From: a virus
IMG/VR virus record: IMGVR_UViG_3300043568_000917
Coordinates: 1 to 34,717 of that record
Reading direction: 5' to 3' (one strand)
Length of the DNA stretch: 34,717 nt
Shown piece by piece: positions 1 through 34,717 of the stretch. The translations under genes and the position numbers were made by a program. Position 1 is the first letter of the stretch. Each line of letters opens with the position of its first letter. Below the pieces are notes generated by a model. The model was given only the letters and a program-made list of their open reading frames with translations. It had not been told where the DNA came from and searched no databases.

Positions 1-119
1 CTCCAAAAAATAAAATGCAATCTTAAAATATACTTTTTTTGTATAAAATACTGAAATTTCCAAAACATAACGCTAAATCCAAATGTTTCGTAATCCTTAT
101 TAATTATTATTTTTTTCAT
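1..119 (-). CDS. partial small hypothetical protein, 3' end outside window
   Basis: An open frame runs from an ATG at 119 off the left edge (39 codons visible). It begins MKKIIINKDYETFGFSVMFW and is basic and aromatic. Its ATG overlaps the TGA stop of the 59-residue gene upstream (ATGA overlap), the coupling seen repeatedly in this genome, which is the main support. No family is recognised. Confidence 0.45.
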   Translation of the reverse strand, partial: MKKIIINKDYETFGFSVMFWKFQYFIQKKYILRLHFIFW

Positions 120-295
120 TTTATAAAATGTTGGTTTAGTTGATTAATCATTGTTTCTGTAGAAAACGGAAAACAAGTATGCGACCATAAGTGATAATCA
201 CATTCTTCATCGCTCCAATCAGGCTTAAAATAGCGTACGCAATCAATACCTGTAAACTTGTTATCAATTGCGTGTTTTAGTGTTAGTGGTTTCAT
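116..295 (-). CDS. small hypothetical protein (59 aa)
   Basis: ATG at 295, TGA at 118-116. The protein starts MKPLTLKHAIDNKFTGIDCV and has a DWSDEECDYHLW stretch, giving an acidic, Cys- and aromatic-containing small soluble protein. It follows the compact hairpin at 313-364 and overlaps the next ORF by 4 nt. Composition and tight packing suggest a real early phage gene. No family is recognised. Confidence 0.55.
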   Translation of the reverse strand: MKPLTLKHAIDNKFTGIDCVRYFKPDWSDEECDYHLWSHTCFPFSTETMINQLNQHFIK

Positions 296-312
296 TTTCT
301 TTTATTTTAAAT

Positions 313-364
313 TAATAACTTTTTGTTAACGAAATTAAAACTATCGTTAACGGGGGTGTTAGGC
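313..364 (-). repeat. compact attC-like hairpin (site 0)
   Basis: Minus strand: GCCTAAC (364-358), 6-nt spacer ACCCCC, arm GTTAACGA (351-344), 11-nt loop, arm TCGTTAAC (332-325), AAAAA, then GTTATTA (319-313). It resembles the three longer hairpins at 0.7-1.8 kb in having RYYYAAC and GTTRNNN-type boxes and an asymmetric spacer (6 versus 5 nt). The stem is only 8 bp and lacks the long arms, so it may be degenerate. The TAA inside GCCTAAC is the stop codon of the gene at 359-733. Confidence 0.4.
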
Positions 365-733
365 GTTATTTTTTGACAACAACACCAAGTTAGAAATCGT
401 ATCTACAAAAACTTCAAGACATTCTTGACTTTTGAACTTTACAGTTTCGCCCCAAGAATCAGAATAATATCCAACTTCTGGAGTGCTTATTACAGCATCT
501 AAATTACTCATCCAATTACAAAAACCTATCTCCAATCCATTGAAATTACATCCAATAAAGTTCAAATAATAGTCTGTATGAAAGTTTACTGACCATCCAA
601 TTTCTTGCAATTTTAATGCATCTTCTTTTGTTACTTTAATCGCACCGTTAGGGTATTCGTCTGACTTGAAAAAAGTAAAACAACGCCTAACATCGGTTTT
701 GTGCAAGTGGGGGTTATCTGCTATATTCATCAT
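359..733 (-). CDS. cassette 1 hypothetical protein (124 aa)
   Basis: The protein begins MMNIADNPHLHKTDVRRC and ends SKNNA. The stop TAA lies inside the GCCTAAC boundary box. The first 14 residues are encoded in the hairpin of the upstream cassette; block-specific coding begins at Val15-Arg16 (GTT AGG). It is a soluble mixed alpha/beta-looking protein with many aromatic residues (GYYSDSWGETVKF). No family is recognised. If the block can move, the start codon would be supplied by whichever site it joins, so the N-terminus is uncertain. Confidence 0.7.
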   Translation of the reverse strand: MMNIADNPHLHKTDVRRCFTFFKSDEYPNGAIKVTKEDALKLQEIGWSVNFHTDYYLNFIGCNFNGLEIGFCNWMSNLDAVISTPEVGYYSDSWGETVKFKSQECLEVFVDTISNLVLLSKNNA

Positions 734-817
734 TTGTTTTTTTTAATTAAGTTTAGTGGTGGGTTGAAACTTTCGTGCTTTAATGCCCCACCTGCACAAA
801 GCCGAGAAACGTTATGC
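685..817 (-). repeat. attC-like hairpin (site 1)
   Basis: Arms cggttttgtgcaagtgggg (694-712) and ccccacctgcacaaagccg (786-804) match at 17 of 19 positions. They are flanked by GCCTAAC (685-691) and GTTATGC (811-817). Spacers between box and stem are 2 nt on one side and 6 nt on the other, an asymmetry also seen in attC sites. The 73-nt loop holds the ATG of the downstream gene. The site shares CTAACATCGG and CAAAGCCG with site 3. Confidence 0.75.
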
Positions 818-1000
818 CGCATTTAACTGCGACTTACAGAAATCGTAGAATGATAATTCACTTCCACTTTCTTTCCATTTTACCCACTCTTTTTCTAACC
901 TAACATAGAACATAGATGGTACATCCATTTTACTATTTGGGTTAATGTCGTAATACAATTTATTACCACATTCAACTACTTCACTTGTATTTACTTGCAT
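812..1000 (-). CDS. cassette 2 second hypothetical protein (62 aa)
   Basis: ATG at 1000, four nt after the stop of the preceding ORF. It begins MQVNTSEVVECGNKLYYDIN and ends LNAA; the TAA stop is within the GCATAAC box at 817-811, as commonly seen for integron cassette genes. It is acidic with Trp-rich central residues (EKEWVKWKESGSELSF). No family is recognised. It lies in the same block as the ORF at 1005-1220. Confidence 0.65.
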   Translation of the reverse strand: MQVNTSEVVECGNKLYYDINPNSKMDVPSMFYVRLEKEWVKWKESGSELSFYDFCKSQLNAA

Positions 1001-1004
1001 ATTT

Positions 1005-1220
1005 CTATTTTTTATAATATTTGTCCATTAAATTTGTTGGCATTCCGAATGTTTCCATAACATCGTCAATAAATTGCTCACCATGTTTTTCACTTAACCT
1101 ATTTACCATATCTTTTTTTAAGAGTAGGTAAAATGGACGTAATAAAAAACGTGGCATAACAACAGATATACCCAATTTGGGTTTCTGTGGTTCATTCAAA
1201 ATTTCTGCTTCTTTATTCAT
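1005..1220 (-). CDS. cassette 2 first hypothetical protein (71 aa, or 50 aa)
   Basis: The long form starts at 1220 inside the upstream hairpin, and its first 20 or so residues (MNKEAEILNEPQKPKLGISV) are encoded by hairpin sequence. A second ATG at 1157 lies inside the GTTATGC boundary box and would give a 50-residue protein starting MPRFLLRPFYLLLKKDMVNR, fully contained in the block; this is at least as likely. The remainder is basic and ends DKYYKK. Its N-terminal hydrophobic stretch could be a weak membrane anchor. No family is recognised. Confidence 0.6.
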   Translation of the reverse strand: MNKEAEILNEPQKPKLGISVVMPRFLLRPFYLLLKKDMVNRLSEKHGEQFIDDVMETFGMPTNLMDKYYKK

Positions 1221-1284
1221 TTTATTTTAATTTTAAAGTTTCTACTCTTTAATCCCAAACTGGGTATATCTGCAAACGTTAGCA
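1154..1284 (-). repeat. attC-like hairpin (site 2)
   Basis: Arms cagatatacccaatttggg (1163-1181) and cccaaactgggtatatctg (1254-1272) match at 18 of 19 positions, between GCATAAC (1154-1160) and GTTAGCA (1278-1284). Box-to-stem spacers are 2 nt and 5 nt. The arm sequence differs from sites 1 and 3 while geometry is the same, which is the usual attC behaviour: structure conserved, sequence not. Confidence 0.75.
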
Positions 1285-1290
1285 GTAACC

Positions 1291-1656
1291 TTACTGACAC
1301 TCTAACTCATAGCCAGTTAAAGTGAAATATAAATTCTGTAATTGGTGTACATATTGTAAATGGACATGTATGTCAATATCCATCATTACAAATAGTTTAT
1401 TAATAATTAGATTATAATAATGATAGCATTCCGTTTCTTCATTGTATTTAAACTGAAATTTATCTAACCAATCAAAATCTAGTTCTATTGGTTCAATAGC
1501 ATTTGCAGAATAGCAACCAATTGACTTTTCGCCAACTAATAAACGAAGTGTATTATCACTATGTAGTGAACAAATCGGTAATGCTGTTCCTTGAAATTCG
1601 TCTAATCCATAAACGAAATTTCCTATTCTTAAATCTTGTACTTTTAAATTTGACAT
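1291..1656 (-). CDS. cassette 3 hypothetical protein (121 aa)
   Basis: Starts MSNLKVQDLRIGNFVYGLDE and ends TLTGYELECQ. It lies wholly inside block 3; start codon 47 nt after the GTTAGCAG box, stop directly before the closing box. The opening 'LRIGNFVYG' followed by short beta-like segments resembles small proteins I recall from Bacteroidota phages and chromosomes (LRxGNxV start), but I cannot name a family. Acidic and rich in aromatic residues. The plus-strand frame covering this region is a shadow. Confidence 0.75.
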   Translation of the reverse strand: MSNLKVQDLRIGNFVYGLDEFQGTALPICSLHSDNTLRLLVGEKSIGCYSANAIEPIELDFDWLDKFQFKYNEETECYHYYNLIINKLFVMMDIDIHVHLQYVHQLQNLYFTLTGYELECQ

Positions 1657-1696
1657 TTTTTTATTTTTATTTTGTACGACTGACCAAAAAGGCTAC

Positions 1697-1828
1697 TGCT
1701 AACATCGGCTTTGCAATAGTTGGGCAGTCGTGGTTAATTGAACATTTTTACTTCTATTTAGCTTTGTGCAAGGGTTTGACATTTCGTTTCCAAATTCCCA
1801 ACCATCGCAAAGCCGTGAACCGTTATTT
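1697..1828 (-). repeat. attC-like hairpin (site 3)
   Basis: Arms cggctttgcaatagttggg (1706-1724) and cccaaccatcgcaaagccg (1797-1815) match at 17 of 19 positions, between TGCTAAC (1697-1703) and GTTATTT (1822-1828). Spacers are 2 and 6 nt. The loop holds a further partial arm copy, gctttgtgcaaggg at 1761-1774, suggesting a past rearrangement. The TAA of the AAATAAC box is the stop codon of the gene at 1823-2173. Confidence 0.75.
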
Positions 1829-2173
1829 CTTCTTCAAAATCCCATCCAAATCAACACTATCCAGCACCGCATCGAGTTTGTCGATTAAAGCGTCTGTAAC
1901 TTCATCCGTTAAGGTGTTACGCATTGATTTTTCAATCCTACCCAAAACAATCGTAGTTGTATCCATTGTAAGGTTTAAATTTTTCATTGCATCGGCAATT
2001 TTCTTATCTACTACTTTTTTATTTGGAATGCTTAACTGGTCGTACTTATACTGTTGCTTCAATACGCTTACATTTGCTTCCTGTATAGTTTTCTTACACC
2101 CTTTAATGTAAAGGCTCGTAATAGCGCAAAGTGCGCTTAAACGTGTGATATTGTCTTTTTCTTCTTTACTCAT
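1823..2173 (-). CDS. hypothetical helical protein (116 aa)
   Basis: Starts MSKEEKDNITRLSALCAITS and ends LDGILKKK. Mostly alpha-helical by composition with a repeated acidic C-terminal helix (TDALIDKLDAVLDSVDLDG). ATG overlaps the stop of the upstream gene by 8 nt, so it belongs to the transcription unit beginning near 2.89 kb. Its stop codon sits in the first attC-like box (AAATAAC), so it may be the last ordinary gene before the cassettes, or the gene of a fourth cassette. No family is recognised. Confidence 0.75.
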   Translation of the reverse strand: MSKEEKDNITRLSALCAITSLYIKGCKKTIQEANVSVLKQQYKYDQLSIPNKKVVDKKIADAMKNLNLTMDTTTIVLGRIEKSMRNTLTDEVTDALIDKLDAVLDSVDLDGILKKK

Positions 2174-2471
2174 TTTCCTTATCTTTTATTTGTTCAATTA
2201 AATTATACTCGATTGCTTCCTTAATATCGTATTTCGGCTTAATTCTGCGGTTTTCCGTATCAAAAAATTCAATATCGGTAATCTCAACATCCATCCAATT
2301 CTCAATTGGTGTAATGTAGCCATCGCCTGTTTCGTACTTATCAACCGTAAATTCAAAATTTACAGTTCCGTCAAAAATAACGCTATTTAAATCTGTCGGG
2401 TCATCGTACACAAGCACCGTTGCATCGCCTGATTGAGTGCCTATGTTGTAATCGTGTAATTCTACTTTCAT
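2166..2471 (-). CDS. hypothetical acidic protein (101 aa)
   Basis: Starts MKVELHDYNIGTQSGDATVL and ends QIKDKENE. Predominantly beta-like in the first 70 residues with a short helical tail, strongly acidic. Overlaps both neighbours by 4-8 nt, so it is co-translated with them. Function unknown. Confidence 0.75.
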   Translation of the reverse strand: MKVELHDYNIGTQSGDATVLVYDDPTDLNSVIFDGTVNFEFTVDKYETGDGYITPIENWMDVEITDIEFFDTENRRIKPKYDIKEAIEYNLIEQIKDKENE

Positions 2472-2668
2472 TTTAAATATTCTTTAAGTTTATTTTCGTA
2501 ATTAATCGTTTTAAATTCTTCCTCCCAATAATTCCGCCCCTCTGGTATTTCTAGGATTGAATTTAGCTTTTGCCTTATGTGTTCCGAGTATTCCAACTTT
2601 TGCACCCTAACTTTTGGTTTGTGGTGCATTGCTAGTTGGATAGGGAATAATAGTAGGATTAGGCGCAT
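2468..2668 (-). CDS. small hypothetical protein with hydrophobic N-terminus (66 aa)
   Basis: Starts MRLILLLFPIQLAMHHKPK, a short hydrophobic run after one Arg that could act as a membrane anchor or a weak signal sequence. The rest is charged and helical (YSEHIRQKLNSILEIPEG). Overlaps the next ORF by 4 nt and the previous one by 10 nt. No family is recognised. Confidence 0.65.
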   Translation of the reverse strand: MRLILLLFPIQLAMHHKPKVRVQKLEYSEHIRQKLNSILEIPEGRNYWEEEFKTINYENKLKEYLK

Positions 2669-2856
2669 TTTTCTAATTTATCAAATCCTGTAATTATTAC
2701 AACTTGTTCTTGTAGCTGTGTACTCCAGCATCTTTTTTTAATTATTGGATTGCCCAAGTTATCACATTCAATAAATGTATTTATGTTATGTTTTCTAACA
2801 TTTTTTAATTTGTAATAGTTTTCTGCACCTTTTAATTTAAAAAATTGAGCTTTCAT
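2659..2856 (-). CDS. small basic hypothetical protein (65 aa)
   Basis: Starts MKAQFFKLKGAENYYKLKNV with a later KKRCWSTQLQEQVVIITGF segment; basic, beta-rich in appearance. It is the first gene after the repeated promoter element at 2.89 kb, with a predicted leader of roughly 30 nt. Function unknown. Confidence 0.7.
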   Translation of the reverse strand: MKAQFFKLKGAENYYKLKNVRKHNINTFIECDNLGNPIIKKRCWSTQLQEQVVIITGFDKLEKCA

Positions 2857-2889
2857 AACCTTTTTGTTTTAATTGTTAATAATTATATA

Positions 2890-2922
2890 CAAATATATAA
2901 ATTAATTTTGAATAAACTACAA
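2890..2922 (-). promoter_or_regulatory. early promoter copy 1
   Basis: Minus-strand TATATTTG (2897-2890) fits the Bacteroidota -7 consensus TAnnTTTG. A TTG (2922-2920) lies 22 nt upstream. The 26 bases 2890-2915 are identical to 5450-5475. It precedes the gene starting at 2856. Confidence 0.6.
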
Positions 2923-2958
2923 TATTTATAAAAATATTTTTCATTAAGATTTATTAAC

Positions 2959-2982
2959 AAAAAGGGGTTAACCCCCCTCTTT
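2959..2982 (-). terminator. intrinsic terminator after HTH gene
   Basis: On the minus strand a G-rich arm, TTAA loop and CCCC arm are followed by five T residues (2963-2959). The hairpin overlaps the stop codon of the gene at 2968-3186. It separates that unit from the promoter at 2.89 kb. Confidence 0.55.
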
Positions 2983-3186
2983 GCTAACAATTTCTGCTAT
3001 TCGTTGCATTGTGGTTATATTTAACCCTCGTTTATCATTCAAAAATAAATAAAGTTGGTTCGAATTCAATTTACAAAGCTTAGTAAATGCGTGTATACTT
3101 AAATCATGCTTAGCCATGTAGTCGTTAATAATTTCCTTGCAATCCCTCGTAAGGTTAATTAATTGATGTGGTTTTATCTTTTCCAT
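2968..3186 (-). CDS. small HTH (Cro/CI-like) DNA-binding protein (72 aa)
   Basis: Residues about 25-68 (DLSIHAFTKLCKLNSNQLYL, then a LNITTMQRIAEIV helix) have the helix-turn-helix pattern of XRE/Cro-CI proteins: a short N-terminal helix, the recognition pair, and a final helix ending in IAEIVSKEGG. It is likely a transcriptional regulator of phage genes, but no operator can be assigned. It is the last gene of the recombination operon, 2 nt after the SSB-like gene, and ends at a terminator. Confidence 0.7.
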   Translation of the reverse strand: MEKIKPHQLINLTRDCKEIINDYMAKHDLSIHAFTKLCKLNSNQLYLFLNDKRGLNITTMQRIAEIVSKEGG

Positions 3187-3188
3187 GA

Positions 3189-3530
3189 TTAAAAAGGTAA
3201 TTTATCATCTTCCATTGTTGGCTCTGGTGCTGGTATTGGTACGCTTACAGGTGCAGAACTTTCGTTCGATATTTTCCAAACCTCCAAAGTATTGAAAAAG
3301 CGGTCTTTACCCTCTTTGTCCGTCCATTTACGCCCACGTACATTTATACTTACTTGCACCAAATCACCCAGCTTGTAATTATCCAATACTTTACATTTTT
3401 CTTGTGATACTTGCAAAACAATACTCTGTGGGTATTGCTCTTTGGTTTCGATTACAAATTCACGTAAAGCAAATTTTTCGCTTACTTGTTTGGTATCAAA
3501 TACCCTAATTAATTCTCCTTTTAAATCCAT
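3189..3530 (-). CDS. DUF3127-like single-stranded DNA-binding protein (113 aa)
   Basis: An OB-fold-type protein by pattern: MDLKGELIRVFDTKQVSEKF, then FVIETKEQYPQSIVLQVSQE, GDLVQVSINVRGRKW and a disordered Pro-rich linker ending in the acidic tip DDKLPF. The N-terminal half matches what I recall of the Bacteroidota DUF3127 family, and the tail resembles the SSB C-terminal peptide that recruits partner proteins. It overlaps the exonuclease gene start by 10 nt and sits with an annealing protein, as expected of a phage recombination and replication cassette. Confidence 0.75.
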   Translation of the reverse strand: MDLKGELIRVFDTKQVSEKFALREFVIETKEQYPQSIVLQVSQEKCKVLDNYKLGDLVQVSINVRGRKWTDKEGKDRFFNTLEVWKISNESSAPVSVPIPAPEPTMEDDKLPF

Positions 3531-4177
3531 GATTTTTGGTTTTTAGTTGTTAATTCTGCTAAACATTCTTTATAGTACACATTAGCAATTTCGTACTGTT
3601 TTTTAATTTCTTCCTCTATTTCCAAATCCCTTTCAACTCTCACAGCTGTAATTCTTTTTTCAGCTTCTATGTGGTCCACCTTGTGCATGGTTAAGTCATC
3701 CCAAGCACTAAGTAAGCTATCAGGTGTTGAAGTAAGGCAATAAATCACTTCTGCAACTTCTTTGTTGTAAAGCATCATGTAACCCCTCATTTGCCAATCG
3801 TAGCCACTTTTTTTAACGCTTTTTTGCGCTTCTTCTTCATACGCTGGGAATGTATCAAATGACCAACTGCATTTAATATCAATAATACGGTCTTCCGCAT
3901 TTATATCACACTCACCTGTTAACCAGCCTAAATCTATGCGTTCGGTATTTTTAACAAAATCCATAAACCTAACTTGATTTACTAAATCAATCCCGACTTG
4001 TTCGTTCGCTATACCCTTGCTAAGGTACTTGTTTTCTAAAATAGGTTTTAAACCGTAGAAGTCGCATTTTGCTTTTTCTTGTATGTATGATTTAACGGTT
4101 TCGCATAGTGGCTCGGCTTTACTTCTGCCCTTAGTCATTAAGTTGCTAAGTTCTGAACATCTTACTTTTAGTTCCAT
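3521..4177 (-). CDS. PD-(D/E)XK exonuclease, YqaJ/lambda Exo type (218 aa)
   Basis: Likely a 5'-3' double-strand exonuclease that makes single strands for the annealing protein. Visible motifs are ANEQVGIDLV near residue 60 (Glu of the helix), GECDINAEDRIIDIKCSW at 88-105 with the D-x-K signature at 100-102, and DWQMRGYMML near 127-136 with the conserved Gln. These match the YqaJ-like viral recombinase fold in order and spacing. The context of SSB-like protein downstream and Rad52-like protein upstream supports a two-component recombination system. Confidence 0.75.
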   Translation of the reverse strand: MELKVRCSELSNLMTKGRSKAEPLCETVKSYIQEKAKCDFYGLKPILENKYLSKGIANEQVGIDLVNQVRFMDFVKNTERIDLGWLTGECDINAEDRIIDIKCSWSFDTFPAYEEEAQKSVKKSGYDWQMRGYMMLYNKEVAEVIYCLTSTPDSLLSAWDDLTMHKVDHIEAEKRITAVRVERDLEIEEEIKKQYEIANVYYKECLAELTTKNQKSWI

Positions 4178-4178
4178 T

Positions 4179-4814
4179 TTACTTTATTTTAGTTATTGAT
4201 TTAATATGTTTTTTTAAAATTGGATATAAACCTACTCGCTCATTTTTTGCGTAAGATATTTCTATATTTTCATCTGCTTCTATTGAAAAATAACCTAAAA
4301 AAAAGCTATCATCTTTACTCACAACCTCCACAACATCGCCAGTTTGGAATTGCATAAAATCTATTTTTTTGGTGGGTAGTTGGGCGTGTTGATATGCAGA
4401 ATATAATCCAGTTGAGGTACAGTCAATATAATAACCCTTATATTTTCCAGATATTTCTATTTTGTCTAAATAATCTCCGTCATCATCCCACACCTCCAAT
4501 TCCACAGGCTCGGAAAACTCACACGTATCGGGTAATTCATCAAATTTACCCTCTTTGGCTAGTTGGGTGTATTTTTGGTTTAAGCTTTCATCCTCCCCCG
4601 AAAAATCAAAGTCAGATGGGAAGTGTTGTTTTATTTCTTCTGTGATTTCGGGGTAGTTGCCATTATCAATATCATCCCAAAACAAATCATTAGTTATATC
4701 CCAATCAAAAGCATCAAGTAAAAAAGTTTTATCGTTTCTTCTCGGATTTATATTTCTCTCCGCCAAATACTCCGCCATGCGTCTATAAGGTTGTTTTAAA
4801 TCGCTAATTTTCAT
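4179..4814 (-). CDS. hypothetical acidic protein (211 aa)
   Basis: Start chosen at ATG 4814 (MKISDLKQPYRRMAEYLAER), one nt after the stop of the annealing-protein gene; the same TAA-G-ATG spacing is found before the endolysin. A longer form from 4832 is possible. Residues 25-120 are very acidic (DWDITNDLFWDDIDNGNYPE), and the C-terminus has a beta-rich segment (GDVVEVVSKDDSFFLGYF). Being inside the recombination operon, it may assist replication or recombination or mimic DNA, but this is inference only. Confidence 0.75.
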   Translation of the reverse strand: MKISDLKQPYRRMAEYLAERNINPRRNDKTFLLDAFDWDITNDLFWDDIDNGNYPEITEEIKQHFPSDFDFSGEDESLNQKYTQLAKEGKFDELPDTCEFSEPVELEVWDDDGDYLDKIEISGKYKGYYIDCTSTGLYSAYQHAQLPTKKIDFMQFQTGDVVEVVSKDDSFFLGYFSIEADENIEISYAKNERVGLYPILKKHIKSITKIK

Positions 4815-4815
4815 C

Positions 4816-5421
4816 TTATTTCGCTTTTTCATTAATAAATTTATTTAATTCATCTCTTTGTACTTCGCTTAACTCAAAGGTTTCTTCTAACTTCTCAATT
4901 GAATACGTGCCCTTTTTAATGCTATCTAAAGCTCCGTTAAATCTTGCTTTGTCAAGTGTTGGCTTTTTCGGTGCTGGTGCTTCGTAACCCTCAGGCAAAT
5001 CTTCCCCAGCGTAGATATAAATTCCCAAACCAAACATTGCTAAATTCTTAGTTAAACAGCGCATTATAGTCTTGTTTATATCGAACATAGTGTACGCTTC
5101 GCAAGTTTTTTCTCCAAACTTAGTTGTGTAAGTGTACGGTGTGGTTTTCATTGCCTTATTTGCTCCATCCATTACAGGTAACCACATTTCGTGCATAATA
5201 TTTCCAACAGTTACGCGAGTGTAAACCATTGCTCCGCTTTCATCTGCGAAATAAGGTAACCCTCTAGTATCTTTAACAATGTAGTAAGTAGCTTCAGGAC
5301 ATACCTTTTGAAATTCAGACCAAGCCCAAGCCCAGCTAAGATAAGTTAAACCGCTCTTTTTTTCGGTTTTTTCGTTCACATTAATACTTGATAACGTTTC
5401 GAAGATTGTTTTGTTTTCCAT
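4816..5421 (-). CDS. single-strand annealing protein, Rad52-like (DUF1071/Sak type), 201 aa
   Basis: The motif GLTYLSWAWAWSEFQKVCPEA (residues 24-44) is the hallmark of the DUF1071/Sak-like annealing proteins (YLSWAWAW). It is followed by VGNIMHEMWLPVMDGANKAM and the conserved DINKTIMRCLTKNLAMFGLG segment near 125-145. The protein would coat single strands and anneal homologous DNA in phage recombination. It is first in its unit, 29 nt from the repeated promoter at 5.45 kb, and is followed by the exonuclease and SSB-like genes. Confidence 0.85.
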   Translation of the reverse strand: MENKTIFETLSSINVNEKTEKKSGLTYLSWAWAWSEFQKVCPEATYYIVKDTRGLPYFADESGAMVYTRVTVGNIMHEMWLPVMDGANKAMKTTPYTYTTKFGEKTCEAYTMFDINKTIMRCLTKNLAMFGLGIYIYAGEDLPEGYEAPAPKKPTLDKARFNGALDSIKKGTYSIEKLEETFELSEVQRDELNKFINEKAK

Positions 5422-5449
5422 AATCGTTTTGGTTTTAATTGTTATACTG

Positions 5450-5475
5450 CAAATATATAAATTAATTTTGAATAA
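5450..5475 (-). promoter_or_regulatory. early promoter copy 2
   Basis: Identical over 26 bases to 2890-2915, with the -7 element TATATTTG at 5457-5450. It lies directly upstream of the annealing-protein gene, giving a leader of about 22 nt. There is no clear TTG at the -33 distance, so the conserved TTATTCAAAAT block may serve as the upstream recognition element. Confidence 0.6.
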
Positions 5476-5476
5476 T

Positions 5477-5559
5477 ATTACTTATTTACAAAAAATGTTA
5501 CTTAAAATTTTTAATTGATTGATTTTTAAGTAGTTAATTTTTTAAATAAATATTACTTA
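5477..5559. promoter_or_regulatory. iterated TTACTTA motif upstream of promoter 2
   Basis: ATTACTTA at 5477-5484, GTTACTTA at 5497-5504, the inverted TAAGTAGT at 5527-5534 and ATTACTTA at 5552-5559 recur at about 20-30 nt in the gap before the annealing-protein gene. Could be operator sites. In such AT-rich DNA chance recurrence is possible. Confidence 0.25.
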
Positions 5560-5979
5560 AACGCTTTTTTGTTGGTTTTCTTCACGCTTCAAATTGCTAA
5601 TGTGTTGGTTCATTGCGTCTATAATACCATTACACACTTCAAAAAAAGTTCGCATTTGGTAATAAACCCCATCCCATTGCTTTTCATTCGCATACTCGTT
5701 TATACTTTCAAATTTTCCAATTTCAACAGCCTTTGCCATAGGTAAATTCAAACTCATTGCTTTTTTGGTTTCGGTTCGCCTTACCCTTTCAGTTTCTGCT
5801 TCTGCATTTTTCCACCTTATACGCGCGTCACTCATTTCGGCGCTGTAAAAAGCCAAATGAGTTATTAGCTGGACGCGTTGGAACATAATTTCATTAATAC
5901 CATTGTAGTCCATTGGTAACCCGTGATACCATTCTATAATCTCGTTAATTTCTTCAATCGTTTTGTTTAAGTTGTTCAT
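5557..5979 (-). CDS. hypothetical helical protein (140 aa)
   Basis: Starts MNNLNKTIEEINEIIEWYHG; almost entirely helical and highly charged, with a heptad-like central part (RIRWKNAEAETERVRRTETK) that suggests a coiled coil or helical bundle. Starts 26 nt inside the NinG gene end. It follows replication genes in the same unit, so a replication-associated role is plausible but not shown. Confidence 0.75.
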   Translation of the reverse strand: MNNLNKTIEEINEIIEWYHGLPMDYNGINEIMFQRVQLITHLAFYSAEMSDARIRWKNAEAETERVRRTETKKAMSLNLPMAKAVEIGKFESINEYANEKQWDGVYYQMRTFFEVCNGIIDAMNQHISNLKREENQQKSV

Positions 5980-6499
5980 TTTTTACTTTGTTAGTATAGT
6001 GAATAAATAAGTCCTCTAATTCCTCTTTGCTTAATTTTAGTTTTAAATTCCGATTTGCATCCAACCACTCCAAATCTTCTTGACTAATTCGCATTAATAT
6101 TCGTTTCCGATATTCGTGCAAATTACCGTGTTTCTCTCTGTTACACGGTACACATTGGCCATGTACGTTAAGTTCGTTAAATCTCAAACCCTCGTATGTA
6201 CTAGGGTAAAAGTGCCCCGCATCAAATTTTCGGTTATGCAATGGCACTCCACAAGATACACAGCCTTTGTTTACATCTCTTAACCTAATGTACTTGTTAA
6301 AAACGGTTTGTACTTTTTTCTTCCAATCCGAAAGCGTTAAATTTTCGTAGTTAAATTTCTTTCTTTCAAAGGCAACCTTTTTCTTGAAGCTACGTTGCGT
6401 TTCGGAATTGGTTAAAATTATTGCACACTCAAAACTACATACTTTTTGGGTGCTCCTGTAAGGCTCAAACTCCTTACTGCATACTTTACATTTCTTCAT
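5954..6499 (-). CDS. ninG: NinG/Rap-like recombination nuclease (181 aa)
   Basis: Two Cys clusters are visible: an N-terminal CKVC...C...C zinc ribbon (Cys4, Cys7, Cys21, Cys25) and CVSCG near residue 80, followed by DAGHFYPSTYEGLRFNELNV and GQCVPCNREKHGN. This order matches lambda NinG (Rap), an HNH-like endonuclease acting on branched DNA in Red-type recombination. It sits between the DnaB-type helicase and the Rad52-like gene, which fits that role. Length is close to that of the family. Confidence 0.85.
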   Translation of the reverse strand: MKKCKVCSKEFEPYRSTQKVCSFECAIILTNSETQRSFKKKVAFERKKFNYENLTLSDWKKKVQTVFNKYIRLRDVNKGCVSCGVPLHNRKFDAGHFYPSTYEGLRFNELNVHGQCVPCNREKHGNLHEYRKRILMRISQEDLEWLDANRNLKLKLSKEELEDLFIHYTNKVKNEQLKQND

Positions 6500-6508
6500 A
6501 TTTTTTTT

Positions 6509-7861
6509 TTAAAAAGGCAAATTTTGCGTAAAGTTAGCGAATTTCGGCTCTGTTCGTAATTCTTGCAGTCGCTCAGTTAAGTCGTTCCATTCGCTTGTTT
6601 CCAGCTTAACATCCATAGTATGTACGCCGATTGCACCGTCGCGGTTTTTAGCAACTAGAAATTCGCCAACTCCCTCTAAACTATTACCGTTTTCATCTTC
6701 TGTTACTCCGTAATATTCGGGGCGGTGTAAAAATGCGACAATACTAGCATCCTGTTCAATTTCGCCACTCTCTTTAAGGTCGGGTAAAGTAGGTCGTTTA
6801 CCAGTTTTTCCAGCATCTCTGGATAGTTGTGCTAAACAAATAGTAGGTATCCTGTGAGCCATTACTATACGCTTTATATCATTAGATATTCTCGTTACTT
6901 CCTGATACCTATTGTCGGATTTCTCAGGTAGTATTTTCTGTATGTAATCAACAACAAAAACATCAACATCAACACCTCTATTTTTAACACTTTGTAGTTT
7001 ATTTTCAATGTCCTTAGTCGTATGTGAGCCGTCAAAAATAATAATATTTTTTAACCTTTCATCAGCCTTGAAATTTAATATTTTTCTTATTTCGTGGTCT
7101 TCACAAGTACCGTATTTAATTTTATTGCTATTTACATCAGTTATATTGCTAATCAATCTTCTTAGTATTCTATCGTGTGCCATTTCTAAGCTAAAAAATA
7201 CCATAACTTTGTTCTGCTCAAAACAAATATTTTTCATTAAGGAAATTGCCCACGCTGTTTTTCCCATTGCAGGACGTCCGCCTACTATCATAACGTCATC
7301 GTTTTCTAGGATAACCTCTTTGTGTAAGCATTTCCACCCTAATTCTAAGCCTAAAACAACCCCTTGTTTGGCCTGTAAATGTTTTTCAAGTATGTAATCA
7401 ATACTTTCTTCATTGCTTAACTCTTTTTTTGTGTTTTCAGTAAACAAATTTTTAACTTTTTCCAGCTCTTCAAGTATTCGCGTTTGGCTCGGCTGGTCTT
7501 TAGTAATCTCGATATTAACATTATTAACCATTAGTCCTACTTTTTTAATCGAATACTCATAGGCACATTGGTTAATGATTGAGTTTTTAGATAAAATATC
7601 TGTTAGTTCAGCTTGAGCAACTAGATTTGTAATTTTAATCAAAAAATCCTTTTCTAATAAATTAGCCTCTCTAAGCCATTTTATTATTGAAGTGGTATCA
7701 ATATACCGATTTTCGTTTTTAATCGTTTGTACTCCCTTTAAAATAGCTGTGTGAAAGTTATTTTCAAACCACTCTGGGCGCAAATTATTAATATACTCAT
7801 ATTGTTGGCTTTTATCTAGGTTAAGTAACACCCCGAACACCTTATCTCTTATATCAATCAT
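6509..7861 (-). CDS. dnaB: replicative DNA helicase, DnaB type (450 aa)
   Basis: An N-terminal helical primase-interaction domain (1-145) is followed by a RecA-like ATPase domain: Walker A GRPAMGKT at 195-202, the VFFSLEMAHDRILRRL segment typical of DnaB at 221-236, Walker B VFVVDYIQ at 301-308, and the QLSRD and ESGEIEQDA motifs further on. It unwinds the phage replication fork. Its ATG overlaps the initiator gene stop by 4 nt, the usual initiator-helicase pair. The C-terminus again ends in NLPF, similar to the LPF tip of the SSB-like protein. Confidence 0.93.
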   Translation of the reverse strand: MIDIRDKVFGVLLNLDKSQQYEYINNLRPEWFENNFHTAILKGVQTIKNENRYIDTTSIIKWLREANLLEKDFLIKITNLVAQAELTDILSKNSIINQCAYEYSIKKVGLMVNNVNIEITKDQPSQTRILEELEKVKNLFTENTKKELSNEESIDYILEKHLQAKQGVVLGLELGWKCLHKEVILENDDVMIVGGRPAMGKTAWAISLMKNICFEQNKVMVFFSLEMAHDRILRRLISNITDVNSNKIKYGTCEDHEIRKILNFKADERLKNIIIFDGSHTTKDIENKLQSVKNRGVDVDVFVVDYIQKILPEKSDNRYQEVTRISNDIKRIVMAHRIPTICLAQLSRDAGKTGKRPTLPDLKESGEIEQDASIVAFLHRPEYYGVTEDENGNSLEGVGEFLVAKNRDGAIGVHTMDVKLETSEWNDLTERLQELRTEPKFANFTQNLPF

Positions 7862-8598
7862 AATGTACCGTTGTAATTGTTAGTATTTTTTTTAATTTCA
7901 CTAGGAAAAGCATATCTATCTATAACATCAGGACGTGTGAAATATAAATGCGAACAATAGCCATATTTTTTTTCAATCGCCCATTTATCATTTTTAACAG
8001 CAACCATTGCTTTTATAATATCTTCCTTAGTATATCCGTCTTTTAGTAATTTTAAAAACTTCTTTTTATTGGTATCATTAATAAGCCTTGCTTTTTTACC
8101 AAAAGTTTCATTATGAAATTTTAAAAAACTCTCCCAATTAATAGGCGAAAGACTATTAATGTTTTTAGTTTCTTTTATCTTATCTTCTATTATCTTATCT
8201 TCTCTTATAGCATCGTTTTCGCATTGCGAGATTGATGCGGTCGCATTGCTGTCGCTTAAACCCTTTAATTCTTTACGTTTTTTCCATCCATCTAAAGCGT
8301 TTTTACTCTTTCTTTTGCTTACTTCTTCAAATTCGCCTAACTGTTCAGATAGAAATTTTATAAAAATATAATCATCAATTACATCTATTATTTTTTCTTC
8401 GCAAAGCGATAATAATGCGGTCGCATTGCCACCGCATAACTTTTGTATTGCTAATTTTAATGGTACATCTCCGAGCCTACTCCAATACATTGAACATAAA
8501 TCAATAAACAAACCTTTATCCTCTCTCGATAACATTTGAATATTTCCGTTTTCCCATTCGTTGGGCTCAAACTTAAAATAAGGTAATTCTTTAGCCAT
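7858..8598 (-). CDS. replication initiator, DUF1376-like N-terminus with phage C-terminal domain (246 aa)
   Basis: The N-terminus, PYFKFEPNEWENGNIQMLSR and GLFIDLCSMYWSRLGDVPLK, has the winged-helix-like pattern of phage replication proteins of the DUF1376/YdaU type. Residues 150-230 (LLKDGYTKEDIIKAMVAVKN, then LYFTRPDVIDRYAF) match the Phg_2220_C-like domain. It would bind the origin and load the helicase encoded immediately downstream. A NATAxxSxCE motif occurs at residues 58-67 and again at 118-127, encoded by the DNA repeats described as candidate origin. The linker with many Asp, Lys and Ile residues is low complexity. Confidence 0.8.
   Translation of the reverse strand: MAKELPYFKFEPNEWENGNIQMLSREDKGLFIDLCSMYWSRLGDVPLKLAIQKLCGGNATALLSLCEEKIIDVIDDYIFIKFLSEQLGEFEEVSKRKSKNALDGWKKRKELKGLSDSNATASISQCENDAIREDKIIEDKIKETKNINSLSPINWESFLKFHNETFGKKARLINDTNKKKFLKLLKDGYTKEDIIKAMVAVKNDKWAIEKKYGYCSHLYFTRPDVIDRYAFPSEIKKNTNNYNGTL
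8218..8437. other. candidate replication origin inside the initiator gene
   Basis: Two 32-base copies (8218-8249 and 8398-8429) match at 27 positions, with the core ATGCGGTCGCATTGC identical and exactly 180 nt between copies. Each also carries TTCGCAnnGCGA at its left end, and the second copy extends into a 7-bp inverted repeat ATGCGGT/ACCGCAT (8415-8421, 8431-8437). GC-rich iterons within the initiator gene are a familiar phage origin arrangement (lambda O). The surrounding DNA is very AT-rich. Confidence 0.45.
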
Positions 8599-8824
8599 TG
8601 TTAATCTCCTCTCCTTTAATTAAAGCGATTTGTCTTCTTAATTCCTTTGATAACCTTACGGCTGTTGATTTATCCAATTCAATAGAAATTGGAAATTCGC
8701 TTTTGGCAACATCTAAAATAGTAATAATAATGTTATTTGAATAATGTTCAAAATAACATTCTAATTCGCTAAAATTGGTGTTACTATCATTCGCACCTAC
8801 AAAAATTGTTTTTACTTTTGCCAT
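8591..8824 (-). CDS. small hypothetical protein (77 aa)
   Basis: Start chosen at ATG 8824 (MAKVKTIFVGANDSNTNFSE); the frame opens further to 8857 but that adds a Lys/Phe-rich run. Beta-rich first half (LECYFEHYSNNIIITILDVA) followed by a C-terminal helix (STAVRLSKELRRQIALIKG). Overlaps the initiator start by 8 nt. It is the first gene after the leader at 8.83-8.96 kb. No function assigned. Confidence 0.7.
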   Translation of the reverse strand: MAKVKTIFVGANDSNTNFSELECYFEHYSNNIIITILDVAKSEFPISIELDKSTAVRLSKELRRQIALIKGEEINNG

Positions 8825-8890
8825 AATTTTGTGAATGTTTTTAAAAAAAACAAGCAAAATTTTAAATAAAAAAAACCTATTAAGGTAGCC

Positions 8891-8950
8891 AAGTAGGAGG
8901 GCATTCCCTAATAAGTTTTTACAATAAATTTTTTAAATGATTTCCTACTT
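8891..8950 (-). promoter_or_regulatory. inverted repeat in 5' leader of the replication unit
   Basis: AAGTAGGA (8891-8898) and TCCTACTT (8943-8950) are perfect complements with a 44-nt spacer that itself holds GGGCATTCCC. It lies between the promoter copy at 8.97 kb and the first start codon at 8824, so the leader RNA could fold here. No known riboswitch was recognised. Confidence 0.4.
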
Positions 8951-8964
8951 CATTTAGATAAATG

Positions 8965-8986
8965 CAAATATACAAAATAATTCTTA
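8965..8986 (-). promoter_or_regulatory. early promoter copy 3 (divergent)
   Basis: TATATTTG at 8972-8965 with partial conservation of the repeated block (20 of 26 positions relative to copy 1). Precedes the gene starting at 8824 with a leader of about 135 nt. It overlaps the stop of the small HTH gene upstream. Confidence 0.45.
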
Positions 8987-9133
8987 ATCTTTTTCTTTTT
9001 CCTTTACAAATTTAACTCCGTCGATTTCGACAATTTCAATTTTCCCAGCTTTAGCAAGTTTGTAAACCCACGTAACACTCTTGCTTATTTTCTTTGCGTA
9101 ATTGCTTACTTTTATTAAATCTAGTGTTTGCAT
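8984..9133 (-). CDS. small excisionase/MerR-type HTH protein (49 aa)
   Basis: ATG at 9133, TAA at 8986-8984. The sequence SNYAKKISKSVTWVYKLAKA followed by GKIEIVEIDG matches the winged HTH of excisionase-family proteins: helix, turn, recognition helix with W-V-Y, then a two-stranded wing ending VKFV. The ATG is 13 nt inside the end of the preceding gene. It probably binds DNA; as no integrase is visible a regulatory role is as likely as excision. Confidence 0.65.
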   Translation of the reverse strand: MQTLDLIKVSNYAKKISKSVTWVYKLAKAGKIEIVEIDGVKFVKEKEKD

Positions 9134-9363
9134 TCTAATATCTTTTTTAATGTTTGTAATCTATCTAAATACGGTTTAAATCTTATTTTACCCTTGTTTG
9201 CTTTGACAATACCTAAATGATTTTCAACAAATCTTTTTAAATCGAGTATAGTAGTTGCTTCATTTAGCTTAATAGGTATAGTTGGCAAAGGTACGGTGCT
9301 AAAAAACGCTTCAACTTCGGCTATTTCTTCGCTCCAATCTTCTTTTTTTCGCTTGTAAATCAT
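9121..9363 (-). CDS. small conserved phage protein, possibly DUF6965-like (80 aa)
   Basis: The core EVEAFFSTVPLPTIPIKLNE followed by ATTILDLKRFVENHLGIVKA and FKPYLDRLQTLKKIL resembles a small protein frequent in Bacteroidota phages and prophages; from memory I would compare it with DUF6965. It is helical in the second half. ATG overlaps the TGA of a 35-residue ORF upstream (ATGA) and its end overlaps the HTH gene. Confidence 0.75.
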   Translation of the reverse strand: MIYKRKKEDWSEEIAEVEAFFSTVPLPTIPIKLNEATTILDLKRFVENHLGIVKANKGKIRFKPYLDRLQTLKKILECKH

Positions 9364-9467
9364 TTTATAGGTGGATTTATGTATAAAATATTTAAATCAG
9401 CTTTATTTATCCAGCCTAAAATTAAATCACGACTAAAATAAACGTGGTTGTTTGCAGTGGTCTTCAT
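9360..9467 (-). CDS. very small hypothetical protein (35 aa)
   Basis: ATG at 9467 inside the 3' end of the methyltransferase gene; TGA overlaps the next ATG (ATGA). It begins MKTTANNHVYFSRDLILGWI and ends NPPIK. Overlaps at both ends and non-random composition suggest a translated coupling ORF. No function is known. Confidence 0.45.
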   Translation of the reverse strand: MKTTANNHVYFSRDLILGWINKADLNILYINPPIK

Positions 9468-10092
9468 AACGTTGTTTTAATTTTTTAAAATAATCTGTAT
9501 CTAATTCGCATAAATCTAAATCGTACCCCTCTAATTCACAAGCTATCGCAATGCTTCCACTTCCTCCGTGAGTATCTAAAATTTTATTGCCTTGTTTTGC
9601 GTATTTTTGCAAAATCCAACGGTATAAAGCTACTGGTTTTTGAGTGGGGTGTATGCGTATTTCCTTATTTTTCATATTGCCTTGTAACATACCTTGCCAT
9701 TGAAATTTAAAATTTCTAACTGCTGTTTTAAAGGTAGTGTAAGCAAGTTCGCTATCTGCAAAATCTGTATCTCCATTTACTTTGTCCCAAACAATCCAAC
9801 AGCTTGAATTAGCATTTGGTATATTTTGTATAAAATGATTTGCGCCGAAAATAATTACATTTTTAGATATTCGATTTAAATTCAAAAAAAAATCTTTAGT
9901 AGGTGGTGAAATATCATCTCCAGCAAAAGATTTATAATTTTTAGATTTAGCTAGTTTCCCTCTAGTTTGGTTTTTACTTCCATTTTCTCCAATTCCATAA
10001 GGAGGGTCGACAATAGCCAAATCATAATGTTTGTCGGGAATTGACTGCATAAATTCCATACAATCAATATTGTAAAAATTTATATTATTCAT
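9433..10092 (-). CDS. DNA methyltransferase, adenine/cytosine-N type (219 aa)
   Basis: Catalytic motif IV DPPY at 29-32, HPTQKP at 148-153 and the AdoMet-binding motif DTHGGSGS at 173-180, an order (IV before I) typical of beta-class N6-adenine or N4-cytosine methyltransferases. It likely protects phage DNA from host restriction or marks it for regulation; specificity cannot be read. Its middle (WIVWDKVNG...DFADSELAYTTF) is clearly related to the methyltransferase domain at 33.1-34.3 kb, so the phage carries two paralogues. ATG overlaps the upstream stop by 4 nt. Confidence 0.88.
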   Translation of the reverse strand: MNNINFYNIDCMEFMQSIPDKHYDLAIVDPPYGIGENGSKNQTRGKLAKSKNYKSFAGDDISPPTKDFFLNLNRISKNVIIFGANHFIQNIPNANSSCWIVWDKVNGDTDFADSELAYTTFKTAVRNFKFQWQGMLQGNMKNKEIRIHPTQKPVALYRWILQKYAKQGNKILDTHGGSGSIAIACELEGYDLDLCELDTDYFKKLKQRYEDHCKQPRLF

Positions 10093-10391
10093 ACCTTATT
10101 AATATTTTGTCTAAATTCTACTTCTAATTTTTGTTTTTCTTCATACTTTACACCTCGTAATTCGGGGTGTTTTTCCTGTATTTTTCGCCTTGCTCGAGTG
10201 ATTGTATCAGGACTGGGTAAGTTGCCGTTAACCATTACCTCCAAAAACTCGATAGCACTCATTTCGTTAATATTAGGGATGTTATTATAGTAGTAAGTAG
10301 CCACCAACCTAACATCGTTATCTCTTAATTTTGGGTAGGTTTCTAAAGATTTTTTAACAAAATCTTGCACTTTTATCAATTGCTTCAGCAT
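10089..10391 (-). CDS. conserved phage protein of unknown function (100 aa)
   Basis: The segment LETYPKLRDNDVRLVATYYY, then VNGNLPSPDTITRARRKIQE and KHPELRGVKY is a pattern I recall from phages of Firmicutes and Bacteroidota next to small methyltransferases and replication genes, without a known function. Arg-rich helix in the middle could bind nucleic acid. Overlaps neighbours at both ends (4 and 38 nt). Confidence 0.75.
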   Translation of the reverse strand: MLKQLIKVQDFVKKSLETYPKLRDNDVRLVATYYYNNIPNINEMSAIEFLEVMVNGNLPSPDTITRARRKIQEKHPELRGVKYEEKQKLEVEFRQNINKV

Positions 10392-10542
10392 CTTTTTTTA
10401 ATTTTAAGATTTTTAAATATAACTCGCGATTAAATGTGCTTCTAATTACACCGTTGTTATTTTGGTTCTCCCAACGTAGAATGTCATTTAGCACCTTTGA
10501 CTTTACACCGTAGGTTTTTAACTCTTTAAACGTTATTTCCAT
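10354..10542 (-). CDS. small basic hypothetical protein (62 aa)
   Basis: Starts MEITFKELKTYGVKSKVLND; a basic, helical protein that could contain an HTH-like unit (KELKTYGVKSKVLNDILRW), but the match is weak. Its last 38 nt overlap the next gene. 3 nt after the stop of the 57-residue ORF upstream. Confidence 0.6.
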   Translation of the reverse strand: MEITFKELKTYGVKSKVLNDILRWENQNNNGVIRSTFNRELYLKILKLKKDAEAIDKSARFC

Positions 10543-10545
10543 AGT

Positions 10546-10719
10546 TTATAATTTACAATTTTCAATTTTAAAATTAAATTCTGTTTTATTTTTAGTTGAT
10601 TTTAGTAATTCAAAGTTTACAAATTCAGTGACTTTATTTCTTGCGTTTTGAAAATCAGGAGTAACCAACACTAGATTTCCATTTACAAAAACCTTAAAGT
10701 AATCTAGCTTATTTTCCAT
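10546..10719 (-). CDS. small hypothetical protein (57 aa)
   Basis: ATG at 10719, TAA at 10548-10546. It begins MENKLDYFKVFVNGNLVLVT and continues with a basic helical half ending IENCKL. It starts 16 nt inside the end of the preceding gene and ends just before the next one, filling the gap exactly, which supports it. Function unknown. Confidence 0.6.
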   Translation of the reverse strand: MENKLDYFKVFVNGNLVLVTPDFQNARNKVTEFVNFELLKSTKNKTEFNFKIENCKL

Positions 10720-11234
10720 GTATCAACTATTTTAACATTTTCAACAAAATAAAAACTTTCTGCCATGTCCTCCGCTTGGGAGTATGTGCGTTCTTCTGTT
10801 AACACTTCCTTGCTTATAGCGTCAATTACGTGCCAACGTGGAAAATCGCTTAACCATGAGTAGATAAGTTGGTGCTCTTTTACACGTAAATTAGTCGCTA
10901 AAAAAACTGCCTTATGATTTGCGCCTTTTATTTCCATAAGCCAATCAATGGTTTCTTTACCATCCAAATATTCAAAGCTTATCCGTTCGCCATTGCACCT
11001 TACATCGGCGTAAATCTTCCAGCTTTGAAAGCCGTTGGTTCTAACTGTGAAATTAAAGCTTACTAAATGTTCGCGCTTTAAGTGGTCTGTAATTTTGATT
11101 TCTGTTTTCATACTATTTTGTTTTAATTGTTTACATTCACATTTTTGATAAAATTTTTTAATCCCAAATTCAAAATACGTAAGGTTTGGGTTATCGCAAA
11201 CTTTACATCTAGTTACATGCATTTCGTGTGGCAT
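10704..11234 (-). CDS. hypothetical protein with zinc-ribbon-like N-terminus (176 aa)
   Basis: Residues 1-36 carry a Cys cluster (CKVCDNPNLTYFEFGIKKF, then CEC) that could bind zinc. An internal Met near residue 42 starts a second, beta-rich part (MKTEIKITDHLKREHLVSFN) that could be made separately. The C-terminal part (GANHKAVFLATNLRVKEHQL, SWLSDFPRWHVID) contains several His and Trp residues. No family is recognised. It follows a strong hairpin at 11255-11292. Confidence 0.65.
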   Translation of the reverse strand: MPHEMHVTRCKVCDNPNLTYFEFGIKKFYQKCECKQLKQNSMKTEIKITDHLKREHLVSFNFTVRTNGFQSWKIYADVRCNGERISFEYLDGKETIDWLMEIKGANHKAVFLATNLRVKEHQLIYSWLSDFPRWHVIDAISKEVLTEERTYSQAEDMAESFYFVENVKIVDTWKIS

Positions 11235-11254
11235 ACTGTTTTACTTTAGAGAAA

Positions 11255-11292
11255 ACCCCCCAAGTGTGCTTCCGTGGATAGGCATGGAGGGT
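11255..11292 (-). promoter_or_regulatory. intergenic hairpin, terminator-like or leader element
   Basis: ACCCCCCA (11255-11262) and TGGAGGGT (11285-11292) pair with a 22-nt loop (one wobble on the minus-strand RNA). On the minus strand the stem is followed by TTTTCTCT. Could attenuate transcription between the genes at 11307-11588 and 10704-11234. Confidence 0.4.
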
Positions 11293-11306
11293 ATATTTGT
11301 TATTTG

Positions 11307-11588
11307 TTAATTTAATGTTTTAATTGTTTTTCTAGTAAAAATATCTTTTAGGTAAAATTTCAACACTCCTCCTAAACTAAGCATTCCTACAAATGGCAAA
11401 TCAAAATGTTTTTCATTCATTATCCTGTCGTAATTAGTTACGCTATGGTCTGAAAATCTATATTTTACACCGTCAACAGTGTAATAGATGCTCAATCCGT
11501 TAGTATCGCTCATTCCAGAAAAATCAAATTTTAAACCTTTTTCGTTCATTTGTCTTTCTATTTCTGTTCTTTGTTCTTGATATTTCAT
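11307..11588 (-). CDS. hypothetical protein (93 aa), first gene of early unit 1
   Basis: Starts MKYQEQRTEIERQMNEKGLK; middle FDFSGMSDTNGLSIYYTVDG is beta-like, and the C-terminus is basic (YLKDIFTRKTIKTLN) with a possible hydrophobic stretch (FVGMLSLGGVLKFYL). It follows promoter copy 4 with a leader of about 25 nt. Position as first early gene is typical of host-takeover proteins, but this is inference. Confidence 0.7.
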   Translation of the reverse strand: MKYQEQRTEIERQMNEKGLKFDFSGMSDTNGLSIYYTVDGVKYRFSDHSVTNYDRIMNEKHFDLPFVGMLSLGGVLKFYLKDIFTRKTIKTLN

Positions 11589-11618
11589 GTCGTTTTGTTT
11601 TTAGTTTTAAACTTTAAA

Positions 11619-11649
11619 CAAATATACAAAGTTATTTTGAATAACAAAA
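11619..11649 (-). promoter_or_regulatory. early promoter copy 4
   Basis: TATATTTG (11626-11619), 18-nt spacer, TTTTG (11649-11645): the best -7/-33 pair among the early copies. The block matches copy 1 at 23 of 26 positions and holds a GTTATT/AATAAC inverted repeat (11631-11645). Confidence 0.65.
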
Positions 11650-11657
11650 CATAAAGC

Positions 11658-11690
11658 AAAAAAAAAGTGTAGTTTTTTACGCTACACCTT
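11658..11690 (-). terminator. intrinsic terminator at end of late operon
   Basis: Minus strand AAGGTGTAG (11690-11682), 9-nt loop, CTACACTTT (11672-11664), followed by a run of T ending at 11658. One G-T wobble in the stem. It lies 23 nt beyond the endolysin stop and separates late from early genes. Confidence 0.8.
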
Positions 11691-11712
11691 AATTTTTATA
11701 ATATTTTAACAA

Positions 11713-12159
11713 TTAATACTCCCACCTAGCACGAGAACCGCGCAAATCTAAGTGAATAAACCCTTTTAACCCAGCTTTTAAGTTGGGTTTTTTTTGTGCT
11801 ACACCGCCATTGAAGTTTTCTAACTGCTTAAATACCCACCCGAAAATAATTAAATAATCTTCTTTTGCACAAATTGGTTGGAAGTCAACCGCCCACCCTT
11901 TAGTATGTTGGCTATTTCCTGACCGTTTTTGCTTTAATTCCCACGATTTTTGGCGCAAACCTGAGGTAATTTTAAATCCTGTAAATTTCGAGCCAAATTC
12001 TGCCTTTGTTTTATCTCTAAGTTTCTGCAATTCAACAGCAATTAAACCGATGTTTTTTCGCTGTTCATCAGTTAATAAATCGTAGTTCATCTTTATAGCT
12101 TCCTTAGGCATTTCGCCCTCGATGAACTCGTTTAAAGAAAAATTAGCTGTTAGTTTCAT
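11713..12159 (-). CDS. endolysin, peptidase M15A-type L,D/D,D-carboxypeptidase (148 aa)
   Basis: It likely cleaves peptidoglycan cross-links for lysis. Seen: MKLTANFSLNEFIEGE opening typical of M15 phage enzymes, SGLR at 66-69, zinc ligands SQHTKGWAVD (His85, Asp92) and FIHLD (His136 with Asp138). Start is placed at ATG 12159, one nt after the stop of the upstream gene; a longer frame from 12198 would add 13 residues and overlap that gene. No signal peptide, so it needs a holin; three small membrane proteins lie just upstream. Last gene of the late operon. Confidence 0.9.
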   Translation of the reverse strand: MKLTANFSLNEFIEGEMPKEAIKMNYDLLTDEQRKNIGLIAVELQKLRDKTKAEFGSKFTGFKITSGLRQKSWELKQKRSGNSQHTKGWAVDFQPICAKEDYLIIFGWVFKQLENFNGGVAQKKPNLKAGLKGFIHLDLRGSRARWEY

Positions 12160-12160
12160 C

Positions 12161-13024
12161 TTAGTAATGTGTTCGTTTATTATTGGTTTTGTCGCCAACG
12201 GTACAGGTAAGCACCGCCAACCTTTGGAAATCTTCTAAATAATCAATCTCGGGGCTCTCTGTTACAATTACAGGTAAATCCAAAATAGAATGTGAATTGT
12301 TGAAAACGTTGTAATCCGAAATGTAAAGCTCGTTTTCAGACAATAAATATAAATCGCTTAACTGGTCCAAAATAGGCGATGTATAAGGGTCTGTTTTAAT
12401 TTCGTAGGTGTTCAAATTCTCGCGAACTACGGATTTAATTACCCTATCTTGGTAAATTAAATTATCAATTTCCATGTTCGGCTGTCTGTTACCGATAAAT
12501 CCATTAAAACGGATAGTATCTTCAACATTTGCGTTTGTAAAGTTTATTCCCTCAATAGTTTGGTTGAGGTTAAATTTCACTCTTAAACGCGCTGTATATT
12601 TAGCAGTTTCAAGGCTATAAGCTTTTAAATCGTAAACTCCCCATGTAATTACACCCTCAACACCTTGAATATTATAAAGCAATTCCAACTTGTAGCACCC
12701 AGCACCATCCGAATTTAAAACATCTTGCCAACGAATTGTTGTGTACCATGCAAAATCTTCACTAGGGAAAAGTATCGGCGTTGGTGTATAGCTTATATTT
12801 TCGCCGTTTTTAGTAAGTTTAAACTCGACTGTATCAGTTAGCTCACTTAACTTAATCCACGCGCTTGTAATATCGTTTTTCCACGTTTCATTTTGCACCG
12901 AGTGGGCCAAAACAAGTCGCTTAGTATCACAGCATCGAAAAGGCTCATTAAACTCGTTAACTGCCTTAACTGTTGGAAGTTCAACAGTTGTAAATACTTG
13001 CGCAAATCGTTCTTGAATTATCAT
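12161..13024 (-). CDS. putative structural protein of late operon (287 aa)
   Basis: Starts MIIQERFAQVFTTVELPTVK. Predominantly beta with many Asn, Thr and Tyr, as in phage virion proteins; includes CYKLELLYNIQGVEGVITWG. Gene lies between holin-like genes and endolysin and overlaps the upstream gene by 4 nt. I recall similar proteins in Bacteroidota phages annotated only as structural or hypothetical. Could be a minor tail or appendage protein. Confidence 0.65.
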   Translation of the reverse strand: MIIQERFAQVFTTVELPTVKAVNEFNEPFRCCDTKRLVLAHSVQNETWKNDITSAWIKLSELTDTVEFKLTKNGENISYTPTPILFPSEDFAWYTTIRWQDVLNSDGAGCYKLELLYNIQGVEGVITWGVYDLKAYSLETAKYTARLRVKFNLNQTIEGINFTNANVEDTIRFNGFIGNRQPNMEIDNLIYQDRVIKSVVRENLNTYEIKTDPYTSPILDQLSDLYLLSENELYISDYNVFNNSHSILDLPVIVTESPEIDYLEDFQRLAVLTCTVGDKTNNKRTHY

Positions 13025-13281
13025 TCTTTTGGTAAATTTTCAATTTTATCAGTTAAATTCTTAGCAACGTAAACCCCAGCTACAATAAGGGCACAACCCC
13101 CAACTATTTCATACCAACTTTTATTCATTGCTCCGTCTGTAATTAAGGTAATACCCGAAGTGATTAATACACCACCGCCACCCATTTGGGTAACTCCTTT
13201 TACCATTACATTGGTATCACTTTTTTTTAGTGCTTTAATTACGGCTACTGGGTTTATTTTAAGTAAAAAATCTTTTAACAT
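13021..13281 (-). CDS. holin candidate 1, two membrane segments (86 aa)
   Basis: Hydrophobic segments at about 29-50 (containing GGGGVLITSGITLI) and 57-75 (YEIVGGCALIVAGVYV), with charged N-terminus and acidic C-terminus (KIENLPKE). Size and topology fit a class II-type holin, and the endolysin lies two genes downstream. The neighbour at 13286-13480 is a second candidate, so a holin/antiholin pair is possible. Confidence 0.6.
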   Translation of the reverse strand: MLKDFLLKINPVAVIKALKKSDTNVMVKGVTQMGGGGVLITSGITLITDGAMNKSWYEIVGGCALIVAGVYVAKNLTDKIENLPKE

Positions 13282-13285
13282 ATCT

Positions 13286-13480
13286 TTATTTTTTATTTTT
13301 TTTATAAAATTCGTGAATTTTGATGAAAATAGTTATAATTCCCAAAGTAATCCCGACAATGTAAGAAACCGCACTTAATTTTAAATTCGTTTCTAGGGTA
13401 ATTTCGCCAACGATAATCGACAGGAATGTGCCACCTCCTGTAATCTTTGTAACTAATATATCTTTAACATTTGTGTACAT
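13286..13480 (-). CDS. holin candidate 2, small membrane protein (64 aa)
   Basis: A first weakly hydrophobic region with GGGTFLSIIVGEI at 15-27 and a clear membrane segment at 37-54 (AVSYIVGITLGIITIFIK), with a strongly basic tail (FYKKNKK). The glycine triplet motif recurs in holin candidate 1, hinting at distant relationship. Sits in the lysis module. Confidence 0.6.
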   Translation of the reverse strand: MYTNVKDILVTKITGGGTFLSIIVGEITLETNLKLSAVSYIVGITLGIITIFIKIHEFYKKNKK

Positions 13481-13493
13481 GTATGCAAAACTA

Positions 13494-13910
13494 TTAAAAT
13501 TTGTTCAAATATGGTTTATTTCCGCAGTATTTTTTTCCTTTTCGCCAAACAATCAAAACAGTTTTAGCGCAATGATTTGGGTCAATCCAATCTAATAAGT
13601 TTGCAAGTAAATTTCCACATTTTGAAAGTGTTTCCGTGATTTGGTTTCTACCTAAAACGTAGCTAATTGTCTCGTCCTCATCCCCAAATTTATAACCATT
13701 TCGCTTTATCATTATAGCGTTAAATAAAGGTGCTAAAATAACATTACCTAATTGGTCGATAGATAAGGCAATAGTTAAAAAATAATGGCTTAAACGTGCC
13801 ATACTAAGGCGCAAAGTAAACAAGCCATGTAACCACCCAAATGGAAATAAAACCACTGCCAAAATTAGGGCAATTAAAAGCAAACCGATATTAGTTAGTA
13901 GTATTTTCAT
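13494..13910 (-). CDS. membrane protein of lysis region (138 aa)
   Basis: Residues 5-25 form a strong membrane segment (NIGLLLIALILAVVLFPFGW) and 38-66 are moderately hydrophobic. The C-terminal half is soluble with FGDEDETISYVLGRNQ and LLDWIDPNHCAKTVL, then basic KGKKYCGNK. I recall similar proteins in Bacteroidota phages with no known role. It could act in lysis (spanin- or antiholin-like) but nothing decisive is visible. ATG overlaps the stop of a 25-residue peptide gene. Confidence 0.7.
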   Translation of the reverse strand: MKILLTNIGLLLIALILAVVLFPFGWLHGLFTLRLSMARLSHYFLTIALSIDQLGNVILAPLFNAIMIKRNGYKFGDEDETISYVLGRNQITETLSKCGNLLANLLDWIDPNHCAKTVLIVWRKGKKYCGNKPYLNKF

Positions 13911-13984
13911 TTAGACACAAATAGATAAATAAAAATAATAAATAAGGCTAATTCCGCCCAACGTTCAATGTTAGTTTTCTGCAT
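13907..13984 (-). CDS. 25-residue single-pass membrane peptide
   Basis: ATG at 13984, TGA at 13909-13907. MQKTNIERWAEL is followed by a hydrophobic run LALFIIFIYLFVS. It starts 14 nt inside the gene upstream and its stop overlaps the next ATG (ATGA), closing the gap between two genes without spare bases. This context is the main evidence; a lysis-related or coupling role is inference. Confidence 0.6.
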   Translation of the reverse strand: MQKTNIERWAELALFIIFIYLFVSK

Positions 13985-14408
13985 GATTTACTGTTATTTC
14001 TAAATTAGGATAAGCATCAAATATTGCCTGATGTTCGGGTAAAATAGTATTCGCATAAAAATAAAGCTGTTCCCCCTCTTCATGCGTTTGCATATTCATA
14101 GCTTGTCGGTGCATTGCCAAACCTAATGCTATTTGTGGCTCGTTCATAGCACCCCAAACTACACCGCTTTTATTTTGCACTATTTGAATTGCTTTATCTT
14201 CTTCGTGCCAAAAGTTTAAATTAGGTAAATCTACAATATTTAAATTATTAACCCAATTAACATCAATGTTGGTATTTTGCAACACTTCTGCTTCGCTTAA
14301 ATACCATTGCCCACCCCTTTCAAATGGACTAAAAAAACTATTTGCATTAAACATTAAACCTTGTAAAATGTTTTTTTGCGTTTCTGTTATTATTGCACCT
14401 TTATACAT
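13971..14408 (-). CDS. hypothetical late protein (145 aa)
   Basis: Starts MYKGAIITETQKNILQGLMF. Acidic; contains GGQWYLSEAEVLQNTNIDVN and NKSGVVWGAMNEPQIALGLA. Lies directly downstream of two tail-fibre-type genes, overlapping the upstream one by 8 nt, so it may be a tail-fibre accessory or chaperone. No family is recognised. Confidence 0.65.
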   Translation of the reverse strand: MYKGAIITETQKNILQGLMFNANSFFSPFERGGQWYLSEAEVLQNTNIDVNWVNNLNIVDLPNLNFWHEEDKAIQIVQNKSGVVWGAMNEPQIALGLAMHRQAMNMQTHEEGEQLYFYANTILPEHQAIFDAYPNLEITVNHAEN

Positions 14409-15234
14409 TTCTACCTAATATTGTTTGATACGCTTGTACTATATCGTAAAATAACTCTTGCTCTACATTTGTCATTCCATTACCTACTGATGCAAATGCA
14501 CACTCTTTATTTGTGAACGTAAGCGGCGCATTGTTATTATTGTAACTACCTAAAAATATTGGCAATGTAGGTTTACTCAATGCTTGATTTACTGTATTTT
14601 GATTTAAAATTGTTTTATTTTTTATGAGTTGTCTAAGTGTATCGCTTTGAAAATTACCAGTAAATAAACCCCTACTATCAAGCGTCCCAGATACTGCTGG
14701 TTGATTAGAATTTGTGTTACCAACACCCGCCATACTTTGATTACCCTCATTTCTAATCCTTAAATATAAGACAGGAAATCCACCGCCAGGCATACTCCCA
14801 CCCATCACATACTCATTTGTAATTTGCGAATTAGTCCTTGAATAATAACTAAAATGTATATTATTCTCAATAATAGAAGATGGTGCAAAACCCGTAGTAG
14901 CATAAGCATTAACACCGTTAGGTAGTGCCCCATTTGCCGAGTGTGTCCAACCTCCGTTAAATGTTAATCTAAATAGCCCTGTATCTATAAGGTTATAACT
15001 ATGCTTTGTTGCATCCCCTCCAATCATTGGGTAAATAACATTAAACTTTCCGATTAGATTATTGTCAACCAATTCTTTAACCAAATAGCTTATAGCTTCC
15101 ATTTGGGTAGGGTCTGTAATATTTGCATCGCGTAAAAAATTATTCGCGTAGAAATACGGATTATACCCCATTAACCTATCCACCCCTATTTTCGGAATAG
15201 CAAAAGTTCCTAATTTCAATATTTGACTAGACAT
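14401..15234 (-). CDS. tail appendage/fibre-type protein (277 aa)
   Basis: The early segment ITDPTQMEAISYLVKELVDN, then GKFNVIYPMIGGDATKHSYN and LRLTFNGGWTHSANG-like text matches a pattern widespread in phage appendage proteins, where a helical hairpin precedes a lectin-like beta domain. The Asn/Gly-rich remainder (GNTNSNQPAVSG) fits a surface-exposed adhesin. Probably contributes to receptor binding. Overlaps the long fibre gene by 8 nt. Confidence 0.7.
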   Translation of the reverse strand: MSSQILKLGTFAIPKIGVDRLMGYNPYFYANNFLRDANITDPTQMEAISYLVKELVDNNLIGKFNVIYPMIGGDATKHSYNLIDTGLFRLTFNGGWTHSANGALPNGVNAYATTGFAPSSIIENNIHFSYYSRTNSQITNEYVMGGSMPGGGFPVLYLRIRNEGNQSMAGVGNTNSNQPAVSGTLDSRGLFTGNFQSDTLRQLIKNKTILNQNTVNQALSKPTLPIFLGSYNNNNAPLTFTNKECAFASVGNGMTNVEQELFYDIVQAYQTILGRNV

Positions 15235-17548
15235 AATGTATTTTTTTAACTGTTACAGAAATTGTTACATTCGCGCTATTCCACGACCCCGAACTAATAA
15301 ACAAGTTTTGCCCCGATGTATTACTGAAATATCTAGTTCCCAATGTAGCCACAACCGTAGTATTAGCACCCACAACTAAAGCATTAACTACTTGCGTACC
15401 TCCTGAACTACTACCCACGTTAACCGTAACACTATTAGCAGTTGTATTAATGATTAATATTTCATCAATCATAAACGTTGCTTTAAGATTACTAGCAACC
15501 CCATCAATACCAATTAAAGCAAGTTGTTTATTCGCTGTTATTCCTGTTTCTTTAAGGATGTTAAACGCTTCAATTCCTTCAAATTGAGTTATTTTATTAT
15601 CTTCTTTAAAGCCGATTAAATTCCCCTCCGTACCTGTTAAGTTAGTAGCATTTCCGTTTACATCGCCAACAGTTAAACGTTCGTGAGGTATTTTCAAATC
15701 CACCTCATCCGATAAATTTAAACCAAATCGGCTAGTATTTACATCCTTGGTAATGTTACTATCTAAACTAACAACTGTTTCACTGTTAATTGCATCATCA
15801 ACCGCCCCTAGAAAATCGGTAAATCGGATTTTTGAGCGTTTTGTTAGTGGTGTTGGATTAGTTCCTGTATATATTTGCGCCCCTCCGTCAGGTTGTGCAT
15901 TTTGCCATCTTTGATTAGCATTATTCCACGTTAATACATCATTGTTAGCCAATCCTGATATCTGAACTCTTTGGTCTGAATGCAAATCAGTTCCTTGCTC
16001 TGCTCTAACCATAAGTGTACCATTAGTAGCAGCGTGTATTACAAATGCTGTCGCTATCTTTAAATTAGGTGCTGTAGGCTCTGTTGCTGTTAATTGACCT
16101 GCAACTGTTGGACTTAACCATAACACATCGCCATCATTATAAGCGTTTGTATTGATTTGTCTAATTTTACCGTAGCTACATACCTGACCGTCTGCACCTA
16201 TAGCAATATTTTCTGCTGCTAAACCAATAAATAATCTACCTGCAATAGTGCCATTAGCAATCATTGGAGCAACTGTAATTCTACCACTTGCACCTAATGT
16301 ACCAGTAGCATATACAGCAGTGCCCTTGGTTATAATTGAAGCTGTATTATTCCTTACATGAACAAATGTATCTTGACCCATGTATAGAGTAGTGCCATCC
16401 ATTATAAGTTTAATGGTTTCTTCGTCAGCACTCCAACTTATTTCCCCCTGAGTACCTGTACCACCTCTTAATTGAACAACATCAGCAATAACATTACCTG
16501 TGACATCTACATTGCCAGTACCATTAATATCATTACCATTTAAGTCTAAATCACCTCCTAATTGTGGTGTGGTGTCTTCTATTACAGCTCCAATTTTAGT
16601 TGACACTTGATTATCAACATAGGCTTTATCAACCAAGCTTCTAACTGAAAAATTAGCGGAATAATCTGCATTATATTCTAACCCTTTTTTTGTTGCTCTT
16701 AAATCCTCAAAAATATTTCCATTCGCGCTGTTTAATTTTAAAACTCCAGTGCCTGTTTTTTCTAATATTGTTTCATCAGGAGAAAAATACAGTCTATTTC
16801 GCTTGGTATTTGCGTCCGAAATATCCGAAAGACTTAAAACTTCAAACTCATTCGGATTAATTCTTGTAATTACACCTATACCATTATTTTCAGCATCAAA
16901 AATAGCAGTACTCTGGTCAAATGTTTGGGAATTTAATTCTATATTCTCAAACCTTTCATTGCTGTTTTCTCCTACTGTAAAACTAGCGGAGTTATTAGCA
17001 TCATTTGTGACAATTTGGAATGTTCCATTTTCAGCGACTTGCAATTCTCGAATAGTATCCGAAATAATCAAATCGTTTGTACCTATATTTTCGGATTTTT
17101 TTAAGGAAACTAATATGTAATTGTCGCCACTAAATGAAGATTTGTGCAAAATATAAACCTCATCAGCTTCACAGGTAAATTGTGTAGGCTCTGTAATTAT
17201 TGAGCCGTCAGGCAAAGTAATATTTACACCTGTTTCGGGTTGTATTCCTATCCTACCCTTGACAGTAATCATATTGTTAGGTAAAGCTAAACCGCTGGGA
17301 ATTACTAATGTCCTAACATTAGCATTAGAATTTGTGATTAATTTACCCGCATCTTTATCCGTTAATTCATAACCTGAAATATACGTTGTAATATCAATGT
17401 AATTTGCGCCCAATACGTTTTTTAACGTAGAACCCTTAATTTTTGCGCTTTGATAACTCGAGCCAGTCCAGTAGTCAATGTCGTAGTAATCTTCATCGCC
17501 TATACTTGTGCGCTCTAATGGGTATTGATGTATTTTAATTCCAGCCAT
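15227..17548 (-). CDS. long tail fibre protein (773 aa)
   Basis: The N-terminus MAGIKIHQYPLERTSIGDED has the 'attachment' style of phage fibres; then low-complexity beta segments (LGGDLDLNGNDINGTGNVDV), a domain TKGTAVYATGTLGASGRITV common in phage fibres, the motif NGTLMVRAEQGTDLHSDQRV, and NNDVLTWNNANQRWQNAQ. These repeats build trimeric beta-structured fibres for host binding. It is preceded by large tail-tip proteins and followed by another appendage gene. Confidence 0.82.
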   Translation of the reverse strand: MAGIKIHQYPLERTSIGDEDYYDIDYWTGSSYQSAKIKGSTLKNVLGANYIDITTYISGYELTDKDAGKLITNSNANVRTLVIPSGLALPNNMITVKGRIGIQPETGVNITLPDGSIITEPTQFTCEADEVYILHKSSFSGDNYILVSLKKSENIGTNDLIISDTIRELQVAENGTFQIVTNDANNSASFTVGENSNERFENIELNSQTFDQSTAIFDAENNGIGVITRINPNEFEVLSLSDISDANTKRNRLYFSPDETILEKTGTGVLKLNSANGNIFEDLRATKKGLEYNADYSANFSVRSLVDKAYVDNQVSTKIGAVIEDTTPQLGGDLDLNGNDINGTGNVDVTGNVIADVVQLRGGTGTQGEISWSADEETIKLIMDGTTLYMGQDTFVHVRNNTASIITKGTAVYATGTLGASGRITVAPMIANGTIAGRLFIGLAAENIAIGADGQVCSYGKIRQINTNAYNDGDVLWLSPTVAGQLTATEPTAPNLKIATAFVIHAATNGTLMVRAEQGTDLHSDQRVQISGLANNDVLTWNNANQRWQNAQPDGGAQIYTGTNPTPLTKRSKIRFTDFLGAVDDAINSETVVSLDSNITKDVNTSRFGLNLSDEVDLKIPHERLTVGDVNGNATNLTGTEGNLIGFKEDNKITQFEGIEAFNILKETGITANKQLALIGIDGVASNLKATFMIDEILIINTTANSVTVNVGSSSGGTQVVNALVVGANTTVVATLGTRYFSNTSGQNLFISSGSWNSANVTISVTVKKIHYV

Positions 17549-19855
17549 TTAACTTAATATTTTTAGTTCGTTATCTGTTGTTTCTTTATCTATATTATCA
17601 GTTGTTTCCTTACTTACAATCACTATGTCATCATCTCCTTGCTTAATTTTAGCAGTGATTTTTACGTTTTTTACCGTAGATAATTTACTAGTATCAAAGT
17701 TACAAGAAAATTTTATAATATTTGTAGAAATTAAATCAAAATCTAAAAGTAAACCAGAGATTGGACGCAAAGGATTATTTATATTATTATCAAAATCAAT
17801 AAATGAAGATAACATCCACCTCGGCGAATTTTCAAAAGGCTCTACCGTAATTTGTCCCCAAATCTTTTGTAAATCCCAAACCCCTGAGTTAAGTGTATGT
17901 GTAGCCTCTATCCTTAACATTTCATTTTTAGGTACGTAATTTACCGTAGATAAATCCGATAGTTTTTTTAAAGTAATTACCGTATCTACGTTATCATTAG
18001 CATCGTAGTCGTTAATAGCTAAAGTATTGGAATGTTCAAAATTTAACCCGTTATCTAACAAAGTAATTGTTGCTCTTACCTCCCACGCTCCTGTATTTGC
18101 ATACGGAAACCAATTGTTGTTAAAATCAGGTGCAAAATCAGTATTTACACCGATTAAACTTTGCCAGTATTTCCAATTAATCAAAAACGGATAGTAAGCA
18201 GAAACCTCGTAACTTTCGCTGTCTTCAACACCTGTTAATTGTACAACTGCGTTTCTTTTTTCGCTGGTATTTAGCAACTCATTATTTATATTTTGAGTTT
18301 GATTGAGTAAGTATTTTCCCGTACTACTTTGATAAATTGCACTTGCAAAGCTAAAGTTTGCCTGTTGCAGTGTAAAACGTTCATCTGTAGTAGTGTTATA
18401 AGCTTCTATACGTACGTTTATATTTTCGTAGGTTGTTTTAAATTTCTCTAAATTAAACGTGCCATAATAAGCCAAATCGTCTTCAATGTCGGCTTCAAAA
18501 CCTGTTAAGTCGCCTGATACACTTGTTACATTTTGGGAGTGGTCTAAGTAACCGAAATCGCTATTCATTGTCAACACTCCCCCTGTTGGCATCTCCTTGC
18601 TTAATTGTTCCGAAAACACTAAATGATTTGTGTTGCCAACTTTCGCCCAAATGTAAAATAAACGGTCTTCATCCCTTGCATCAATGAACGATTGAAAAGC
18701 ACTATTAAAAGTAACCTCTAGTGTTACCGTTGCAATAGTTCCCACAACATCAATATCAAAAACAAGTACCTCCCATTCTGCACCAGCATTGTTATTTGAA
18801 GTATAGGTATTACCTACGGATATAACCGTAGTTGGTAACAAGTAACTTAACTTACTTTGGCTTGTAGGTTTATTCTTGTAATAGCTATCATCCGTAGAAA
18901 TATAAACCCCTCCTATTGCCAAATCGTCCACATCCGTACCGTTTAAATCCACCTCAAAAGACACGGTGTTTACCGTATTAAATTTAAGTTCGCTAATTGG
19001 TAACACAACGCTTCCACCAGTTGCAACACTTATATTATTCGCTTCATTAAACCAACCAGTATTCGCGCTTTCATCCAATACAAATTCAGCACGATTGAAA
19101 ACTTCATTATCTTTACTCGCCCATAAACCACGTACAAACACTTTCAAACAATCGGAAGTCGCAAACCAATCTTGATTAAATACACCCGAGTTTGCAAATT
19201 CTATACTAATTTCATATTGGTGGAAACCGTCCGCATTAGCGCCCAAATACTCAATTTCGGCATTATCTAAGAATTGCCCTGATTGATTACCAATTAAGAA
19301 ACCACCTTGCGCACCGCTAACAATTAAATCGTTTACTTGCCCGAAAAATATTTGTGTTTTTTCGCCGTCTATTAAACTTGCAGAACTACCAATTTGATTA
19401 TTTAATGCATGATTAAATTCTAGTAGTAAATCCGACCTCTTACGTGGCACACCTCCAACGCTTACAACTGGCACGACTTCCATAATTTCATTCGCCGAAA
19501 TGTCGTAAAATAACCCAGCCGACCAGCTATCAAGATTTAAATTTGTAGCTGTTACGCTTGTAACATTCGCGTGGTGTGTTGCACTTAACACCCCCGCACT
19601 CGTATATTTTCTAATACGTACAATGTCGCCTACTCTTATACCCTCAGATATCCAACTAACTGTTGGACTACTTAGAATATTCAAAATAGGGTCAAAACTA
19701 AACGGATTACCCTGTGTTGTAACTCGGATTAATTCCGATACTGTAAGTGTTAAAATGCTCGTATCTCCAGCATTACTAACGTACGTTGCACCGCTATAAC
19801 CATACGCGTTTGTATAGTTGTTATTTTCTATTAATATCGGCATATTTTTCTGCAA
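17549..19855 (-). CDS. large tail-tip/baseplate structural protein (768 aa)
   Basis: Starts MQKNMPILIENNNYTNAYGY (a start at 19843 is equally possible). Almost entirely beta-like with many Asn, Thr and Asp and repeated immunoglobulin-like textures (SVVLPISELKFNTVNTVSFE). Lies between the hub-like protein and the fibre. Size, position and composition support a tail-tip or central fibre role; no named domain is recognised. Confidence 0.7.
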   Translation of the reverse strand: MQKNMPILIENNNYTNAYGYSGATYVSNAGDTSILTLTVSELIRVTTQGNPFSFDPILNILSSPTVSWISEGIRVGDIVRIRKYTSAGVLSATHHANVTSVTATNLNLDSWSAGLFYDISANEIMEVVPVVSVGGVPRKRSDLLLEFNHALNNQIGSSASLIDGEKTQIFFGQVNDLIVSGAQGGFLIGNQSGQFLDNAEIEYLGANADGFHQYEISIEFANSGVFNQDWFATSDCLKVFVRGLWASKDNEVFNRAEFVLDESANTGWFNEANNISVATGGSVVLPISELKFNTVNTVSFEVDLNGTDVDDLAIGGVYISTDDSYYKNKPTSQSKLSYLLPTTVISVGNTYTSNNNAGAEWEVLVFDIDVVGTIATVTLEVTFNSAFQSFIDARDEDRLFYIWAKVGNTNHLVFSEQLSKEMPTGGVLTMNSDFGYLDHSQNVTSVSGDLTGFEADIEDDLAYYGTFNLEKFKTTYENINVRIEAYNTTTDERFTLQQANFSFASAIYQSSTGKYLLNQTQNINNELLNTSEKRNAVVQLTGVEDSESYEVSAYYPFLINWKYWQSLIGVNTDFAPDFNNNWFPYANTGAWEVRATITLLDNGLNFEHSNTLAINDYDANDNVDTVITLKKLSDLSTVNYVPKNEMLRIEATHTLNSGVWDLQKIWGQITVEPFENSPRWMLSSFIDFDNNINNPLRPISGLLLDFDLISTNIIKFSCNFDTSKLSTVKNVKITAKIKQGDDDIVIVSKETTDNIDKETTDNELKILS

Positions 19856-20045
19856 ATTTATTAATTCCTAAAAAATTCCCACTCTTAACCTCTCGCATCA
19901 TTTCGTTAATATCAATTTGATGCTGCTTTACTTTTTCGTAAACCTCTGGTGCTAACTTGCTGTAAGCTTCATTTTGTAGCTTTACTAATTGCTCCACATT
20001 CGCGCTTAAATTTTGCAAGTTTTTTGCAATTTCATCAATTCCCAT
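19821..20045 (-). CDS. small helical protein of the tail module (74 aa)
   Basis: MGIDEIAKNLQNLSANVEQL continues as an amphipathic helix with heptads (LVKLQNEAYSKLAPEVYEKV), then a second helix. Coiled-coil character suggests a small tail-assembly or structural adaptor. Its 3' end overlaps the large tail-tip gene by about 35 nt; it begins just after the hub-like gene. Confidence 0.7.
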   Translation of the reverse strand: MGIDEIAKNLQNLSANVEQLVKLQNEAYSKLAPEVYEKVKQHQIDINEMMREVKSGNFLGINKFAEKYADINRK

Positions 20046-20047
20046 AA

Positions 20048-21760
20048 TTAATCATTTATAGTTAATATTTCAACTTTACCCTCAGCATAATTAAACGGCT
20101 CTCGGTAGCTTATAACCGCTTGGCTTTGTTCATCCGTAAAACGTACGGTCAAAATCTCGCATAAAGCACCATTAATATAAGCAAAATTATTATCTAGCAA
20201 AGATATAAATTCCTGTGGATTTAATCGCATTGGCGCATCATTATACACCTTGTAACCATTTACATTAATTTCATTTATCTTGTGATAAAGATTGTAAATA
20301 TTACTAGCTTTTATCTTATCTACGTAGTTGCTCGGTTGTCTTCCATTAACGGCATACAAAACTTTAGTAACCCCAAAAAATTGGCTGCTAATTTGCGTAA
20401 CACCAAGGCGGTCTGTAATTAGTGAAGTAAAATTTAAATCTACTCCAAATAAACCGATTATACTATCTGCAAGTTGCAAAAATGTACGTCCAAAAATTTC
20501 GATATAACTTAGTTCATCCTTTCGAACACCCAAAGCAAATGGGATATTTACATCGTTAAAACCTCGAATACTTACCAAATCTTCATTAATTACATTCAAT
20601 GGCTCGGTGCTATATTCGGCATCCGTAGGGTCAAATTTATCTAAAGTGTGAGTATCTGCATAGTCAACTTGATAATGTATGTATGTACGCTTCCAAGCTT
20701 CCTCTGTGTTAAATCTATACTCATTTTGCCTATCCGATTGCAAATTTAAAGCTGGTAAAGTAGTGTTAGTAGTTATGTTCTTCCAATAATCCCTACGTTC
20801 AATTTGTACTACTCCATTTAACACCTTAGTTTTAGCATTAAACCACGTTTCAACTGCATTTATTAATTCCCCCAATGTGCTCACAGTATCTTGTGCAGTA
20901 GGGTATCCCTTTGTAAAGCTAAAGTTTAAATCGTTTTGAATAAAGTTAAATACGCTTCGTTTATCCTTAATTAACGGTACTGGCATAATGGTTAATTTAT
21001 CCCATGAATTAAGTAAATTGCTATCCAAAGTATAACCCAAATACTCACACCCTTTTTTTATTAATTCCTTAATCGTTGCACTTTTGTAATATCGAACTTT
21101 TGGAAATATTAATTCTTGTAATTGCCTTGCCAATTTGATTAAAGCAACGTAAATAGCCAAAGTATAAGCTAACTGGGCAACTACAGCAACGCTTAACGCT
21201 ATAATTTCGCCTAAAGGAGGAACAGGAACTAAGCTAACATTTGGTGTTACGGCTCTTATTAACTTTTCCGTTGCACTTACCAAATCCCTAGTTGCCTGTA
21301 TAGCTTCCCTAGTAAGTGAGTAGATAGCCAAAGACAAAGTTAACCCTATTTCAACTTGATTTTCTGGAATTATTAAGTAAGGCAAATTAATAAAGTTAAA
21401 ATTAACACCCTTTTTTGCCATTAATTCAAAGCTTAAACCCTCCGCGTTTTCAAAAAAATTATCAAAACCTTTGCGTTTTTTTATCTTTACTTCTACTTCA
21501 AAATCTCGGATAGCAAAACTTTCAGTTAAATCCACGTAATAATCAAGCTGTATATTACCAACTTCCAATGTGTACGGAATACCCTCGAAAACTCCTTGTG
21601 TGGCTACGTGTTGCATGATTATATCCCTTGCTTCACGTGGCAAAACAATTGTATCCGTATCCACTTGCAACATTTCGGGATTGCCTGTATAATCCGTAAT
21701 CAATCCAATTTCAAGAACATTTCGGGGTGCTACTCCAACCCCGTTTAAATAGTGTTTCAT
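20048..21760 (-). CDS. tail hub/distal tail-type protein with internal hydrophobic region (570 aa)
   Basis: The N-terminal 130 residues are beta-rich (MKHYLNGVGVAPRNVLEIGL). A long hydrophobic stretch lies at about 180-225 (VPPLGEIIALSVAVVAQLAY, TLAIYVALIKLARQL), which could enter a membrane during DNA delivery. Then a beta-rich half with YPTAQDTVSTLGELINAVET. Directly downstream of the tape measure gene (1-nt overlap), the position of distal tail and hub proteins. Family not identified. Confidence 0.7.
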   Translation of the reverse strand: MKHYLNGVGVAPRNVLEIGLITDYTGNPEMLQVDTDTIVLPREARDIIMQHVATQGVFEGIPYTLEVGNIQLDYYVDLTESFAIRDFEVEVKIKKRKGFDNFFENAEGLSFELMAKKGVNFNFINLPYLIIPENQVEIGLTLSLAIYSLTREAIQATRDLVSATEKLIRAVTPNVSLVPVPPLGEIIALSVAVVAQLAYTLAIYVALIKLARQLQELIFPKVRYYKSATIKELIKKGCEYLGYTLDSNLLNSWDKLTIMPVPLIKDKRSVFNFIQNDLNFSFTKGYPTAQDTVSTLGELINAVETWFNAKTKVLNGVVQIERRDYWKNITTNTTLPALNLQSDRQNEYRFNTEEAWKRTYIHYQVDYADTHTLDKFDPTDAEYSTEPLNVINEDLVSIRGFNDVNIPFALGVRKDELSYIEIFGRTFLQLADSIIGLFGVDLNFTSLITDRLGVTQISSQFFGVTKVLYAVNGRQPSNYVDKIKASNIYNLYHKINEINVNGYKVYNDAPMRLNPQEFISLLDNNFAYINGALCEILTVRFTDEQSQAVISYREPFNYAEGKVEILTIND

Positions 21761-24700
21761 TAGCTTACTCTGTAACGATTATAAATATTAGTATTGCCCT
21801 TTTTTGTGTTCCTAGTGATAGCCATTGCACCGCCGATTATTTGCTCCACTTGTATAGTGTGCTCGGGTTTATTTGCGATAGTACGCTCTAAACTATCCAA
21901 CTTTTTCGCCAAAATTTCCACCCCAGCAAATCCATTGCTTAATGCAGTATCAGTTATTGGCCTAATCATACCGTTTTGATAGTTATAAGCTAATTTGCTT
22001 AACTCTTCGTTACTCATACCTCCGATTAATTCGTTTTGCCTAGCAGTTACTACGCGCTCATTTGGGTGTAAAACAGATAAGAAACCGCCTTTATTGTCGA
22101 TACCATTTCCGTTTTTTCCTGTGTCCTCCGTACCGTCGAAAAATGCGGGTAAAGATTTAATAAATTCAGTAAGTAACACCGTATCTGTTATTGTTTTTTG
22201 CAACGGATTTTTTACCTGTGGATTGTTGCTATTTGTTACATAAGCCTGTAAAACACTACTTGCAAGTTGTATTCGTTGTTTTCTTTTTTCCTCTTGTTCG
22301 CGTTTCCTGTTTTGTTCAGCCATTAATTTCGCTTCCTCTGCCATGCTCTCACGAGCCAAAATATTCCCACTTTCAGCCAACGACTGTAAACTATCAAACC
22401 GCCTTTGACTTGCTTCAATCTCTTCATCAATTTTGGCTATTCTTTTATCTGCAAGTTCGTTGGTTATATCTGTTAACGATTGTATTCCGTTCAAAACCAT
22501 TTCGCGCCTTACCTCTAATAGTTCCCTTTCATTGTCCAATTCCTCAAAACCAATTTCGCGTTTTTTGTCCGCTGTTTCGTTTTCCAATCGGATAATATCA
22601 TTCGCTAATTTGCTGTTAATTTCCTCTAATTTTTTTGTTTTTTCCTCTTGCTCGATAATTTCTTGCTGCGCTGTTTCGCGCTCAAAATATGCTATATCCA
22701 TTAATTGTTGGATTTTCAGCTTTTTTATTTCATCCAATCGTAATTTTAAATTTTCATAAGTTTTATCTTGCAAAATCAATTTTCTATCTTCCAACTGTTT
22801 TTCTATATCAAACTCCCTTTCAGCTTTTTCAATCCTTAAACTCAAATTATCTTCATCTATTGCCTGTATGCTTGTGGCAACTGCCTTGTTTAATTCAACT
22901 TGTTTTAAAGCATTTTCTAACTGCAAATCGGCTAAATCTTGCTCTACTAATTTACGCTCTTTAATCATTTCCATTATCCGCGTCAAAGTAGTTTCATTCA
23001 AATCGTATTTATTCAACATTGAACGTATTTCGGCTTCATCATTTGACTTCATTATTTCAGTAAAATTAATCATTTGCTTAGTGTATTTTTGAACTAATTC
23101 AACTTGATTAGCAAATGAACTATCTGCCAACTTTTGCACCTCTTCTGTTAATCGTTTTCGCTCTGCCAAAGTTGTACGCTCCATATTTATTCGCCTTTCA
23201 TGGATTGTTTTTTCTACATCAAATAAATCAATAGCATAATCTAATTGTTTTTCGAAATCATCCTTAGCAGTATTACGCCCCTCCATAGCGTTTTTCGCTA
23301 AGGCGCTAGCCAACTCGTTATCTTTTGCAATTAACTGTGTTTTAGCTTCGCTTAAAGCTAAAATTTCCTCATTATTAGCAGATAACAACGCTTTTTCATT
23401 ATTCATAAACTCCAAATTCTTAATTTGTTGAAGTGAATAATCAAAACCAGCAGATATTAATCTTGCCCTAACCTTGTAAGCTTCGTTATCAACATTAGCA
23501 GATAACAATTCTTTTTCCAATGCAATACGTTTTACAACCGTTTGATTGTATAACTCTTGTGCTTTTCTTTGCTTATCAAAGCTTATAGTCATGTCCCCAG
23601 CGCTTTCACTTAGCAACTCCTCTCGCCCCATTAAGCTCTCTATTTCCTCGCTTGTTTTGGCTAGTTGCCACTCATATTCTTGTTGTTTTATAATTACATC
23701 ATTAATTGATTGTATCATATCTTTTGGCTTATATTCCTTTTTGTTTATTGCTTCAATTTCCAACCCAATAGCCGTTAACCTTTCTTGAATTTGTGGGGTT
23801 GTGCCAAAGCCGTTAAAAATTTCCTCAAATTTTAATTGCATTGCTTCAAGCTTTAATTTTAAAATATCAAATTTATCACTTGCAATATTTCCGAACATAG
23901 TAACACTAGCCATTGCTTTTTGCATCAGCCCTTGCATAGTCCTAACCCCTTGATTAGTATCAGCCATTGCAGAAACCATTGAACCCAATAAGGCTATAAT
24001 AGCACCAATCCCAATCGCTTTTAAAGCCTTACCAAATAAACGTACTTTTTTACCAGCCGTATCCGCCGATTTTCCTAATACAACAAATTGTTGAACTTGT
24101 CCCTTAAGCGCGTCGATACTGTCCTTAATTCCTCCAATTAATCCACCTAATTCCCCTGTTGCTTCCTTAATACTATCGGTGTAATTACCAACATTTAACT
24201 TTTGTTGCTTTAATGCGTCGGAATTTTCGCGGATAATTTCGTTATTTTCATCCAACTGGTCGTTAATTTCCTTTAGCCTTTTTTTACCCTCTACAGTTTC
24301 AAGATTTAACTTTTCGCGCTCTCTTCTTAATATACGGCTTTGCGCAGCTACTTTTTCGAGTGTCCCAGCGTTTTCATCATTCAAGATTATTTCATCCGCT
24401 AAAATCTTTTTTTGCTCGGCACTTGCTTTTTGATATTTAATTTTTGCCTTTACCTCTTCATCCGTAGCATCTGTTAACTGCTTTTTTAGTTTTAATCTTT
24501 CTTGCTCAATTTTGCGTAGGTTTTCATCCGCCTTAATTTGGCTCTTAACGGCATCGGCTTTAGCTTTATCAAGTTTCAAGCTGTGCTCCATTGCCTCACT
24601 CATTAAATTGCTTGAGGTCTGCAATTTTTCTATACTTTCAATAGTATTATCCAACGGTTTTTTTAACTCGGTTTGCAAAACTTTAGCAGTTTTTTCCAAA

Positions 24701-24807
24701 TTATTATTTAACGTTTCAACTATTTTTATAGTCTTATCAGCACTTTCTCGGATTTCTTTATATAAATCCTCTTCTGCAATTTCACTACGCTTTATTTGAT
24801 TTGCCAT
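21760..24807 (-). CDS. tape measure protein (1015 aa)
   Basis: Sets tail length and is ejected with DNA. Long charged coiled coils occupy 1-245 and 340-880 with many E/K/Q/L heptads; a hydrophobic segment at about 260-280 (ALKAIGIGAIIALLGSMVSA) is typical of tape measures. The C-terminus GGFLSVLHPNERVVTARQNE followed by LIGGMSNEELSKLA is a recurrent tape-measure ending in phages. It lies downstream of the overlapping chaperone-like ORFs and upstream of tail-tip genes. Its length would predict a tail of roughly 150 nm by the usual rule of thumb. Confidence 0.92.
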   Translation of the reverse strand: MANQIKRSEIAEEDLYKEIRESADKTIKIVETLNNNLEKTAKVLQTELKKPLDNTIESIEKLQTSSNLMSEAMEHSLKLDKAKADAVKSQIKADENLRKIEQERLKLKKQLTDATDEEVKAKIKYQKASAEQKKILADEIILNDENAGTLEKVAAQSRILRREREKLNLETVEGKKRLKEINDQLDENNEIIRENSDALKQQKLNVGNYTDSIKEATGELGGLIGGIKDSIDALKGQVQQFVVLGKSADTAGKKVRLFGKALKAIGIGAIIALLGSMVSAMADTNQGVRTMQGLMQKAMASVTMFGNIASDKFDILKLKLEAMQLKFEEIFNGFGTTPQIQERLTAIGLEIEAINKKEYKPKDMIQSINDVIIKQQEYEWQLAKTSEEIESLMGREELLSESAGDMTISFDKQRKAQELYNQTVVKRIALEKELLSANVDNEAYKVRARLISAGFDYSLQQIKNLEFMNNEKALLSANNEEILALSEAKTQLIAKDNELASALAKNAMEGRNTAKDDFEKQLDYAIDLFDVEKTIHERRINMERTTLAERKRLTEEVQKLADSSFANQVELVQKYTKQMINFTEIMKSNDEAEIRSMLNKYDLNETTLTRIMEMIKERKLVEQDLADLQLENALKQVELNKAVATSIQAIDEDNLSLRIEKAEREFDIEKQLEDRKLILQDKTYENLKLRLDEIKKLKIQQLMDIAYFERETAQQEIIEQEEKTKKLEEINSKLANDIIRLENETADKKREIGFEELDNERELLEVRREMVLNGIQSLTDITNELADKRIAKIDEEIEASQRRFDSLQSLAESGNILARESMAEEAKLMAEQNRKREQEEKRKQRIQLASSVLQAYVTNSNNPQVKNPLQKTITDTVLLTEFIKSLPAFFDGTEDTGKNGNGIDNKGGFLSVLHPNERVVTARQNELIGGMSNEELSKLAYNYQNGMIRPITDTALSNGFAGVEILAKKLDSLERTIANKPEHTIQVEQIIGGAMAITRNTKKGNTNIYNRYRVS

Positions 24808-25258
24808 ATTCGTTTAGTATTGTAAAATATTCTTTAACTGTTGTTTCTTTTGGGTTTAATTTGTAGCCTAAGTGCATAGATAAATACATTAATATTGTTT
24901 CGATACTTTTTCCGTCGCCAAAATGCACCTCTAAATCCTTTAATTTTGCATCCTGTATTTCAATTTCTGTTAGTTTAAATCTATCCTTTTTTATCACATA
25001 TTCAGCTTGTAACAAAGCCTTTTTACGTTTTTCTTCTAAATACTTCTTGTAACGTTTATCTAGTCCGAAAACAGCTAAATATTCGTTATACAACCGCATC
25101 CAATTAATTACATCATTTGCCTTATTCCCTCTTCCATTCCTCACATACTCTAAATGTCCGTTATTGCATTTAATCCAGTTGTAAAGTGGCATTTCATCAA
25201 TCGAGCCCCAATACTTTTCGGGCATAAATGATATAATTCTCTTTAATTTTTTCCACAT
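24785..25258 (-). CDS. tail assembly chaperone-like protein, second ORF (157 aa)
   Basis: Starts MWKKLKRIISFMPEKYWGSI. Charged and helical, with KKYLEEKRKKALLQAEYVIK and YLSMHLGYKLNPKETTVKEY. It overlaps the preceding ORF by 62 nt and the tape measure start by 23 nt. In many long-tailed phages two overlapping chaperone ORFs precede the tape measure and are joined by frameshifting. Here the frame relation is +1 (equally -2), not the usual -1. Independent start at ATG 25258 is possible. Confidence 0.65.
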   Translation of the reverse strand: MWKKLKRIISFMPEKYWGSIDEMPLYNWIKCNNGHLEYVRNGRGNKANDVINWMRLYNEYLAVFGLDKRYKKYLEEKRKKALLQAEYVIKKDRFKLTEIEIQDAKLKDLEVHFGDGKSIETILMYLSMHLGYKLNPKETTVKEYFTILNEYGKSNKA

Positions 25259-25640
25259 ATTTACTTAAATTTTCCTCTGTTAAATTTAAAATGTTTAAAT
25301 CCCACCACTTTTGGTCGTTCATTTTTGCGTAATCGGCATTAATTATTATACCGTCTGCCAAAACTTTCACAAACATACTCATAAAAAATTTGCCTGTATC
25401 TTCCAAATTATAGGGGTCGCCCTCTTGCTTTCTACCCTCACTTATTATCTCTGTCCAATAACTATAATAACCAATTACACGTCCCTCACTATCAACACCC
25501 TTTTCAATCAATTGCTTATCTTGAATTAACTTAATAATCATATCTTTTACCTCCCTATCGTGCGCCTCAAACCATGCTTCGGCATCGATAAGCATGTTAT
25601 TGTTTTTTAAAAAATAATCAATTGCAGTTTTTCCAATCAT
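25197..25640 (-). CDS. tail assembly chaperone-like protein, first ORF (147 aa)
   Basis: Start chosen at ATG 25640 (MIGKTAIDYFLKNNNMLIDA); the frame runs on to 25673, but that part overlaps a terminator. Helical with W-rich middle (GYYSYWTEIISEGRKQEGDP). Located between the major tail protein and tape measure, where gpG-type chaperones are encoded. The last 20 codons overlap the next ORF and include the run GTGGAAAAAATT (A6), a possible slip site. Confidence 0.65.
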   Translation of the reverse strand: MIGKTAIDYFLKNNNMLIDAEAWFEAHDREVKDMIIKLIQDKQLIEKGVDSEGRVIGYYSYWTEIISEGRKQEGDPYNLEDTGKFFMSMFVKVLADGIIINADYAKMNDQKWWDLNILNLTEENLSKYVEKIKENYIIYARKVLGLD

Positions 25641-25657
25641 AATACTTACAAATGTAC

Positions 25658-25688
25658 AAAAAAAAGGGAGCATTTTGCCCCCTCTTTT
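25658..25688 (-). terminator. intrinsic terminator after major tail protein genes
   Basis: Minus-strand arm AAAAGAGGGGGC (25688-25677), loop AAAAT, arm GCTCCCTTTT (25671-25662), continuing into a T run to 25658. Two G-T wobbles. It overlaps the stop codon of the 53-residue gene. It would lower expression of chaperones and tape measure relative to the tail tube protein. Confidence 0.75.
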
Positions 25689-25848
25689 ATTTGGTTTTTC
25701 GTGTTTTTTTTATTGGTGTTTTTGGGTTTGCTTTTTCCCACGCTTTTTTCACAAATTTTTCGGGTACATTATGGAGATTACTAATAGCAACCTCCAAATC
25801 TATACCTTTTAATTTTTCAATATCAAACGTGGTACGTCCTAGCTTCAT
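25687..25848 (-). CDS. small basic protein between tail tube and chaperone genes (53 aa)
   Basis: ATG at 25848 overlaps the TAA of the major tail protein gene (TAATG); TAA at 25689-25687. Begins MKLGRTTFDIEKLKGIDLEV, then VPEKFVKKAWEKANPKTP and a Lys/Arg/Thr tail. Tail may be disordered. The tight coupling and sensible composition support it. Function unknown; position suggests a tail assembly factor. Confidence 0.7.
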   Translation of the reverse strand: MKLGRTTFDIEKLKGIDLEVAISNLHNVPEKFVKKAWEKANPKTPIKKTRKTK

Positions 25849-26753
25849 TATACTGTTACCGTTGCACTACCCGAAAAACCATTTTTAGAAACGCTTACTT
25901 TGATAACATCGCCCGAAGTAGCTGGGTTTGTTGCAAAGTTTAACGAATATGTACCGTCTGGACTTTCTGTCACGCTATCAGGCGCAAAAGTATCGTTATC
26001 CGTAACATTCGTTATACTCCAATCAGCTAACTGGTCTGCGCCAACATATTTAATTTTGTTTACAGCAGTTCCGTAGTCTAATTTCGCGCTAAAAGTTGCT
26101 ACCGTAGTTGTAGAAGCTAAACTGATTAAATTTACATCCTTTAAACCCTCTAAAGTAGTGAAATCAATTCCAGCTTCTTCAACTGAAATCATGTACATTG
26201 TACTTTCATCGAATAAACGGTCAAAGTCAAAACCTAGCATAATCTTTTGAGTTGTGCTATCGGTAGCAAACGCAAATTTTGGGTCAAACGATTGATTATC
26301 TACTGGAATTGGATATAAATACCCTCCTACCTCTGAACCAATCAAATTACCATTTACATCAACTACATAAACCCCAAAGTCAACGCATCTTGAATTTTGC
26401 AATTTACCTAATAATGTTGGTGTGCTATCATCCGCCCATAATTCACCCGAAAACGACCTTTTACCTTGACGCAAAAACACCATTCGACCGCTGTTTGCTT
26501 CCTCAAACTGGCTATCTGCTTTTGGTAATTCTACATTTTCAAAAGCTGGTAAAGGAAACCAACGCTTTGAAGCATCCGATTGATTTACTAAACTTGACCA
26601 CGTTGGCAAAGTAGTAGATAAATCAATACCATTTTTCACGCCCTCATTATCGAAGATAGGCACTAAAATTAAGCTCGAAGTTATACCAAAAATTGGTACA
26701 CAATTCGGGCGACCTGTGTTGGATAAACCAACATTACAATTACATCCTGTCAT
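25848..26753 (-). CDS. major tail tube protein with C-terminal Ig-like domain (301 aa)
   Basis: Located between head-tail connectors and terminator plus chaperones, as major tail proteins are. The N-terminus MTGCNCNVGLSNTGRPNCVP is Cys-rich. The middle is beta-rich (FGVYVVDVNGNLIGSEVGGY). The last 70 residues (SITNVTDNDTFAPDSVTESP ... SVSKNGFSGSATVTV) look like a Big_2/Ig-like decoration domain common on phage tubes. The following intrinsic terminator fits high expression of this gene. Confidence 0.78.
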   Translation of the reverse strand: MTGCNCNVGLSNTGRPNCVPIFGITSSLILVPIFDNEGVKNGIDLSTTLPTWSSLVNQSDASKRWFPLPAFENVELPKADSQFEEANSGRMVFLRQGKRSFSGELWADDSTPTLLGKLQNSRCVDFGVYVVDVNGNLIGSEVGGYLYPIPVDNQSFDPKFAFATDSTTQKIMLGFDFDRLFDESTMYMISVEEAGIDFTTLEGLKDVNLISLASTTTVATFSAKLDYGTAVNKIKYVGADQLADWSITNVTDNDTFAPDSVTESPDGTYSLNFATNPATSGDVIKVSVSKNGFSGSATVTV

Positions 26754-26765
26754 TTTATTTATTTT

Positions 26766-27443
26766 TTAACATTTACAATTCTCTTTATATCGGGATAAAT
26801 TTAACTCTAATGCAACTCCCGATAAATTTGCATCTAATACGTTTTGCAACACTCCTTTATCGTTTTCAACACCAAAGCGCGAAAAAGTTTTGTAAGTGAA
26901 ATTTTCAACTGTTTTGTATTTTCGGTTTTGCTCGACAACTCTTAAGAATTCATCCATTAACTTCTGCATAGGTTTTACAACTTGCTCTCTGTGGTCTTTA
27001 GTGTAATATTGGCTTGGGTCTGTTTCATCTAAGAAAAACAATCTTAATTGCATATCCTTTTCAATTGCCGACATTTTGCCGTAACCTGTTTCGCTTATTA
27101 CTTCCAATAACCAAATTAAAGGTAGTTTTTCGCTTAAATCAGGACTAACCATTGTCCATTCGTTGTTCGTTGCAATCTTCGTTCCTGTAATGAAAAAAGG
27201 ATTAGATAGGTAAATAACATCTGTTGGCTCGTTGCCATTTATTAAGGCTTGTAATTCTACGTAATTATCCGTATTAACATCCTTAATCAAATATTCGTTT
27301 TCCTCACTATCTTTAACAAGTTTTCCAACACGCGCCCATTTAGTATTGCAAGTTATAAAGTGTTTTGTAATGGGGTCATAACTTCCATTAACACTATTGT
27401 TCATTGCTTCAATTAAATCACGTACATACTCGCTTGCTTCCAT
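26766..27443 (-). CDS. head-tail connector or tail completion protein (225 aa)
   Basis: Starts MEASEYVRDLIEAMNNSVNG; a mixed protein with NPFFITGTKIATNNEWTMVS and a helical C-terminal region, ending LNLSRYKENCKC. The position, between the DUF6712-like connector and the tail tube gene, is that of neck proteins or tail terminators. The family is not identified. ATG overlaps the upstream stop by 1 nt. Confidence 0.65.
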   Translation of the reverse strand: MEASEYVRDLIEAMNNSVNGSYDPITKHFITCNTKWARVGKLVKDSEENEYLIKDVNTDNYVELQALINGNEPTDVIYLSNPFFITGTKIATNNEWTMVSPDLSEKLPLIWLLEVISETGYGKMSAIEKDMQLRLFFLDETDPSQYYTKDHREQVVKPMQKLMDEFLRVVEQNRKYKTVENFTYKTFSRFGVENDKGVLQNVLDANLSGVALELNLSRYKENCKC

Positions 27444-27955
27444 TATATCCAGTTTGCGTAAGATACCTTTACTCCGTTAAATTTCAAGTAATCTGTTGAA
27501 TTATCACAAATAAATTTCTGTATTGTTTTGTAAGTCCTTACAGCTTCATTATACCTTGTATAAATCATACTGTTTAAAGTGCTTACATTCTCAGAATTTT
27601 CGCCCATTTGTCGAACATTTCCACTAACAGCGACCGTATTTGTTAAATCCTTTAGATACTGAAAATAAATAAATCCTTTAATCATATCCAGCATACCCTC
27701 TGAAATGTAAACCGTACAATTAACATCATCATATTCAAAGGCTTCAAAAATAGCTAAATACCTAGCATCTTGAGGAAGACCAGCTACTAAATCGGCACTA
27801 AAATCTTTAAATAATTCTGCACCCAATAACTTTACAAGATATTGACGCTCGTACTTATCAATATAAGCCTGTATTTTAGTGCTCTCATACATTCCCTTAT
27901 GAAGCTCAAATTTACCCTTTCCGAAGTCGTTAAACGTGATATTAAGTAGGCTCAT
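27443..27955 (-). CDS. head-tail adaptor, DUF6712-like (170 aa)
   Basis: Helical protein with the pattern YIDKYERQYLVKLLGAELFK, then ISEGMLDMIKGFIYFQYLKD and NEAVRTYKTIQKFI, which matches what I recall of the DUF6712 adaptor family of Bacteroidota phages (an equivalent of HK97 gp6). It would sit on the portal ring and join head to neck. Lies two genes after the capsid gene. Confidence 0.72.
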   Translation of the reverse strand: MSLLNITFNDFGKGKFELHKGMYESTKIQAYIDKYERQYLVKLLGAELFKDFSADLVAGLPQDARYLAIFEAFEYDDVNCTVYISEGMLDMIKGFIYFQYLKDLTNTVAVSGNVRQMGENSENVSTLNSMIYTRYNEAVRTYKTIQKFICDNSTDYLKFNGVKVSYANWI

Positions 27956-27966
27956 TTTTCAGTTTA

Positions 27967-28185
27967 TTAAACCCCCTCAGTTATAGAGGGGGTGTTAATT
28001 TTTGCAGTTGATTTTTTCTTTTTTGTGCTTTTGCACTCCTTACACTCTTTCTCACAATTTGCGCTACAATCCGATAAAACAGCTATTGAGTTCATTAACA
28101 TAAAGTAAGATTGTTGCTCCGTTACCTCGATAACATCGCCTTTCTTCTTACCGTTATAATCTCTAATCAGTTTTACTTTTTTCAT
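27967..28185 (-). CDS. small head-module protein with Cys cluster (72 aa)
   Basis: MKKVKLIRDYNGKKKGDVIE then VTEQQSYFMLMNSIAVL is a short SH3-like beta unit seen in small proteins next to phage capsid genes. It is followed by CSANCEKECKEC (four Cys, potential metal binding) and a Lys-rich tail. A role as capsid decoration or head accessory is likely by position. A perfect hairpin lies in its last codons. Confidence 0.7.
   Translation of the reverse strand: MKKVKLIRDYNGKKKGDVIEVTEQQSYFMLMNSIAVLSDCSANCEKECKECKSTKKKKSTAKINTPSITEGV
27971..27993 (-). terminator. strong hairpin at 3' end of head accessory gene
   Basis: ACCCCCTC (27971-27978) and GAGGGGGT (27986-27993) form an 8-bp perfect stem with a 7-nt loop, at the last codons of the gene at 27967-28185. 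The downstream T tract on the minus strand is weak (TTTAATAAA), so partial termination or mRNA 3'-end protection of the capsid message are both possible. Confidence 0.5.
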
Positions 28186-28196
28186 AGCTTAATTGA

Positions 28197-29423
28197 TTAA
28201 ATAGCTGTAATATCGGTTAACGCTTGTGCAATATCCGTACATTTCATGAACGCATCTTGGTTGATTTGCGCTACGTGGAATTGAATACGCTCAACAACTT
28301 TTAATGTAACAATTTCGTGTTCGAAATTATCGTTGTTTTCGTAAGACATTTCTAAAGTAGCTCCTTGTCTGTCCAAAATCTCGCCTTTTGAACTATCAAA
28401 CACGTATAAAGTGTTAGCAGTTACTAATGGAGAGGTTACGATACGCATACCATTTAACACACCGTCGCCACTCATAACGAAGTTTGGTAACAAGTAATCG
28501 CCGTCCGCATTCTTTTGGTGCATGAACTTAACGTAATCGTTGTAGTTCATTACAATAGTATCAGCATTCCAGCTGTTTTCTTGTCCAAAAGTGTAAATTT
28601 GCGCTTTCATTGCTGCAGTTAATTCTGCTAAAGTAGCACTTGCAAAAGCTCCCGTGTAAGGTGCTAAAACGTTAGCTGGGTCAAACTCTGAAGCAATAGC
28701 ATCAATAGACAAAATGTTTCCACTACCTAATAAAATCTCGCTATCTTCTTTTAATTTTACAGATTGGTTAACCAATTGCTCAACTTCTGAAGCTACGAAC
28801 GCGTAATCATCAATCATATCCAAACATACATCAACGAAATCGCGGATTTTTTGGATTTGAACAGTTCTAGTAACCCACGTTTTTTTCGTGTTACTTGTTG
28901 AAGTAGCACAAGCCACAACTACTTTAGCATCTCTAGTAACTGTATCTTCTTCACGATATTTCACATACTCTGTTGAAACAGGAACACGACGGAATAAATC
29001 GATAATCCTTGTAGCTCTTACAGGTTTAAACACTGTGTTCGGTAAGAATGTAGCGTAATCAGTACGAGTACCAATATCCGATGGGTCTTGTTGAGCTTTA
29101 ATTTCTAACTCAAATTTTTTGTTTGATTTTAAAACTTCCTTAATTTCTGCCGATTTTTCGGATAAAATACCAGCTAAAGTTTTAGCTTTTTGCGGTGCGT
29201 TTTTAGCAACCTCTTTAAGTGCTAAAACAGAACTTTCAAGCTCTACAAATTTAGCTTTTAATTCATTCGAACCACTGTTTTTTTCAGTTAATTCTTTAAC
29301 CGCTAATAATTGCGATTTAACCGCGTCCATTTCGGCCACACCAACTAATCCCTTAGTCGCTTCGCCGATTTTCGCTTCAAATTTTGCCACCACTTGCTCG
29401 GGTGTTAATTCATTTTCTTGCAT
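28197..29423 (-). CDS. major capsid protein, HK97 fold (408 aa)
   Basis: Residues 1-120 form an E/K-rich coiled coil (KSQLLAVKELTEKNSGSNEL) acting as a scaffold (delta) domain that the protease would remove. Then the shell domain: N-arm FLPNTVFKPVRATRIIDLFR, spine and P-loop with IQKIRDFVDVCLDMIDDYAF, then ADTIVMNYNDYVKFMHQKNA and GVLNGMRIVTSPLVTANTLY, a classical HK97 pattern. Directly follows the prohead protease gene. Confidence 0.93.
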   Translation of the reverse strand: MQENELTPEQVVAKFEAKIGEATKGLVGVAEMDAVKSQLLAVKELTEKNSGSNELKAKFVELESSVLALKEVAKNAPQKAKTLAGILSEKSAEIKEVLKSNKKFELEIKAQQDPSDIGTRTDYATFLPNTVFKPVRATRIIDLFRRVPVSTEYVKYREEDTVTRDAKVVVACATSTSNTKKTWVTRTVQIQKIRDFVDVCLDMIDDYAFVASEVEQLVNQSVKLKEDSEILLGSGNILSIDAIASEFDPANVLAPYTGAFASATLAELTAAMKAQIYTFGQENSWNADTIVMNYNDYVKFMHQKNADGDYLLPNFVMSGDGVLNGMRIVTSPLVTANTLYVFDSSKGEILDRQGATLEMSYENNDNFEHEIVTLKVVERIQFHVAQINQDAFMKCTDIAQALTDITAI

Positions 29424-29443
29424 TTTTTTTTAATTTTTAAGTT

Positions 29444-30178
29444 TTACAATAAATTATTTAATTTGTCCCAGTTAAATTGTGATTTTACATTAACTTGCTC
29501 GGTGCTTTCAGCTTTGGGACTTGTAACTGTCGGCATCATTGCAAGGTCAACTAATCGAGAATTTAAGTATTTTAATTTCATTTCCAAATTATAAAGGCGC
29601 TCATCTGTGCCTTTACCATTTATTAATGATTTTGTAACAATTTCAATTTCTTTAGCGTATTTTTCAACCAATTGGATTTTATTTTCACTTTTTCCAATTG
29701 CTAATACTTCGGTTTCTTGACACGCTGCAAAGGTTACCGCAGAACCCTCAAATAACTTAACCTCGAATATTTCAAAATTGTCGCCTACTTTACGGATTTG
29801 GTCGGTTAAATATTGATAACCTATAGAGTGCTCCTTAATTATTTCCTCTTCGTAATCTCTTAAAGCGTCCTCGCCCTTAGTTGATGTTGATAATTTACCT
29901 ACCGCAAATAAACCTAAATCATCTTCTTCTAATCGAATAAACTTACCGATTTGATGTTGCCAATCATGGTAACGTAAAAAGGCTATCTTTCTATTACTAG
30001 CACTATCCACACCCCTATCTAACAAACTACGCTTAAACGCACCCTTAATGATAATATCGTTATCACTATCTAACACCCCGAATTTGCTTAAATACATAGC
30101 AACTTCACGCTTACCGAGTGATAAATCTTTAATCTCAGTTATGCTTTTAGTCTTGTATTGAGTAAAATTTTTATTCAT
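29444..30178 (-). CDS. prohead protease, HK97 gp4/S78-like (244 aa)
   Basis: Cleaves the capsid scaffold domain during maturation. Start set at ATG 30178 (MNKNFTQYKTKSITEIKDLS); a TTG at 30199 is in frame but lies inside the promoter -7 element. Motifs: GAFKRSL at 46-52, LRYHDW with His71, EHSIGYQYL with Ser118, and GSAVTFAACQET further on, as in S78 peptidases. First gene downstream of the late promoter at 30.2 kb. Confidence 0.88.
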   Translation of the reverse strand: MNKNFTQYKTKSITEIKDLSLGKREVAMYLSKFGVLDSDNDIIIKGAFKRSLLDRGVDSASNRKIAFLRYHDWQHQIGKFIRLEEDDLGLFAVGKLSTSTKGEDALRDYEEEIIKEHSIGYQYLTDQIRKVGDNFEIFEVKLFEGSAVTFAACQETEVLAIGKSENKIQLVEKYAKEIEIVTKSLINGKGTDERLYNLEMKLKYLNSRLVDLAMMPTVTSPKAESTEQVNVKSQFNWDKLNNLL

Positions 30179-30196
30179 TAAATACGGTTTTATACG

Positions 30197-30230
30197 CAAA
30201 TTTACGTAAAAATACGTAATTTTACCAAAA
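30197..30230 (-). promoter_or_regulatory. late promoter 2 (protease-capsid unit)
   Basis: Minus strand TTTTG (30230-30226), 21-nt spacer, TAAATTTG (30204-30197), preceded by TTACG. The palindrome TTACGTAA (30202-30209) overlaps the -7 element. Leader to the ATG at 30178 is about 12 nt. It shares the 13-base core TTACGTAAATTTG with the promoter at 34.56 kb. Confidence 0.7.
30202..30219. promoter_or_regulatory. palindromic site between divergent portal and protease genes
   Basis: TTACGTA (30202-30208), spacer AAAA, TACGTAA (30213-30219): a perfect 7-bp inverted repeat in the 66-nt gap between the divergent genes. May bind a dimeric regulator acting on both directions. For the plus strand only a near-match TAATTTTA is present before the portal ATG. 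Confidence 0.45.
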
Positions 30231-30244
30231 CATTAAAAAAAAAT

Positions 30245-31414
30245 ATGAATAATAATTTTTGGACTTCGGTTTTTGGCGCAACAAGTGGGAGAAATGATAA
30301 CTTGTTAAAAATGATACAACGCACAAGTAACCAATTCTGGGGGAATACTAAGCCCCAATGGGTAGATACAAGTAAACCATACGATTTATACATTACTATT
30401 CCCGAGCTTAGGGCAGTAATTAATAAACGTGCTATAATGATGAGTAGTGGCAAACCCGTACTTTGTGACAAAGAGGGTAACATTATTGAAAGCCATTGGA
30501 TGTTAGATTTAATCAACAATCCAAATCCCACACAAAGCTGGTCGGATGTTGTATATTCGTTGGCTGTAAACGATGGCTTATTTAATAATTCATTTGCTTA
30601 CTGCCCGAAAAGAAGCTTTGATATTCGTAATTTAATTATGCCTTTACCAGCTAATCAAGTTAAAATCGTTGGTACAGGAAAATTTCTTAACCAAATCGAC
30701 AAAGATGGATTGATTAAGAATTTCGAGTTTTGGTATGATAGCCAAAAAATGGAAAAAATCGAGCTGCAAGATATGGTGTATATGAACACCCCCGACGGTA
30801 TTAATTTAATCAATTCGATAAATAGGATTGATACATTGAAATATCCACTATCCAATATCATGGCAACCTACAACAAGCGTAATGTTATACTTGAAAATAT
30901 GGGTGCAATCGGTATTTTGTCAAGTAAGAAATCGGATATGGGTGGAACTATCCCAATGACACCCGAGGAAAAAGACGAAATTCGCAAAGATTGGGTGAGC
31001 CGAAATAAAGATAAATTAGTGCTTACAGAAGCAGACATCCAATGGACACCTATGTCCTACCCTACTAGGGATTTAATGTTATTCGAGGAGTTGAACGAGG
31101 ATAAAATGGCTTTAATTGATGCTTATGGATTAAACAAATACGTGTTTTCAAACGCAAATGATACTATTATGAGCAATGTTCAGCAAGGTATGCGAATGGC
31201 TTATCAAGATGCTATTATTCCAGAGGTTACCCAAATGTACCAAACTATGTCGCAACAGCTAGGTTTAACGGCTCAAGGCTTGTATTTAAAACCTGATTTT
31301 TCGCATATTCCTGTGTTGCAGGAAGATGAAGAAATGAAGACAAAAACAGTCATCGAGTTAGTTAAGAATGGAATAATCTCGATTGATGAAGCACGAAAAG
31401 AAATAGGGTATTAA
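30245..31414 (+). CDS. portal protein, HK97 family, inverted relative to all other genes (389 aa)
   Basis: Forms the dodecameric DNA gate at the capsid vertex. Seen: PYDLYITIPELRAVINKRAI and MMSSGKPVLC near the start, DLINNPNPTQSWSDVVYSLA, the stem-region MPLPANQVKIVG, NTPDGINLINSINRIDTLKY, and the C-terminal ANDTIMSNVQQGMRMAYQDA with EVTQMYQTMSQQLGL: the usual HK97-type portal pattern. It is the only plus-strand gene. Its stop overlaps the terminase stop tail-to-tail (shared TTAA) and its start is divergent from the protease. Confidence 0.88.
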   Translation: MNNNFWTSVFGATSGRNDNLLKMIQRTSNQFWGNTKPQWVDTSKPYDLYITIPELRAVINKRAIMMSSGKPVLCDKEGNIIESHWMLDLINNPNPTQSWSDVVYSLAVNDGLFNNSFAYCPKRSFDIRNLIMPLPANQVKIVGTGKFLNQIDKDGLIKNFEFWYDSQKMEKIELQDMVYMNTPDGINLINSINRIDTLKYPLSNIMATYNKRNVILENMGAIGILSSKKSDMGGTIPMTPEEKDEIRKDWVSRNKDKLVLTEADIQWTPMSYPTRDLMLFEELNEDKMALIDAYGLNKYVFSNANDTIMSNVQQGMRMAYQDAIIPEVTQMYQTMSQQLGLTAQGLYLKPDFSHIPVLQEDEEMKTKTVIELVKNGIISIDEARKEIGY

Positions 31415-32763
31415 GCAAAGTTTTTCGGAAACATTCCTTTAATAAACATACTTAACCCAGCTAAACAGTCTGGCGCATCGTCGTTTTTATTTTTACCCTC
31501 CTTACTAAACCCCTCTACATTTGTAATAAATTGGTGATATTCTTTATTTTCTAACGTTACAAAATAAAAGGATTGTATAATAAATCCGCTTTCCATTATA
31601 ATACGTGTAATCTTGTTACGAGTGTTGTTCACTTGCAGTATTCGGGTACTGGTAAGCTTCTGCAGTTGACGGCTAAACATTGCCCCCATGCTATTACTTT
31701 CAACTCTGCAGTATTTTACCCCCCATTCGCTTAATTTTTCGGCGCACATTGGCAAAGTTATATCGGTGTTTGCTTGTGTAAATACGTAATCAACAACGTA
31801 AACCTTATTGTCCATTATTCCACCAATTGCCAAAGCTGTAAAATCCGTGCCTTGGTCGCTAACATCAATATAACCTACATAACCCTCAATCTTATCTTTA
31901 ATACTGTTAAATTCCTCCTTTGATAGCTTATTTAAGCCACTAAATAATCGCCCTTTCATATCCACAGGCTCTTGCATGTATTCAGCAATCCAAATATCTG
32001 GATTTATTCGGCTACGTATTTCGTGATATTGCTCCGTTGTCATTACATCTTCGCAAAACGATTTATCTTCACTATCCAACGCTGGTATAATTACACTCAT
32101 ATCATACCTCCCAGCTTCATAATTTTGCCCTATTACATCATTTATACTCCACCGAGTACCAATATCAATTTTTCTACAATTTCGCTCTAATCGGCTATCG
32201 TGGGTAGCTTCTTTCCATTGTAGTATTTTATCGTTGCTATTATCACTTATTGCATCTTCAACACCTCTATACAAGTCATCTGTAATCGCCAACTTAGTAG
32301 CACCAAAACCGATAATTGTACCACCTACACCAGCACCGAAATAACCCACCTGTTTACTGTGGTTTGTGTTCCAACCTTGTAAATTTGCTTTATCATCGGA
32401 TAGCCTTACATCTGGAAATACTTTGGAAAATTTCTCGGTTTTTACTACATTTCTAACATCGTAGGAAAACTTTAAATATAGGGTAGCTGTACAAGTATTT
32501 CGCATGATACTTTCTTGTGGTGTTTTTCCGATACTCCACGCACTAAACAAAGTGGTTATGTAGCTCTTTCCAGCTCTTGGTGGCATTGATACGGATAAGC
32601 TGTTAATCTTGCCCTCTTCAATCAATTGAAAGGCATCAGCAACTTTCTTTAAAAATGGTCGTTTTTGGAAAAATTCCCCATCATAAAATAAACAAAACTC
32701 CCAAAAATTTCTTCTTGAGAGTTCCGCCCTTAATAGTTCCTTTATTGCTTCTTTTTTATTCAT
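31411..32763 (-). CDS. terL: terminase large subunit (450 aa)
   Basis: Packaging ATPase and nuclease. Walker A SMPPRAGKS at 59-67, Walker B LAITDD at 158-163, an IGTRWSINDV coupling segment at 201-210, nuclease acidic residues in YIDVSDQGTDFTALAIGG (Asp300, Asp303) and KNDDAPDCLAG (Asp428, Asp429, Asp432). The fold and length fit gp17-like/Terminase_6C proteins. ATG overlaps the small-subunit gene by 8 nt; its end overlaps the convergent portal gene. Confidence 0.94.
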   Translation of the reverse strand: MNKKEAIKELLRAELSRRNFWEFCLFYDGEFFQKRPFLKKVADAFQLIEEGKINSLSVSMPPRAGKSYITTLFSAWSIGKTPQESIMRNTCTATLYLKFSYDVRNVVKTEKFSKVFPDVRLSDDKANLQGWNTNHSKQVGYFGAGVGGTIIGFGATKLAITDDLYRGVEDAISDNSNDKILQWKEATHDSRLERNCRKIDIGTRWSINDVIGQNYEAGRYDMSVIIPALDSEDKSFCEDVMTTEQYHEIRSRINPDIWIAEYMQEPVDMKGRLFSGLNKLSKEEFNSIKDKIEGYVGYIDVSDQGTDFTALAIGGIMDNKVYVVDYVFTQANTDITLPMCAEKLSEWGVKYCRVESNSMGAMFSRQLQKLTSTRILQVNNTRNKITRIIMESGFIIQSFYFVTLENKEYHQFITNVEGFSKEGKNKNDDAPDCLAGLSMFIKGMFPKNFA

Positions 32764-33130
32764 TTAGCAAATTCTTAATTTCATCAGTAGTTAACCCAGA
32801 TAAATCAATGTTGGTTTGTTTTTGTTCGATATGTTGCATTGACAACCTCCTTAATTCTTCTTGATTTCCTATTAACTTCATTAAAGCCATTTGCAAAGCT
32901 GGGCTATTTGATTTGTACCATTTTGAACGCATAGACACTTTTAACTCAGTACGATTTGTTTCTAATAATTCTTTTAGCTCGTTGTATTCGTTGGAATTAA
33001 TATCGAAAAATCTATAAAAAGTCGTTTTATCACATGGCAAAAAAGCAACTATATCTTCAATAAAAAATAGCTTATGTTTTACAATTACTTCCTTTGCCTG
33101 TTCGTATATTTTTTTCTTATCGTATGCCAT
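32756..33130 (-). CDS. terS: terminase small subunit (124 aa)
   Basis: Start chosen at ATG 33130, which overlaps the upstream TAA (TAATG); another ATG at 33139 adds three residues. The N-terminal part has an HTH-like unit (FFIEDIVAFLPCDKTTFYRF), then helices for oligomerisation (RTELKVSMRSKWYKSNSPAL, QMALMKLIGNQEELRRL) and an acidic C-terminal tail (LTTDEIKNLLNE). Recognises the phage packaging site and directs the large subunit. Confidence 0.85.
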   Translation of the reverse strand: MAYDKKKIYEQAKEVIVKHKLFFIEDIVAFLPCDKTTFYRFFDINSNEYNELKELLETNRTELKVSMRSKWYKSNSPALQMALMKLIGNQEELRRLSMQHIEQKQTNIDLSGLTTDEIKNLLNE

Positions 33131-34284
33131 TATTTCCATTCGTTAGTTACATCAACTCCGTTTCTTTTAATCGTTAAACTAGGGTCTAAAGTAATCATTC
33201 TCTTTACTATTACATCGCAATACTTCGGGTCTAATTCCATTCCGTAACATTTGCGTTTAAGTTGGTGTGATGCTACCATTGTAGAACCAGAACCAAGAAA
33301 TCCATCAAATAATAAATTTCCTTTTACTTGGTCATTTATTATATCTGATAAAACTTTGATTGGTTTTTGTGTAGGATGTACTCTTTTATCTTTCTCTCCT
33401 TCTCGTATCATCCCATTCCAAATCTGCTTATATATCCTAACTCTTGTTTCAAAACTACACCAAGCCATTTCGCCATCAGCAAAATTATTGCTATTCATAT
33501 CTCCTCTTTTATCCCAAATTATCCAACTTGAACTAAATGGAAGAAAATCAATAAAATAGTTTCCTCCCCAAATAATATAGTTTTCAAACCCTAATGCTTG
33601 GCAAGTTTGATAGAATTCTTTTGCCGTATCAGTAGTATCGTCAGCAATCACTTTGCTATAAACTCCATTTTTAGCTTTATTATCTCCACCAACCTTTCCA
33701 TTATTTCCTACAATATCAATCCCATAAGGCGGGTCAGTAAATACCATATCTGCTTTATTTCCATTCATTAGCTTTGCAACCGTGTCCGAGCAAGTACTAT
33801 CCCCACAAAGCAACCTATGCTCTCCAATCTCGTATAAATCCCCTAATACCGTTTTAGGCTCTTCGGGTGGTGTACTATCAAAATCATCTTCTTCCGCTTC
33901 TAGTACTTGGTCTGCTTCAAAATTAGGCACATCCAACCCCCAAGCATCCAACTGCTCGGTGTCCCATTCGTTCGCCAACATTTCCCAATCCCATTCTCCG
34001 CCACTTACATTGTCTTTGATTATAAATTGCCTTTGTTCATCCTCTGTAAGGTCATCCGCTTTGATTATCGGCACTTGTTTTAATCCTGCTTCAATACAGG
34101 CTTTTAAACGCATATTTCCACCCAACACAATCATATCAGCATTAACAACTATTGGGCGAATTTCAAGCATTTTCGGAAACTCTTTAATCGAGTTTACAAG
34201 CTTTACGAATTTATCATCTTTAATTATTCTCGGATTGTTCGGGTTTTTCTTAACCGTTTTTATATCTACTAATTTAAAATCCAT
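33130..34284 (-). CDS. ParB-like domain fused to DNA methyltransferase (384 aa)
   Basis: Residues 1-120 are ParB/sulfiredoxin-like: VKKNPNNPRI, PIVVNADMIVLGGNMRLKAC, VPIIKADDLT. Residues 148-384 form a beta-class methyltransferase: TDPPYG with DPPY at 184-187, HPTQKP at 303-308 and FDGFLGSGST at 326-335. Start set at ATG 34284, 16 nt inside the end of the preceding small gene; an ATG at 34338 is in frame. Such fusions are common next to terminase genes. It modifies DNA, with the ParB part probably aiding binding. Confidence 0.9.
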   Translation of the reverse strand: MDFKLVDIKTVKKNPNNPRIIKDDKFVKLVNSIKEFPKMLEIRPIVVNADMIVLGGNMRLKACIEAGLKQVPIIKADDLTEDEQRQFIIKDNVSGGEWDWEMLANEWDTEQLDAWGLDVPNFEADQVLEAEEDDFDSTPPEEPKTVLGDLYEIGEHRLLCGDSTCSDTVAKLMNGNKADMVFTDPPYGIDIVGNNGKVGGDNKAKNGVYSKVIADDTTDTAKEFYQTCQALGFENYIIWGGNYFIDFLPFSSSWIIWDKRGDMNSNNFADGEMAWCSFETRVRIYKQIWNGMIREGEKDKRVHPTQKPIKVLSDIINDQVKGNLLFDGFLGSGSTMVASHQLKRKCYGMELDPKYCDVIVKRMITLDPSLTIKRNGVDVTNEWK

Positions 34285-34448
34285 GCCAACAAAATTAAAA
34301 TTAATACTCTGACAATAGCAAATTTTACTATATTCCAATTAGGAAAAAAATCTTTAAATTTAGGGTGTTCGGTGTGTGGAAGTAAGGCGCAAAATATACG
34401 GTCTAAAGTCCAAATTAAATAAAGTATAGGAAAAAGTAAGTATTTCAT
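34269..34448 (-). CDS. small membrane protein (59 aa)
   Basis: ATG at 34448, TAG at 34271-34269. Begins MKYLLFPILYLIWTLDRIFC (first hydrophobic segment), then a short polar linker (LPHTEHPKFKDFFPNW) and a second segment FAIVRVLILILLAWIL. Two membrane passes. The 3' end overlaps the methyltransferase start by 16 nt. It is the first gene after late promoter 1. Function unknown. Confidence 0.65.
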   Translation of the reverse strand: MKYLLFPILYLIWTLDRIFCALLPHTEHPKFKDFFPNWNIVKFAIVRVLILILLAWILN

Positions 34449-34472
34449 GATTTATAGGTTTAGGGTAGTTAC

Positions 34473-34530
34473 TAGGTGGCGCGGTGTAAGAATTTAAAAC
34501 TATGCGAAAAGAACGAAATGCAACCACCTA
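34473..34530 (-). promoter_or_regulatory. inverted repeat in leader of late unit 1
   Basis: TAGGTGG (34473-34479) and CCACCTA (34524-34530) with a 44-nt spacer, between late promoter 1 and the first late ORF. Could form a leader RNA stem or be part of a packaging or regulator site near the terminase genes. Confidence 0.35.
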
Positions 34531-34536
34531 ATATTA

Positions 34537-34638
34537 CTAACAATTAAAACAAAACGTTACAAATTTACGTAATTTATGCTTTATAACCAAATAAGTTAGT
34601 AAGCACTTAAATAGTGCGTAGTAGATTAATGTTCTCAT
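34537..34638 (-). CDS. very small hypothetical protein (33 aa)
   Basis: ATG at 34638 overlaps the TGA of the ORF at the right edge (ATGA); TAG at 34539-34537. MRTLIYYALFKCLLTYLVIK forms a hydrophobic N-terminal half, followed by a basic, Cys-containing end. Late promoter 1 lies within its 3' part. Only the coupling supports it. Confidence 0.35.
   Translation of the reverse strand: MRTLIYYALFKCLLTYLVIKHKLRKFVTFCFNC
34560..34591 (-). promoter_or_regulatory. late promoter 1
   Basis: Minus strand TTTG (34591-34588), 20-nt spacer, TAAATTTG (34567-34560): a full match to the Bacteroidota -33/-7 consensus. It shares TTACGTAAATTTG with late promoter 2. Predicted start near 34553; would transcribe the small membrane protein, ParB-methyltransferase and terminase genes. 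Confidence 0.7.
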
Positions 34639-34717
34639 AATATAATCAAATCCGCTATAATATTAATAAATAAACCTATTACAAATCCGTATAGGAATAT
34701 GAGTAGTTCTTTTTTCA
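34635..34717 (-). CDS. partial small membrane peptide, 5' end at window edge
   Basis: The frame begins at the right edge with TG AAA AAA GAA; if the next base outside is A the start is MKKELLIFLYGFVIGLF, a 27-residue single-pass membrane peptide ending at TGA 34637-34635. That stop overlaps the next ATG. Resembles in kind the 25-residue peptide of the lysis region. Confidence 0.35.
   Translation of the reverse strand, partial: KKELLIFLYGFVIGLFINIIADLIIL

Follow-up and report, generated by a model that had tools for sequence, protein, structure and literature searches.

The DNA analyzed here (the window) is a stretch of 34,717 nucleotides from a virus. At positions 358-1821 (1,464 nt) it contains an array of three units, and each of these was observed to consist of an attC-like hairpin and a gene (Table 1). 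All three attC-like sites have a single orientation, on the minus strand, and separate small genes, as is required of a CALIN. The outer box of the J1 site, AAATAAC, is supplied by the flanking 116-aa phage gene.

Table 1. Features of the cassette array and its borders in the window.
Feature	Positions	Strand	Remarks
Flanking phage gene, 59 aa	116-295	-	After the attI-like site
attI-like simple site	345-361	+	CGTTAACGGGGGTG^TTA; cassettes join phage here; crossover G358^T359
Cassette A, attI-proximal, 453 nt	359-811		124-aa gene and attC J3; G^TT to G^TT; boxes GTTAGGCG/CGCCTAAC
124-aa cassette gene	359-733	-	No known family; start codon inside J3
attC-like J3	689-813	-	R1 109.4 bits, E 2.6e-23
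Cassette B, 467 nt	812-1278		62-aa and 71-aa ORFs and attC J2; boxes GTTATGCC/GGCATAAC
62-aa cassette ORF	812-1000	-
71-aa cassette ORF	1005-1220	-	Start codon inside J2
attC-like J2	1158-1280	-	R1 80.9 bits, E 1.8e-16
Cassette C, 544 nt	1279-1822		121-aa gene and attC J1; boxes GTTAGCAGTA/TACTGCTAAC
121-aa cassette gene	1291-1656	-	phrog_10066 (function unknown)
attC-like J1	1701-1824	-	R1 97.5 bits, E 1.8e-20
Flanking phage gene, 116 aa	1823-2173	-	Kept in relatives with and without array

A first-pass annotation, made from the sequence alone, had described an integron-like array at this locus. Its coordinates were exact on checking, and the box pairs that it reported within blocks are real (GTTAGCAGTAG/TTACTGCTAAC, GTTATGCCACG/TGCGGCATAAC, and GTTAGGCGTTG/TAACGCCTAAC). 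The hairpin linkers also exist; instead of 19-bp arms with spacers of 2 nt on one side and 5-6 nt on the other, we measured arms of 19-20 nt with about two mismatches and spacers of 4-6 nt following AAC and of 1-2 nt preceding GTT. The proposed block layout had to be revised. The moving unit is a hairpin together with the gene after it, read in gene direction, such that, seen from the attI-like end, gene orientation is reversed and each hairpin lies upstream of its gene. A second correction concerns the boxes: the R boxes do not follow GTTRRRY (matched by only 3 of 58 host sites and 1 of 25 phage sites). The R' boxes are instead GTTR in 55 of the 58 host sites and 24 of the 25 phage sites, and the GTTRRRY criterion for attC is therefore not met.

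The window sites scored 22.4, 22.4, and 23.1 with a stem finder. In 200 dinucleotide shuffles there were 0.03 sites per shuffle at a score of at least 13, with a maximum of 14.7, and the stem finder detected no further site reaching a score of 15 on either strand of the 34.7-kb window. A covariance model (R1) was trained on 20 host and phage sites with the window sites excluded. R1 matched the window at exactly three places and with 80.9-109.4 bits; it had no match in the phages L016 and L017, which have an empty site (below), or in the part of plasmid R100 that was retrieved. Of the pairs of consecutive boxes, 12 of 17 from phages and 28 of 37 from hosts agreed at 6 or more of 7 variable positions; the corresponding figures for unmatched box pairs were 9% (phage) and 6% (host). 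A TIGR02249 search found no integron integrase in the 34.7-kb window record, which may be a fragment. A tRNA search of the window returned nothing, and Rfam gave no match above the gathering score, the weak ones being far below it.

Searches of the cassette proteins against Pfam, NCBIfam, and PHROGs indicated no function, the sole match being that of the 121-aa gene to phrog_10066, and none of the window cassette genes was found in 296 Bacteroidota genomes. Any role for these small proteins is inferred. The 124-aa gene has a 90% identical homologue within the array of L002, and the unit there (4921-5395) has a different hairpin from the unit in the window (359-813). Hairpin and gene are therefore separable, perhaps via homologous recombination. 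When the surroundings of 68 viral relatives of the 121-aa gene were scanned with R1, sites were found in L215 only, so in most cases this is an ordinary phage gene. The start codon of the next ORF lies within the attC loop at window positions 1158-1280 and 689-813, and likewise in L002 (4921-5045), L004 (523-645), L005 (3018-3141), and L006 (4013-4134). The recombination site therefore gives an N terminus (e.g. MMNIADNPHLHKT) to different genes. An N terminus from the attC loop was also seen in a 280-aa Muminvirus methyltransferase.

Relatives of the window were fetched from IMG/VR via both flanking phage genes. The first-pass annotation had proposed that related phages be searched for the same flanks around different numbers of blocks, and this is what was observed: the same flanks surround 0, 2, 3, or 4 blocks, with the junction at a single nucleotide. 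The site is bare in L016 and L017, where the flanking genes are joined directly, with GAAATAAC running into ACCCATGTTAACG (that is, GAAATAAC into ACCC; in its longer form the junction is that of GAAGAAGAAATAAC with ACCCATGTTAACG). The nucleotide at which the array ends is identical in the window, L001, L011, L018, L019, and L009, and the right edge is AAC followed by ACCC in every case. L001 has 1,981 nt between the flanks, including an additional cassette whose ORFs encode 69 and 52 aa. Because this added unit is a hairpin plus a gene, the attI-like site can be placed at 345-361, with the genes read toward it. There are two hairpins in L019 (969 nt between the flanks), two in L018, and three in L011; the 1,755 nt of L009 hold degenerate hairpins and a methyltransferase-like ORF, judged by eye without a family search. 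Several phages of the window's kind carry DNA methyltransferases in such cassettes.

Cultured Flavobacterium phages of the genera Muminvirus and Lillamyvirus have about 9 to 12 such sites each. Over about 7.5 kb, phage mumin6-2 and phages mumin6-3/6-4 (host LMO6) have 8 mismatches, and what sets them apart is exactly one 506-bp unit, which provides a further instance of the predicted gain and loss of blocks. The unit is bounded by breakpoints directly after AGCGGTTAAC and GTTGCATAAC, and it carries a homologue (36.5%) of the 121-aa cassette gene of the window. This difference is the cleanest evidence for the exact coming and going of single cassettes. With the empty sites, the range of 0-4 cassettes, and the mumin6-2/6-3 pair, insertion and excision exactly at G^TT satisfy the mobility expected of a CALIN. 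From the variation between 0, 2, 3, and 4 units at one nucleotide and the one-unit mumin difference, we conclude that the units are mobile cassettes that lack their own integrase (CALIN-like). The core reading of the first-pass annotation, an attC-type array that lacks an integrase and gains and loses blocks, is thereby supported by the relatives, by the mumin pair, and by the absence of an integrase from the record.

Selection for single-strand folding is a hallmark of attC sites. In host stems, G-T pairs numbered 86 on the bottom strand and 33 on the top strand (34:0 per site, with G-T and A-C mismatches scored alike); in phage stems the numbers were 37 and 12 (14:1 per site, by the same symmetric scoring). 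The attC criterion of an imperfect hairpin whose bottom strand folds better is met by these ratios. The observed bias fits selection for folding of one strand, a reading that rests on sequence comparison.

The 19-nt arm of J3, CGGCTTTGTGCAGGTGGGG, also occurs in a chromosomal array of Ferruginibacter. A scan of genome contigs with the J3-arm pattern gave 17 matches, most of them by chance; the two in Bacteroidota (Ferruginibacter and Terrimonas) led to host arrays. The Ferruginibacter contig contains nine hairpins of 185-190 nt with a like asymmetry, and its array ends beside a 393-aa tyrosine recombinase. Homologues of this recombinase were found in 54 of 149 genomes of the Ferruginibacter family. 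Sites lay downstream of it with consistent polarity in 15 of 22 neighborhoods, and in 6 of the 7 site-less neighborhoods the contig stops within about 1.6 kb. No sites accompanied four other tyrosine recombinases of those genomes. The array starts at G^TT beside a conserved AT-rich element, and CGTA or CATA stands 13 nt upstream. In L052, L084, L085, L093, and L097 it begins 0.12-0.57 kb past the recombinase with matching boxes, which fulfills the expectation of an attI next to the integrase. Two Chryseobacterium plasmids share a common flank before G^TT (93/100) and then have different cassettes.

The recombinase resembles IntI in its core, which is 30% identical to IntI1; it lacks the IntI insert (the patch) and has an extra N-terminal domain of ~110 aa. 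The insert was absent from all 14 patch-less members aligned with IntI1 (alignment A1), so the criterion for a canonical integrase is not met. TIGR02249 gave a two-piece match below the cut-off. A Foldseek search with the predicted structure returned the Vibrio integron integrase 2a3v as best match. In a phylogenetic tree, the 18 Chitinophagaceae members make up one clade (98/97), which neighbors IntI (100/100) and is separate from the Xer proteins; the position of two divergent members (Chryseobacterium and Persicobacter) is unsure.

Association of the sites with recombinases was examined in 296 Bacteroidota genomes with cut-offs of E 1e-7 for R1 and E 1e-80 for the patch-less recombinase. 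R1 sites were present in 133 genomes; 77 genomes had the patch-less recombinase and 84 had canonical IntI. R1 sites occurred in 63 of the 77 genomes with the patch-less recombinase and in 70 of the 219 without it (p=2e-14, uncorrected for genome relatedness). Divided by enzyme, 45 of 54 genomes with only the patch-less recombinase, 11 of 61 with only canonical IntI, and 59 of 158 with neither had R1 sites, and across the 296 genomes there was no positive association of R1 sites with canonical IntI. Among the same-contig matches listed within 80 kb, 40 of 43 were downstream with the expected polarity. Twenty canonical IntI neighborhoods yielded one weak R1 match in 311 kb. Canonical IntI above the cut-off is common in Bacteroidota, yet it has no R1-type sites nearby.

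The 393-aa form of the recombinase was not found in phages. The viral contigs L112, L116, L117, L118, and L121 encode relatives of ~266-271 aa that are 35-38% identical. In each of them the R1-type array stops tens of nucleotides short of the start of the recombinase, and the closing box matches the last hairpin. L117 and L118 encode head maturation proteases and are therefore phages. L114 has weaker sites, detected by the stem finder only. A similar picture is presented, by weaker criteria, by the cultured Polaribacter phage Leef_1 (L272); R1 had no match in the cultured phages Leef_1 and Ingeline_1, and the sites of Leef_1 are weaker ones found by the stem finder. Phages that combine an array, an attI-like site, and a short recombinase possibly carry complete integrons, and their enzymes may act as integron integrases, prophage integrases, or both. 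In Cellulophaga phage Ingeline_1 (L273, at 6.9 kb) the sequence before the integrase gene, TTGCTAAC followed by ACCCACATAACTCC, resembles the attI-like edge of the window, AAC followed by ACCCCCGTTAACG, and also that of L011, AAC followed by ACCCACGTTAACG. The phi13:2 protein gp038 was considered as an integrase and rejected; it is XerD-like and unrelated to the patch-less family.

We consider it very probable that the window array consists of integron cassettes that were inserted serially at a fixed attI-like point and moved in trans; no recombination was observed directly. Three cassettes would have joined one by one at the attI-like G358^TT of a Bacteroidota phage. The coding (minus) strand of the attC-like site of each cassette is predicted to fold into a hairpin, and an integron-type tyrosine recombinase supplied in trans would use the G^TT within the AAC/GTT boxes to excise and insert cassettes. 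The enzyme would most likely come from a Bacteroidota-type host integron, or from a co-infecting phage with its own short relative, and the cassettes may in this way exchange genes between phages and host integrons. The kinship of the window sites to those of recombinase-linked Bacteroidota arrays is observed; the identity of the acting enzyme and its action on a single strand are inferred, as is the assignment of the window cassettes to the patch-less recombinase rather than to canonical IntI. Points against this scheme are that the phage attI-like sequence resembles host attI only in the 13-nt spacing and the first letters, that the 296 Bacteroidota genomes yielded none of the window cassette genes, and that the 124-aa gene is paired with another hairpin in L002.

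The same locus might be read as ordinary phage accessory genes that are split by terminator hairpins and exchanged via homologous recombination. Phages are mosaic, the hairpins could end transcripts, and the 124-aa gene does stand behind a different hairpin in L002. However, a terminator consensus scan detected one terminator-like site in 3 kb, not above shuffles, and the many independent events at one breakpoint nucleotide, together with the empty site and the exact one-unit difference, argue against this reading, as do the box matches within units and the presence of the same hairpins in bacterial recombinase-linked arrays. We find it scarcely credible.

Movement of the cassettes by a canonical, patch-bearing IntI of the host, the patch-less recombinase being incidental, also has to be weighed, since IntI exceeds the cut-off in 84 of the 296 Bacteroidota genomes and IntI1 recombines an attC site of Polaribacter phage P12002L, P12002L_attC2 (PMC9892861). 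R1 sites are nevertheless rare in genomes with canonical IntI only and usual in those with the patch-less recombinase only, and canonical IntI neighborhoods lack R1-type sites. The genome overlap and these neighborhoods disfavor canonical Bacteroidota IntI as the partner, and we judge its involvement unlikely. As for the short phage recombinases, they could be ordinary prophage integrases, with the adjoining array end serving as attP and the cassettes a by-product; the L118 and Leef_1 recombinases do fall in integrase families or are annotated as integrase. Box-matched arrays whose ends lie within tens of nucleotides of where the recombinase begins, in five viral contigs (L112, L116, L117, L118, and L121), count against this, which leaves it a minor possibility, and it does not touch the window, where there is no such gene.

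The first-pass annotation knew of no described case in flavobacterial phages. One has been published: Qi et al. (2023) reported 17 phage CALINs, that of P12002L among them, and showed that 5 of 6 phage attC sites tested, including P12002L_attC2, recombine with attI1 via IntI1 in E. coli (PMC9892861). P12002L carries the site type of the window, and a CALIN in a flavobacterial phage is therefore not new. P12002L, a virulent flavobacterial phage, resembles the window in having an attC array without an integrase, minus-strand genes, and a spacer asymmetry of 4-6 and 1-4 nt. What differs from that report is the gain and loss at a defined empty site, the type of the parent integron, and the departure of the sites from GTTRRRY.

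With canonical integrons (IntI1 and Vibrio IntI4, PDB 2a3v) the Bacteroidota system shares the combination of integrase, attI, and attC array, an IntI-like core, the G^TT crossover, and the bottom-strand stem bias. It differs in that the associated recombinase has no patch and has the additional N-terminal domain of ~110 aa, that the boxes are GTTR and not GTTRRRY, and that transcription of the recombinase runs toward the array. The patch-less recombinase scores near the Xer/XerA model (NCBIfam NF040815), but it forms its own clade next to IntI, apart from Bacteroidota Xer, and is linked to cassette arrays.

The parent integron system appears to be unrecognized within the open-access literature, and the IntegronFinder 2.0 survey found almost no complete integrons in Bacteroidetes (PMC9024848). 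It seems likely to us that integrons with a patch-less recombinase are a largely unrecognized class that is widespread in Bacteroidota and complete in some phages, forming one phage-host cassette pool that consists partly of counter-defense genes such as DNA methyltransferases. Should the system work as we read it, a large platform for gene exchange in Bacteroidota has escaped notice on account of an integrase without the signature insert and of sites without GTTRRRY, and the view of the IntI insert as essential to integron function would be challenged. With the cultured Flavobacterium phages that are one cassette apart, the exchange of cassettes between phage and host can be tested directly.

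Host sites fall into two length classes, about 121-131 and 185-194 nt, which are mixed in single arrays (L052 and L084-L103). The array that follows the recombinase on the Chryseobacterium plasmid NZ_CP041688 (L126) contains Crp/Fnr, RidA, metallophosphoesterase, and GLPGLI genes, and also an IS110 transposase and a group II intron.
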